From a virus: a stretch of DNA of 46,245 nucleotides. Each line of letters begins with the position of its first letter. The stretch's first letter is position 1. The stretch lies in the IMG/VR virus record IMGVR_UViG_3300004463_000095, positions 1-46,245 of that record; one strand, written 5' to 3'. Positions 1 to 46,245 of this stretch are shown here, piece after piece. A program made the position numbers and the translations under genes. Under the pieces are notes generated by a model that saw nothing but the letters and a program-made list of their open reading frames with translations, did no database searches and had not been told where the DNA came from.

Positions 1-512
1 CCACGACCGTATTCTGGGACTTCGTAGAATCCATTACGCTCATGAGGCTTAGGATAGACGTAAGCAGCCACAACACCAGAATTATAAAATAGATATAGTG
101 CACGAATCGTAAGGATATCCGCATGATTGTGCTTATTGATTAACTCACTAGCAAGGGTCCAATTTTTTGCAGTATTTACGTCATCTTCATTGTCAGCGTC
201 CTCTGGCGAAAATACACATTGAGGTACGTCTTGTGACGCCGCTGCAATAATTGATTCCCCATGAGCACGATAGATGTTAACGATCTTATCAACGTAATAA
301 GTATCAATCGTTTCTTCCTGACCTTGATCATTAATATGACGATAGTCCTTGACCGATTGATCCCAAAATATATCCTGAATATGCTTCCAATATAATTCCA
401 AACCTTTCCAGAAACGAACCTGCGCTTCACGATGAGTTTTCTCCTCACCTTCAATATCTTTCAATACTGATACGATAGCTGCTTGTTCTTCTTCAGTAAA
501 CTTATCAATCAT
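1..512 (-). CDS. Portal protein, N-terminal part (gene continues at the right end of the window)
   Basis: ATG at 512 overlaps the stop of the upstream gene by four bases (ATGA). The frame stays open for 170 codons and runs off position 1 with two bases (gg) left over. The right end of the window supplies the missing base and continues in the same frame, so the whole gene would encode 706 residues. This part begins MIDKFTEEEQAAIVSVLKDI and is helical and charged, as expected for the outer part of a portal. The portal dodecamer forms the DNA gate at the capsid vertex, docks the terminase during packaging and later holds the tail. The length is like P22-type portals (about 700 residues) and longer than T7-type ones. 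The in-frame join is seen directly; the portal call rests on length, position and the sequence of the right-end part. Confidence 0.8.
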   Translation of the reverse strand, partial: MIDKFTEEEQAAIVSVLKDIEGEEKTHREAQVRFWKGLELYWKHIQDIFWDQSVKDYRHINDQGQEETIDTYYVDKIVNIYRAHGESIIAAASQDVPQCVFSPEDADNEDDVNTAKNWTLASELINKHNHADILTIRALYLFYNSGVVAAYVYPKPHERNGFYEVPEYGR

Positions 513-868
513 GATGGCTTACCATTAATAGCATCAACCATCATCTTATCTTTATTATCAGGATGTTTCTCGGCTAATGCCTTAGTCATGCCAGATTCGA
601 TTTGTGCAACTCGTTCCATTAGCTTAGTTATATTTCCGTTTGTATTCTGTTCTACTATTTCTAGCTTAGACTTTGCTTCGTCAAGCTGACCCGTGATAGC
701 ACGCGCGACTCTGAATCTACTATCTTCCGCTTTCATTAATCGTTGATTAACTCGATTAAGTCTACGCCTGGTATCTTTCTTACCCCAGTGTAATCCAATT
801 GCATTAACGATAGTTACAACCGAAGTAGTAACAACACCAACTACTATTACGACGTCCTGTGCCGTCAT
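509..868 (-). CDS. Small membrane-anchored coiled-coil protein, holin- or spanin-like position
   Basis: 119 residues. A hydrophobic segment at residues about 5-27 (VVIVVGVVTTSVVTIVNAIG) is followed by a basic stretch and a long charged helical region, so the likely topology is one N-terminal membrane helix with a coiled-coil tail. Single-helix, coiled-coil proteins of this type occur near lysis or packaging genes in many short-tailed phages, where holin or inner-membrane spanin roles are often suggested. No lysozyme or amidase gene lies beside it, so a lysis role is only an inference. The gene sits between a small basic protein and the portal, and its stop overlaps the portal start, which implies translational coupling. 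Confidence 0.7.
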   Translation of the reverse strand: MTAQDVVIVVGVVTTSVVTIVNAIGLHWGKKDTRRRLNRVNQRLMKAEDSRFRVARAITGQLDEAKSKLEIVEQNTNGNITKLMERVAQIESGMTKALAEKHPDNKDKMMVDAINGKPS

Positions 869-874
869 GATTTT

Positions 875-1024
875 TCATTTCTTATTAGGACTAAGTCCAT
901 GAAGTTTCTTTTTCTTTTCACTTATCATGATTGCTATTGCTTGCTTCCTATTCTTTACTTTCTCACCGCTACCGCTTTTCAAATTTCCTGATTTGAACTT
1001 CGACATTACTTCTTGCCAGGGCAT
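875..1024 (-). CDS. Small basic protein of 49 residues
   Basis: ATG at 1024 shares a base with the TAA of the upstream beta-helix gene (TAATG). The product is 49 residues, starts MPWQEVMSKFKSGNLKSGSG and has a lysine-rich C-terminus ending KKLHGLSPNKK. The central part (KVKNRKQAIAIMISEKKKK) resembles, from memory, a widespread group of very short phage proteins with a KQAIAIALS-type core. Their function is unknown to me; the basic charge would suit nucleic-acid binding. The coupled start and the family-like core make it likely to be a real gene. Confidence 0.7.
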   Translation of the reverse strand: MPWQEVMSKFKSGNLKSGSGEKVKNRKQAIAIMISEKKKKLHGLSPNKK

Positions 1025-2460
1025 TAGAAAGTCACCTTTGTTCTTAAGAGATCAATATCACAACCCTTATCAGCTTCAGGCGACTTGAAGTCTACTATCT
1101 CGTTTGGAGACTTTCTATTGCTTACACCATATTCAATCTTGCGCGGTGCCAATACTGGGACAATAAGATTATCAGCGAACGAACCACCATTGGTATATGC
1201 AGTAAAACCTGGCAAACCATTAGCAACAATAGTATGTAGTCCATAAGATCCTTCGCTGACTACATTGTTATTGAATACTAGATTGTCACACTTACCTTTA
1301 TCGAGATCAAGGAACGAATTGATTTTATTGCTTAGGAATGTGTTGCGACGAGTAGTGATATTGCTCGGCGCCCGTTCAATCTTCATCAAGATTCCTGCGC
1401 CGTTGGGATCGAATATCTTCCCGGTATCATACATTAAATTTTCTTCAATCAGAATGTTATCAGTTCTTTGACTTACTTGAAGATTATCCTCACCAAGGAT
1501 ATTAAAACCGGCAGCGCCATTCCTCAACACGTTCTGTCGAATGATACCATTAGCAACCTGTGTGAATGGACTTCTACCATTTTGGTTGCGCGGAGTTATC
1601 ACGAAGATATATCCAGTCTGACCATCCTTCCAGGAATTCTCGAATATATTATATTCAACTACAAACCCAATCATACATTTGAGTTCAAATACATTCTTAA
1701 CTTTAGCCGCTGGATTACCTCGCCATGATTCTTCTTTAGTAAGAAGATTAGAACTCATTCGGAGACTACGAGGAATCATGGCTTCTGACATAGTATCGGA
1801 GCCACCGAACATTACAGTCTCGCCAGAGGCACTGAACTTGTTATTGTATAAGATGAATGGTCCAGGACCGTTCCATCCGCATACTGCTTGTGAATCGTCA
1901 GTGTAGTAAAAACCCTCGGCCAAACTATTTGTGATACTAACTTCACGACAATTGAGCATGTATCCACGTCTGGTACCCTTATCTCGATTTCCATTGCAGA
2001 TACATTGATCGAATGAGATTTTATTAGGAACTTCTGATGGATCTGTAGCTTTATCACTTCCTATTGATACAATTGTTCCACTAGCAGGAACTAGATCATT
2101 CTGGAAATTGAATCCGATTAGCAGATATTGTTCTGCACGATTCTCAATCTTAAATGATTTAATTTTAACTAGAGCATCGGCCCATTCATTCTCGACTTGT
2201 CCCGATCCTAGTGTTGCATCTGTAATCAATGTAAGATTCTTAATTCCATTCCTTAGAATCAATGAATCATAATAGCCCGGCTTAACTTTAATAATCTTGT
2301 CTGTTAGATTGTCTACTGCGTTCTGTAGTTCTTCATTAGTCTTGACTGTTATTGTATTGACTGGAGGATCGACAGGTGTACTAGGATGTTCTGAAGTGTA
2401 TTCCTCGCGAATCTTCAGAAGTAATTCGTTAATCTGATCGATATAATCTAAAGTATTCAT
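1024..2460 (-). CDS. Right-handed beta-helix protein, candidate tail spike or depolymerase
   Basis: 478 residues. After a short N-terminal helix (residues 1-20) and a proline-rich linker (about 25-35), the protein has the repeating pattern of short beta strands ended by Asn-rich turns (ILYNNKFSAS, VVEYNIFENS, ILIEENLMYD, LVFNNNVVSE) that marks parallel beta-helix or pectate-lyase-like folds. Such proteins commonly bind or cut surface polysaccharide at the tip of short-tailed phages. No catalytic residues can be assigned by eye and no signal peptide is seen. Its place between terminase and portal genes is unusual for a tail spike, so another carbohydrate-related role is possible. The fold is a confident inference; the function is not. 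Confidence 0.75.
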   Translation of the reverse strand: MNTLDYIDQINELLLKIREEYTSEHPSTPVDPPVNTITVKTNEELQNAVDNLTDKIIKVKPGYYDSLILRNGIKNLTLITDATLGSGQVENEWADALVKIKSFKIENRAEQYLLIGFNFQNDLVPASGTIVSIGSDKATDPSEVPNKISFDQCICNGNRDKGTRRGYMLNCREVSITNSLAEGFYYTDDSQAVCGWNGPGPFILYNNKFSASGETVMFGGSDTMSEAMIPRSLRMSSNLLTKEESWRGNPAAKVKNVFELKCMIGFVVEYNIFENSWKDGQTGYIFVITPRNQNGRSPFTQVANGIIRQNVLRNGAAGFNILGEDNLQVSQRTDNILIEENLMYDTGKIFDPNGAGILMKIERAPSNITTRRNTFLSNKINSFLDLDKGKCDNLVFNNNVVSEGSYGLHTIVANGLPGFTAYTNGGSFADNLIVPVLAPRKIEYGVSNRKSPNEIVDFKSPEADKGCDIDLLRTKVTF

Positions 2461-2630
2461 TTGTCTTTTTTGATTGAAGCTCGTTCAGCTTGAATGCGCG
2501 CCCGGCCTAATGAAACTCTAGAATGAACTGGTCTAAATTCTTGTGATTGTGGTACACGATTAGGATGAACTAGATTCTTCCACCAATTAATTTCTTGAAT
2601 TCTATCTTCTAACTGAAACTCCAGACGCAT
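2457..2630 (-). CDS. Small hypothetical protein after the terminase
   Basis: The start is uncertain. From ATG 2630 the product is 57 residues (MRLEFQLEDRIQEINWWKNL onward), with a helical N-terminal half and a basic C-terminal half. The same frame is open without a stop up to 2855, overlapping the terminase 3' end, and the residues just upstream (KSHHEEIVRNYREQ) continue the helical pattern, so a longer form is possible. There is no ATG, GTG or TTG in this frame between the terminase stop and 2630. The stop overlaps the start of the downstream beta-helix gene by four bases. Function unknown. Confidence 0.6.
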   Translation of the reverse strand: MRLEFQLEDRIQEINWWKNLVHPNRVPQSQEFRPVHSRVSLGRARIQAERASIKKDK

Positions 2631-2685
2631 TATTTGTTCTCTATAATTGCGAACGATTTCTTCGTGATGACTTTTACTAACTAGG

Positions 2686-4332
2686 TCAGCGCCTTCTAAA
2701 AGATTTCCTACGTACTGGCTGAATGAAAGGTATTGATGCCTCAACGATTTCCATGCTACGATAATATTCTGTTTGATCGCCGCTCGATACGAGCTGATTA
2801 ACAACGGCATCGATTTTACTTCTCTGTTCATATTCATTTTTACTCTCACTAACATATTCTTTGACTGATTCGAGTAGAATTCGAATCATATCGTATGGAT
2901 CATCACCTTTAAACTCTTTTACATCCTCAGTATTCTGTCCTTCTTTTTGATCGTATATACAATTAGGAATAACATCTATTAATGGCTGGCAAGTTTCTTC
3001 GAAGCACTGAAACTTCGGCAAATTTGTTTCATCTTCAGGCTTGAAGAATCTTTCATATTCTTCATACTTCTCAGGTTCCCACTTATATAATTGCTCAGCG
3101 TATTCTGGATTATAACTTTCTCTTAGAATCTTTTCAGGAATCGTTTTCCAACGCAAAAATTCATGAAGTAATAGCTTACCACCAATACGATCTTTCTTTC
3201 CTAGCTCTAGTTGAATATCTATATCTTCAGCTTTAAGAGCCCTAGCTACTTGCTGATAAATACTTTCATCTTCCCCCCGTTGTTGTACTGCTGAGTGACA
3301 GATTTTAATTTTTCTAACTGAGGGCCAGTCGGTTCCGGTATAGTTAATGAGATCTCTAACCCACTCTCGGATATATTTATTTCGTTCATTATAAACCTTA
3401 TATACATAGACACGGCCATTAGGCGCGATGGCGCCCCAACCAATACACGTATTAGCATCCCAACCCCAATCTATTGCTATTACTTTGGGCCACCATGACG
3501 GTATTGGAAAAGCATTAATAACATGTCTTGCATTAGATGGTTCATCGTAATATGGTGCTAGTCGCCATTCAGAAAATACTTGTCCTGAAAAAGCATTCCA
3601 ATCTCCCATTGCTGCTCGGCGATCAGCTTCTGGAAGTAGTTGAATTTTTAGAATATAGGACTGGTCGATATGAGGATTATCGGTTAGTTCGGCAGGAATG
3701 AATATTCTATCTAGCTGTTTCCATTCTTTAGTTTTAGGGTTCTGAACCCACTCTCTAATTCGTTTATAACCTCCAAGTGCGGGTTTGATAAATCGATTGA
3801 ATACAAACTGGTGACCGATATTTCCCGGATTTCCTGCGCTTCGCACGATTGCAGGAAGGAACGGATCGCTTGAGCGAACTCGTGTGAATGAGAGATATTG
3901 ATATTGAAATGGTAAGAAATGGGTAAGTTCGTCCCATCGTAAGCAGTGATATTCATCTGTATCATATTCTCTTACGCCTTGTTCCTTCTCAGCGTGCCCC
4001 AACCGATCGATTGCACCGTTATCCCACTTCCATCTTCTTTTTTGTTCATTAAGTACTGCACCTGTACTTGGATAATATTTCCTTTGTCTGTCAAGAATCT
4101 CTCTTTCAATATCCGCATACGTTCTTCGCATGTACAATCCACGATAATTGGGATTGTTATGGAATCCGTAAAGTATTGGGAGGAGAACGAGAATTTCAGA
4201 TTTACCTGGACCTTTTTCTCCACCAAAGAATCCTTCAAATATATCAAAAGGCAGAGAGATAAATCTCTCTTGTTTAGGATTCGGAATCCATTTCTTAACT
4301 TCCGCTTCTAATGGACTTGTTACAGAAATCAC
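2686..4332 (-). CDS. terL: Terminase large subunit (TerL)
   Basis: 548 residues. The enzyme is the packaging motor: an N-terminal ATPase drives DNA through the portal and a C-terminal RNase H-like nuclease cuts the concatemer. Walker A is GGEKGPGKSE (residues 37-46), the Walker B/DExx region is LRWDELTHF (about 131-139), and an acidic nuclease-type strand VIAIDWGWD lies in the C-terminal half. Length is normal for the family. The start is GTG: the frame is closed by a TAG two codons upstream and no in-frame ATG precedes the Walker A. The GTG overlaps the stop of a five-codon leader ORF that has the better ribosome binding site. The extreme C-terminus is basic (RRKSFRRR). Confidence 0.95.
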   Translation of the reverse strand: MISVTSPLEAEVKKWIPNPKQERFISLPFDIFEGFFGGEKGPGKSEILVLLPILYGFHNNPNYRGLYMRRTYADIEREILDRQRKYYPSTGAVLNEQKRRWKWDNGAIDRLGHAEKEQGVREYDTDEYHCLRWDELTHFLPFQYQYLSFTRVRSSDPFLPAIVRSAGNPGNIGHQFVFNRFIKPALGGYKRIREWVQNPKTKEWKQLDRIFIPAELTDNPHIDQSYILKIQLLPEADRRAAMGDWNAFSGQVFSEWRLAPYYDEPSNARHVINAFPIPSWWPKVIAIDWGWDANTCIGWGAIAPNGRVYVYKVYNERNKYIREWVRDLINYTGTDWPSVRKIKICHSAVQQRGEDESIYQQVARALKAEDIDIQLELGKKDRIGGKLLLHEFLRWKTIPEKILRESYNPEYAEQLYKWEPEKYEEYERFFKPEDETNLPKFQCFEETCQPLIDVIPNCIYDQKEGQNTEDVKEFKGDDPYDMIRILLESVKEYVSESKNEYEQRSKIDAVVNQLVSSGDQTEYYRSMEIVEASIPFIQPVRRKSFRRR

Positions 4333-4346
4333 TGACTAATAATCAT
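4329..4346 (-). other. Five-codon leader ORF overlapping the terL start
   Basis: On the minus strand a good ribosome binding site (AAGG, six bases upstream) precedes ATG ATT ATT AGT CAG TGA. The TGA overlaps the terL GTG as GTGA. The terL start itself has no visible Shine-Dalgarno sequence at proper spacing, so ribosomes may load on the leader and re-initiate on terL. This is an inference from sequence layout. Confidence 0.4.
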
Positions 4347-4362
4347 TGATACCTTCATATGA

Positions 4363-4971
4363 TTACTTATTCCTGTATACTTCAGCATCTGTTTTATTTT
4401 GACCTACTGCCGGATTAAATTTGCATAGCGTGCTAAGAATTGGAATGAGTTTCTTGAGAGATTCCTCAAGATCATTTACGATTTGAGTCAATCTATCATT
4501 CAATTGTGAATTGGATTGAACTAATCCATTAAGAATCTGTTCGTTCTGACCTACAAGATGATCTAACTTCTGATGAACTAGCATGAATTGATCATGAATA
4601 TACTTCATGTCAAGATCATTATCACCATTACCATTATCAGGATCTGGAGGATTAGGATTATCATCAATAGGATCGTGCATAGGATCGAGCGCGATCAATG
4701 CATTCTGTGGTCCTAATACTTGCCATGTAGGTTCATTAGCATTTACGGGAGGGCCTGCGCTCTTGAGACAATCAATCGCCATACCTTCTACGATTAATCC
4801 ATCTACTTTCCTACCTTGACAATTATCGCCTGAAGTCTTTTGAATTAACTTCCATCCGGCGCGTTGAGCGGCGAGGTTGGTTATACGATAAGCATCACAT
4901 GGAGTATTCCACTGTTGACCAATAGCTTCTAGATCTTGTTTAGCTTTAATGATTACGTCTACATTTGCCAT
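4363..4971 (-). CDS. Conserved phage protein: small globular N-domain, linker and coiled coil
   Basis: 202 residues in three parts. The N-terminal domain (about 1-95, AYRITNLAAQRAGWKLIQK ... DNCQGRKVDGLIVEG ... EPTWQVLGP) resembles, from memory, an unassigned module found in many environmental phages (GxxLLxK..GxNCxGxxxDxI). A Pro/Asp/Asn-rich linker follows at about 100-120, then an amphipathic helix (FMLVHQKLDHLVGQNEQIL ... LTQIVNDLEESLKKL), probably an oligomerising coiled coil. It is coupled to its neighbours: the start shares a base with the upstream TAA (TAATG). No enzymatic motif is seen and the function is unknown; a virion or lysis-associated role is possible from context only. Confidence 0.75.
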   Translation of the reverse strand: MANVDVIIKAKQDLEAIGQQWNTPCDAYRITNLAAQRAGWKLIQKTSGDNCQGRKVDGLIVEGMAIDCLKSAGPPVNANEPTWQVLGPQNALIALDPMHDPIDDNPNPPDPDNGNGDNDLDMKYIHDQFMLVHQKLDHLVGQNEQILNGLVQSNSQLNDRLTQIVNDLEESLKKLIPILSTLCKFNPAVGQNKTDAEVYRNK

Positions 4972-5195
4972 TATATTTTCTCAAAAGTTAAATTAATCTG
5001 AGGAATTTCTTCGCCATCTTTCAATTCTGGAAACGATGGATGTTCTACTAAAATTCTACAATATCCAAGATAATCTACATCTGATCTAATATATCGAGCG
5101 TCTTGAGGTAGTCCATGCGCTCGATAATGGTGCTCGTTTTCTGAAAAGAATTGAAGTAAGATGTGCATTGATATTGTGAAGTATTTATATCTCAT
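4971..5195 (-). CDS. Hypothetical protein, 74 residues
   Basis: Starts MRYKYFTISMHILLQFFSEN. The C-terminal half (GYCRILVEHPSFPELKDGEE) contains a VLVEHPSFPEVPEGE-like motif that I recall from small phage proteins of unknown function. No membrane segment or catalytic motif is visible. It lies between the cold-shock-domain gene and the coiled-coil gene, with 8 bases to the former and a one-base overlap with the latter. Confidence 0.7.
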   Translation of the reverse strand: MRYKYFTISMHILLQFFSENEHHYRAHGLPQDARYIRSDVDYLGYCRILVEHPSFPELKDGEEIPQINLTFEKI

Positions 5196-5203
5196 AAGAA
5201 TAA

Positions 5204-5431
5204 TTAATCGATAGCAATGATATCTCTAGCACGAAGTTTATCTTCGAACTTTTCAGGCTTAAATTCAACTGTCGTACCTACTGACAATTGATTCATGGTC
5301 TTTGTTTTCTTATCTAGAAAAGTCCAATAGAAAAAATAATCAGTACCATCGGCTCCACCTATGAATCCATAATTCTTTTTCAAACTCTTGATGCGACCAC
5401 GAATTTTCCCGTTCCCATTTCCTTCACTCAT
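5204..5431 (-). CDS. Cold-shock-domain protein (late block)
   Basis: 75 residues. The pattern GKIRGRIKSLKKNYGFIGG...DYFFYWTFLD...VGTTVEFKPE...LRARDIIAI follows the CspA-type OB fold: RNP1-like KKNYGFI, RNP2-like DYFFY, then the VxF and final strand. Such proteins bind single-stranded RNA or DNA and can melt RNA structure. It is the second gene of the late block, between the TerS candidate and a small unknown gene. A second cold-shock-like gene lies in the early block at 18430. Role in the phage cycle unknown; RNA chaperone or transcription antitermination are the usual possibilities. Confidence 0.85.
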   Translation of the reverse strand: MSEGNGNGKIRGRIKSLKKNYGFIGGADGTDYFFYWTFLDKKTKTMNQLSVGTTVEFKPEKFEDKLRARDIIAID

Positions 5432-5437
5432 TTTATT

Positions 5438-6019
5438 TTATCCTGGCGAATTATCAATAACCTTACGACCTAAATCAATAATTTCAAAAGTATCAGACTT
5501 CAATGGAGTTGGAGTATAGAAAACAATATTGTTCTGAACATTTTGAGATTCCGGACGCGCAGAAACTTTCTCGACTACTCTTGAAATATTAGCAGCAACT
5601 ACTGATAGTTCAGTTGCTTTGCAAGCATCTAGCTTTTGCTCAAATTCGTCTGAATCGAGTTTACCCAAAACTCTTAACAATGCTTTGTTTGATTTCCTAG
5701 AAATTCTCTCGCGTCGTCTAGTTACAACTTCTTTGAGTTTATCATCTGGCTGATCGTAACTACTAGTAGAAGTAGAACCATGTTGATAAGCGGCTACGCT
5801 ACTAGTCGATATTCCAAAAGTATTAGCTAATGATTTCTGAGTTGAAGAATCATCATCAGCTACAATTTCTCTTACAACAGATGGAACATTATTGTCATTA
5901 GGCTTCCTGCCGTGGAACGGCCGTCTAACAACGTTATCTATTACTGCTGGTTTGATATTATTAGTTTTATTATTGATTTCGAGGTCGAAGACCTCATCTG
6001 ATACTATTCCCATTGGCAT
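5438..6019 (-). CDS. Putative terminase small subunit (TerS)
   Basis: 193 residues, first gene of the late block and four genes upstream of TerL. After a disordered N-terminus, residues about 65-85 (TQKSLANTFGISTSSVAAYQ) form a helix-turn-helix-like segment followed by Tyr/Ser-rich sequence. Residues about 95-155 are helical (KLKEVVTRRRERI, LLRVLGKL, ELSVVAANISRVVEKV), matching the DNA-binding plus oligomerisation-core plan of small terminases, which recognise the packaging site. The start is ATG 6019 with GAGAGGTG about ten bases upstream; an alternative ATG lies two codons later. It could instead be a late transcription regulator, but position and domain plan favour TerS. Confidence 0.6.
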   Translation of the reverse strand: MPMGIVSDEVFDLEINNKTNNIKPAVIDNVVRRPFHGRKPNDNNVPSVVREIVADDDSSTQKSLANTFGISTSSVAAYQHGSTSTSSYDQPDDKLKEVVTRRRERISRKSNKALLRVLGKLDSDEFEQKLDACKATELSVVAANISRVVEKVSARPESQNVQNNIVFYTPTPLKSDTFEIIDLGRKVIDNSPG

Positions 6020-6054
6020 ATTAATTTACACCTCTCCCAAACTTTCTAAGGTGA

Positions 6055-6083
6055 ATTATACCACGGTTCCGGTCGACCCAAGC
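6055..6083 (-). promoter_or_regulatory. Promoter of the late block, extended -10 type
   Basis: On the minus strand a perfect TATAAT (6060-6055) is preceded by TGG (6063-6061), making an extended -10 (TGnTATAAT). No good -35 is present; the closest is TTGGGT about 15 bases upstream. The start of transcription would fall near 6048, about 29 bases before the first late gene. Nothing else resembling a promoter lies directly before this block. Confidence 0.65.
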
Positions 6084-6110
6084 AGACTGAACTTCCGGTT
6101 GAAGAATTGT

Positions 6111-6137
6111 TTATAATTAATATTATAAGCATGCTTA
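6111..6137. promoter_or_regulatory. Adjacent palindromes upstream of the late promoter
   Basis: TTATAATTAATATTATAA (6111-6128) is a 7-bp inverted repeat around four bases. It is immediately followed by, and shares three bases with, the perfect 12-bp palindrome TAAGCATGCTTA (6126-6137). They lie about 50-80 bp upstream of the late -10, where an activator or repressor could bind. Operator function is inferred. Confidence 0.4.
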
Positions 6138-6184
6138 ATAGGGGACCCTTTTATATTTTTCTAAGAGTATATGTATTTGAACCT

Positions 6185-6225
6185 TGCCCCCTCCCTACTT
6201 GCATGGGACCATGCGCAAAGGGGCA
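6185..6225. other. Nested hairpin in the 6.0-6.35 kb gap
   Basis: TGCCCC (6185-6190) pairs with GGGGCA (6220-6225), enclosing the near-palindrome GCATGGGACCATGC (6201-6214). No gene is supported between 6020 and 6348: the stretch holds the late promoter, palindromes, this hairpin and the GC-rich hairpin at 6303-6335. A minus-strand TTGACT ... TGGTATGCC promoter-like pair lies just upstream at about 6222-6251, so a short untranslated RNA is possible but unproven. Confidence 0.3.
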
Positions 6226-6302
6226 TACCACACCCTGCCGGGCGAAGTCAAGAGGTTTGATTTTACTAGGTGGTAGTGCTAGACGGAAGTGTTACGAGGT
6301 AG

Positions 6303-6335
6303 GTGCGAGCGCACCTTGTGATGTAGTGCGCTCGC
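6303..6335 (-). terminator. GC-rich hairpin after the small minus-strand gene cluster
   Basis: GCGAGCGCAC (6305-6314) and GTGCGCTCGC (6326-6335) form a perfect 10-bp stem with an 11-base loop, 14 bases beyond the stop of the 43-residue gene. The left arm can also fold alone (GGTGCG-AG-CGCACC), a mutually exclusive alternative. No U-run follows on either strand, so it is either a weak or Rho-assisted terminator or another RNA element. Confidence 0.4.
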
Positions 6336-6348
6336 TGCTGGCAGGTGC

Positions 6349-6480
6349 TTATAGCAGGCTTGAGGTAGGACCACCGACAATCGAATAGTCACGAATGATT
6401 CTGCTACCGTCAGAACCAATGAATAGCGCGGACCAAACATCAAAGAACAATCCGCGTGATTCAATCCTGATAGTAACCAT
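6349..6480 (-). CDS. Small hypothetical protein, 43 residues
   Basis: ATG at 6480 shares its A with the TGA of the upstream gene (TGATG) and is preceded by GGTGAG, so it is translationally coupled. The product starts MVTIRIESRGLFFDVWSALF and has no recognised domain. It is the last gene of the small minus-strand cluster and is followed by a strong hairpin. Confidence 0.55.
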   Translation of the reverse strand: MVTIRIESRGLFFDVWSALFIGSDGSRIIRDYSIVGGPTSSLL

Positions 6481-6632
6481 CAGCTCACCTTGCGCGCATC
6501 AATGCGCGTATCAATCCAACCACGATACCGACGGCGAAGCGAGGCTTGCGCGTAGTGGAAGCTGCGCGCATCAGTGAAGCGCATGAACACTGCGCACCTT
6601 GAATCGATGAATACCGCGATTTGGTAGCGCAT
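6480..6632 (-). CDS. Small basic hypothetical protein, 50 residues
   Basis: The start is ATG 6632, two bases after the upstream stop and with GAGGT five bases before it. A longer reading from 6689 would overlap the upstream gene and lacks a ribosome binding site. The product (MRYQIAVFIDSRCAVFMRFT onward) is Arg-rich in its C-terminal half. Function unknown. Confidence 0.55.
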   Translation of the reverse strand: MRYQIAVFIDSRCAVFMRFTDARSFHYAQASLRRRYRGWIDTRIDARKVS

Positions 6633-6634
6633 GA

Positions 6635-6841
6635 TTACCTCAGTTTGGATTGGCGCAATGCCTTGCGCGCATGGTGTGCAGCAATGCAAGCTTGCTGATA
6701 CACAAGGTCAGTGTGAAACTGCCAGCGCTCTGCAATCACTTCATGTGAATATGAAAGCATATTCATAACGTCGCGCCCATACAGCGCGGCCAATTCAGAT
6801 TGTGTCGCGCGCGGACCATACGAGCCATCTTTATTAATCAT
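6635..6841 (-). CDS. Small hypothetical protein, possibly translated from a leaderless mRNA
   Basis: 68 residues starting MINKDGSYGPRATQSELAAL, helical, with an Ala/Arg/His-rich C-terminus. No ribosome binding site precedes ATG 6841. Instead a sigma70-like promoter (TTGACA, 17 bp, GACACT) ends six bases before the ATG, so the transcript would start at or next to the A of the start codon. Function unknown. Confidence 0.6.
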   Translation of the reverse strand: MINKDGSYGPRATQSELAALYGRDVMNMLSYSHEVIAERWQFHTDLVYQQACIAAHHARKALRQSKLR

Positions 6842-6847
6842 GATGTT

Positions 6848-6876
6848 AGTGTCTCATGCACCTGAAACAGTGTCAA
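6848..6876 (-). promoter_or_regulatory. Sigma70-like promoter upstream of the 68-residue gene
   Basis: Minus strand: perfect TTGACA (6876-6871), 17-bp spacer, GACACT (6853-6848). The spacer end and -10 read CATGAGACACT, nearly identical to the promoter at 7599-7627 (CATGAGACAAT), so the two probably share one recognition mode. The predicted start of transcription is at or next to the ATG at 6841. Confidence 0.6.
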
Positions 6877-6898
6877 GCGTATAATGCACAATTCTACA

Positions 6899-7096
6899 CT
6901 AAATCTGATAACCCTGTGCATGTAATGCAGCATTATGCTCTAGAGTTTCCAGCCTATCACGATACCAACAATACATATCAAAATAGTAATCTCGTTTCGG
7001 CCAACCATGCACGCGAGCACGCTCGTATGCTTCCCAATACATGATTGCGCGGCGCTCAGTCTCAGTCAGTGAATACCAGAAAGGTATTACAGGCAT
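6899..7096 (-). CDS. Small aromatic-rich hypothetical protein, 65 residues
   Basis: ATG 7096 has GAGGT four bases upstream; the longer reading from 7138 would start inside the terminator hairpin and is rejected. The product (MPVIPFWYSLTETERRAIMY onward) is rich in Trp, Tyr and Arg (YYFDMYCWYRDRLETLE) and probably helical. Not recognised. It lies between the terminator of the upstream gene and the promoter of the downstream gene. Confidence 0.6.
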   Translation of the reverse strand: MPVIPFWYSLTETERRAIMYWEAYERARVHGWPKRDYYFDMYCWYRDRLETLEHNAALHAQGYQI

Positions 7097-7119
7097 GTTA
7101 ACCTCATACTGATAAATAC

Positions 7120-7154
7120 AAAAATGGGCTGATACCACGTTGATATCAGCCCAT
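7120..7154 (-). terminator. Intrinsic terminator of the 7172-7543 gene
   Basis: ATGGGCTGATA (7124-7134) and TATCAGCCCAT (7144-7154) form a perfect 11-bp stem with a nine-base loop. On the minus strand it is followed by TTTTTG, the classical Rho-independent arrangement, 18 bases beyond the gene's stop. Confidence 0.8.
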
Positions 7155-7171
7155 CGTTCTATCTGCCAGTG

Positions 7172-7543
7172 TTACTGCTTCGGAACCGCACCGAGAATTG
7201 CGTCGACCTGCTGCGTAGCAACTTCCTGGGGAACGCCCATTGCCACGAAATCAGCAATCATACGCTTACGACGATACGTCGGGTCAGAAAGGTCCGGCTT
7301 GCTGATACCAACAGCCTCAAGTGCAGCCTCGGTAGCTTTAGCACGAGCAGCAGCCTTACGCTTCGCGTTGACATAGCTCAGAACATCAGAATCCGACGGC
7401 CAATCGTTAGCCTTACGAATTTCCTCAGCGTCGGTATACGCTTCGAACTTACCCTCAAACGAAACTTCCTTCCGTCCATCCTGAAGTGCGATAGGCTCGC
7501 CGTATGCGCTCGAAACGCTGCCCTTGAAAGTCTCAGTCTTCAT
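7172..7543 (-). CDS. Hypothetical helical protein with its own promoter and terminator
   Basis: 123 residues from ATG 7543, chosen because GAGGA lies seven bases upstream; an upstream ATG at 7561 has no such site. The N-terminal part (MKTETFKGSVSSAYGEPIAL) looks like beta strands. The middle is a Lys/Arg/Ala-rich helix (VLSYVNAKRKAAARAKATEA), and the C-terminal part (YRRKRMIADFVAMGVPQEVA) is helical and hydrophobic. From memory, proteins with this ALNAKRKAxARA-type core occur in many environmental phages without a known function. The strong promoter, own terminator and position by the origin region suggest abundant early expression, perhaps of a DNA-associated protein; that is inference. Confidence 0.75.
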   Translation of the reverse strand: MKTETFKGSVSSAYGEPIALQDGRKEVSFEGKFEAYTDAEEIRKANDWPSDSDVLSYVNAKRKAAARAKATEAALEAVGISKPDLSDPTYRRKRMIADFVAMGVPQEVATQQVDAILGAVPKQ

Positions 7544-7598
7544 TGTCGTTTCCTCTGTCATTTGTCGGTTGCGTTATTGCTCCCGACTCAGTAAAGCG

Positions 7599-7627
7599 AT
7601 TGTCTCATGTTTGGCTTTGCTTGTCAA
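7599..7627 (-). promoter_or_regulatory. Strong sigma70-like promoter of the 7172-7543 gene
   Basis: Minus strand: TTGACA (7627-7622), exactly 17 bp, GACAAT (7604-7599). Transcription would start near 7592, about 50 bases before the ATG. The CATGAGACAAT end of the spacer and -10 is shared with the promoter at 6848-6876. Confidence 0.75.
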
Positions 7628-7630
7628 TAC

Positions 7631-7834
7631 CTATCTTGCTTCCTGCATCCAAAATTCTTTCGACCGCTTGCCTTCACCTGAACGAAGCTGAAACCGTGGT
7701 CCATCTAATACGAGTAGCATCGCATTAGGAAACGTATAACCAACAGTCATTAACGATTTAATTGCACGATTGACAGTTTTGCGCTCTGCCTGAGTCATTC
7801 GTAGAATACGCTCAGCGAGAATCATTTCGTTCAT
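7631..7834 (-). CDS. Small hypothetical protein, 67 residues
   Basis: Start chosen at ATG 7834 because GGAG lies seven bases upstream; an ATG at 7849 has none. MNEMILAERILRMTQAERKT begins a helical N-terminal half that could be a small DNA-binding fold (TQAERKTVNRAIKSLMTVGY). The C-terminal half is strand-like and basic. It is the gene nearest the control region on the minus side, a place often used for early regulators, but no clear helix-turn-helix is seen. Confidence 0.6.
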   Translation of the reverse strand: MNEMILAERILRMTQAERKTVNRAIKSLMTVGYTFPNAMLLVLDGPRFQLRSGEGKRSKEFWMQEAR

Positions 7835-7870
7835 TTCTGTAATCTCCATTTGACCGGTTAACGATGTTTG

Positions 7871-7899
7871 AACTGAGACTAGTCTATCACACGTGTCAA
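7871..7899 (-). promoter_or_regulatory. Possible promoter or operator before the leftward small genes
   Basis: A perfect minus-strand TTGACA (7899-7894) overlaps the palindrome ACACGTGT (7889-7896). At 17-bp spacing the -10 would be TCAGTT, which is poor. The palindrome over the -35 could be a repressor site. Weak evidence. Confidence 0.3.
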
Positions 7900-7983
7900 T
7901 ATGTAGGATTTACATCCTTTATTCATATCTACACATTCGAGCAGATAGAATTAGCAGATTGAATCAGATTCTCAGAAAATGAA

Positions 7984-8027
7984 TTGTACGTCGCCGAAAA
8001 TGTTCTATATCTTTTTTGTACGTCGCC
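7984..8027. repeat. 12-bp direct repeat pair TTGTACGTCGCC
   Basis: TTGTACGTCGCC occurs exactly at 7984-7995 and 8016-8027, 32 bp apart (three helical turns), in AT-rich noncoding DNA left of the inverted repeat. The spacing suits two protein dimers on one face of the DNA, as in iterons or operators. Confidence 0.6.
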
Positions 8028-8042
8028 TAATGATTGATTATG

Positions 8043-8076
8043 TTATGTTTTTATTATATTTGTATTATGTTTTTAT
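8043..8076. repeat. 12-bp direct repeat pair TTATGTTTTTAT
   Basis: TTATGTTTTTAT occurs exactly at 8043-8054 and 8065-8076, 22 bp apart (about two helical turns). The related TTATGTTTTT recurs in the T-rich tract near 8258. This could be an easily melted or bent segment of the origin region. Confidence 0.5.
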
Positions 8077-8102
8077 CAAAAACTACCAAGTTATTTTAGC
8101 CG

Positions 8103-8135
8103 TCGTTCCGGGTTCGTTCCGGGTTCGTTCCGGGT
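8103..8135 (+). repeat. Left 11-bp iteron array (three units)
   Basis: Three perfect tandem copies of TCGTTCCGGGT at 8103-8113, 8114-8124 and 8125-8135. The unit differs at two positions from the mirrored unit on the right (TCGGTTCCGGG read on the minus strand). Confidence 0.85.
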
Positions 8136-8447
8136 CTTTTCTCGGTTCCGTTTTCGCCGGAAACCGTTGACTGCTTTGGACTTGCCAACTAGGTGTATCT
8201 ACCGGTATCCCAAAGCATAGGGCGGGATGGGGTGCCGGGTTGTCGGGTGGGTTTTTCTTATGTTTTTTTTTTTATTTTTTTTCTTTAATATAATATTACA
8301 CATAATATCAGACTGTCCTCAAAAGGGGACACTTGACTCCGGCAGGGCACCTATGATACACTCCCGTCGGGTATAGGTCCATGGTCAAATCGAGACAAGT
8401 CCAATCCAGTCAATCACTTACGGCAACTGCCCGAACCCGGAAGCAGG

Positions 8448-8480
8448 CCGGAACCGACCCGGAACCGACCCGGAACCGGA
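8448..8480 (-). repeat. Right 11-bp iteron array (three units, inverted)
   Basis: Read on the minus strand, TCGGTTCCGGG is repeated in tandem three times (the last copy is incomplete at its inner end). The array mirrors the left one and ends 22 bp before the parS site. Confidence 0.85.
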
Positions 8481-8501
8481 CCTATTATTCTCAGTACAAT
8501 A

Positions 8502-8517
8502 TGTTCCACGTGAAACA
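8502..8517 (+). promoter_or_regulatory. parS: Perfect bacterial parS site
   Basis: TGTTCCACGTGAAACA matches the chromosomal parS consensus TGTTNCACGTGAAACA at all 16 positions. ParB (Spo0J) clamps load at such sites and spread; with ParA they segregate replicons. It lies between the right iteron array and the first early gene (ATG 8530) and overlaps the likely transcription start of a possible promoter with -10 TACAAT (8495-8500). I find no ParA or ParB among the phage genes, so the host ParB would be the natural ligand. The match is seen directly; the function is inferred. Confidence 0.8.
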
Positions 8518-8529
8518 ATAGAAGCTATT

Positions 8530-8748
8530 ATGAAGAAATGTTCTAAATGTAATAATATTATGAAACCTGTGATTAAAAACATCATTCGCAGACGATACAA
8601 ATCTTATAGTCGTCGTGTAGGTTACAAATGCTATAATTCAAGATGTGAAAATTTTGATAAGCTAATCACTTCAATGACTGGACGTAACCATGAGAAAACT
8701 GGATTAGCCTATCGTTTATGGATTGCTAACAATTCTGATAAGGAATAG
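8530..8748 (+). CDS. Zinc-ribbon-like protein, first gene of the early block
   Basis: 72 residues. Cys pairs CSKC (4-7) and CYNSRC (34-39) frame a basic segment (IIRRRYKSYSRRVGYK), the plan of a small zinc ribbon that could contact nucleic acid or RNA polymerase. It starts 13 bases after the parS site, so it would be the first product of the rightward transcript. Function unknown. Confidence 0.75.
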   Translation: MKKCSKCNNIMKPVIKNIIRRRYKSYSRRVGYKCYNSRCENFDKLITSMTGRNHEKTGLAYRLWIANNSDKE

Positions 8749-8752
8749 AACA

Positions 8753-9538
8753 ATGCATTCATTCATCGCAGGAACAATCGATAAGACTTCATGCTTGAAA
8801 TGTAAGCGTGACGAGATTAGCCATACTCAATACGCGCAATGCGAGGCTTGCCCGAATAAAGGAATATGCGAGATATTCAATGATATGTTATTGTGCATGT
8901 CATGTTTCACGCGCGAATCACTTGCCGGGTTGAAGAAAAAACACGAAGCGCCAAGCGATGATTCAGTCCGCGCGAATAATCCAATCCTGCCACGCATTAA
9001 GGAATCAGAATCCAATCTAGTCGAGAGATTAGCTAATAAACTTCAGGAAAATCATATCGACGCAGCAAGCGATTACTTCAATGCTGAAACCGTCCAATTG
9101 ACAGAATTAGAACAGAAATACATAAATGATCAATCAATACCTGCTGACAAAAGGTATTACGAGTTTGCTAAAGTGGTAGCATCAGAGCATGAAAGACTCA
9201 AGCCTATCCTATTTGAAGCTATCGACGTGCAAGTAGAAATTATGTCGAAGCAGCGGGCGCAAACGGTATACTTGAATACCATTGCTAACAAACTCAGATT
9301 AGAAGAACGTGCTGAGTTTAAGATTAAGGATATCGAGTATCAGCCTAAGCAGGCGCCAGTCAAAGTTAAGCAAGTTAAGCAGACTCCAATCGAGAGACTT
9401 GCCGAGCAATATGCTAAGAGTTTAGGCATTCCATTAGAGCAAGCGAAGCAAATGGTTCAAAATCTGATTAAGGAAAATAAAGCACAATGCAGTTGCGCGG
9501 AAACGCCGGGATTGTGCAAAGCGCATCCTGCGTCATAG
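8753..9538 (+). CDS. Cys-rich N-domain with helical body, unknown function
   Basis: 261 residues from ATG 8753, chosen for AAGGA eight bases upstream; the frame is open further upstream but without a ribosome binding site. Eight cysteines in the N-terminal 60 residues (CLKC, CEAC, GICE, CMSC) suggest a two-zinc treble-clef or ribbon domain. The rest is charged and helical (LEQKYINDQSIPADKRYYEF, ERLAEQYAKSLG) and ends with a further Cys cluster (CSCAETPGLCKAH). No enzyme motif is seen. Early position suggests regulation of host or phage expression. Confidence 0.75.
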   Translation: MHSFIAGTIDKTSCLKCKRDEISHTQYAQCEACPNKGICEIFNDMLLCMSCFTRESLAGLKKKHEAPSDDSVRANNPILPRIKESESNLVERLANKLQENHIDAASDYFNAETVQLTELEQKYINDQSIPADKRYYEFAKVVASEHERLKPILFEAIDVQVEIMSKQRAQTVYLNTIANKLRLEERAEFKIKDIEYQPKQAPVKVKQVKQTPIERLAEQYAKSLGIPLEQAKQMVQNLIKENKAQCSCAETPGLCKAHPAS

Positions 9539-9558
9539 TATTAGAACAGGTGATTATC

Positions 9559-9702
9559 ATGTTCCACTTAGGATATTACACTAATCGATATGCTGGATGG
9601 TATAGTGTGATTCATTTTCATGATTCTATGGATTTGATTCATTGGCTGAAAGATAATGCCAAGCATATCGATGGCGCTATCGATTTTATTTCGTTCAAAT
9701 AG
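9559..9702 (+). CDS. Small hypothetical protein, 47 residues
   Basis: ATG 9559 is preceded by CAGGTGA. The product (MFHLGYYTNRYAGWYSVIHF onward) is aromatic-rich and shows a pattern similar to the next gene (a strand, then a helix, then a short strand), so the two may be distant relatives. Function unknown. Confidence 0.6.
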   Translation: MFHLGYYTNRYAGWYSVIHFHDSMDLIHWLKDNAKHIDGAIDFISFK

Positions 9703-9711
9703 GAGTATATA

Positions 9712-9918
9712 ATGTTTACAGTATTCCAGATTAATCCTAGCAATTGGGGAAAGATTCGTCCATTGTTTACCGGGCGCTACTCCGAATCAATCGACGCGAT
9801 TAAACATCTAATCGATAATAAGAATTGGGATATTGAACATATTGGACTATTCGATTGTACGAATGGACGGTGGGCATCATTCAATTTGATGCGTCTTGAT
9901 GTTGATATCTCGGAATAA
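9712..9918 (+). CDS. Small hypothetical protein, 68 residues
   Basis: Strong ribosome binding site (AGGAG). The product has a strand, helix, strand pattern (MFTVFQINPSNWGKIRPLFT, IDAIKHLIDN, HIGLFDCTNGRWASFNLMRL). Its stop overlaps the next start (TAATG). Not recognised. Confidence 0.7.
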   Translation: MFTVFQINPSNWGKIRPLFTGRYSESIDAIKHLIDNKNWDIEHIGLFDCTNGRWASFNLMRLDVDISE

Positions 9919-10127
9919 TGGTTGTGAGTAGTATTATGAATTTGTTAGAAAAGATTGAGAAACACATGGACATATTGAATAGAGAACGAAAAGTTAGATG
10001 GATTGTTCGTTGGACATACAATGATAAGAATTATGCCGAAGGCTATGAATTTCATATGTTGGCTATCAGGAAGCAATTAATTCTTCAGGAAGTTGGTATT
10101 GAGTCTATCATTGAGTGTGCCCGCTAA
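9918..10127 (+). CDS. Small hypothetical protein, up to 69 residues
   Basis: ATG 9918 overlaps the upstream stop by one base; an internal ATG seven codons in is an alternative start. Helical N-terminus (IMNLLEKIEKHMDILN) followed by strands (VRWIVRWTYNDKNYAEGYEF). Function unknown. Confidence 0.65.
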   Translation: MVVSSIMNLLEKIEKHMDILNRERKVRWIVRWTYNDKNYAEGYEFHMLAIRKQLILQEVGIESIIECAR

Positions 10128-10144
10128 CGCGGTAAAGAATTATC

Positions 10145-10324
10145 ATGCATAAATGTAATAGTCACATGGAATGGTTAGAAAACGTACATTATATGTGCTC
10201 ATGTGGTCATGTCGAATGGGCACATTATTCAAATGGACGTTGCGCACATTGCAATTGCACTAGTTATAAGGGTGAAGAAAGACCACTAACAGAATACGAA
10301 ATTAAGCAAAAATCGGAGAAATAA
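10145..10324 (+). CDS. Small zinc-ribbon protein, 59 residues
   Basis: ATG 10145, TAA 10322-10324. Cysteines and histidines are densely placed (MCSCGHVEWAH, CAHCNC), suggesting a zinc-binding knuckle of the CxC...CxxCxC type. The tail is charged (KGEERPLTEYEIKQK). Its fit into the compact gene order between neighbouring genes supports it. Confidence 0.6.
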   Translation: MHKCNSHMEWLENVHYMCSCGHVEWAHYSNGRCAHCNCTSYKGEERPLTEYEIKQKSEK

Positions 10325-10327
10325 ATC

Positions 10328-10654
10328 ATGATGTCAAAAAGTGATTGGTTTGGAATTAAGCCTAAGACGTATCATGTCAGTGTCACATATGCTGACATTG
10401 AAAATGGTATTGTAGGTCAATCTACATGCTGTCCTATTGCACTAGCAGTTTGTAGAACTTTAGGTTTTAATTCGGAAGAAGGCTGTATTGAAGTAGATAG
10501 TAACATTTCATTAGTTGGTAGTGATTATAGCGTTTATACCACAACTGATCTTTTCAAATTTATTGACAGATTCGATAAGAGATTAGATGTTTATCCTTTT
10601 GAATTTGATATAGAGATTGATTACAGAGAAAATGATTGCGACTACGATTATTAA
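10328..10654 (+). CDS. Conserved small phage protein with CPIALA motif
   Basis: 108 residues. GGAG lies nine bases before the double ATG. The segment TYADIENGIVGQSTCCPIAL resembles a short motif (xxCPIAxA) that I recall in many small phage early proteins of unknown function. The C-terminus is very acidic (FEFDIEIDYREND). A long nested hairpin follows the stop. Confidence 0.7.
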   Translation: MMSKSDWFGIKPKTYHVSVTYADIENGIVGQSTCCPIALAVCRTLGFNSEEGCIEVDSNISLVGSDYSVYTTTDLFKFIDRFDKRLDVYPFEFDIEIDYRENDCDYDY

Positions 10655-10721
10655 GCATTTATAACATGCTTCGCTTCATTCATTCAGTTATCACGAAGCG
10701 AAGCATGATACAAGTGCTTAA
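10651..10721 (+). other. Long nested hairpin between early genes
   Basis: CATGCTTCGCTTC (10665-10677) pairs perfectly over 13 bp with GAAGCGAAGCATG (10695-10707), loop 17 bases. An outer stem TTAAGCA (10651-10657)/TGCTTAA (10715-10721) encloses it. No U-run follows, so it is more likely an RNA processing or stability element, or a protein site in DNA, than an intrinsic terminator. Confidence 0.6.
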
Positions 10722-10739
10722 TACTATACAGAGGTTATC

Positions 10740-10907
10740 ATGAAAGTATTCGAATTAATCGAAAAATTAAACAAGCTAACTGATGCTCAGAAATTGATGG
10801 ATGTTTGTAGTGAAGATTATGAGAATGGACTTTATACCATAGAAATTGTAGAAGAAGTTCCAGATTATTCAAGTAGTAGAAAAGTACAAATCATCGTTCT
10901 CAAATAA
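10740..10907 (+). CDS. Small acidic hypothetical protein, 55 residues
   Basis: ATG 10740 with GAGG six bases upstream, TAA 10905-10907. MKVFELIEKLNKLTDAQKLM begins an amphipathic helix, followed by an acidic loop and a C-terminal strand (KVQIIVLK). Resembles short unassigned phage early proteins. No function assigned. Confidence 0.6.
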   Translation: MKVFELIEKLNKLTDAQKLMDVCSEDYENGLYTIEIVEEVPDYSSSRKVQIIVLK

Positions 10908-10941
10908 CAAACAACAACATACAACAACAAGGAAACAGACA

Positions 10942-11130
10942 ATGAAGCACAAACTAGTAATTGAAATGATAGTCGAACATAATGGTTCATGCGAAATGAG
11001 AGAATTAGCTGACATGTTTGAATTAGAATTGGAACAACATAATCCTGTGCTCTTAACCGAAGGTCCAGATGATTTTGGTGCAACATCATATAAAGTCGAA
11101 TCAATTAGTATCGAAGCGGTGGAGAATTAA
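10942..11130 (+). CDS. Small acidic hypothetical protein, 62 residues
   Basis: AAGGA lies nine bases upstream of ATG 10942 after an A/C-rich leader. The first half could be a small winged-helix-like fold (KLVIEMIVEHNGSCEMRELA DMFELE), and the second is acidic. Directly precedes the SprT-SNF2 gene by two bases. Confidence 0.65.
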   Translation: MKHKLVIEMIVEHNGSCEMRELADMFELELEQHNPVLLTEGPDDFGATSYKVESISIEAVEN

Positions 11131-11132
11131 TC

Positions 11133-13391
11133 ATGCGCCGCGATGACGCCACAAAATTCCTGAGAGAGCTATTAGATACTCATGGACTAAATGATTGGAG
11201 AATTAAAGTCAGCACGAATATGCCCTCTTTAGGAAAATGCAGGGAAAGCGACAAAACAATATATCTCAATGGACTAGCAATCGATAGTCATCCAGACGTA
11301 GAAGTTTTAGACACAATCAAGCATGAAGTAGCACATGCTATCGTAGGATGTAGACAACAGCATAACCAAGTATGGCGCGCCAAAGCACAGGAATTAGGTT
11401 GTACTGGTAACATCTGCGGACCTGCGCTTGATGATAAAGTTCTAGAAGCGATGCGAAGCGGCGACCTAGTAGAAGTAACATTTGAGAAAGTAATCGAGAA
11501 ACAGATAATTGAGAACGAAGTAATCAAGCCGAAATACAATATCAAGAGACTACAGGAAGAATGTCCAGTATGTGGTAAGGTCGCCAAAGAGAAATCATCA
11601 TTTACTGGCGTTGTTACATTAGAGGATTACACCTGTGCAAATTCTCATAAATGGACTGATGTTGTTATTCGTTCTGCTGTTACTGCACAACAAGGAGTAA
11701 GACGCGGTCGGAAGAAGAAAGTAATCGAACAAGTCGTAATGTGTAAGAAATGTAATACACCTGCGATTAAGCGAGAGAATGAGCGCGAAGTAGATAGGAA
11801 GTTTATTACGTTAGAGTGTTTTCATTTAATCGTCAAGGATATTCCTCGCGCGACACCATTCGAGAAATTCATTTCAGCCGATGCGGACCCGGAATGTGAA
11901 CACGAATGGAATTATACAAAGTGTTTCCATTGCAAAGCTAAAAAGTTGTATCCATTTCAAGTAGAAGGCGCGCGCTTCCTAGAACATGCGACTGCCGTCA
12001 ATAGAGGTGGAGCACTGTTTGATGAAATGGGTTTAGGAAAAACAATTCAACCATTAGCATTCTTTAAGTATCATCCTGAAAAGTTGCCATGTCTATGGGT
12101 TACTAAATCAGGAAGCAAGTTTCAACACGCCAAAGAAATTGTAGACTGGCTAGGCTATGAATATCTTCCGATGATTATTCATACGTCTAAGGACACATTG
12201 CTTCCGGGATGCAAATTCTATATCGCATCCTACGATATTTTCAGAAAATTCGACCTAAAGAAGTTCAAAGAAGCGGGAATTAAAACGCTAGTTTTAGACG
12301 AGTGTCAGCAGATTAAGAATCCTGATGCAGCTAGGACTCAGGGCGTTAGAACTGTTGCTAAGATGGTGGAGACTACAATTCCTACCAGTGGAACACCATG
12401 GAAGAATCGTGGTAGTGAATTATATGTCGCACTGAACATGTTGGACCCTCGAAGATTCTATAGTCTAGAATCATTCAAGAAGAATTGGGTCGATACATAT
12501 TGGGAAGGTAATAAGGAAAAAGAAGGCGGTATCCTTAATCCTCAAAGATTCAAAGAGTATACTAAGGATATCATGATTCGTCGTGAAAGAAAAATCGTAA
12601 TGCCGGAGCTACCGCTCATTAATAGAACTAGGCAACTCGTGCGCGTGCCGGAACAATATCGCGAAAGCTATAACGTCGCACTCGATAATCTAGTAGATAA
12701 ATTCAATAAAGCACTATTAGAAGGCACTGAGAATAGTTTTGCCATGGCAGGCCAAACTATGGTAGTGCTAAATCAGATGAATCATATCATCGGATTAGCG
12801 AAGGTGCCTCAAACTGTTGAATATGTGAAAGAATTCTTAGAAGATACTACTGATGAAAAGATTGTAGTATTTGTTGAGAATATCGATGTTGGTTCCGCAA
12901 TCGAGTTAGCAATTAAAGAATATCGCGATAGCAATGAAAGAGACTGCGATGATTTCAAAGTAATGCGCCTAGAAGGCGGAATGCCTGCGCAAAAAAGATA
13001 TGAGATTCAAACAGAGTTTAACGCTACTAAGAAATGTGTATTGATTGCTTCTACTAAAAGTAGTGGTGAAGGTCTGAATTTACAGAGTGGTTTTAGATGT
13101 GTAATGCATCAAAGGCAATGGAATCCTGCTAATGAGGAACAGGCCGAAGGTCGATTTATCAGAATTGGTCAAATGAGTCAGACAGTAGACGCAGTTTACA
13201 TGCATGGAGATGATAGCGTAGATACTAAGTTTGATAGAATAGTAGAACGCAAGCGCGCCCAATTCCATAAAGCAATGAATACGGGCGAAGCCCCAGCCTG
13301 GAAAGAAACTGATATGATTATGGAATTGGTTCAGGAATTGGTCCATGATAGAATGCGCGAGCGCGCGCAACGTACTAAGAGGAGTGCATAA
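11133..13391 (+). CDS. SprT-like metalloprotease fused to a SNF2-family helicase
   Basis: 752 residues. Domain 1 (about 1-95) is SprT/Spartan-like: HEVAH at 64-68 gives the zinc-binding HExxH, with His77 in the following HNQVWRAKAQELG segment as the usual third ligand. Residues about 140-270 hold three Cys-rich ribbons (CPVC...CAN.H; CKKC...CFH; CEHE...CFHC). Domain 2 (about 275-720) is a SNF2/superfamily 2 ATPase: EMGLGKT (298-304), LVLDECQQ (386-393, the DExH-type motif II), SGTPW (419-423), then the C-terminal lobe with GEGLNLQ and QAEGRFIRIGQ. SprT-type proteases cut proteins crosslinked to DNA, and SNF2 motors remodel protein-DNA complexes. A fused enzyme could clear proteins from replicating phage DNA. 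GGAG before ATG 11133 fixes the start. Confidence 0.9.
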   Translation: MRRDDATKFLRELLDTHGLNDWRIKVSTNMPSLGKCRESDKTIYLNGLAIDSHPDVEVLDTIKHEVAHAIVGCRQQHNQVWRAKAQELGCTGNICGPALDDKVLEAMRSGDLVEVTFEKVIEKQIIENEVIKPKYNIKRLQEECPVCGKVAKEKSSFTGVVTLEDYTCANSHKWTDVVIRSAVTAQQGVRRGRKKKVIEQVVMCKKCNTPAIKRENEREVDRKFITLECFHLIVKDIPRATPFEKFISADADPECEHEWNYTKCFHCKAKKLYPFQVEGARFLEHATAVNRGGALFDEMGLGKTIQPLAFFKYHPEKLPCLWVTKSGSKFQHAKEIVDWLGYEYLPMIIHTSKDTLLPGCKFYIASYDIFRKFDLKKFKEAGIKTLVLDECQQIKNPDAARTQGVRTVAKMVETTIPTSGTPWKNRGSELYVALNMLDPRRFYSLESFKKNWVDTYWEGNKEKEGGILNPQRFKEYTKDIMIRRERKIVMPELPLINRTRQLVRVPEQYRESYNVALDNLVDKFNKALLEGTENSFAMAGQTMVVLNQMNHIIGLAKVPQTVEYVKEFLEDTTDEKIVVFVENIDVGSAIELAIKEYRDSNERDCDDFKVMRLEGGMPAQKRYEIQTEFNATKKCVLIASTKSSGEGLNLQSGFRCVMHQRQWNPANEEQAEGRFIRIGQMSQTVDAVYMHGDDSVDTKFDRIVERKRAQFHKAMNTGEAPAWKETDMIMELVQELVHDRMRERAQRTKRSA

Positions 13392-13394
13392 TTT

Positions 13395-13622
13395 ATGGCA
13401 ACTGTAGATAGTAAAAATACAATTGATAAGCTAATTGAGAATGATGGATATTTTGAAGATGACCCACGCGCGCACATGATTGTAGAATATACGAATGCTT
13501 ATGGAACTAGGACATGGGGCGTAACGTGGTCTAACGAGTCGCCCGAGCGGCGCGAAAGATATCTAATCGAATCTAAGTATGTAAAAGGACCAAAGGTTAT
13601 TTGGAAGGCTGTGATAAACTAA
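13395..13622 (+). CDS. Hypothetical protein, 75 residues
   Basis: Three bases after the helicase stop. The body (HMIVEYTNAYGTRTWGVTWS, PERRERYLIESKYVKGPKVI) suggests a small beta-rich fold. Its stop overlaps the next start (TAATG). Not recognised. Confidence 0.7.
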   Translation: MATVDSKNTIDKLIENDGYFEDDPRAHMIVEYTNAYGTRTWGVTWSNESPERRERYLIESKYVKGPKVIWKAVIN

Positions 13623-13852
13623 TGACTGATTTAGAAATTGCCAAGTATCAGTACTTCATGATGAAGAAAATGTGCCGAGAAGTGCAGGGAACATTGCATC
13701 ACGTGACTAATATGCATTATAGTGATAGACATATAGGCGATCTAGAGGATTGTAAAGAACAGAGTTGTCAGCAGTTTTGGAAAACTATGAAAGATTTGGA
13801 TGATTTGCCTGCGGCTATTAAACGTAATGAAGTGAAGGGACAAAGAGAATGA
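13622..13852 (+). CDS. Hypothetical protein, 76 residues
   Basis: Start at ATG 13622, coupled to the upstream stop; a longer reading from 13601 would overlap the previous gene without a ribosome binding site. Helical with His and Met/Cys residues (QYFMMKKMCREVQGTLHHVT). Function unknown. Confidence 0.65.
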   Translation: MTDLEIAKYQYFMMKKMCREVQGTLHHVTNMHYSDRHIGDLEDCKEQSCQQFWKTMKDLDDLPAAIKRNEVKGQRE

Positions 13853-13965
13853 AATGTCCGCATTGTCAGAATGACGATGAATCTCTCATAGAGAAAACTA
13901 ATCATCCTTTTGTGTTCTTTTGCATAGTTTGTTGTAAAATATTCAGGACTGATATTCAGGAATAA
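13849..13965 (+). CDS. Tiny zinc-ribbon protein, 38 residues
   Basis: ATG 13849 overlaps the upstream TGA by four bases. MKCPHCQNDDESLIEKT ... FCIVCCKIF is a minimal CxxC...CxxC zinc ribbon. Coupled start and the motif support a real gene despite its size. Confidence 0.6.
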   Translation: MKCPHCQNDDESLIEKTNHPFVFFCIVCCKIFRTDIQE

Positions 13966-13967
13966 CA

Positions 13968-14165
13968 ATGGATGAAAACGAAGTAAGGATACGTAAGAGA
14001 ATACTAATCGAACACCTAGATAGATTAATATCATTCAATGGTGGTATGATTGCTTCAGTTCAGCATGATGAGTTTAGCAATGCAATGAAATTCGTTAAAG
14101 CGAGCGCTGTTGAATTGCGCGCAATCTCAGAAATTTTATTAAAGCTGATTGAGGATAACAAATAA
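13968..14165 (+). CDS. Helical hypothetical protein, 65 residues
   Basis: Two bases after the upstream stop. Entirely helical and charged (RIRKRILIEHLDRLISFN ... LRAISEILLKLIEDN). It immediately precedes the RecB/Cas4-like nuclease gene. Function unknown. Confidence 0.65.
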   Translation: MDENEVRIRKRILIEHLDRLISFNGGMIASVQHDEFSNAMKFVKASAVELRAISEILLKLIEDNK

Positions 14166-14167
14166 TA

Positions 14168-15010
14168 ATGGAAGTCCTAATCAAGAAAAAGAATGTCATA
14201 ATGGATAGTCAGATCATTACAACCTTACAAGGTTGTGATAGGAAGGCTGATTATCGATTCAATCATTCTCTCGTGCCTATTAAAGGTAAGTCGCGTAGTC
14301 TAGAAAAAGGTTCATTAGTTCATGAATTCATGGAAGCCTATTATAAGGCTATTAAGAATGGTTCTAATCGTGCCGTAGCAGAATCAATGGGACATGTCGC
14401 CGCGACAAAATATATTAAGGAAATGAAAAATACTCCAACAGAGGAAGCATTAGAAGCTGTTGAAGTATGTCATAAGTATTTGAAACATCGTAAGAATGAT
14501 GCCTGGACGATTATAGATGTTGAGTGTGGGCGCGGCGAGGTTGTATACGAGGATGACGAGATTCGTGTCTTGTATAAGGTTAAATACGATCTTATAGTGG
14601 ACACGAATCAGGAAGTTATATCCGTTGATCATAAGACCATGAGTCGAAATGGTGAGACATTAGGACTCAACAATCAATTCATGGGACAATGCCTATTGCT
14701 AAAAAAGAATAGGATGATGGTTAATAAGATTGGCTTTCAGAAGTCATTAAAGCCTGAGGAACAATTCGTTCGAGTAATGATACCATATTCGAAAGATAGA
14801 TTAGCAGAATTCGTAGAACTAATTGGATACTACGCGAAAGTGTTAGTGAATAATCATGAGAGCGGATATTGGCCCCCGCGCTTCACACAATGTGATAAGT
14901 TTTTCGGATGTGAATATAAGCATGTGTGTGAAGGTGATAGATCTGATAGGAATCGATTGCTAAAAGAACAATTCGTTGTTGGTGAACCTTGGGATGTGGA
15001 AATTGACTAA
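14168..15010 (+). CDS. Cas4/RecB-like PD-(D/E)XK nuclease with probable Fe-S cluster
   Basis: 280 residues. Motifs in order: KGSLVHEF (about 46-53, the conserved His), VKYDLIVD (about 137-144, metal-binding Asp), VISVDHKT (about 148-156, D...K pair) and QFMGQCLL (Q motif). Cys23 in LQGCDRK together with Cys242, Cys248 and Cys254 (QCDKFFGCEYKHVCEG) gives the one-plus-three spacing of 4Fe-4S ligands in Cas4 and AddB-type nucleases. In phages such enzymes process double-strand ends for recombination. No CRISPR or cas1 genes are present, so a recombination exonuclease working with the Sak4-like and SSB-like proteins (16180, 17060) is the best reading. A second ATG 11 codons in is possible. Confidence 0.85.
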   Translation: MEVLIKKKNVIMDSQIITTLQGCDRKADYRFNHSLVPIKGKSRSLEKGSLVHEFMEAYYKAIKNGSNRAVAESMGHVAATKYIKEMKNTPTEEALEAVEVCHKYLKHRKNDAWTIIDVECGRGEVVYEDDEIRVLYKVKYDLIVDTNQEVISVDHKTMSRNGETLGLNNQFMGQCLLLKKNRMMVNKIGFQKSLKPEEQFVRVMIPYSKDRLAEFVELIGYYAKVLVNNHESGYWPPRFTQCDKFFGCEYKHVCEGDRSDRNRLLKEQFVVGEPWDVEID

Positions 15011-15194
15011 TTTAATTGACGATACAGTTTGGATAGTAATAATCAAAGGAACTAATATCATTGAATCAGTATGGTCTACTGAAAAGTTAGCAGTGGCTGC
15101 AATTCAATATCATGCTCATATTGCTCATTTACCAGTAGGTCATTATGATTACGTTCCTAGATTGATGAATACTACTTTGAGATTAGAAAAATGA
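14994..15194 (+). CDS. Small hypothetical protein, 66 residues
   Basis: ATG 14994 lies inside the last codons of the nuclease gene with GGTGA upstream. The first half reads as two strands (VWIVIIKGTNIIESVWST) and the second is helical. Not recognised. Confidence 0.6.
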   Translation: MWKLTNLIDDTVWIVIIKGTNIIESVWSTEKLAVAAIQYHAHIAHLPVGHYDYVPRLMNTTLRLEK

Positions 15195-15409
15195 ATCAAT
15201 TAGAACTAGTCGAAGTCTTGTTAGAACTAATCGCCAAGAACGCAGAACAACCACAAGATAGATTAGACGTGCCATTACTATTGTATATTACAGCATGTAA
15301 AGTGAATGATGTTCCTAAAGTAACAGCAGTATCAGGCGTAGCCGAGTCATGGGACGATATTAACCTAATTTCACCAAATCAAGGAGCTAGTGAAGAAATC
15401 AAGCACTAG
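15191..15409 (+). CDS. Small hypothetical protein, 72 residues
   Basis: Start overlaps the upstream stop (ATGA). A helical N-terminus (MNQLELVEVLLELIAKNAEQ) leads into a hydrophobic helix (LDVPLLLYITACK), ending in a polar, acidic tail. Function unknown. Confidence 0.65.
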   Translation: MNQLELVEVLLELIAKNAEQPQDRLDVPLLLYITACKVNDVPKVTAVSGVAESWDDINLISPNQGASEEIKH

Positions 15410-15417
15410 AAAGTAGA

Positions 15418-15717
15418 ATGTCTAAGAAGTATACCCATTTACATCGTTATACCAAGAAGAAGCTAGGCAAGAACAATTACATTGTGTTCAAATGTAATCT
15501 CGCAGGATGTGACCATTATGTTCGCCGAGAACTAGCCGAAGGTAAAGTATGCGAGTGTAATCGTTGTGGCGAACCTATGGTTTTAAATAAAGCTGCTATG
15601 GAGTTAGCCAAGCCACATTGTGCTAAGTGTGTTGTAAAGAAGGACAAGAATGTCCATGATGCTATTAAGGAATTCTTGGTTAATTCTGAGGAAAAAACTG
15701 GAACGAATGGTGCATAG
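15418..15717 (+). CDS. Zinc-ribbon protein, 99 residues
   Basis: Three Cys groups: FKCNLAGCDHYV, CECNRCGEPMV and HCAKC. This arrangement (CxxxGCxHY...CxRCGxPFxL...LAKPHCxxC) is one I recall as widespread among phage early genes, with no established function; a nucleic-acid or polymerase contact is plausible. The C-terminal part is charged. Confidence 0.75.
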   Translation: MSKKYTHLHRYTKKKLGKNNYIVFKCNLAGCDHYVRRELAEGKVCECNRCGEPMVLNKAAMELAKPHCAKCVVKKDKNVHDAIKEFLVNSEEKTGTNGA

Positions 15718-15805
15718 GCATCATTATTATCTAGTTATTGCTAAAGGTAAGATATATCTAGAATGCCAGTGTGGTCATAAGACTACAGGTTTGATTGGAG
15801 TATGA
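15707..15805 (+). CDS. Possible tiny protein, 32 residues
   Basis: ATG 15707 lies inside the end of the zinc-ribbon gene, and the stop sits just before the next ATG. The product (MVHRHHYYLVIAKGKIYLEC onward) has a strand pair and a CQCGH knuckle that fit the small zinc proteins around it. Support is only context and composition. Confidence 0.35.
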   Translation: MVHRHHYYLVIAKGKIYLECQCGHKTTGLIGV

Positions 15806-15807
15806 AT

Positions 15808-15975
15808 ATGGATGCTACAGAATATCAATTAAAAGCAGAAATATCAGCATTGCGAGAAAGAATTGGTCATATAGAATATACATTGGAAGAGAAACTTGAT
15901 GATAAAATTAAAGAAATAATCAGGCAAGTATTACTTGAAAGTCATTTAATTCAACCAGCAGCAGAGGACGAATAA
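15808..15975 (+). CDS. Small coiled-coil protein, 55 residues
   Basis: ATG 15808 has GGAG eight bases upstream; ATG 15802 two codons earlier is too close to it. The sequence is one long amphipathic helix (YQLKAEISALRERIGHIEYT, KIKEIIRQVLLE), probably a dimer-forming coil. Function unknown. Confidence 0.6.
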   Translation: MDATEYQLKAEISALRERIGHIEYTLEEKLDDKIKEIIRQVLLESHLIQPAAEDE

Positions 15976-15976
15976 A

Positions 15977-16180
15977 ATGCCTAAGTTATATAAGGCAATT
16001 AGAAGATATGAAGTTACTGAAGAAGTTCAAGTATTTGCTGAAAGCGAATATGAAGCAAGAGTTAAGATGGAAGATGATTTAGATGGAGTTACTATCATCA
16101 ATGAAATAGATGGTGACTATGAAATTAGTAGCAGAATAAGTGATATTACTTTACAAACTAAAGTAGGAGATGAGAAGTAA
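15977..16180 (+). CDS. Small hypothetical protein, 67 residues
   Basis: MPKLYKAIRRYEVTEEVQVF ... AESEYEARVKMEDDLDG has the strand, helix, strand pattern of short early proteins that contain an AESEEEAR-type helix. The stop shares a base with the start of the Sak4-like gene. Function unknown. Confidence 0.65.
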   Translation: MPKLYKAIRRYEVTEEVQVFAESEYEARVKMEDDLDGVTIINEIDGDYEISSRISDITLQTKVGDEK

Positions 16181-17055
16181 TGAGCGACATGAGCGCGGTT
16201 AATAACGATTACTTATATTGCCTATTTATGGGCGAGCCAGGAACTAGAAAATCAACTGCTGCGCTCAGTTTTCCTAAGCCCATATACTTCTTTGATTATG
16301 ATAAGAAGATGGGGGCGCTCCGCATTCCAATGAACAAATGGAAAATTTCTAATAAGGATGTTCAATTTGATTCATATACAGATTGGAATAAAGCCGAAGC
16401 AAAGTTAAAGCAGTTACAGTTGAACTGTCCTTTTAGAACTATAGTCTTAGATACCATAACGAGCATGGGCGATTCAGTTAATGACCAAACTTTAAATGTG
16501 AAGTATGGTACAACAACAGCAAGCGGCGCTGAAGCAGGCAAGAGAATAGGTGGAATCGCAGTCAATACCATAGAAGATTTTAACGCAGAAACATCAGCCT
16601 TCCAGAAATTCTTGAAACTCACAAAAGATATTCATCTATACCATAAGGTGAATATCATTCTTATCGCTCATGTCATTCAGACTGAGTATAAATCTCCAGA
16701 CAATAAATCACATATGTCACGAAGTATTGTGACTGGTGTGAAGAAACTTGCCAAGAAAATTCCATCAGTATGTGGTGAGATATACTACTTCTATATTGAT
16801 GGTGGATTTGAAGTAGGTGCTGATGGTAAGTATTGCTTATACACTCAGCATTCTGGTGATGACTTCGCTCGTTCGAGTTTACCATTACCAGCCAAGATTC
16901 AGATTGCTGACGATAGCTTGTATGACAGATACGTTTTACCGGCTATCAAAAAACAACAAGAGGAGACTAAAGCACATGAAAACATGACAAAACAACAACA
17001 GCCAACACCAGCCAACGACAACTCACAACAACGTAGTGGATTTGAAGGAGTATAG
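16180..17055 (+). CDS. Sak4-like RecA-fold ATPase (single-strand annealing recombinase candidate)
   Basis: 291 residues. A RecA-like core begins almost at the N-terminus: Walker A GEPGTRKST (18-26), Walker B FRTIVLDTIT (about 86-95), and a later strand VNIILIAHVIQTE typical of motif 3. This compact build without the RecA N- and C-domains matches Sak4-type phage recombinases (AAA_24-like NTPases), which anneal single strands with help from a phage SSB. The next gene is an SSB-like candidate, the usual partner. The C-terminal tail is Gln-rich (MTKQQQPTPANDN) and may be disordered. It overlaps the TAA of the preceding gene by one base. Confidence 0.8.
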   Translation: MSDMSAVNNDYLYCLFMGEPGTRKSTAALSFPKPIYFFDYDKKMGALRIPMNKWKISNKDVQFDSYTDWNKAEAKLKQLQLNCPFRTIVLDTITSMGDSVNDQTLNVKYGTTTASGAEAGKRIGGIAVNTIEDFNAETSAFQKFLKLTKDIHLYHKVNIILIAHVIQTEYKSPDNKSHMSRSIVTGVKKLAKKIPSVCGEIYYFYIDGGFEVGADGKYCLYTQHSGDDFARSSLPLPAKIQIADDSLYDRYVLPAIKKQQEETKAHENMTKQQQPTPANDNSQQRSGFEGV

Positions 17056-17059
17056 TACA

Positions 17060-17458
17060 ATGCCTATGATTGAATTCTCAGAACGTGACCTACTTCGTGG
17101 TAAGGTTGTAGAACCGGCTTGGTACGTTATGCGTATTGAGTCAATTGGAGAAGCACCGTCGAAAGATGGTGGTAGCGTGAACTTTCCTGTAGAGGGAACC
17201 ATCGTAAAGAACGATGATACTGGTAGCGAGGAATATGCAGGAGTTCCTGTTAGTTGGAACTTCAATTCGAAAGCTATGGGATTCTCTGTGGGATTCCTGA
17301 AAGCTATGGGCGTAGATGTGCAGCCTGGAAAGCGATATGATTTGGGCGGCGCCGCTGGTAAGGAACTGGTAGTATTCGTGGAGAACGCGGAATGGGAAGG
17401 TCGTACTATCAACCGTGTTAATCACAAGTATCGCCAGATGAAGGCTGAAACTGTTTAG
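17060..17458 (+). CDS. Putative single-stranded DNA-binding protein
   Basis: 132 residues from ATG 17060 (AGGAG nine bases upstream). The body alternates beta strands (WYVMRIESIGEAPSKDGG, VNFPVEGTIVK, GVPVSWNFNS, ELVVFVENAEWEGRTINRVN) in a way compatible with an OB fold. Placement directly after a Sak4-like ATPase gene is typical for the phage SSB partner. No acidic SSB tip is present (it ends KAETV). The call is mainly from context. Confidence 0.6.
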   Translation: MPMIEFSERDLLRGKVVEPAWYVMRIESIGEAPSKDGGSVNFPVEGTIVKNDDTGSEEYAGVPVSWNFNSKAMGFSVGFLKAMGVDVQPGKRYDLGGAAGKELVVFVENAEWEGRTINRVNHKYRQMKAETV

Positions 17459-17461
17459 TTT

Positions 17462-17536
17462 TTATGCTGGTCATGACATCCGGTAAGGAGTGGGTTAGGG
17501 TATAAGGATGGAATTTCTAACCACTCACCAGCATAA
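17462..17536 (+). ncRNA. Structured RNA element after the SSB-like gene
   Basis: TTATGCTGGT (17462-17471) pairs perfectly with ACCAGCATAA (17527-17536). Inside, AGTGGGTTAG (17489-17498) pairs with CTAACCACT (17517-17525) with one bulged G. The 3' side continues TTTTCTTATTATAT. It could be a terminator, an attenuator or a separate small RNA. A second stem GGCGG/CCGCC follows before the next gene, near 17595-17615. Confidence 0.5.
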
Positions 17537-17642
17537 TTTTCTTATTATATCTTATGTAGTGAAGTATTGCTACCGCTGAGATATGATGAAGGGTTGGCGG
17601 AACCTTAAAACCGCCATCATTCAGTAATAGAAAGGAAGTGGT

Positions 17643-17834
17643 ATGGATAAAAAAGATATCTTAGAAAAGCTAAATGAGTTTTATAGTACGCTTGAAGATA
17701 TCTTTGATAATGAAGGTATTCTGACAGCAGGTAAAAAACTTGCTAAATTTCGAGATGATTTTGGTGGCTTTACTCAAGAATTAGAAGATGATGTTAGAGA
17801 AGTAGAATCAAATAAGGAGAATTATAATGACTGA
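17643..17834 (+). CDS. Small acidic helical protein, 63 residues
   Basis: GGAAG lies upstream of ATG 17643. MDKKDILEKLNEFYSTLEDI begins a fully helical, strongly acidic protein ending in DDVREVESNKENYND. Coupled to the next, even more acidic gene by an eight-base overlap. Confidence 0.65.
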   Translation: MDKKDILEKLNEFYSTLEDIFDNEGILTAGKKLAKFRDDFGGFTQELEDDVREVESNKENYND

Positions 17835-17970
17835 ACAAGAAAAGACTGACGAGGAAATTCTGGAAGATGATAGCATTGATTCCGAGGAAGAATCGGACGA
17901 TGAAGAATCAGATGATGATTACGATCCTGATTCCGAATCTGATGAAATTTCAGATAAGACACAGAGATAG
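17827..17970 (+). CDS. Very acidic 47-residue protein, possible DNA mimic
   Basis: ATG 17827 has AGGAG upstream. Well over half the residues are Asp, Glu or Ser (for example IDSEEESDDEESDDDYDPDS). Such runs occur in DNA-mimic proteins that block restriction enzymes or histone-like proteins, but also in plain disordered tails. It has no folded-domain signature and could instead be a partner of the preceding acidic protein. Confidence 0.55.
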   Translation: MTEQEKTDEEILEDDSIDSEEESDDEESDDDYDPDSESDEISDKTQR

Positions 17971-17977
17971 AACGAGA

Positions 17978-18114
17978 TGACTCACATGATAATTCTAACC
18001 ATAAATTACTGAGTACTATCGTGATAGGCTACATGCTTCGCGCTGTAGTAGATAGTATGTCATGTGAACGTACCATGTGGCCAATAAGTGGCGAGATGAA
18101 TATCGTGTGAGTCA
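17978..18114 (+). ncRNA. Candidate structured noncoding RNA
   Basis: TGACTCACATGATA (17978-17991) pairs over 14 bp (one G-U) with TATCGTGTGAGTCA (18101-18114). Inside lie TACTATC/GATAGTA (18014-18020/18051-18057), enclosing a UUCG-type hairpin CTACA..TGTAG (18029-18048), and a small stem GCCA/TGGC (18080-18092). The multibranch element abuts an intrinsic terminator at 18115. There is no TTCGA arm or acceptor typical of tRNA. No protein frame is supported here. This is the strongest candidate for a new RNA in the window. Confidence 0.55.
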
Positions 18115-18172
18115 GGGTGCTGCGCATCTTTCAGCTCAATGAGCAACGATAAGTGCGCAGCGCCCATTTTTC
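18115..18172 (+). terminator. Strong intrinsic terminator
   Basis: GGGTGCTGCGCA (18115-18126) pairs with TGCGCAGCGCCC (18154-18165; one G-U) and is followed by ATTTTTC. It closes the transcript carrying the acidic proteins and the structured RNA, so the polymerase genes downstream need readthrough or a new promoter. Confidence 0.8.
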
Positions 18173-18184
18173 ATTTAGTTGATA

Positions 18185-18433
18185 ATGAAAACATACAAAG
18201 AGAAATACGATGACGAGAAATCATGGTTCAAGAAGGTATTGATACTAGATTCCTTCCATAGTTTAATGATAATCAAACATGGTCGGAAATGGACTATCTA
18301 TAATACTGCAAGAAGTTTAGAAGTTAGTCCTGCATTAGTTAGTGAGAATCTCAGAATCGCAGAAGCCCTAAGAAATGGAATAGAATTCAGAAATCGCAGC
18401 GAAGCTGTTAAACTTACAAGGAGAAAAAGATGA
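18185..18433 (+). CDS. Helix-turn-helix DNA-binding protein
   Basis: 82 residues from ATG 18185 (an upstream TTG is rejected). Residues about 38-65 (TIYNTARSLEVSPALVSENL) form a helix-turn-helix with the recognition helix at VSPALVSENLRIAEAL. Basic C-terminus (KLTRRKR). It begins 13 bases after the terminator, so it may control this junction. Its stop overlaps the next gene (ATGA). Confidence 0.75.
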   Translation: MKTYKEKYDDEKSWFKKVLILDSFHSLMIIKHGRKWTIYNTARSLEVSPALVSENLRIAEALRNGIEFRNRSEAVKLTRRKR

Positions 18434-18654
18434 ACGGTTATATCAGCAAGATGGTCCTGAAAGATGGTAGAGAACAGCCATATGCATTTATTACTGGTGA
18501 GGATAATAAGCAGTACTTCCTTCATCGTAATAACTTCGTTGGTAATTGGGACGAACTATCAGGACGGGTAAGTGCTAGCAGTGTGACGAAAGTTAAGTTT
18601 AATACTGTTGACAGTCCTAAAGGTCCGAGGGCTGAGAATTGTGATTTTGTATGA
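18430..18654 (+). CDS. Cold-shock-like domain protein (early block)
   Basis: 74 residues. GYISKMVLKDGREQPYAFIT, QYFLHRNNFVGNW and VKFNTVDSPKGPRAENC follow the cold-shock OB-fold order, including the FLHRNNF strand (like FFHRS) and the final KGPRAxNC strand. The RNP1 position is less conserved than in the late-block copy at 5204. Expected to bind single-stranded nucleic acid. Overlaps both neighbours by four bases. Confidence 0.8.
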   Translation: MNGYISKMVLKDGREQPYAFITGEDNKQYFLHRNNFVGNWDELSGRVSASSVTKVKFNTVDSPKGPRAENCDFV

Positions 18655-18797
18655 CTATATCAGAAGCTATTAAGATTCTAACAGAACTACAAAAGAAATA
18701 TGATAATGTTCAAGTAGCTATGGATTGTCCATTTTGTGGTAAATCAAATGAGGTCAATAAAATAGAAGTAGGACCTCCAGTAGCGAAACTAAAATGA
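18651..18797 (+). CDS. Small protein with one CxxC, 48 residues
   Basis: ATG 18651 overlaps the upstream TGA and its own TGA overlaps the polymerase ATG. Helical N-terminus (MTISEAIKILTELQKKYDNV), then MDCPFCGKSNEVNKIEV, half of a zinc ribbon. Double coupling supports it. Function unknown. Confidence 0.6.
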   Translation: MTISEAIKILTELQKKYDNVQVAMDCPFCGKSNEVNKIEVGPPVAKLK

Positions 18798-21295
18798 ACA
18801 TATACGTGCCAGCACGCGGTAATCCGAACGCGAAGATAGTATTGCTTGGTGAAGCGCCGTCATATGAGGAGGAAGCGGCGCTCGCACCATTCGTAGGAAC
18901 TGCTGGTAGAGAACTTGATAGACTATTAAAAGATGCAGGAATATCAAGAGGTGAATGTTGGATAAGTAATGTCAGCAAGTATATGATCGCGCCTCAAGCG
19001 CGCAAAGGTAAAAAGAAGTTATTTTCAGTTAGAGCAAGTGAAGCAGGTGTAAATCTAAATGAGCAACTCGAAGAGTTGCGAATAGAACTTCAACAGATTA
19101 AACCTAATGTCATAGTTGCATTAGGCGGCACGGCATTATGGGCATTAACAGGGAGTTCTAAAATTGAGAATTATCGAGGTAGTATTCTACTCGCATGGGG
19201 CTGGAAAACGATTCCAACATATCATCCCATGCATCTTCTATATCAAGAGGAAGATTCCAAGGGATATTGGAAACGACAAGTTGTTATCTTTGATCTTAAA
19301 CGAGCTAAAGCACAGTCTAATTTCCCTGAAGTCCGAAGAAGTTCTAGACTTGTTCACATCTGCAAGAATAGTGCGCATTTACAACAATTTATCGGAGATC
19401 ACCTCAGTAACAATCCAGATCCCAGAGTAGCAGAGGACATAGAAGCATTACATTGTATTCCAGTATGTAATGCTTTGGCATTTAACGCGCGCGAGGCAAT
19501 GTCAATTCCATTATGGAATCGTACTCCATTACTAACTATTAGTGAAATTCCAACAAATGATTTAGTTCAATGTTGGATTACCTTAGCCAAATTGAATAGG
19601 AATCCAAAGGTTAAGAAGATAGGTCAGAATTTTAAGTATGACGAGGATAAGTTAACGAAGCTAGGACTAGGATTAGATAGCTTATATAGTGATACATTGT
19701 TGAAAGCGTTCGCGATAGCGCCCGAACTGCCTAAAAAGTTAGCATTTCTTACATCAGTATATACAGACCAACCATACTATAAGGATGAAGGCTCTGAATT
19801 CGATTATACAAAGCATCCTATCAGTCGTCTATTGAACTATAATGGAATCGATGCGATGGTAACTTGGGAGATTGATGATAAACAGGAAGCAGAACTCCAT
19901 GAGATAGGTCAGTGGAAGTTCTACTACAATTTTATCATGAAGCTCCACAAGTTGTACATGGAAATTGAGAACACTGGATTCAGGATTGATGAAGAAAAGC
20001 GTATTGAACTTCTCAAGAAATATGTTAAGTGGCATGAAAGATTAAGATATGAATTGTATAAGTTAGTAGGCGAAGATATAAATGCGAATTCCTGGCAGCA
20101 AGTATCTAAACTGTTGTATGACAAATTAGCATTACCAACTAGGACAGGAACAAATGAAGAAGCGCTCACACAACTCCTTAATACAGCAGCGAAACGTGAT
20201 ATCCAAAGAGATTCCATCACAAATATATTGGATCAGCGTAGAGTTAAGAAAACAATCGGAACGTACTTACTCGCACCTCAAGACTTCGATGGACGAATGC
20301 GCACAACTTATTACCTATGTCTTGAAACTGGGAGAACTGCTACTGGATTACAGGAACCTCCTGTTAGACCTAGAATTGAAGTCCCGGAACTCGAATTTAT
20401 CGGTAAAGAAAGTAAAAAGAAAAAAGAATTAGGTATGGCATTTCAGACCATTACCAAGCATGGTGATATTGGTAATGATGTTCGCGAGATGTTTGTGCCC
20501 GATGAAGGTTGTATATTTCTACAAGCTGATAGCGCACAAGCGGAAGCGCGTGTAGTGTTTATGCTTGCTAATGATATGCAAGCATTAGAAGATATTGATA
20601 AGAGAGATTATCATGCGCTCACAGCATCATGGTTCGTCGGCGGTACAGAAAATGATTGGTCGAAAAAAGTTCTTGGTTATGAACATCCAAATCGTTTTCT
20701 TGGAAAAACTTTGCGACATGCTGGACATTTGGGCGCGAAAGCTAGACGCGCTGCAACTGAAGTTAATACGCAAGCGCGCAAGTATCATATCCCAATAACA
20801 ATCAGCGAAGGCGCTGCGAAAAAAGCATTAGAAACTTTTCATGCGAAGCAGCCTAGTATTCAGAAAATATTTCATGCGTCAATCATTAAACAATTGGAGG
20901 CCAATCGAACTTTGATTGCGCCAGCACCATATGGAATTGATAGTCCGGTTGGTGGTCGTAGAATGTTTTTTGAACGTTGGTCAGATGAATTATTCCGTCA
21001 GGCGTTTTCCTATATTCCCCAAAGGACTGTGTCGGATAATACTAAAGCCGCAGCACTCAGAATTAAGGCGCGCGCAGCATGGATCAAGATTATCGTTGAA
21101 GCGCATGACGCATTGCTTGTAATGGTTCCATTCGTTAGAAGATTTGAAGCTAAAGCAATTCTGAAAGAAGAAATGGAACGACCTATTGATTTTAGTACAT
21201 GCAGCATTAAGCGAGGTATTCTGACGATTCCGTGTGATGTTGAGATTGGTTCTGACTATTGTAACCTCAGTAAATTTAAGGATGTGGCGGCATGA
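18794..21295 (+). CDS. Family A DNA polymerase with N-terminal uracil-DNA glycosylase-like domain
   Basis: 833 residues in three parts. (1) Residues 1-175: family 4 UDG-like domain with GEAPSYEEE (19-27), PFVGTAG (32-38) and the late TYHPMHLL (142-149). (2) Residues about 205-365: 3'-5' exonuclease with DIE (215-217), QNFKYDED (278-285) and YNGID (349-353). (3) Residues about 375-833: polymerase with motif A LQADSAQAEAR (576-586), motif B around FLGKTLRHAGHLGAKARRA (635-653) and motif C EAHDALLV (769-776). Motif C lacks the usual Glu of HDE, and motif B has HLG where NFG/YG is common. The UDG part could recognise uracil in template or modified DNA. It is presumably the replicative polymerase. 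Confidence 0.93.
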   Translation: MNIYVPARGNPNAKIVLLGEAPSYEEEAALAPFVGTAGRELDRLLKDAGISRGECWISNVSKYMIAPQARKGKKKLFSVRASEAGVNLNEQLEELRIELQQIKPNVIVALGGTALWALTGSSKIENYRGSILLAWGWKTIPTYHPMHLLYQEEDSKGYWKRQVVIFDLKRAKAQSNFPEVRRSSRLVHICKNSAHLQQFIGDHLSNNPDPRVAEDIEALHCIPVCNALAFNAREAMSIPLWNRTPLLTISEIPTNDLVQCWITLAKLNRNPKVKKIGQNFKYDEDKLTKLGLGLDSLYSDTLLKAFAIAPELPKKLAFLTSVYTDQPYYKDEGSEFDYTKHPISRLLNYNGIDAMVTWEIDDKQEAELHEIGQWKFYYNFIMKLHKLYMEIENTGFRIDEEKRIELLKKYVKWHERLRYELYKLVGEDINANSWQQVSKLLYDKLALPTRTGTNEEALTQLLNTAAKRDIQRDSITNILDQRRVKKTIGTYLLAPQDFDGRMRTTYYLCLETGRTATGLQEPPVRPRIEVPELEFIGKESKKKKELGMAFQTITKHGDIGNDVREMFVPDEGCIFLQADSAQAEARVVFMLANDMQALEDIDKRDYHALTASWFVGGTENDWSKKVLGYEHPNRFLGKTLRHAGHLGAKARRAATEVNTQARKYHIPITISEGAAKKALETFHAKQPSIQKIFHASIIKQLEANRTLIAPAPYGIDSPVGGRRMFFERWSDELFRQAFSYIPQRTVSDNTKAAALRIKARAAWIKIIVEAHDALLVMVPFVRRFEAKAILKEEMERPIDFSTCSIKRGILTIPCDVEIGSDYCNLSKFKDVAA

Positions 21296-21441
21296 CATTT
21301 AAAGAATATTCAGAATGTCAGATTAGAATTATTCAAGTTTTAAAGAAAAAGTATACTAATACAACTGCTGAAGAAGCAGCAAGATTAGCATCTTTAATTC
21401 TTGAACAGATTATCAATGTGTTGGATTTGAAACAGGAATAA
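21292..21441 (+). CDS. Small helical protein, 49 residues
   Basis: ATG 21292 overlaps the polymerase stop by four bases. MTFKEYSECQIRIIQVLKKK and TAEEAARLASLILEQIINVL are two amphipathic helices. Function unknown; coupling to the polymerase suggests co-expression. Confidence 0.6.
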   Translation: MTFKEYSECQIRIIQVLKKKYTNTTAEEAARLASLILEQIINVLDLKQE

Positions 21442-21442
21442 T

Positions 21443-21637
21443 ATGGCTAATTATGGATATGATGAAATATGGCATGCACTCGAAGAATCTGTTAAGTTAC
21501 AATCACATTATGCAGAATTAATCAACATGCATGATGGTGGTCAACGAATGCAATTTAAAGATGCTAAAGCATGGCTTGATAGACTCAGACAATTAGATAA
21601 TGAAAAAGAAAAATGGGCCAGAAAAAATACGAACTAA
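21443..21637 (+). CDS. Small hypothetical protein, 64 residues
   Basis: Two bases after the upstream stop. Helical and charged (MANYGYDEIWHALEESVKLQ, AKAWLDRLRQLDNEKEKW). Not recognised. Confidence 0.65.
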   Translation: MANYGYDEIWHALEESVKLQSHYAELINMHDGGQRMQFKDAKAWLDRLRQLDNEKEKWARKNTN

Positions 21638-21816
21638 CATTGTTAGTCAAGACTAAGCCAGGCGAATTCGAATTAGCAAGTGCTGATAAGATTGAAGGTG
21701 ATACATTATTAGAAGTATTAGCACAGTTGCCAATAGTAGTTGCTACAATCCAGCAAAAACAAATTGATAAATGGAAGCGACATGCGCAATGGAAGGATGA
21801 TGATATTCCTTTCTAG
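21613..21816 (+). CDS. 67-residue protein ending in the SSB C-terminal tip
   Basis: MGQKKYELTLLVKTKPGEFE begins a strand-rich N-terminal half, followed by an amphipathic helix (TLLEVLAQLPIVVATIQQKQ) and the C-terminus WKDDDIPF. The last six residues are identical to the E. coli SSB tip (DDDIPF), which recruits SSB-interacting proteins such as RecO, PriA, exonuclease I and polymerase III chi. The protein is too short for a usual SSB OB fold. It starts inside the preceding gene (25-base overlap). It may act as an SSB-tip mimic or adaptor for host repair proteins; inference. Confidence 0.65.
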   Translation: MGQKKYELTLLVKTKPGEFELASADKIEGDTLLEVLAQLPIVVATIQQKQIDKWKRHAQWKDDDIPF

Positions 21817-21825
21817 GAAAATATT

Positions 21826-22011
21826 ATGACAATCAATGATTTACTTAAACAAATTCCTGAAGAGTTTAGAGATTCTTTTGTAACAATTTATATTCCGAAA
21901 GGAATTCCTGAAGAAGATCAAGGAAAAAACTATCCATTGATTCAAGTTAGTATAGACCAAATGGGAACTAAAAATTGTACAATTATTTTAGAAGCAGATA
22001 CATTCCAATGA
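21826..22011 (+). CDS. Small hypothetical protein, 61 residues
   Basis: MTINDLLKQIPEEFRDSFVT then strands (IYIPKGIPEE, YPLIQVSIDQMG, CTIILEADTF). The start follows AGGA. The stop overlaps the next start. Function unknown. Confidence 0.6.
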   Translation: MTINDLLKQIPEEFRDSFVTIYIPKGIPEEDQGKNYPLIQVSIDQMGTKNCTIILEADTFQ

Positions 22012-22091
22012 CAGCTAAAGAAGATTTCTGGATTACAATCCTTGCAATGATTGGTGTGACATTGTCAATTTGGTATTTGTATGGTGGTTAA
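22008..22091 (+). CDS. Tiny single-span membrane protein, 27 residues
   Basis: ATG 22008 overlaps the upstream TGA. MTAKEDFWITILAMIGVTLS continues as IWYLYGG: almost the entire chain is one hydrophobic helix of 18-19 residues. Short enough to be chance, but the coupling and clean membrane profile favour a real microprotein. Confidence 0.45.
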   Translation: MTAKEDFWITILAMIGVTLSIWYLYGG

Positions 22092-22093
22092 TT

Positions 22094-22204
22094 ATGAACA
22101 AACGCAGAAGATACAAGGCCAAGCGCCGCCGACGAATTAATAAGATGTATGATCAAATGATAATTAATTGTATGAGGACAATAAGAAATGACAAAAGATC
22201 CTGA
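22094..22204 (+). CDS. Tiny highly basic protein, 36 residues
   Basis: ATG 22094 lies two bases after the previous stop. MNKRRRYKAKRRRRINKMYD gives a dense Arg/Lys N-terminus likely to bind nucleic acid; the rest is hydrophobic and basic. It overlaps the next gene by 17 bases. Confidence 0.45.
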   Translation: MNKRRRYKAKRRRRINKMYDQMIINCMRTIRNDKRS

Positions 22205-22370
22205 AACAATCGAACACTGGTTAGATACTATAAGAAATGATGGAGTAAATCTCACGAAGTGGGAAGAAGATTTCATGGATTCTATCTATGACCAATGGTC
22301 TCAAAAAAGATTCATTAGTGATAAACAGGAAGCTATAGTTGAAAGAATATATGCCGAACGAACTCCCTAA
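22188..22370 (+). CDS. Small hypothetical protein, 60 residues
   Basis: MTKDPETIEHWLDTIRNDGV ... LTKWEEDFMDSIYDQWSQKR resembles, from memory, a short helical motif (WExxFxxSIxxQ) in phage replication regions. All helical, acidic, one domain. Function unknown. Confidence 0.65.
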   Translation: MTKDPETIEHWLDTIRNDGVNLTKWEEDFMDSIYDQWSQKRFISDKQEAIVERIYAERTP

Positions 22371-22566
22371 GTTAGATATTGTAGATGATAGATTATTCAC
22401 TATTAATTATAGTGAACTAATACAGTTAATTCAGATGCTAGAGAGGGAATATATTAGCAATGAGTTCTATCCACTAGTTAGAGTTATGATTAAGAGAGCT
22501 AACCAGTTCCTAGACGATAACAATGAACTTTCTAACAGAACTTCTAGAGAGCACGGCGGAAGTTGA
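22351..22566 (+). CDS. Hypothetical helical protein, 71 residues
   Basis: Start at ATG 22351; a TTG at 22339 is less likely. The chain (FTINYSELIQLIQMLEREYI, LVRVMIKRANQFLDDNNELS) is helical. It overlaps the upstream gene by 20 bases and the DUF3987-like gene by 44 bases. Confidence 0.6.
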   Translation: MPNELPKLDIVDDRLFTINYSELIQLIQMLEREYISNEFYPLVRVMIKRANQFLDDNNELSNRTSREHGGS

Positions 22567-23758
22567 ATCTCCGGTTAGTTTTTGGTATTGGAGTGGACTA
22601 GCAACAATATCAGCAGTAATTAAAGACAATGTATGGTTGAAACGCGGCGAACAGATTGATAGCGATAATTGTCTTTATAAACTGTATCCTAATATCTACG
22701 TGATGCTACATGCTGACTCAGGTTTGAAGAAAGGACCGCCAGTCAATTTAGCAAAACGCCTAGTCAAGCGCGTAAACAATACCAGAATAATATCGGGAAG
22801 AAGCAGTATTCAGGGAATGTTAAAGGAATTAGGCGAAGGATATTCATTACCTGGTGGACAGATAATGAAAAAATCCGTAGCCTTCATTGTTGCTTCTGAA
22901 TTTTCTAGTAGTATCGTAGAAGATAAAGCAGCGATGACAATCCTAACAGATTTATATGATAGAAATTGGAATGAAGGCGAATGGAAGTCTCTATTAAAAA
23001 TGGAGAATTTCACCCTTAAAGACCCAACTATCACATTGTTAGTAGCAACCAATGCCGCGCACTTCGATGATTTTATTCAGAAGAAAGATGTTCATGGAGG
23101 ATTCATAGGTAGGATGTTTGTTATTGCTGAAAAAGAAGCAGCACTAATGAACTCACTTATAGGTAAACTTCAGCGCGTTCCGGACGAAGATAAGTTAGTT
23201 GAGTATCTGAAGAAACTATCAGTTCTACAAGGTCCATTCGCATCATTGCATGGCACGCGCGCGGGCAAATACTATGATGAATGGTATAAAGATTTCTACA
23301 CTAATCTAAAGAAACAAGATTACAAAGACGAGACAGGAACTATTCAGAGATTTGGCGACAGCGTATTAAAGGTAGCCATGCTAGTTCAATTAGCAAATGA
23401 ACCAGTGTTGGAAATTACTGAAGATGTAATGATTGAAACAATAGAACGATGTGAGAAATTGATAGGTAGTGTAAGACAAGCAACAGTTGGAAAGGATAAG
23501 AAGGAAGATATTACTGATTTGAAAGTAATAGTATTGAAGGAGTTGATGAATCGTGACAACTATATGATTAGTCATCAGGTATTGTTTAAGAAATATTGGT
23601 TATATTTGAACGCAACGAATGGTCAAGAAGTAATTCAAAGTTTAATTAATAGTCATCATATCACGATGGAGAATCATGGTGGGACCATAGTATACGTGAT
23701 GAATGAAAAGACTGCAATTGAATTAAAGAATTTCTTTGATGGTAGGAGGAAGAAATGA
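22523..23758 (+). CDS. DUF3987-like ATPase, candidate replicative helicase
   Basis: 411 residues. The N-terminal LESTAEVESPVSFWYWSGLA resembles the start of DUF3987/YfjI-type proteins. The segment IYVMLHADSGLKKGPPVNLA (about 58-77) is a degenerate P-loop (xxSGxxKxxP), followed by FIVASEFSS (motif II-like) and LLVATNA (sensor-like). This family is found in phage and plasmid replication modules, often where a DnaB-type helicase would be expected, and no other hexameric helicase is seen here. The C-terminal 90 residues look like a winged-helix domain (IVLKELMNRDNYMISHQVLF). Helicase activity is an inference from family and context. Confidence 0.7.
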   Translation: MNFLTELLESTAEVESPVSFWYWSGLATISAVIKDNVWLKRGEQIDSDNCLYKLYPNIYVMLHADSGLKKGPPVNLAKRLVKRVNNTRIISGRSSIQGMLKELGEGYSLPGGQIMKKSVAFIVASEFSSSIVEDKAAMTILTDLYDRNWNEGEWKSLLKMENFTLKDPTITLLVATNAAHFDDFIQKKDVHGGFIGRMFVIAEKEAALMNSLIGKLQRVPDEDKLVEYLKKLSVLQGPFASLHGTRAGKYYDEWYKDFYTNLKKQDYKDETGTIQRFGDSVLKVAMLVQLANEPVLEITEDVMIETIERCEKLIGSVRQATVGKDKKEDITDLKVIVLKELMNRDNYMISHQVLFKKYWLYLNATNGQEVIQSLINSHHITMENHGGTIVYVMNEKTAIELKNFFDGRRKK

Positions 23759-23934
23759 TTCCTATTTTAATGGGAGATAATGTAGAAATCGAAGTTGACC
23801 CAAATGAAAATGGTTTACCTGTATTAATAATCAAATGTAGATATGGAGCAAGAATAAAGCATACATTATTTCTTGATAAGAATGCAACTGAACAAGTTAT
23901 TCAGTTACTTCAGGAAAAATTAAAGGAGATGTAA
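23755..23934 (+). CDS. Small hypothetical protein, 59 residues
   Basis: ATG 23755 overlaps the ATPase stop by four bases. Strand-rich N-terminal part (MIPILMGDNVEIEVDPNENG, VLIIKCRYGAR) and C-terminal helix (TEQVIQLLQEKLKEM). Function unknown. Confidence 0.6.
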   Translation: MIPILMGDNVEIEVDPNENGLPVLIIKCRYGARIKHTLFLDKNATEQVIQLLQEKLKEM

Positions 23935-23935
23935 G

Positions 23936-24106
23936 ATGGACCCAATAACAGCAATCATCAATCTAATAACTGAAATTATAAGAATGATAAACAAGCAAAT
24001 GGAAGGACAAACACCAGAACAAAAGAAGATTATGTGGGATTGGTTTATCGAAGATCAGAAGTTTTGGCGTGGTTTGATTCAGAATTTGCGAGGAAATGAT
24101 AAATGA
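23936..24106 (+). CDS. Small helical protein, 56 residues
   Basis: ATG 23936 one base after the previous TAA, with GGAG upstream. MDPITAIINLITEIIRMINK is an amphipathic helix, followed by TPEQKKIMWDWFIEDQKFWR, a Trp-rich helix. It resembles short phage proteins of the TPEQ...WW type, function unknown. Overlaps the next gene (ATGA). Confidence 0.6.
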   Translation: MDPITAIINLITEIIRMINKQMEGQTPEQKKIMWDWFIEDQKFWRGLIQNLRGNDK

Positions 24107-24390
24107 CTGAAAAATTAAAACATCTTGAAATTAGTACTATTCTTTCAAATCGAACGAAAGAAGGAATGATTAATTTTAAGTTGGATACTGAATTCACACA
24201 ATGGGATATTTCTAAAGCAAAAGAAATTCATCGTATGTTAGGCGAGGCAATTGAAGCAGCCGTTAGTGATACTCTGATTTATAAATTTCTAACTACAAAG
24301 GTAGGATTGGATGAGGATAAGGCCACGCGTGCGCTGCTCGATTTTAGAGAATTGAGACAAGGCACGCGTGGCATTAGTTTTCCATTTTAG
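24103..24390 (+). CDS. Hypothetical protein, last gene of the early block
   Basis: 95 residues. Strand-rich beginning (LKHLEISTILSNRTKEGMIN), then a helix (ISKAKEIHRMLGEAIEAAVS) and a second helical part, ending GISFPF. Its TAG overlaps the stop of the converging late block. Function unknown. Confidence 0.7.
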   Translation: MTEKLKHLEISTILSNRTKEGMINFKLDTEFTQWDISKAKEIHRMLGEAIEAAVSDTLIYKFLTTKVGLDEDKATRALLDFRELRQGTRGISFPF

Positions 24391-24698
24391 AGTTTTCCAA
24401 TATTCGCAGTTTCTTCACCCTCTGGTACCGGCTCATTCAGGCCGGTATCATATTCTCCTTCAGATTCATTAGCTTCTCGTCTAGTCTCGCCTTGTCGAAT
24501 AGGTGATTGTGGAATGCTAGTAGCATCATTCCATTTCTGTTTCTCGTAAGGACTAGTAGTTCTCAGATGCAAATCCTTCTCGCGCGCGGGCATACTATCT
24601 GCGGAAGTAGTAGTGATCGGCGCATCAGGTTTCGCAGTCTTAGGATTTGGATTAGGTTCCTGAGCTTTCTTGATTGCTTCATTCGTGGAATCAGTCAT
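24387..24698 (-). CDS. Disordered hypothetical protein, last gene of the late block
   Basis: 103 residues, rich in Pro, Thr, Glu, Asn and Gln (KKAQEPNPNPKTAKPDAPIT), with no hydrophobic core. Overlaps the 800-residue gene by four bases. Probably a flexible virion or assembly protein; function unknown. Confidence 0.65.
   Translation of the reverse strand: MTDSTNEAIKKAQEPNPNPKTAKPDAPITTTSADSMPAREKDLHLRTTSPYEKQKWNDATSIPQSPIRQGETRREANESEGEYDTGLNEPVPEGEETANIGKL
24426..24447. terminator. Symmetric hairpin beyond the early block
   Basis: TACCGGC (24426-24432) and GCCGGTA (24441-24447) form a perfect GC-rich stem with an eight-base loop, 36 bases past the last early stop and inside the last late gene. 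It may slow or end transcription from either side, but no U-run follows. Confidence 0.3.
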
Positions 24699-27097
24699 TT
24701 TCTTCCCTTTCTGTTTTTTCTAGATTGTCGAGATTTGCGAGTATCATCTTCTTCAGATTGTTTTCTTTGCCATGGTGTAGGAAGTATTCCACGTTGTAAT
24801 CCAGCACCACCGACATATGGAATTGGAGCGGCGCGTAATAGTTCCCTACCAAGTTGAGGCGCGTTGAATGTTCCTACAGCACCACCAATATCAGCAATCT
24901 GTGATACTGCTGGACCTAATAGGGTCTTAGCGAATGACATAGGACCACCAGCCATACCTTCCATTAAATCTGCAGCTAGTCCAAGTCCCCATCCTTCCAT
25001 TACATTTCCTACTATGCGATTAACTGTATCATTCTCTGATATCTGTGGACCAAAAACAGGTATATTCTTTAAATATCGACCAATATATTCAGTTCGTCCC
25101 GTGAATTCTTCTTCAACACCTTTACCAACATCACCTTTAATTGCTCCCTTGATTCCACCTACTGTACCAGCACGAAGTGCACCTAATGCTTCGCCGCTCA
25201 ATTGAGATAAAGCAAATAACTTCACTAATTTTGTAGAATCATTCTTAATAGCATCCTTAAGTTCTTTTGTTTGTTGAAATGCATATTTCCTGAAAACTAA
25301 TGGTAACTGAGCATACTCATTATTCCAAAGAGTTGGCATCCTTCGACCAATATTTAAGCCTTGTGTAATCTCTGCATGTCGTCCTCCAGCTACTAATTCT
25401 TGACGGGGTGTTAAGGCTTCTTGACTAAGAATATTATCAGCATCATCTAACAGCAATTCTTCCAGTCGTCCACGTTTAAATTGATCAGTAGGATTAGTTT
25501 TTAATTCATCAAATAGCTGACGAGCATATCCTCTACCAGTCCAGGCAGCTATCTTTCTATTAAAATTTTCAGACCAGTTACCACCATAATATTTCATTGA
25601 CCAATCATTAGTAATGCCTTCAGCAATAGACTTATTAATATTCCACGTAGCTCCCGCAGCATCTTCAAATTCGCCCATTGCTTTCGATTTAATGATAGAA
25701 TCTTTCAATGTCTTGAAGTATACTTTGGAAGGAGTATGAAGCCAAGTATTGATATTCCCACCTATGACATTCTTGATAGCGAATGTCTGAAGTTTGGTGA
25801 GCGCCTGAAATGCCTTAACCTTATCATTGAAAGCCTTAACATATTGCCTAGTAGGATCTGGTATCTGTCGTCCAAAATGATTATCTAAGATAACTTTAGT
25901 TCTTTCGGGGTCGGGAGTTTGCTTAACTAATTCTGCAATTTGTGGTCCAAGTTCCTTATCAATTGTTTCAGCTACTTTTTCGTAAATTTTAACATCATCT
26001 TCTAATTCACTACCTTCTAATCGTTTTCTAAAAGCCTGTGATTCACGGCGAATCAAATGATCTCTATCAGCTATAATACGCCATAGTTTCTTACCAGCAT
26101 CACCCATTTTCTTAAGTTCAGTATCACCAGATTCAAATAAAGATTTAGCAGCATAATTCAAATCTCTTTTATTTTTAGCTTCTGCAATATTACGAGCTGA
26201 TAGAGAACTACCAGGATCATCACTAACATTATGAATATCATCTCCGACTTCATCAATGGTAGATTTGAATTCTGGAATATTTGATTTATCAGCAGCTTCT
26301 CGCGCTTTACGTTGAATATCATTCGCTACTGCATCTTGACCTTTAAAATAGGTGCCTCTAACCTCACTACTTCGAGTTGGAATATCTGGCGCTGCTGGCA
26401 CAAAATCATCACCTAATTCTGCAGCACCCTTAATACGTTCCCTCATAGTAGAAGGAAGCATATTTTCAAAGTATTGTTGTGTTGGTGATGGAGGTTGTAA
26501 TCGTTCAGGAACATGCGCTAACATCGGATCGCTAGTTGGACGTGGTGTTATTCCATATGTAGAACTTCCACGAGGAACTGGTTCATTCGCGAAATCTCTA
26601 GGAATATCTGGTAGTTCTAATGAAGTTGCAGCAGGTTCAGGTAAATCTGGTAAAACTGATGGACGCTTATAACCTTTAACTAATCCAGGTATTAGAACTG
26701 ATTCAGGATCGCTAAATAATGAAGTACCAATTTCCCCTATTGCAGAGCCTGTGAATGCTAATGGTTTTCTGAGAGGTTTGGGCGCGCGTGAAGCGATATC
26801 TGACATCTTAGAACTATCAAAACTAAACATACTCCTATCTGGTCGAACAGGATCAAACGCATGTGGTTCAAATTTTTCAATAAATCGTTGTGCACGATTC
26901 TTAGGTGTGAATATATCAGGACTAGGAATTGCTGAAGGTTCAGTAAGTTCATACTTATCAGATAATGGCGGTGGCGCATCCTTTTCAAGAATCTTATTAG
27001 ATATAGCTAGACGAAGTTCATCCTTCGTAGGTTTTCGTTTATCATTCCATGTAATATCGTGAACTTCGCCACGATATTTGACTTTATAATTAGCCAC
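24695..27097 (-). CDS. Large virion-block protein, candidate DNA-ejection (internal) protein
   Basis: 800 residues. The N-terminal module (MANYKVKYRGEVHDITWNDK ... PTKDELRLAISNKI, then RFIEKFEPHAFDPVRPDRSM) is shared with the gene just upstream. A long Pro-rich linker follows (about 60-230), then helical domains (about 240-560), and a C-terminal part (about 620-760) with Gly/Ala-rich segments that could cross membranes (LVKLFALSQLSGEALGALRA, VMEGWGLGLAADLMEGMAGG). Large helical proteins at the end of the late block in short-tailed phages are often ejected to form a channel for DNA. No lysozyme or transglycosylase motif is visible. The ending is Lys/Arg-rich (RKSRQSRKNRKGRK). Confidence 0.6.
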   Translation of the reverse strand: MANYKVKYRGEVHDITWNDKRKPTKDELRLAISNKILEKDAPPPLSDKYELTEPSAIPSPDIFTPKNRAQRFIEKFEPHAFDPVRPDRSMFSFDSSKMSDIASRAPKPLRKPLAFTGSAIGEIGTSLFSDPESVLIPGLVKGYKRPSVLPDLPEPAATSLELPDIPRDFANEPVPRGSSTYGITPRPTSDPMLAHVPERLQPPSPTQQYFENMLPSTMRERIKGAAELGDDFVPAAPDIPTRSSEVRGTYFKGQDAVANDIQRKAREAADKSNIPEFKSTIDEVGDDIHNVSDDPGSSLSARNIAEAKNKRDLNYAAKSLFESGDTELKKMGDAGKKLWRIIADRDHLIRRESQAFRKRLEGSELEDDVKIYEKVAETIDKELGPQIAELVKQTPDPERTKVILDNHFGRQIPDPTRQYVKAFNDKVKAFQALTKLQTFAIKNVIGGNINTWLHTPSKVYFKTLKDSIIKSKAMGEFEDAAGATWNINKSIAEGITNDWSMKYYGGNWSENFNRKIAAWTGRGYARQLFDELKTNPTDQFKRGRLEELLLDDADNILSQEALTPRQELVAGGRHAEITQGLNIGRRMPTLWNNEYAQLPLVFRKYAFQQTKELKDAIKNDSTKLVKLFALSQLSGEALGALRAGTVGGIKGAIKGDVGKGVEEEFTGRTEYIGRYLKNIPVFGPQISENDTVNRIVGNVMEGWGLGLAADLMEGMAGGPMSFAKTLLGPAVSQIADIGGAVGTFNAPQLGRELLRAAPIPYVGGAGLQRGILPTPWQRKQSEEDDTRKSRQSRKNRKGRK

Positions 27098-28246
27098 TTA
27101 CCATTCCTCAGGAGATAATCCATCAAGTTTTTTCAATTGTTCTATCATTTCTTTTTTAGAATTAGCGAATGTTTTAGGTTTACCAGCATGAGCGACTCGT
27201 TTCAATTGCTCAGGGGAATCAATCATCCACATTCCAGTACCTGAATCTTTGAATATTTTATGATGATTACCAGATGGCATTACTACGTCCCAATTACCAT
27301 CATAATCAAAATCATCACCTTTTTTGACAACTGGTTGACCAGTTTTAGCAGCTTTAGCTCGTTCTATATCACCGATCATTCCAGTCTCATCTGTTAATAA
27401 TCGACTACCTCTTGAGGTTTTTTTTACAGGAGACAATCCAGCAAGTTTCTTTTGCTCATCTGCTAACTTGAGCGAGTCAAGCATCTGCTTAACATAATCA
27501 ATAGGTTCTTCAACAGCATCAAGTTTTCCTGAATCGAATGAATCAGGTTCATATGGAGTATTCTTTTTAAGAAATCTTCCTGAAATATGACCTTGACGAA
27601 TATTCTTACCAACAGCACCAGTCTGATCAGCTAATACATGATTCCAAGGATTATCAGCACGACCACGATTACGCATGATATTCTCATACGCAATCTCCTC
27701 GCCAGTCCTAGCTAGTGCAGGTTTAGGAAATGAGCTATTATATGCTTCTTCAGCACCAACAGGAACTAAATCAGCATTCATCTTAGGATTAATAGAATGA
27801 CCAGGATAATCGGCCATTCTTTGACGAAATAACTTAGGCGCTCCCATTAGAACGTTTTCAGGAGCACCAAGCATATTCAATGCAGATTCACTAGCACCAC
27901 TAAAGAATCCTAATTTCTGAGCTTTCCATTTTCTTTCAGCTTCATTGTCAGTCGTTAATGCTGCTCTGTCAACAGCCTTGCTAGTAGGCTGAGACATATC
28001 AACAGTAAACATATTACGATCAGCACGTTCTAAATCACGAGCATGAGGATCTAATTTCTCAAGCCAATCCTTTTGATAGTATTGACTTGGGCTTGGTGGT
28101 TTTGGTAATGAACTCGAAGGATAATCGAATGTTGGTTTCTTAAGAGATCCTTGAAGAATAGCACGTAATTCATCCTTAGTAGGATTCGCACCATCGTACG
28201 TAACTTCTTGAACTTGACCGTTGTGCTTGACTTTATATTTAGGCAT
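27098..28246 (-). CDS. Virion-block protein sharing its N-terminal module with the next gene
   Basis: 382 residues. MPKYKVKHNGQVQEVTYDGA ... PTKDELRAILQGSL matches the start of the 800-residue protein, as does WLEKLDPHARDLERADRNMF (against FIEKFEPHAFDPVRPDRSMF). The rest is polar with repeated DETGMIGDIERA/ADQTGAVGKNIR-like segments and a C-terminal small domain (WDVVMPSGNHHKIF, MIEQLKKLDGLSPEEW). It ends one base before the start of the 800-residue gene. Candidate ejection or virion-internal protein. Confidence 0.6.
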   Translation of the reverse strand: MPKYKVKHNGQVQEVTYDGANPTKDELRAILQGSLKKPTFDYPSSSLPKPPSPSQYYQKDWLEKLDPHARDLERADRNMFTVDMSQPTSKAVDRAALTTDNEAERKWKAQKLGFFSGASESALNMLGAPENVLMGAPKLFRQRMADYPGHSINPKMNADLVPVGAEEAYNSSFPKPALARTGEEIAYENIMRNRGRADNPWNHVLADQTGAVGKNIRQGHISGRFLKKNTPYEPDSFDSGKLDAVEEPIDYVKQMLDSLKLADEQKKLAGLSPVKKTSRGSRLLTDETGMIGDIERAKAAKTGQPVVKKGDDFDYDGNWDVVMPSGNHHKIFKDSGTGMWMIDSPEQLKRVAHAGKPKTFANSKKEMIEQLKKLDGLSPEEW

Positions 28247-28256
28247 TACTTTTCAC

Positions 28257-29321
28257 CTAAAATGGTTCATCGTCATCATCAAGGTCAATAATATCATCAT
28301 CACCTTTATTTAATTGTATAATTAGATTAAGCTTCTTTTTCTTTTCTTGTTCTACCGCATTCTTGAATTTCTTTAGTAGTTCAGGATCAGCATTTGAATT
28401 ACTAAACCAACCGTCAATAGCTGATTTTATATCAACATAATCTTTCTTAATATCTACAAATGGTCTAAGTGATTCATATTCACCTGAATTTAGAACTGCT
28501 TGAGTGGCGTCAATTTCAGCAGTCCTTTGAGCCTGTGGGCTAATAACTACTTCACGAGGTTTAGAACCTCCACCGATCCGTTTATTACGATCCATTCCTA
28601 CACGTTCCATTACGCCTGAACGACCTTCAAATGCTCTAACACCATGTTCACGAATCTTATTAGCTTCTTGACGAACTGCTAAATCATTTTCAGCCTTCTT
28701 AATTTCAGCACTAATCTTTTGACGTTCACGTTCATCAGTAGCCTTATCACGCGCTGCTGTTAGGTCTGCAATTCTCGCAGCCGTTTGAGCCTGCGCCGCA
28801 CGAGCTTCAGCAGTAATACGAGCATTTTCAATCTTAGCTTCTTCATTAAGACGATCATATTCGTCTTTATCAAATTTTCTTAATGTCTCAAAGTATTGAA
28901 CTCTTTTAGCATCTCTAGCTTGTTCAATATCAGCTGCCGCTTTTAATCCTTGACCTTTCATTTCATATTCTTCTACTGCCTGTTCATATGGTCGTCTAAG
29001 AACTGCTTGCGAAGTTTTAATACCAGCGCCCGCACCTTGTTGCCAACCAGAACTAACACCAGCTAAACCAGCTGTAATTCTACCAAGAATACCAGGACCA
29101 TAATCTTCTTGACGTGGTACATTCTGAACATGTGAATAGAATTTCTCCATGGCTTCACCAGTGCCATAGAGTTTATCTATTTCAGAACGATAATCAGCGG
29201 CGCCACGCTCAGCGTTAGGATCTTGATATCTGGCTCGTTTAGGACGAGTAGAAGAAATAGGTTCATATTCTTCAAACTCGTTCCTAAATGGAGTTGTGAA
29301 TCGTGGAATTCTTGATGCCAT
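28257..29321 (-). CDS. Coiled-coil virion-block protein with acidic tip
   Basis: 354 residues. A Gly/Ala-rich hydrophobic segment near 80-105 (ILGRITAGLAGVSSGWQQGA) precedes a long charged coiled coil (about 120-230, ADIEQARDAKRVQYFETLRK). The C-terminus is very acidic and ends DDDDEPF, reminiscent of the SSB tip, though with Glu for the hydrophobic residue. Probable internal or ejection protein by position and composition. Confidence 0.6.
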   Translation of the reverse strand: MASRIPRFTTPFRNEFEEYEPISSTRPKRARYQDPNAERGAADYRSEIDKLYGTGEAMEKFYSHVQNVPRQEDYGPGILGRITAGLAGVSSGWQQGAGAGIKTSQAVLRRPYEQAVEEYEMKGQGLKAAADIEQARDAKRVQYFETLRKFDKDEYDRLNEEAKIENARITAEARAAQAQTAARIADLTAARDKATDERERQKISAEIKKAENDLAVRQEANKIREHGVRAFEGRSGVMERVGMDRNKRIGGGSKPREVVISPQAQRTAEIDATQAVLNSGEYESLRPFVDIKKDYVDIKSAIDGWFSNSNADPELLKKFKNAVEQEKKKKLNLIIQLNKGDDDIIDLDDDDEPF

Positions 29322-29325
29322 TATT

Positions 29326-30327
29326 TTATCCTACAGCACCAGGTCTACGACGATACAGTGGCATAAATGCAGAACCTAAACCAGCAGCAGCACCGACACC
29401 TTGCATAGCACGATCCCATGCACTAGTTTCTTGACCAACATTTGCCGTACGGTTACGAATATTACCGCTCATTGTATCATCAGTTAGACCACGTTCACGT
29501 AGCAACATTTCATCATACCTACTCAGTTCACCAGGTGAAGCTCCATACATATCCTGTAGTCCACCTAATCCCTGTAGTTGCATACGCATTAGAGCTTCTG
29601 CAGAACCACCACGAGCAGACGCATTATGGCGCGCAGCAGCATTTTCTTCAGCAGCATTCTGTTCTAGAATTCTCTGACGAGTATTAGCAATATCGGATAT
29701 TCCACCATATCCCATACTACCAATTTCTTTCATTCCACCTAAACCTGCCATACGTCCTGAGCGAACTCTATCACTAATATCTAATTCAGTATCTCTAGCA
29801 GATTTACCAGCAGCTATTCCTTGTTCACGCGCCAATCGTGCCATAGATGCGCTACCACCAGGATTATATCCACCAGTAACAGCACCGCGACGAGCCATTT
29901 CATTTCGTAAATTTCCAAAGATTGCTGAGCCTGTTTCTGCGCCTCTTGAACGTATATTGGAACGATCAGCATCAGATATTCCACCAGTTTTAGCGAATTC
30001 CTCATAACCTGGTAGCGCGCGATCTAATCCACCTGATAGCGTATTGTATCGACCTTCTAAATTTCCTAATGATGGGTCAAGTCCAATTAGCTTAGGTGCA
30101 TATGAACCAGCGCCGCCGAATCCAGATATTGCATTACCAGCGACATCTCTACCACCAGCAAGATTACGATATCCACCTAAGATTTCATCTCGTAATCCTG
30201 TTGAGAATGGAGTTTCTCTATTTATTGCTGATTGAATATATGGTCTATCCTGACCATGTTCAGTACCAGCGCGCGCACGATCCTGGTCTATGATGCTAGT
30301 AGTTTTCTTAGCTTCTTTGTTAGACAT
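29326..30327 (-). CDS. Gly/Ala-rich virion-block protein
   Basis: 333 residues, rich in Gly, Ala, Arg and Met with helical repeats (GGISDADRSNIRSRGAETGS, ARRGAVTGGYNPGGSASMAR). A hydrophobic Gly/Ala stretch near the end (AMQGVGAAAGLGSAFMPLYR) could insert in a membrane. Composition and position among the last late genes fit the small internal proteins of short-tailed phages. The start shares a base with the upstream stop. Confidence 0.55.
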   Translation of the reverse strand: MSNKEAKKTTSIIDQDRARAGTEHGQDRPYIQSAINRETPFSTGLRDEILGGYRNLAGGRDVAGNAISGFGGAGSYAPKLIGLDPSLGNLEGRYNTLSGGLDRALPGYEEFAKTGGISDADRSNIRSRGAETGSAIFGNLRNEMARRGAVTGGYNPGGSASMARLAREQGIAAGKSARDTELDISDRVRSGRMAGLGGMKEIGSMGYGGISDIANTRQRILEQNAAEENAAARHNASARGGSAEALMRMQLQGLGGLQDMYGASPGELSRYDEMLLRERGLTDDTMSGNIRNRTANVGQETSAWDRAMQGVGAAAGLGSAFMPLYRRRPGAVG

Positions 30328-30704
30328 TATTTGACCTCAAGGTGATAAATGTCATCGCACGCCTTAAAATCAAAATGTTTAGATAGCAGATGAGCAAATT
30401 TGTTTGGTGAAGGAAAAGCATAGAATCGTTCATATCCAGCAAGTCTAGCTGCTATTTTGCCACTATCAATTACATGGCCTAGTATCTCTAGTTTCTCTTT
30501 TAAAGGCAAACTCAAGTCTAGAATTAGAGTTCCTTCAAGAAATCTTTCAAGTGCACCAAATCCTACAATTTTATCATTAGCTTCAACTACACAGCTGCTA
30601 ATAACAAAGTCTAATTTGGGTATGCCAAACTGACCATGATGATGCTTATCATAGATTTCTTGAATCTGAATAGCATCTTCAGGCTTGTATTTTCTGACTA
30701 TCAT
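30327..30704 (-). CDS. GNAT-like acetyltransferase fold protein
   Basis: 125 residues from ATG 30704 with AGGTGG upstream; a TTG reading from 30719 is less likely. IVRKYKPEDAIQIQEIYDKH is the typical first strand and helix of a GNAT domain. SSCVVEANDKIVGFGALERF is the central strand pair, and GKIAARLAGYERFYAFPSPN fits the region after the acetyl-CoA site, although the Q/RxxGxG/A loop is not obvious. It may modify a protein or have lost activity. Found here among virion genes, similar GNAT-like proteins are often next to tail genes in environmental phages. Confidence 0.65.
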   Translation of the reverse strand: MIVRKYKPEDAIQIQEIYDKHHHGQFGIPKLDFVISSCVVEANDKIVGFGALERFLEGTLILDLSLPLKEKLEILGHVIDSGKIAARLAGYERFYAFPSPNKFAHLLSKHFDFKACDDIYHLEVK

Positions 30705-31038
30705 TCTCCACCTGTTCAATCCAATTATATACTTTCATAAAGTTACGAGCAGGCTGACCTGTTGTCCAAGGTACAATTCCAAGATATCTTTTTATTAGAT
30801 TAAGTTCGTCATCTTCTATTGTTAATTTTTCACTATCATTCTTCAGGCGTCGCTTCGCTTCAATATCAGTAAACTTCTTACCACATGGAAATGGTTCAGA
30901 AATTTCCTCAAGTTTATCGAGAATTTTCAATTCTCGTCTAATTGAAATTAATCCCTTACTACGTTCTAATGAACCACCAATAATGAATCCTTCGTAAATG
31001 AATTCAAATTTCATTTGATCTAATTCTAGCGTAATCAT
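30679..31038 (-). CDS. Hypothetical protein, 119 residues
   Basis: MITLELDQMKFEFIYEGFII has strand character, followed by RRELKILDKLEEIS and a C-terminal helical part with VPWTTGQPARNFMKVYNWIE. Small and soluble, not recognised. Overlaps both neighbours. Confidence 0.65.
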   Translation of the reverse strand: MITLELDQMKFEFIYEGFIIGGSLERSKGLISIRRELKILDKLEEISEPFPCGKKFTDIEAKRRLKNDSEKLTIEDDELNLIKRYLGIVPWTTGQPARNFMKVYNWIEQVENDSQKIQA

Positions 31039-31490
31039 TTATTACTCCTTAATTGTTTACTTCTATTTTGTCTAGACAAGTATTCTTCATTCCGAATATT
31101 CTCGTTACCTTTTTCATGCTTGTAATTCAACATACCCCTATAGGTTCCAAATCCACCTAATCCTTTTAATAATGCATTGGCAAGTTTAGGCTTCTTTCTT
31201 TCAATCATTTTAAGAATAGGAACCGCAGCTAAATCAGTAGCAATAAGTCCAGGAACTATCTTTTTAGGATCACGACCCATCCAATTTAATGTTGGATTAG
31301 ATTCGCCTAGTACGGTCTTGTTTAAGAAATGTCCAGTAGAAATTGCATCAACAAGTCTACCTGCTATTGCATTTTCCCAGGGATTCTGGCGCTCCTGACC
31401 ATATTCTTTAGGAATCTTTATTTCATATGGTATTTCATCCCTTAAGGAATTCTCAGCAGCTAATTTCTTTACATCAAATATTCCAGGCAT
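31035..31490 (-). CDS. Hypothetical protein, 151 residues
   Basis: The middle is hydrophobic (KIVPGLIATDLAAVPILKMI) and Gly-rich (ALLKGLGGFGTYRG). The C-terminal end is basic and polar (YLSRQNRSKQLRSNK). It lies one base after the tail-fibre gene. A membrane-active virion component is possible, but nothing specific is seen. Confidence 0.6.
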   Translation of the reverse strand: MPGIFDVKKLAAENSLRDEIPYEIKIPKEYGQERQNPWENAIAGRLVDAISTGHFLNKTVLGESNPTLNWMGRDPKKIVPGLIATDLAAVPILKMIERKKPKLANALLKGLGGFGTYRGMLNYKHEKGNENIRNEEYLSRQNRSKQLRSNK

Positions 31491-31491
31491 A

Positions 31492-32469
31492 TTAGTCCTT
31501 ACGACAAAATATAACCTGAAGATATGGTGGTACGTGAACTACAGTATCAGTACCTGGAGTAGCAGCGCCCGAACTTCCACCAATAGTATGACTATGTGAA
31601 GCATTTGCACTCATTGCTCCAGTGTTTCCACTATAAGCATGAGTATGACTAACATTTGGAAAATTATTTGCATCTCCACCATTTACTAATCCCTTTAACA
31701 TATCTGAAGATTCAATACCAGTATTTCCTGAATAAGCATGAGTATGATCAGTATTTGCTGCAGCAGTACCAGCTGGCATCGAGTGAGTATGTGATGCTAC
31801 CACATGGGAATGACTAATAGTTCCACCAGTAGCACCATATACAGTCCAACCAACAGGAAATCTACTATCGAGTGCAGCCACTCTAGTCCAACCTGCAGGA
31901 CATGCAGTATCAGACATAATGATAGCACCAGGAAATATTACACTAGGTGCTAATGCTGAAAGATCAGCAAAGTATGTAGAAGTTAGTGCTGGAATTCTAC
32001 CATCTGTTCCAATGATTCCAACATTTCCACTACCAGCTTTAATTCCACCCGCAACATCTAGAGCATCAGCAGCGCTACTATTAACTGCTAATTTACCAGA
32101 AATAGTCCCATCGCCGCTAGTACTAAATGCAGTTAATCCAGTAATGCTTCCACCAGTTACTGATATAGCATTCGAATTCTGAGTTCCAAGAGTGCCAATT
32201 CCAAGATTAGTGCGCGCGCCAGCAGCATCAGTAGCGCCAGTTCCACCAGATAATACAGCCCATTTCTTAGTAACAAATGCAGCCCCATCCCATTCTTGTA
32301 ATTGTTCATTAGCACGATTATATTTAATTGCGCCTACAGGAATGTTAGTAGGCGCAGTTCCGCCTAAAAGCGTTAACGCATCTTCATCACGAGTCTTAAT
32401 ATCTGGTAGAACTTCAGTCGCATAATTGCGCGTAGTTGTTGGATTATTCCAATTAGCGCCGCCAGGCAT
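31492..32469 (-). CDS. Tail fibre or collar protein with His-x-His repeats
   Basis: 325 residues. The N-terminal NWNNPTTTRNYATEVLPDIK ... IPVGAIKYNRANEQLQEWDG part looks like a virion attachment module. GGTGATDAAGARTNLGIGTL is the phage-fibre trimerisation-like repeat. The C-terminal domain begins VIFPGAIIMSDTACPAGWTR, has many HSH/HTH motifs (ISHSHVVASHTHSM, TDHTHAYSG, ANASHSHTIGG) and ends PPYLQVIFCRKD. This matches the receptor-binding tips of short tail fibres, where paired histidines hold metal ions along the trimer axis. Likely host-binding. Confidence 0.85.
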   Translation of the reverse strand: MPGGANWNNPTTTRNYATEVLPDIKTRDEDALTLLGGTAPTNIPVGAIKYNRANEQLQEWDGAAFVTKKWAVLSGGTGATDAAGARTNLGIGTLGTQNSNAISVTGGSITGLTAFSTSGDGTISGKLAVNSSAADALDVAGGIKAGSGNVGIIGTDGRIPALTSTYFADLSALAPSVIFPGAIIMSDTACPAGWTRVAALDSRFPVGWTVYGATGGTISHSHVVASHTHSMPAGTAAANTDHTHAYSGNTGIESSDMLKGLVNGGDANNFPNVSHTHAYSGNTGAMSANASHSHTIGGSSGAATPGTDTVVHVPPYLQVIFCRKD

Positions 32470-32663
32470 TATTTCTTCTCTTTTCGAATACGAAGTTCAT
32501 TCGTAACTTCTATACGATCTAATTGCCTTTCACGATTACGAATGATCATATGTATATATTCCTCGATTAGCTTAGGCCAATTCTGATGAATTCGCTCTAA
32601 TCTACTAATAGTAGTTTCATCATCTTCGATTATTAATTTGTTAGATTCGAATAGTATTCGCAT
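32469..32663 (-). CDS. Small helical protein, 64 residues
   Basis: MRILFESNKLIIEDDETTIS then a charged helix (LIEEYIHMIIRNRERQLDRI). Overlaps both neighbours. Possibly a fibre-associated chaperone by position; not recognised. Confidence 0.6.
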   Translation of the reverse strand: MRILFESNKLIIEDDETTISRLERIHQNWPKLIEEYIHMIIRNRERQLDRIEVTNELRIRKEKK

Positions 32664-32892
32664 CTTTAGCTGCTTTATAATCTGCTATGACTTGTGGTGT
32701 CCAGACTACTTGAGTAATCTGACGTAGTTTATTTGGATACTGAGTTACATCTTGACCGGGTTCTAGAACAACTCTATTATGTTTTTCAGCTAATATTTCA
32801 GTTCCATCATAAACAGTTCTAGTGCGACGGAATTCAATTAATCCGTCGTTAAATATTCCAATGAAGAATGTTGTAGTTTCAGTGAGTGCCAT
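32641..32892 (-). CDS. Small fibre-region protein, 83 residues
   Basis: MALTETTTFFIGIFNDGLIE ... LEPGQDVTQYPNKLRQITQV ... VWTPQVIADYKAAKDANTIR. This plan, including LxPGxDxTxxxxxVxxIxxxVWTPxVIAxY, is one I recall from small genes next to tail fibres in many phages, function not established. Confidence 0.65.
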   Translation of the reverse strand: MALTETTTFFIGIFNDGLIEFRRTRTVYDGTEILAEKHNRVVLEPGQDVTQYPNKLRQITQVVWTPQVIADYKAAKDANTIRI

Positions 32893-33476
32893 TAGTTTGC
32901 TGACCTGTATTTAATACTAATCATGAACTGTGTGTTATTGGCTATATCTGCTGTTGCAAGTGCTGTGTTCGAACTAGCACCAGCCGCTGCTGTTCCTACT
33001 AATCCAATTACTGAAGCATTAGCTGCTAATAGTCCTGTTAAATATACCCACGTTGTAGCGAGCGCCGCCCACCATACTGAACATATCGCAAATCCATTAG
33101 TAACGTTCTCTGAAACAAATGGTAATCCTTGGATTTGAACCGCGCCCGTAATAGTTCCTTTTGCAGTTAAAACAGCGTATATCTGAACTTCAACCGATTT
33201 GCCTTTTTTAATATATTTACCATACTGAATTGAATACGTCTGACCAGTTGTTCCACCAGCACCACCAATTACAGGAGTACAATCACCTTCTTCATAATCA
33301 TCTTGAGTATTAACATTGCTACTTGCTACTTGAGTTGCTGGAAACTTAACACCATCTACACTGATTACACCGCCTGATATTTGTTCGCCTTTTATCGGCA
33401 GCGTGGACCATACTTCAGGACCAACACTTACAAGATATTCCCATAAATCATTAGTTTCATTATATCGAATATGCAC
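32892..33476 (-). CDS. Tail-fibre tip-like protein
   Basis: 194 residues. GTG start at 33476 overlaps the upstream TAG. After a short N-terminal part, DYEEGDCTPVIGGAGGTTGQ continues as YSIQYGKYIKKGKSVEVQIY, AVLTAKGTITGAVQIQGLPF, a beta-rich module I recall from the ends of many phage fibres (EGTWTPV...YxxQ.GxYxKxGxxV...GLPF). The C-terminal part is Ala-rich beta. Probably receptor-facing. Confidence 0.8.
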   Translation of the reverse strand: MHIRYNETNDLWEYLVSVGPEVWSTLPIKGEQISGGVISVDGVKFPATQVASSNVNTQDDYEEGDCTPVIGGAGGTTGQTYSIQYGKYIKKGKSVEVQIYAVLTAKGTITGAVQIQGLPFVSENVTNGFAICSVWWAALATTWVYLTGLLAANASVIGLVGTAAAGASSNTALATADIANNTQFMISIKYRSAN

Positions 33477-34876
33477 TAGATGATTCCACGAGCCTTCCAG
33501 CTCACAGGATATGTAATTCTCTTGCCTGAAGAATCGAATGCTTTTACAAAAAATGAACTAGGATTAGGAATATCATCAAATTCATATATAGCGATAACAG
33601 GCTCAGTTGTATCAGTAGTAAGGGTAATACTATCAACATCCTTAAATGCTTTATTAAAAAGAAATTCAGTACCATCAGTGTCAGAACTAACAGCAATATC
33701 ATAGCCAGAATCAACTTCACGATGAACATTGATAGTAATTCTAAATTCATAAAATTCCATCAATGAATTATCATCAGCTGCCGTGAAGTTTATAGTTGCT
33801 CGAACATATCTGACGCTTTCCACAAAAGTAACAAGAGCAGTAACAGGACTAGTATATGTTACGTTATCGTCTGAAAACTCTAGTTCAACAGAAATTACGA
33901 CAGAACCAAATAAAACATGAGACAAATAACTAACATTAACCACAGTATTTGTATAGATGGTACCGAAATCGAAAGTTTCCTCATACGACGCCGTGAGCGG
34001 AACTGGCTGTATGTATAGAGGATACCCATCATCTATTTGATCCTGAATAGTATTCCAACCTTGACTGCTAAAATGAGTTGCCCATGTTTTAGCAGTATCG
34101 ACCGGCGCGATAAGTCTATCACCATCAACAATACAATTAACTTTAGTGCCAGTGAATGAGCTAACAAGTTCATCCTGAAGTTCAAAATCCGTTGGCGATG
34201 CTACAGTTACGGTAATTGTATTCTCAGCGCCAACGTTCCCAGCAATATCAACAGCATAAATAGTATAATCAAACGTGCCACCCGAGAGTTCAAGCAAGTT
34301 TGCAAAAGTACCTGTAAAACGTGCAAGCTCGATTCCACCTTTTTCAATAACATAATAGTTTATATCAAATTCTGTAGTTGGTTCTGACCAGTACAACAGA
34401 ACATTGCTTCCGAATGTTTGAGAAGTAATATTAACTGTTCCTGGCCCTACAATGTTAAAGGTTAAAGATTTGGCAGTGGAAGAAACATTACCTAGAGAAT
34501 CAATACCTTTAATCAGATATGTATGACTTCCTATTGGTAATGGATCAAATACTGCGCTCGTAGTACTAGTTATGAGAACACGTTCAGCAGTATCCCAATC
34601 AATGCCATATCGTAACTCATATGACATGATAGAAGGATCAGGCTGCTCCCATGTTAATCTGATATTTCGGCGCGAGATAGTGTAATTAAAAACGACAACA
34701 TCAGGAGCAATAGCAAGTCCCGTAACAGGAACCACTGCGATTTCAGACCGCACTTCATTGATAGTTTTATCCAGAGAATTGAGTTGAGTAGCGAAGCGAT
34801 TGAGAACTTCGTAAAGCGCAGGATTAACTGGCTTTATTCTTTGAATTAATCCCTTAACTGTATTGTCAGTAGGCAT
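33476..34876 (-). CDS. Fibronectin-type-III-like tail protein
   Basis: 466 residues from ATG 34876 (a TTG one codon upstream is possible). Residues about 60-145 (RRNIRLTWEQPDPSIMSYEL, YLIKGIDSLGNVS) and about 150-230 (NVLLYWSEPTTEFDINYYVI, YTIYAVDIAGNVG) are two FN3-like Ig folds. The rest is beta-rich (VELEFSDDNVTYTSPVTALV), like the C-terminal sandwich in phage central tail or fibre-hub proteins. It follows the nozzle-like gene, so it probably links the fibres to the tail. Confidence 0.75.
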   Translation of the reverse strand: MPTDNTVKGLIQRIKPVNPALYEVLNRFATQLNSLDKTINEVRSEIAVVPVTGLAIAPDVVVFNYTISRRNIRLTWEQPDPSIMSYELRYGIDWDTAERVLITSTTSAVFDPLPIGSHTYLIKGIDSLGNVSSTAKSLTFNIVGPGTVNITSQTFGSNVLLYWSEPTTEFDINYYVIEKGGIELARFTGTFANLLELSGGTFDYTIYAVDIAGNVGAENTITVTVASPTDFELQDELVSSFTGTKVNCIVDGDRLIAPVDTAKTWATHFSSQGWNTIQDQIDDGYPLYIQPVPLTASYEETFDFGTIYTNTVVNVSYLSHVLFGSVVISVELEFSDDNVTYTSPVTALVTFVESVRYVRATINFTAADDNSLMEFYEFRITINVHREVDSGYDIAVSSDTDGTEFLFNKAFKDVDSITLTTDTTEPVIAIYEFDDIPNPSSFFVKAFDSSGKRITYPVSWKARGII

Positions 34877-34882
34877 CAAGAA

Positions 34883-36709
34883 TTACTGAGGATGAAAACT
34901 CCATTTATCAGAATGATTAAGTATGAACGAATTAATCTTAAACCATTCATTAATATTATCTACTCTCAATTTTACAGAACATCTTTCACCTACAAAGTTC
35001 AATTTTCGAGTAGTATCTAGTCCATTACTTGCTAATGCAAATTCATTGTATGTTTGAGTATTGGTATTGTTCCTACCTTTAGCAGTTACTTCGACATTGC
35101 CTGAGCCGATTATCTTTGCTCGGAACCAATTATAATGGCGAATCATACCATCATGAGATTGAGGTAGCAATGCTGATTCAATGTAAGAATCGATAGCATG
35201 ACTATCATCATTCAGACTTGTAGTAGATTTCTTGAAGAAATTTCCATCATGACTTCCAACTTTAAGAACTGGTTTATTATTAACTAAATCAACTACAATA
35301 GTTGTAGGATCAAAGAAAAAATTCCATAGAGTCCATTTGATATGTTCATAGGATAATCCATCAGCATAATTACCATAGATAATATGACTAGGCATTGTAG
35401 CTTCGTCAAGAGGTGCTGCAATGAATATTTCTTTATCAATAGGATTGACAGCGACTTCAACTGTGTTAAATGCATCCTTATTAATTCGTTTCCAAATATT
35501 ATCAATCTTAAATGTTAATTCTGGTTCTCTAAAAGTTCCATCATACATTACCAGACCGACTCGTGAAGCTATCATCATCCTATCGATATTAACACCATTA
35601 GCATCAAGTATTGTTCCAACTCCATGAACTTCAGTTCCAATTGACTTATCGAATGGTAGTACTTCCCAGGTGCTAGGTTCAGAACCATTATCACTAGTAG
35701 TATAAGACCTGAACGATTTATTAATGATTAAGGCACCATGATGTTCGTTAACATTTGTTACGCCACTAGCTTCAGTGGGATCTACTGTAATAATATCATC
35801 AGCAAGGTCGAATGTTTCAGGTTCGTTAGTTTTACTGACTAGTAGAATATTTCTATCTTCATTTGTATTACCAACAATCATTTTACCTTTATAGCTACTG
35901 ATAACTAATCCTGCTGGAATAGTCTCTCGAATATCAAATAAGTAATCAGCACTATCTTGAAGTTCAGAATCATAGAAGTTTACAAGAAAATTATCAACAG
36001 TTGTATTATCTTCAATTACTCCATCAGGCAGAAAGAACCATTCTTGCGCAAACTGATTTCCATCATAATTCTGAATAGCTCTAGTTCCGATTATCCTGCG
36101 CCGCGGAGTTCCTGATGGTCCTAACGGCATACCACTTAGAAATGCCTGATTATTTCCAGTCTCGACTAATAGAGATGGAAATATATCTGGTCCAGGCTTA
36201 CTTAAGTGACCACTTGGTGATTCTATTACAATAGCAAATAGATGCGTACCAGGTTCTAATTTGCCTGATGATGGTCCTAGTGCAACAGTCATACTGCCAG
36301 TAGGTTTAGCGCCCGCTGCTACTCTTGCAGTAGTACCATCATAGACTCTCACAGTTTCATTCAATAATCCTTTAGTTCCATCATGCGGACTGATATAGGC
36401 GCGCCCGTAAAAGAACGCAGCACTAAAATCTGTCATTCCTGGTATGGTGATAATTGGCGAACTTAAACTTGTACTATCGTATAGGTTTCCACCATCAGTC
36501 AAAATTAATCGCCTTGGCGATTCATTTGGCCTTTTATACAGAACTGAACGACGTATATTAGCTAATGTAAGATCTAAATCCATTCCTTTACGAGTATCAA
36601 CGCCTCCGAATGGAAATTCTACATTTAATGAATCTAAAAAATGGTCCTCTGGCGTAGTATCTTCAGTTCCTCTAGAAAATGTTCCCTTAAAATTTACGAT
36701 TGGTTCCAT
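34883..36709 (-). CDS. Tail nozzle / packaged-DNA stabilisation-like protein
   Basis: 608 residues, beta-rich. FKGTFSRGTEDTTPEDHFLD and SLNVEFPFGGVDTRKGMDLD resemble the starts of nozzle proteins of short-tailed phages, which begin with a xxGxxxxxxPxxLPxGAxxxLxNVxF-type segment. Blade-like repeats follow (YKGKMIVGNTNEDRNILLVS, HHGALIINKSFRSYTTSDNG, MIASRVGLVMYDGTFREPEL). Such proteins (P22 gp10, T7 gp12) form a propeller at the tail tip that holds DNA in. Assignment from length, beta pattern and position after the adaptor. Confidence 0.7.
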   Translation of the reverse strand: MEPIVNFKGTFSRGTEDTTPEDHFLDSLNVEFPFGGVDTRKGMDLDLTLANIRRSVLYKRPNESPRRLILTDGGNLYDSTSLSSPIITIPGMTDFSAAFFYGRAYISPHDGTKGLLNETVRVYDGTTARVAAGAKPTGSMTVALGPSSGKLEPGTHLFAIVIESPSGHLSKPGPDIFPSLLVETGNNQAFLSGMPLGPSGTPRRRIIGTRAIQNYDGNQFAQEWFFLPDGVIEDNTTVDNFLVNFYDSELQDSADYLFDIRETIPAGLVISSYKGKMIVGNTNEDRNILLVSKTNEPETFDLADDIITVDPTEASGVTNVNEHHGALIINKSFRSYTTSDNGSEPSTWEVLPFDKSIGTEVHGVGTILDANGVNIDRMMIASRVGLVMYDGTFREPELTFKIDNIWKRINKDAFNTVEVAVNPIDKEIFIAAPLDEATMPSHIIYGNYADGLSYEHIKWTLWNFFFDPTTIVVDLVNNKPVLKVGSHDGNFFKKSTTSLNDDSHAIDSYIESALLPQSHDGMIRHYNWFRAKIIGSGNVEVTAKGRNNTNTQTYNEFALASNGLDTTRKLNFVGERCSVKLRVDNINEWFKINSFILNHSDKWSFHPQ

Positions 36710-36710
36710 G

Positions 36711-37199
36711 TTATCGAGTCACAACCTTAGCAGCACCAAGCGGCATGGTATAAACTACGGTCATACGAGTACGACCAGCAGTTCCGGCTCCTACTGATGT
36801 AATCTTACCAGTGATAACACGATCAACTGCTGAATATCTGCGCCCCCAATGCGTATTGGTGCCGATATTATCCGCGCCCGCTTTGCCACCGCTTTGCGCA
36901 AATGATAAACTTTCACCTGCTAGAAGATCAGTAGCCTTAAGATTTACTCCTACATAGATACCATCATCATCAGTAGCATCACCAACGATCATAGTAGCTG
37001 ATGTAGCAGCAGCCCACAATGCAACAGCATGAACAAGAACATCTAGAAGTGTTGCACCAGCAGGAACAGTTACACTTCCTGAATATGTTCCAGCACCATT
37101 TTCACGAAATTCTACTTCTGCTGAATGGACTGGCGCTGCACTAAGTTGTGCTGCTACTTTACGTGATGCAAGAATATTCTTGAGAATTCCTGTTGGCAT
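36711..37199 (-). CDS. Structural protein, beta-rich, 162 residues
   Basis: AGGAG precedes ATG 37199. The chain (YSGSVTVPAGATLLDVLVHA, TMIVGDATDDDGIYVGVNLK, GRTRMTVVYTMPLGAAKVVT) has the look of a small beta sandwich that decorates capsids or tails (VPAGATxLDVxVxxxxLW...S...MxVGDxxDxDGxY). Position between adaptor and nozzle genes. Exact role unknown. Confidence 0.65.
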   Translation of the reverse strand: MPTGILKNILASRKVAAQLSAAPVHSAEVEFRENGAGTYSGSVTVPAGATLLDVLVHAVALWAAATSATMIVGDATDDDGIYVGVNLKATDLLAGESLSFAQSGGKAGADNIGTNTHWGRRYSAVDRVITGKITSVGAGTAGRTRMTVVYTMPLGAAKVVTR

Positions 37200-37215
37200 C
37201 TTCTACTCCTTAATC

Positions 37216-37863
37216 TTAGGTGACATACATTCGTCGGAATGGACGACGGCGAACACCAAATTTAGCAATTTGTTTAACAGAATTAGATAGAAACAAATCT
37301 TTAGCAGAATCAGCCTTACCTCTTAAATATTCTACTAAGTCTGCTCTACCACCGACAGAACCAGCTGCTAATTCTGCTGTACGATATCCTAGGAATCGTT
37401 TAGCTCCAATCAATAGAATAGAATCATCTGAATCAAGTTGTAGATAGAATCTATTATATTTGACTAAAACTGACGTATTTTGTGTAACTTGAGGAATCTT
37501 AATCTCGCCCTCGCGCCAATTCCAATATAGAATCTTTTCACTAGGGTCTATATCGCTATCCCATTCCATTCTAGTCATGTCAGTAGGATCTTCACTACTT
37601 CCTGTAGGAAATTCCTGTAGTGACAATGGATAGAATAGGTCTGGAATCTGAATTCTGTTAATAGTTGTATTGGTATTGGCCGTGACTGGAACTGATGCGG
37701 TAATTTCTTGAAGCGCAGGAGTATTTCTTAAAGTTAGTTCCTCCTGAATTTCTTCAAAGGCATCATTGATAAATTCCAGAAGAAGACTAGTATGGAATAC
37801 TTGATCTTCCTGATCATTTAGATGTGCGCGTGCGCGATCAGCAATGTCTGGAACTGTGTCCAT
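37216..37863 (-). CDS. Head-tail adaptor-like protein
   Basis: 215 residues. The beginning (VPDIADRARAHLNDQEDQVF, HTSLLLEFINDAFEEIQEEL) matches the first helices of portal-binding adaptors in short-tailed phages (P22 gp4-like, DUF6682-like: IxxRVRxxLNDxxxxRWxxxELLxxxNDAxxEI). The middle is a beta insertion and the C-terminal helix is basic (VRRRPFRRMY). It would sit under the portal and connect to the nozzle. Confidence 0.75.
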   Translation of the reverse strand: MDTVPDIADRARAHLNDQEDQVFHTSLLLEFINDAFEEIQEELTLRNTPALQEITASVPVTANTNTTINRIQIPDLFYPLSLQEFPTGSSEDPTDMTRMEWDSDIDPSEKILYWNWREGEIKIPQVTQNTSVLVKYNRFYLQLDSDDSILLIGAKRFLGYRTAELAAGSVGGRADLVEYLRGKADSAKDLFLSNSVKQIAKFGVRRRPFRRMYVT

Positions 37864-37873
37864 TTTAAACTCA

Positions 37874-38527
37874 CTATTGAGTTACAGCATTTGCAAAATT
37901 ATTTTTCAGCTTGTCATACTTCTCATTGTTAAGAATATACTTACAATTCATACAAACAATGGCTGTGGGATTGACAATAGCCATGCAGACTGGACATTTG
38001 TTAATCTCTTGTTCACGCACATTTTCTTCAGTGGTCCAATCAAATTGTAGTCCTAGACGTTTAGCAGCAACACGCGCAAGTTGTCCAACAGCGCGAGCAC
38101 TACCAGTACGTTTCCAATCAGATTCAGCTTGTTCTACAATCTGAATGAACCATTGTTTTTGACGTTGTCTAGCAATAATCAGTTTTTCTGATACTGCAAT
38201 AACAGGAGGTTCAATTTGATTAGGTAATGAGAATAGACCAGGCTCAGCATGTCCTGGCACTACAGAAATACAAGCACGAATATGATCTTTAACAATTGAA
38301 TCGGCAACTTCCTCGCTCAATATAGGAAGTGATACCATTCCATTATTACTAGGCCCACCGAGATAGCGATCAGTGCGAGCGCGCGTCACATGAATATAGG
38401 TAAATTTACCTTCTTCGGCAGCTTCTAACGTGTAAACTCCTGGAAATACTGTAATTTTCTCAATCGGCAAACGATATGGAAGAATTGAAACTACAGTAGT
38501 GATATCACGAAATCCTTGTTCACTCAT
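37874..38527 (-). CDS. Structural protein with C-terminal zinc ribbon
   Basis: 217 residues. The N-terminal beta part (IEKITVFPGVYTLEAAEEGK, FTYIHVTRARTDRYLGGPSN) precedes helices, and CPVCMAIVNPTAIVCMNCKY near 177-196 is a clear zinc ribbon. Located between a small unknown gene and the adaptor. I recall similar proteins downstream of capsid genes in environmental podoviruses; role unknown. Confidence 0.65.
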   Translation of the reverse strand: MSEQGFRDITTVVSILPYRLPIEKITVFPGVYTLEAAEEGKFTYIHVTRARTDRYLGGPSNNGMVSLPILSEEVADSIVKDHIRACISVVPGHAEPGLFSLPNQIEPPVIAVSEKLIIARQRQKQWFIQIVEQAESDWKRTGSARAVGQLARVAAKRLGLQFDWTTEENVREQEINKCPVCMAIVNPTAIVCMNCKYILNNEKYDKLKNNFANAVTQ

Positions 38528-38988
38528 TTTCTTTTTCCTTTACCATTAATCTCAAAATCCAGATTTAGAAACATAGGACGAACGAAGTTCACTTTCTGAT
38601 TCTTCATGTCAGAGACACCATCTCCGACTTCCAATAGATTATCAGCAGTTTTTAGAAACCTTTCTAAATCTTCTTTTTCCATTGCTTGCATATCCCGTTT
38701 CTTATCTTTAGGATCTGCCATAGCAATGTAGCAAAGTTGATCGCACCATTCTATTTGGGGAAATACATAGTTTCCATTGATTGAGAATGTCCAGATTGCA
38801 CAGTATTCTCGCATTTCAGGAAAATACTTTTCTAACAACCATCTTTCACTAATATAACTATATTTTGGTGTTACTCCATCTAGTTCTTTCTCATGATCAC
38901 TAAATACTACTCTAAATCGAGCCATTCCATTAAGATCATAGCCCCACTTCATTCTAAGGTGATCATTTAAATCTGATGCAGTAAGCAT
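38524..38988 (-). CDS. Hypothetical protein after the capsid gene, 154 residues
   Basis: MLTASDLNDHLRMKWGYDLN ... GMARFRVVFSDHEKELDG ... YISERWLLEKYFPEMREYCA. Mixed alpha/beta, no motif recognised. No Shine-Dalgarno sequence precedes ATG 38988, and a structured leader (39001-39085) separates it from the capsid gene. Confidence 0.65.
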   Translation of the reverse strand: MLTASDLNDHLRMKWGYDLNGMARFRVVFSDHEKELDGVTPKYSYISERWLLEKYFPEMREYCAIWTFSINGNYVFPQIEWCDQLCYIAMADPKDKKRDMQAMEKEDLERFLKTADNLLEVGDGVSDMKNQKVNFVRPMFLNLDFEINGKGKRK

Positions 38989-39000
38989 ATTATTATGAAG

Positions 39001-39085
39001 TCCGGTTTTTAACGAGACCGGAAACTCGATTTCGTATGTCCTGTTGCTATAGTGCGGTGGCCCTATGCTAAGGACTGTACGAAAT
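39001..39085 (-). other. Structured RNA between the capsid gene and the next gene
   Basis: Immediately after the capsid stop, ATTTCGTA (39029-39036)/TACGAAAT (39078-39085) and TCCT (39039-39042)/AGGA (39071-39074) stack with a small internal loop. GCTATAG/CTATGC continues the helix inside. A second hairpin TCCGGT/ACCGGA (39001-39022) follows. No U-run, so it may protect the capsid mRNA, act as a leaky terminator or regulate the gene behind it. Confidence 0.5.
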
Positions 39086-39086
39086 A

Positions 39087-40367
39087 TTAGTAACCAGTTG
39101 GAACCGGCAGACCATCAATATAGCCTTCCAGTCCAGGATTCAGCACGTAGATATTTCCACCATTCACAATGTAGAAAATATCCGCTGCAGCGACACCACC
39201 GTCACTGCTGCGAATCTCAAAGAATTTCCTACCCTGTTTATCGGTGTAATATCCTGTAGGAACAACTTCAGTACGTCCCCAATTGGACTTGACGATAGCA
39301 TCCAAACGAGTTTTATCCCATTTGAACGATGTTTCAAGTGGCGCGCCCGCCATTTGCATCTTATCGCCATAGAACAAATCGAGAGACTTACCAGCACCAG
39401 TAGTAGTATTGATGCTAGTAATAAGCTGTCCCATTTCCTCATACATCGCCGCTTGAGCAGGATGTGTCCAAATTTCAACACCCTTCATTTGCTCTTTACC
39501 AAGTCGTACGCCTGTTTTATTAAGCATCAGGCGAACCATTGGTAAACTGAATCCTGCCGCGCCTGAAACTTTATTCGCGCGAACTTCAGGATTAGTTGCT
39601 CTATCGAGTCCTAGCCACGAACCCGTAGAAGCATCAGAATGATGATAGGCTACGCCTAGCACGCTAACAGGTGGAGTTGCAGTAAGACCAGAAACTACAA
39701 CTTTGTCACCTGCGACAGTTGCACCAGTCGTTCCATCAACACGAATAGTGAAGGCAGATTGATCATACAAATCAATAGGTGCTTCACCATTCAATGAACT
39801 ACCAAGTGTATGCGTTCTGCGCGTAAGCAAATCACTCGCATAAACTGATACAAACTGGCCGTACCTGAGGAGCCTAACATCAAATCCATCAGTATTCATT
39901 ACGAGCGTATCTTTGTTAGCGGCAGTCGATACGCTAGTAACAGTTCCAAGAACACCATTACCAGCAGTCATACAGAGTGCTTCGTAATAGTGTCTGAATT
40001 CCGCCATGCTAACACTAACTAGATGGCGGAATGTGCTCAGAATAGCTTTCTTCTTGGTATCAGTAGACCAATCTGATTTGCGCGTCCATTCCACGCCCAT
40101 TTTAACATAGGCTGCTGGAACGATCGCCTTATCAAATTTCGGACCATCGCCTCGTCCCAGACCGCCACCATCTGGGTTGAAATGTCCAAATCTACCACCA
40201 GGCCGAATTTCCAATGAGATTCTAAAATCTCTAGAAGAAATTTCCTCAGCAGGCCGTTTGAGAATTACTTTTGAATAAAAAGTAGCTTCTCGTTCAAATA
40301 GAAGCTGTAGCTTTGGATGAGTTCTTTCCAACTCATTAGCTACAACATCTGCTTCTACCATTGGCAT
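39087..40367 (-). CDS. Major capsid protein, HK97-like
   Basis: 426 residues. AGGAG precedes ATG 40367. No processing-type delta domain is seen: the protein starts almost at once with the N-arm-like segment (ELERTHPKLQLLFEREATFY). Later features fit the HK97 fold: a long helix (TFRHLVSVSMAEFRHYYEAL), an inserted beta domain at about 150-250 (TLVMNTDGFDVRLLRYGQFV), the A-domain region with WTHPAQAAMYEEM, and a C-terminal part with FFEIRSSDGGVAAADIFYIV. It lies directly after a scaffold-like gene, as expected, with a separate structured RNA after its stop. Confidence 0.85.
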   Translation of the reverse strand: MPMVEADVVANELERTHPKLQLLFEREATFYSKVILKRPAEEISSRDFRISLEIRPGGRFGHFNPDGGGLGRGDGPKFDKAIVPAAYVKMGVEWTRKSDWSTDTKKKAILSTFRHLVSVSMAEFRHYYEALCMTAGNGVLGTVTSVSTAANKDTLVMNTDGFDVRLLRYGQFVSVYASDLLTRRTHTLGSSLNGEAPIDLYDQSAFTIRVDGTTGATVAGDKVVVSGLTATPPVSVLGVAYHHSDASTGSWLGLDRATNPEVRANKVSGAAGFSLPMVRLMLNKTGVRLGKEQMKGVEIWTHPAQAAMYEEMGQLITSINTTTGAGKSLDLFYGDKMQMAGAPLETSFKWDKTRLDAIVKSNWGRTEVVPTGYYTDKQGRKFFEIRSSDGGVAAADIFYIVNGGNIYVLNPGLEGYIDGLPVPTGY

Positions 40368-40377
40368 TTTACTACTC

Positions 40378-41727
40378 CTAGTCAGCTTCTAGGATTTGCT
40401 CATCAGTCATGCTGGCAGGTATCTTCCTAGGATCAGTTGGTAACGTGCTACCACGTTTACCAGATCCAGTGGACGTTCCCTGTCTCTTACCATTTTCATT
40501 TTCATTATTATTCGAATATTTACCTGATGCACTTCTACGAACTTCAGCGCGTACAGAAGGAACAATCTTTTTGGCCCGCGCTAGGTAAGCGGAAATTATC
40601 CTAGACTTTGCCTCACCTGTATAACCTTCTCGTACAGCCTTTTTCCATAGAGATGCTAATTGTGACTGGAAGAATTTATCTTTCGCGATAGTTGTTCCGA
40701 CTTGATCGATGATTTTGTCAGTAATAGCATCCTTGACAAAATCGGTCATGGTCTTATCGTCAGCAAAACCTTCTTTAATTAGAGCTTCTAGCTTCGTTCT
40801 AGCACGGGAATGTACCGAATCCTCGAATTCGGAATACTTCTGTTTTTCATAACTACGCTCACGTTCTTCCAGTTTTTTCTCAGCTTCACTTTTTTCAACT
40901 GGCTTATTTAATTGCTTTAGTTCTGGTAGTTCTGCTTCACCAAATACGAATTGACTGATATACTTAACAGCCATTGCAAGATTCTTATTGCCATTTTTCA
41001 TGGCATTTGCATTTACAACATGCAACATTTGATTAAGCGCATGATCAGTAATTTCATGATATAATTCTTTATCTGTTTTATAAAGTTCTGGTAAAAATCC
41101 ACTAGCAAATATCTTGAGACTTTCTTCAGAGTTCTTCTTCAGAGATTTGAGAAGATTCTCAGACTTTCCTTCGAATATATCTTGAGAAATTTCGTCTAAA
41201 TACTGTGATTTAGAGGCAGCATCTTCTGCTTCTTCAACACTGCCAAATATCTTCGTAAAGGCTCGTTCTCTAAAAATAGCTTCCTTAACTTCAGGAAATT
41301 TCTTGAAGATGTTTGGAAATTCTTTCTTTAATGCTCTAACTGTGAACTCGTTTTCTACTTCTTTTTCTTCTTCATCGAGTTCTTCTTCTTTATCGAATTC
41401 CTTGTTATCCTCATCTTCATCGTCGTCGCCTTTTTCTTCATCGAATTCTTCTCCAAACTTTCTTTCATCATCCTTATTATCAGATTCTTCTCGTTCCGAA
41501 TCTGTTTTATCCTTCGACTCGCGCTTCTTATTGTCTTTGGAATCGTCTTTGAAATCATCGTCGTCGTTATCTATTTTATTTTCTTCTTTTTTATCGTCGT
41601 CCTCACCTTCTGCCAATAAATCGGCATCAGCTTCTGTTCCTCTATTATCACTTCCACCAGTTCCTGAATTACCTTCAGGACTATAGTATGGACCTCTAAT
41701 CCATCGTTCAATATCTTTAATATACAT
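40378..41727 (-). CDS. Scaffolding protein (acidic)
   Basis: 449 residues. AAGGTGA precedes ATG 41727. A glycine-rich start leads into about 90 residues that are nearly all Asp, Glu, Lys, Ser and Asn (for example EEFDEEKGDDDEDEDNKEFD), then helical sequence (FTVRALKKEFPNIFKKFPEV; FEDSVHSRARTKLEALIKEG) and a basic C-terminal part typical of the capsid-binding end (ARAKKIVPSVRAEVRRSASG). Position just before the capsid gene and composition fit scaffolds that line the procapsid and leave before packaging. The long acid run is stronger than usual. Confidence 0.75.
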   Translation of the reverse strand: MYIKDIERWIRGPYYSPEGNSGTGGSDNRGTEADADLLAEGEDDDKKEENKIDNDDDDFKDDSKDNKKRESKDKTDSEREESDNKDDERKFGEEFDEEKGDDDEDEDNKEFDKEEELDEEEKEVENEFTVRALKKEFPNIFKKFPEVKEAIFRERAFTKIFGSVEEAEDAASKSQYLDEISQDIFEGKSENLLKSLKKNSEESLKIFASGFLPELYKTDKELYHEITDHALNQMLHVVNANAMKNGNKNLAMAVKYISQFVFGEAELPELKQLNKPVEKSEAEKKLEERERSYEKQKYSEFEDSVHSRARTKLEALIKEGFADDKTMTDFVKDAITDKIIDQVGTTIAKDKFFQSQLASLWKKAVREGYTGEAKSRIISAYLARAKKIVPSVRAEVRRSASGKYSNNNENENGKRQGTSTGSGKRGSTLPTDPRKIPASMTDEQILEAD

Positions 41728-41735
41728 AAGTCACC

Positions 41736-42482
41736 TTATCGAGTTGTCAAATTTTTGTTAAACTGAGACTTGGCAGTCTGTTCAGTCAAAACTCTCTGCT
41801 TCTCAACTGGCTGTTTTTCATTTCTCGGACGTTCCATACGAAGTTCTCTAGCATCATACGTCTGGTCATCATTGATGAAAACTTTCTTACCCTGTTTTTC
41901 CTCTGGAACTTCATACAAGATTTCAGCATCATCTGCATGAAAACTTGCAATTTTCAATTCATAACTTTCATCAATGTAAACCATTCGACCTAGACCACTA
42001 ACATCCAATCCAGTAACTCTACCAACTACGAAATCATCATCAGCAGCATTCAGAGGTGAAACTTTGATGAACATACCGGTCTTAACATCACCTTTATATT
42101 CACCAGCAGACATTTTCACATCTTCTGCGCTACCAGCTGTGACAGGATTCGGATTATAATTGTCCTGCGCTGGTGGAACTTCTGGACTTGTAGGATTTGC
42201 TGTAGCACTAGGTGTTCTAGTTTCCTGACCACCAAACTTAGAAGGATCGAGCGGCGCTGGCCAATTTGGTTTATTCTGAGGACTAGTAGCAGCACCAAAT
42301 TCTACAGCAGTCCTAGAAGTCAGATTAACCTTATTTTCACCAACATTAGCATTGGTATCAGGATTCTGAGCATCAGGAATGGGACCAGCAATAGGTTTGC
42401 TAGTTTCCTTATGTTCCATTGGAGTTCCTAGTGGACTAGTACCAGCAGGCGTAGGTTCGAAAGGATTTTTAGTTTCAGCCAT
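41736..42482 (-). CDS. Hypothetical structural-block protein with disordered half
   Basis: 248 residues. GAGGAG precedes ATG 42482. The first ~115 residues are rich in Pro, Asn, Thr and Ala (FEPTPAGTSPLGTPMEHKET). The second part is a small beta domain (TGMFIKVSPLNAADDDFVVG, MVYIDESYELKIASFHADDA) and a charged tail. It may be a capsid-associated or assembly factor; not recognised. Confidence 0.65.
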   Translation of the reverse strand: MAETKNPFEPTPAGTSPLGTPMEHKETSKPIAGPIPDAQNPDTNANVGENKVNLTSRTAVEFGAATSPQNKPNWPAPLDPSKFGGQETRTPSATANPTSPEVPPAQDNYNPNPVTAGSAEDVKMSAGEYKGDVKTGMFIKVSPLNAADDDFVVGRVTGLDVSGLGRMVYIDESYELKIASFHADDAEILYEVPEEKQGKKVFINDDQTYDARELRMERPRNEKQPVEKQRVLTEQTAKSQFNKNLTTR

Positions 42483-42495
42483 TTTCTTATTCTCC

Positions 42496-42627
42496 TCACT
42501 GAACTAGAAACGATGCAACAAAAAACGCTAAACCAAGCCATCCAACATTCACCCTACCGAAGCTAGTAAAACTAGCTATCAGTAAGAAAATGAATGAAAC
42601 TAATACGAGCAATAACTTGATATCCAT
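42496..42627 (-). CDS. Small membrane protein with two spans, 43 residues
   Basis: ATG 42627 begins one base after the upstream TAA. MDIKLLLVLVSFIFLLIASF is a first hydrophobic helix. A short loop (TSFGRVNVG) leads to a second one (WLGLAFFVASFLV). This two-helix plan (LxLVxxILFLIAxF...VNxGWLGLAFFVxSxLV) is one I recall from tiny genes in phage structural regions. It could be a pinholin-like lysis protein, but no experiment or partner supports that here. Confidence 0.6.
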   Translation of the reverse strand: MDIKLLLVLVSFIFLLIASFTSFGRVNVGWLGLAFFVASFLVQ

Positions 42628-42628
42628 G

Positions 42629-44116
42629 TTAGTACTCAAATCCTTGTGCGCTGAAAGTTAACACGTTTGTATTCACATTGCCACTAACTGAAATACAAAA
42701 TGAACCACCAGATGCTAACTCCCATCCATCGGAAATCGTATGAGCTATTTGACCTACGTTTCCGGCGGTAGCAGCAGTTCCACCCATTGTTAGATATGCT
42801 ACCACACTTGATGCTGCCGTGCATGTGGTAGTACTACTCATACGAAATACAACCAATGACCATGGTAATGCTGCTGTAGTAGTTCGTATTTGTGCTGTTA
42901 ATGCAGTAATTCTGAATATTTTACCACCAGCAGCAGTAATTGATTGCGCGCCTGCCGCTGCCGTTCCAGCACTATTCTTAACTAAAGTTGTTACGACTGT
43001 ATCAGTCGTCGTCGGCGCAGTAGTAGTAAAACTTAATGATACTGCAGTTCGACCTGAATCTTTTAATTCTTGAACATTAATTCCAGTTGAACCTTGTGTT
43101 CCTTTTGTTATCGCAGGAACTGAGGCAATATCCACATCACCGATATTATTAGTACCAGCTGGTAATGAACCGGTAACATTAAAACCAGTATTGGTAATAG
43201 CAATAGCAGGAAGGGATAGTACATCTACATCCCCAATATTATTGGTGCCAGCAGGTAAAGCAGGTAATGATAGAACGTCAACGTCACCGATATTATTAGT
43301 CCCAGCAGGAATAGCACCAGTAATACCGAAAGCAGTATTGGTAATACTACCAATAGCATTGGACCCAGCAGGCAGAGCGGGAAGCGATAATACATCAACA
43401 TCGCCTATATTATTGGTTCCTGCTGCTAGTGCGGGTAAGGATGATAATGAAACAGGTTGTGTTGCCGGAAAATTACTAACTGATACAGAACCTGATACAG
43501 GAACAGTAGTAGTAACTGCATTACCACCAACAGAAACTATATTAACGTCCGAGCCAGCCCCGCCTCCACCCGCACACGATTCAAAAGCATTGCCAGCGGT
43601 ATTAACACATCTAACTGATACGGCATTAGTAGTTGCCGTTGTGGGAAAATTGGAAACATTAAAGCCAGTATTACTAATTGTCCACGTTCCTGATTGCCCA
43701 ACATTCCAAGTTCCTGACTGACTAACCGATTGAGTACCAAATGGAATATTTCTAGTAACTAATCCCCAGTCATTTACATCTGGCGCACTACTAGTTGATG
43801 TAATAGAATTACCGCCTGAGTCTTGAATATTACTTGTGAGCAGTCCTGTAACCTGTAATTGAACACTAGGATCTACAACAGATAACTTAAATTCCCAGGG
43901 TTGCATTGTAATATCTAATGCACCTTGATTAGCTACGACTGTAGTAGCGGCACCACCGCTACCAGTACAAGTTCCTGCAATACATTCAACTTTTAATCCA
44001 CCATTTGGACCTAAAGTTTCAGGTAATTGAGGACTTCTGCCTCCAACAATTACCTGTCCATCTATCGTATTTCCTAATAGTAAAATACTAAGACATACGA
44101 ACATGCTTCTGCGCAT
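42629..44116 (-). CDS. Secreted-type repeat protein in the structural block
   Basis: 495 residues. The N-terminus (MRRSMFVCLSILLLGNTIDG) reads as a signal peptide: two arginines, a hydrophobic core, then a possible cleavage near GNTIDG-QV. The body is Thr/Ser/Gly/Val-rich beta sequence with four copies of NIGDVD in a LPAGTNNIGDVDVLSLPA-type repeat and one NAIGSI variant at about residues 230-340. The C-terminal domain resembles a fibre or decoration sandwich (ITALTAQIRTTTAALPWSLV). A signal peptide is unusual for a virion protein. It may be exported, or be a decoration protein whose true start is elsewhere. It overlaps the upstream gene by 29 bases. Confidence 0.6.
   Translation of the reverse strand: MRRSMFVCLSILLLGNTIDGQVIVGGRSPQLPETLGPNGGLKVECIAGTCTGSGGAATTVVANQGALDITMQPWEFKLSVVDPSVQLQVTGLLTSNIQDSGGNSITSTSSAPDVNDWGLVTRNIPFGTQSVSQSGTWNVGQSGTWTISNTGFNVSNFPTTATTNAVSVRCVNTAGNAFESCAGGGGAGSDVNIVSVGGNAVTTTVPVSGSVSVSNFPATQPVSLSSLPALAAGTNNIGDVDVLSLPALPAGSNAIGSITNTAFGITGAIPAGTNNIGDVDVLSLPALPAGTNNIGDVDVLSLPAIAITNTGFNVTGSLPAGTNNIGDVDIASVPAITKGTQGSTGINVQELKDSGRTAVSLSFTTTAPTTTDTVVTTLVKNSAGTAAAGAQSITAAGGKIFRITALTAQIRTTTAALPWSLVVFRMSSTTTCTAASSVVAYLTMGGTAATAGNVGQIAHTISDGWELASGGSFCISVSGNVNTNVLTFSAQGFEY
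43118..43440 (-). repeat. Coding repeats (NIGDVD motif) in the 495-residue gene
   Basis: Similar DNA units around 43134, 43220, 43278 and 43393 each encode GTNNIGDVD-like sequence, with a diverged unit near 43350. The units are related but not identical, spaced 57-115 bp, so they look like an old tandem duplication. Confidence 0.7.
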
Positions 44117-44303
44117 TTTCAGGCATCACTCCTTCAAGTTTCTTATCTAATTCCTGATTAAACTGTTCGCGCATCTCAGTTACTTGTTTAACTGCATTTT
44201 GATATTCTACATTTGCACCAGCAAGCTGTTTCTCTAATCGGTCCACTTCATCACGACGAGCTTTAACATTATCAATTGCTGATTGAAAATCCTTCAATTC
44301 CAT
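44088..44303 (-). CDS. Small coiled-coil protein, 71 residues
   Basis: Start at ATG 44303 with GAGGT upstream; the reading from 44315 needs a TTG and is rejected. The chain is one heptad-like helix (ELKDFQSAIDNVKARRDEVD, RLEKQLAGANVEYQNAVKQV). Possibly a small assembly or stem protein. Function unknown. Confidence 0.65.
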   Translation of the reverse strand: MELKDFQSAIDNVKARRDEVDRLEKQLAGANVEYQNAVKQVTEMREQFNQELDKKLEGVMPENAQKHVRMS

Positions 44304-44311
44304 TTCACACC

Positions 44312-44635
44312 TCAATCCATCGAAACGGCGTGAGCATTAACAGTTCCGCCGGTTACAGATACTACTCTAACACGAATAGCAATTTGTGGACCAGGAATAT
44401 ATGCTTGATGAACACGACTAGCAGCAGCCCATGCAATAGTTGCTAGGTTTGCCCATGTTCCTGCGTAACTTTTACTATGTGCTGCTTCTATTACGACTGA
44501 ACCTGCGCTAGTGCCTGCGCCAAATTCTACGAATATCGCCATCGATCTAGCATTACTAAGACCATCTTCTGGTCCCATTTTGCCTTCAGCAGCGGTAGCG
44601 CCAGCAGAAATTAATTGTAGCTGTCTACGTGCCAT
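44312..44635 (-). CDS. Decoration-like beta-sandwich protein, 107 residues
   Basis: MARRQLQLISAGATAAEGKM ... MAIFVEFGAGTSAGSVVIEA ... WANLATIAWAAASRVHQAYI ... IAIRVRVVSVTGGTVNAHAV. The order of strands (xVxGTxxGxVxIExS...W..LA...V...GP...IRVRVxxxxGGxV) is typical of small phage head or tail decoration proteins seen after portals in environmental phages. Starts directly after the portal stop. Confidence 0.65.
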   Translation of the reverse strand: MARRQLQLISAGATAAEGKMGPEDGLSNARSMAIFVEFGAGTSAGSVVIEAAHSKSYAGTWANLATIAWAAASRVHQAYIPGPQIAIRVRVVSVTGGTVNAHAVSMD

Positions 44636-44636
44636 T

Positions 44637-46245
44637 TTATAATCCTTTTGATGCTTGTGCAGCCATCTGTTGTTGCATCATTTGCTGATCCATGATTTGC
44701 TTATGCAAAGCACCATGATTCTTTATTTCCATATACTGCTCAGGCATTCTAATACGAGTATCACGTCCATGATCAGACTTGCACCATGCTTGGACTGTTT
44801 CAAATTCAATCGAATGATTATCCAAGTCTGGATCAATTTCAACTGGTAGACCCTCAAGAATATGATTAATTTCTTCAAGCTGTTTATTTCTATCATCTTC
44901 ACCGGGAATATATAGCTCACTGAATCCGAGATACTTTGCGACTGTTGCTGTATTTTCTGGATGTGTAACAACAGCTTCAATATTTGGATTCTGCATTTCC
45001 AGAAGTTTGATGAGCGCATCATGTTTCTGCGCCCATGACATTGGAAATGTATTAGCAGTTTCTGGTTCTACTCGTCCAACCTGACCAGCCATTTCAGACT
45101 TACGAATCCAAATATTGATGAAACGATCACCTTGTTTCTGAGTGAACTTTTCATCTTCCTTCATATTCTCGATGAAAATCTTCACTGAAATTTCCATCGT
45201 CTTAGCCCAGAAATAACTATATAGTTTCCAGATTATTGATAGTCTCTGTAACGCCTGAGAGCGGGAAGCTGCATATTCCGCGTACGTTTTACTGCCGCCC
45301 TGTGATGGCCCACCATATATGCTCGGAAAACTACCCACAACAAACTGACCATCTTGTGAAACACTACGTTTAAATTCTTCACTTTCGCGAGCATAGTTAC
45401 TGGTCTTGAGTGTTGTGAATGCATTGTCCAATCCTACGCCACCAGATGGCATTGCCTTAATTGGATAGATTGTTCCATGCGCGGCGCGCGATTGTTCATA
45501 ACTCGGAAAATCCATTACTGCTGGATCTGCGAAGGTATCAGGAATACTATATTCTAAACTCTGTAACTGGAATGTTAGAATTTCTGAGTAAATATCCTGA
45601 ATAGGTTTAAGTGCAGCGCCTATCGGCTCAGTATGAATATGACTACTAATTGGTGATTCAGAAACTACCCAACAATCATCCATCGATTCGCTATCTGCTT
45701 CGATGAATGTATCATTCATTACTAAGAAATATAGTCCTCGTGGTGCTAACTTCTTAAGTTTCTTTCTAAGATCTTTTTCAAAACGATTATACATCCATGG
45801 TCTGAACCACACGCGGCGCCAAGTTACTAGTTTAGTCTCGTTATCACTCTGCCAACCAGTTTCAGTCCTCGCCCATCTATCATACTCACCAGTATCACTA
45901 GTTCCACTAATCTTAGAATCACCAGTTATCTTATCTTCGAAATCTTCTCCAGCGATTTCTTGTGAGAACGCTTCGTCAGCTTCAGTATATAGAACTAGGA
46001 ATCCACATTCTTCTTGAGTTCTTACGTGATGAGGAACCATCACGTTTAAACCCGAATATAATTCGATACATGGCCTAGGCTTAGGCTTCTGAACGTATTG
46101 TTTAATTACTGGAACTGATTCTTCGAAAGTATCCGTAATCGGCGGCGCTACGCTATCACAATTCGGACATTGTATTGGTTCAGCATTTATAGTTGGTTGT
46201 CTACGACTTTCAGAACCAAGGTCAGCGCCGCAAACAGCGCAAGAA
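44637..46245 (-). CDS. Portal protein, C-terminal part (gene begins at the left end of the window)
   Basis: The frame is open from 46244 down to the TAA at 44637 and continues the 170-codon N-terminal part at 512-1. A GTG at 46043 is an internal Val, not the start. Just after the join a zinc ribbon is seen: C173-A-V-C176 and C197-P-N-C200 of the whole protein. Later portions (FTEADEAFSQEIAGEDFEDK, WVSESPISSHIHTEPIGAAL, YAEYAASRSQALQRLSIIWK) are helical and acidic, with a Gln/Met-rich C-terminal end (KQIMDQQMMQQQMAAQASKG) like other large portals. Role as for the N-terminal part. Confidence 0.85.
   Translation of the reverse strand, partial: SCAVCGADLGSESRRQPTINAEPIQCPNCDSVAPPITDTFEESVPVIKQYVQKPKPRPCIELYSGLNVMVPHHVRTQEECGFLVLYTEADEAFSQEIAGEDFEDKITGDSKISGTSDTGEYDRWARTETGWQSDNETKLVTWRRVWFRPWMYNRFEKDLRKKLKKLAPRGLYFLVMNDTFIEADSESMDDCWVVSESPISSHIHTEPIGAALKPIQDIYSEILTFQLQSLEYSIPDTFADPAVMDFPSYEQSRAAHGTIYPIKAMPSGGVGLDNAFTTLKTSNYARESEEFKRSVSQDGQFVVGSFPSIYGGPSQGGSKTYAEYAASRSQALQRLSIIWKLYSYFWAKTMEISVKIFIENMKEDEKFTQKQGDRFINIWIRKSEMAGQVGRVEPETANTFPMSWAQKHDALIKLLEMQNPNIEAVVTHPENTATVAKYLGFSELYIPGEDDRNKQLEEINHILEGLPVEIDPDLDNHSIEFETVQAWCKSDHGRDTRIRMPEQYMEIKNHGALHKQIMDQQMMQQQMAAQASKGL

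Follow-up and report, generated by a model that had tools for sequence, protein, structure and literature searches.

What does this phage encode in the 214-nt gap (17971–18184) that separates the stop codon of an acidic ORF (17970) from the next ATG (18185)? The window, as we call the whole 46,245-base IMG/VR virus record analysed here, carries Sak4-like, helicase, exonuclease, DNA polymerase and primase genes on the + strand between ~8.7 and 24 kb, and structural genes on the − strand. A DNA similarity search against phage records found no similar record. The best full-length matches of the window polymerase to known phages are below 30% identity, and a polymerase scan of 84,980 genomes yielded only 22–27%. 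An earlier note on this DNA had proposed that the stretch lacks a supported protein and holds a structured noncoding RNA ending in an intrinsic terminator. Consistently, no ORF of 60 or more amino acids lies within the gap. The genes and RNA segments around it are listed in Table 1. Relatives of the 82-aa protein encoded just downstream lie near the polymerase gene in many of the related phages, and the cold-shock-domain (CSD)-like protein that follows it scores 17.2 bits, short of the curated Pfam CSD cut-off of 27.

Table 1. Genes and predicted RNA segments around the gap, in window coordinates
Feature	Position	Strand	Basis
Sak4-like ssDNA annealing protein / AAA_24 ATPase gene	16180..17055	+	PHROG 124 E 3e-23; Pfam AAA_24 6e-11
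p17036, conserved protein, upstream anchor	17036..17458	+	46–70% identity, 16 relatives; no Pfam match
Small ORF, 63 aa	17643..17834	+	ORF list
Acidic (D/E-rich) ORF, 47 aa	17827..17970	+	sequence; stop 7 nt 5′ of RNA
Whole RNA element (D1 + D2 + U-tract)	17978..18172	+	folding and composite search
P1 5′ arm	17978..17991	+	predicted fold
D1 interior, internal-loop extension and two arms	17992..18100	+	predicted fold, moderate confidence
P1 3′ arm	18101..18114	+	predicted fold
D2 terminator-type hairpin, stem 18115–18127/18153–18165	18115..18165	+	predicted fold
AUUUUUC tail	18166..18172	+	sequence
82-aa protein, helix-turn-helix-like by eye	18185..18433	+	no Pfam match
Cold-shock-domain-like protein	18430..18654	+	Pfam CSD E 0.0048, below curated cut-off
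Family A-type DNA polymerase gene	18794..21295	+	PHROG 17 E 3e-65

Several other features were seen elsewhere in the window. The sequence TGTTCCACGTGAAACA at 8502–8517 exactly matches TGTTNCACGTGAAACA, which we take to be the parS consensus of ParB/Spo0J; it is the single match in the window, where none is expected by chance, and the other loci examined contain none. The 11-bp iterons TCGTTCCGGGT, in about four copies with inverted copies on the opposite side, lie at 8103–8146 and 8435–8478 and flank an AT-rich, poly-T stretch between divergent gene blocks, a region that is possibly a replication origin or control region. Two strong hairpins (24322–24450, z −5) lie at the convergent end of the replication block. 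No tRNA genes were found in the window.

Predicted fold of the element

The gap contains an element of 195 bases between the two phage genes, with a minimum free energy of −82.6 kcal/mol, as compared to a mean of −51.2 kcal/mol for dinucleotide-shuffled sequences (z −8.05; none of 200 shuffles was as low). Its first domain, D1, is closed by the long-range stem P1, whose 14 bp, including one G–U pair, agree with the stem described earlier. The ensemble pair probabilities of P1 are 0.99–1.0 for most pairs and 0.79–0.88 at both ends. Inside D1, a short extension (17994–17996/18094–18096 and 17999–18002/18088–18091) and two arms (18007–18057 and 18059–18081) are predicted, with pair probabilities of only 0.55–0.85, and the three smaller stems of the earlier note are thus an approximate description. 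Its UUCG-type loop is not borne out: no cUUCGg tetraloop is present, these letters do not form an unpaired loop in the minimum-free-energy fold, and an alternative local hairpin would have the loop UUCGC at −5.1 kcal/mol.

The second domain, D2, begins directly 3′ of P1 without a spacer, as the claim of an adjoining GC-rich terminator had it. The 13-bp GC-rich stem of D2 (12 pairs at p≥0.98, the thirteenth weaker) is followed by AUUUUUC, so that D2 combines a stable GC-rich stem with a U-run within about 2 nt, the features by which we define an intrinsic terminator. A composite search for P1 adjoining a GC-rich hairpin that is followed by a T-rich tail gave a score of 31.2 for the real stretch 17456–18794, and 27.2 for the best of 400 dinucleotide shuffles. 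A simple terminator scan missed D2 because its loop region exceeds the 8-nt limit of the scan, and a folding scan in 160-nt windows left the element outside the top windows because these windows cut through it. We also searched the element for a conserved alternative antiterminator helix, and found none.

A covarying RNA family in related phages

Is this structure conserved in other phages? Exact-pattern and single-protein scans of viral contigs gave no matches. Relatives were fetched with an alignment of the polymerase and three phage homologues, which yielded 80 viral contigs (some two dozen with 51–59% polymerase identity), and a second, clade-specific polymerase alignment provided 80 more loci on contigs partly shared with the first set. 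The clade is represented here by metagenomic contigs only, the complete-looking ones being ~45–50 kb. At the corresponding site between the p17036 and polymerase genes, the close relatives have a rod closed by P1 and then a GC-rich hairpin. Among the relatives (numbered with the prefix L), tRNA genes were seen in L087 (1938–2011 and 2685–2769), L058 (7019–7092) and L112 (8545–8626). The DNA polymerase match is split in L058 (3206–6628, by ~1 kb) and L028 (2274–4400, by ~0.2 kb), possibly by an intron or insertion; no Rfam intron match was found for these two split genes.

The seed alignment comprised 17 well-aligning RNAs, aligned with MAFFT and not fitted to any model. RNAalifold predicted 37 pairs on these seeds, 35 of which have at least one compensatory change. 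The covariance model R1, built from the same 17 seeds, matches 61 of the 80 close loci, all on the + strand (E about 1e-34 to 0.06), and has no significant match in 60 distant polymerase loci. In the 55 distinct R1 matches, 96.7% of the cells are paired, versus 70.4% in shuffled and 39–44% in slid alignments, and the covariation score is 0.514, versus 0.174 (sd 0.008) shuffled and at most 0.112 slid. The second set, which was fetched via p17036 and whose contigs partly overlap the first, gave 97.0% paired cells and a covariation of 0.470 versus 0.178. Alignments fitted to a covariance model favour the structure of that model, and the unfitted MAFFT seed shows the same result. Overall, 76 distinct RNAs were compared, and it is close to certain that the RNA family is real and conserved. 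Covariation among homologues, the decisive check named in the earlier note, strongly supports a structured noncoding RNA.

The paired cells include 158 G–U and only 12 A–C combinations, and selection therefore acts on the + strand RNA. This asymmetry disfavours a role of the structure as DNA, such as an origin, primosome or packaging hairpin, as do the conserved unpaired letters, which read on the + strand only; the adjoining replication genes would suit such a role, and we regard it as extremely improbable.

The family elements span ~95–200 nt, and their conserved unpaired letters lie in two places. D1 contains a GAAnU/UAAG loop, and the D2 tip carries AAnRC.../...UNAC in the main subtype and another arrangement, GACGU.../...ACGUAnAnUACU, in the second. 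In individual members (for example, L014 and L119), the D2 tip reads AAUAC.../...UUAC in one subtype, and another subtype has ACG in the 5′ strand of the tip and AUACU in its 3′ strand; the two arrangements are possibly the same loop motif with swapped strands.

The Rfam search proposed in the earlier note returned no match for the element: in Rfam 15, the window has no match at the curated thresholds, L001, L008, L009, L014 and L016 have none at E≤1, and L086, L091, L112 and L153 have only a distant tRNA. This bipartite structured RNA family is previously unregistered and absent from Rfam 15.

The window copy and its neighbouring genes

How does the copy in the window relate to this family? 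R1 does not find the window element (7.2 bits, E 0.19 in 2 kb). R2, a broader model built from the second set with the window left out, places it in register at 17980–18175 with a marginal 15.7 bits (E 0.0068 for 2 kb), and did not report it in a 232-kb search. The window element has the family architecture (P1-closed D1, adjoining GC-rich D2 and T-rich tail) and the family position, after an acidic ORF and before the csd and polymerase genes. As the models score this copy poorly, its membership rests on position and architecture, and it is probably a divergent homologue of the RNA family. The window branches off early in the polymerase tree, on a long branch, and this placement is uncertain because long branches meet. 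The lineages flanking it (L087 and L092; L086, L090, L091 and L112) have a two-part RNA without a sequence match, and L024, L025 and L098 have only a plain hairpin in place of the element, the one of L024 being a canonical terminator. The most economical account is that the two-part element is old, and that D1 has changed quickly and has in some cases been lost. A 14-nt D1 stretch common to the window and L112 (CATGCTTCGCGCTG) does not recur in the clade and is probably due to chance.

The gene neighbourhood is stable within the family. Of 77 members, one could not be scored, and the other 76 have an acidic ORF ahead of the RNA, with 47–82% D/E in its last 40 residues. Its stop codon typically lies 1–11 nt before P1 and otherwise inside D1 (median stop-to-P1 gap, 5 nt), and the next start codon follows ~27 nt downstream. 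The CSD gene directly follows the RNA in at least 61 of ~75 members, and in 7, the window among them, it comes second. The CSD proteins of relatives pass the Pfam cut-off (38.1, 35.6 and 30.8 bits; E 1.5e-9 in L014, 8e-9 in L016 and 2.7e-7 in L098), and when loci were fetched by the CSD protein, 61 of the 63 searched carried the RNA immediately before its gene. These counts come from one clade with common ancestry and thus describe stable synteny, not independent associations; inherited synteny within one clade is no proof of a functional link between the RNA and the CSD protein. In E. coli, cspA has a structured leader upstream of its cold-shock-domain gene. The present RNA likewise lies 5′ of such a gene, but it follows an acidic ORF in an intergenic position, finishes with a hairpin of the terminator type and has no match to an Rfam leader family.

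An irregular rod between genes of one operon strand, in most members 1–11 nt past a stop codon, could also serve mRNA processing or stability, with D1 as an RNase III-type irregular duplex and D2 as a 3′-protecting hairpin that parts the upstream and downstream messages. T7 has RNase III processing sites at intergenic positions, and its sites resemble D1 as irregular duplexes between phage genes. In contrast, the loop letters of the present family are conserved and its partner hairpin is fixed, and cleavage here is hypothetical. Moreover, simple duplex cleavage needs no conserved internal-loop letters, and P1 extends only 8–14 bp to the first irregularity in many members. We consider this explanation unlikely.

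A proposed role in termination and read-through before the polymerase genes

How might the RNA act? A T-rich tail (at least four T in 10) follows D2 in 46 of 55 members, while L160, L157 and L119 have a poor U-tract. D2 is accordingly terminator-like in most members, not all, and the intrinsic terminator end of the earlier note holds for the window and most relatives, several others lacking a good U-tract. No enrichment of sigma70-like promoters was found upstream of the RNA among the members. Therefore, the RNA most likely lies within the operon transcript, and a terminator-type element in such a place implies that some transcription reads through it. We put at about even the chance that the RNA acts in cis on termination and read-through ahead of the csd-polymerase genes; the poor U-tracts of some members, the negative search for an antiterminator helix and the weak model scores of the window copy count against this.

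The missing promoter enrichment also bears on the discrete small RNA of the earlier note, which gains no positive support as a unit with its own promoter. A trans-acting phage small RNA of ~120–200 nt, stabilised by P1 and ended by D2, could nevertheless act on host or phage RNAs or in an RNP. The discrete two-domain fold, the terminator-type 3′ end and the conserved unpaired letters in D1 (GAAnU/UAAG) and the D2 tip fit this role, and the conservation exceeds the needs of a plain terminator. Against it, the D1 interior is highly variable in size and letters, and the acidic ORF stops inside D1 in several members, so that the RNA overlaps coding sequence. Such a small RNA is possible though rather improbable, and an origin by processing from, or transcription within, the early transcript is similarly tentative.

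The weak U-tracts in part of the family would suit a put-like antiterminator, whose pair of adjoining irregular stem-loops binds RNA polymerase during elongation and renders it resistant to downstream pauses and terminators. HK022 putRNA, ~70 nt long and located near early promoters, suppresses termination (PMC9378689), and shares with the present family two adjoining long irregular stem-loops with a non-canonical interior in a phage transcript (PMC9378689). However, the family elements are ~95–200 nt long and located mid-operon, and most members, the window included, carry a U-tract-type terminator, which put does not. In addition, a plain terminator hairpin can stand in for D2 (L024). A put-like function is therefore very unlikely.

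Returning to a cis-acting terminator with read-through, the closest comparison is with intrinsic-terminator attenuators, including the Csp-affected metY-rpsO and SgrS (PMC9765468). An intergenic hairpin with a U-rich tail is common to both, here upstream of a cold-shock-type protein gene. What sets the present family apart is the large covarying D1, stacked in front of a hairpin that is itself enlarged and has a conserved tip; the search for an alternative antiterminator helix was negative, and regulation here is only inferred. E. coli CspD attenuates termination at intrinsic terminators (PMC9765468), and B. subtilis CspB/CspD shift read-through both ways (PMC8307031). The CSD protein is a natural candidate effector, because the Csps of bacteria associate with nascent RNA and alter read-through at intrinsic terminators. 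The gene order and the Csp effects on terminators suggest, and do not demonstrate, feedback of the CSD protein on the element; the promotion of termination by B. subtilis Csps at several sites (PMC8307031) counts against it. The conserved loops could equally bind a host or another phage protein, or mark a small RNA.

From these considerations, we propose the following model. The RNA lies between two blocks of genes, one for recombination and ssDNA binding (Sak4, p17036 and the acidic ORF) and one for replication (the CSD protein, DNA polymerase and primase), and would be transcribed with them as part of the + strand operon. D1 is a rod closed by P1, with D2 stacked straight behind it as a terminator-type hairpin, which would stop many transcripts past the acidic ORF. 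Some polymerases would pass D2 into csd-polymerase, possibly in a regulated manner. D1, with its conserved internal loop, may tune this read-through by binding a protein or delaying RNA polymerase, or alternatively by competing with the ribosome that completes the acidic ORF a few nt upstream. The candidate effector would be the CSD protein encoded just downstream. A fuller version, in which an RNP switch of the CSD protein on the D1/D2 internal loops, together with translation of the acidic ORF coupled to D1 folding, gives self-controlled read-through into the replication genes, is a doubtful extension.

Given its position and the CSD gene downstream, the most plausible use of the RNA is that of a candidate riboregulator acting on read-through towards the polymerase genes. 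It is uncommon for phages to have an RNA family this large that covaries strongly. In dozens of different phages, the present one sits at the same gene boundary, with two unusual partners beside it: a small acidic protein and a protein of the cold-shock-domain type. The alignments and models provide a means to recognise this phage clade in metagenomes. If the cis-acting model is true, the element would be a compact case of parting the expression of recombination genes from that of replication genes, in which a phage-encoded RNA chaperone may be involved.
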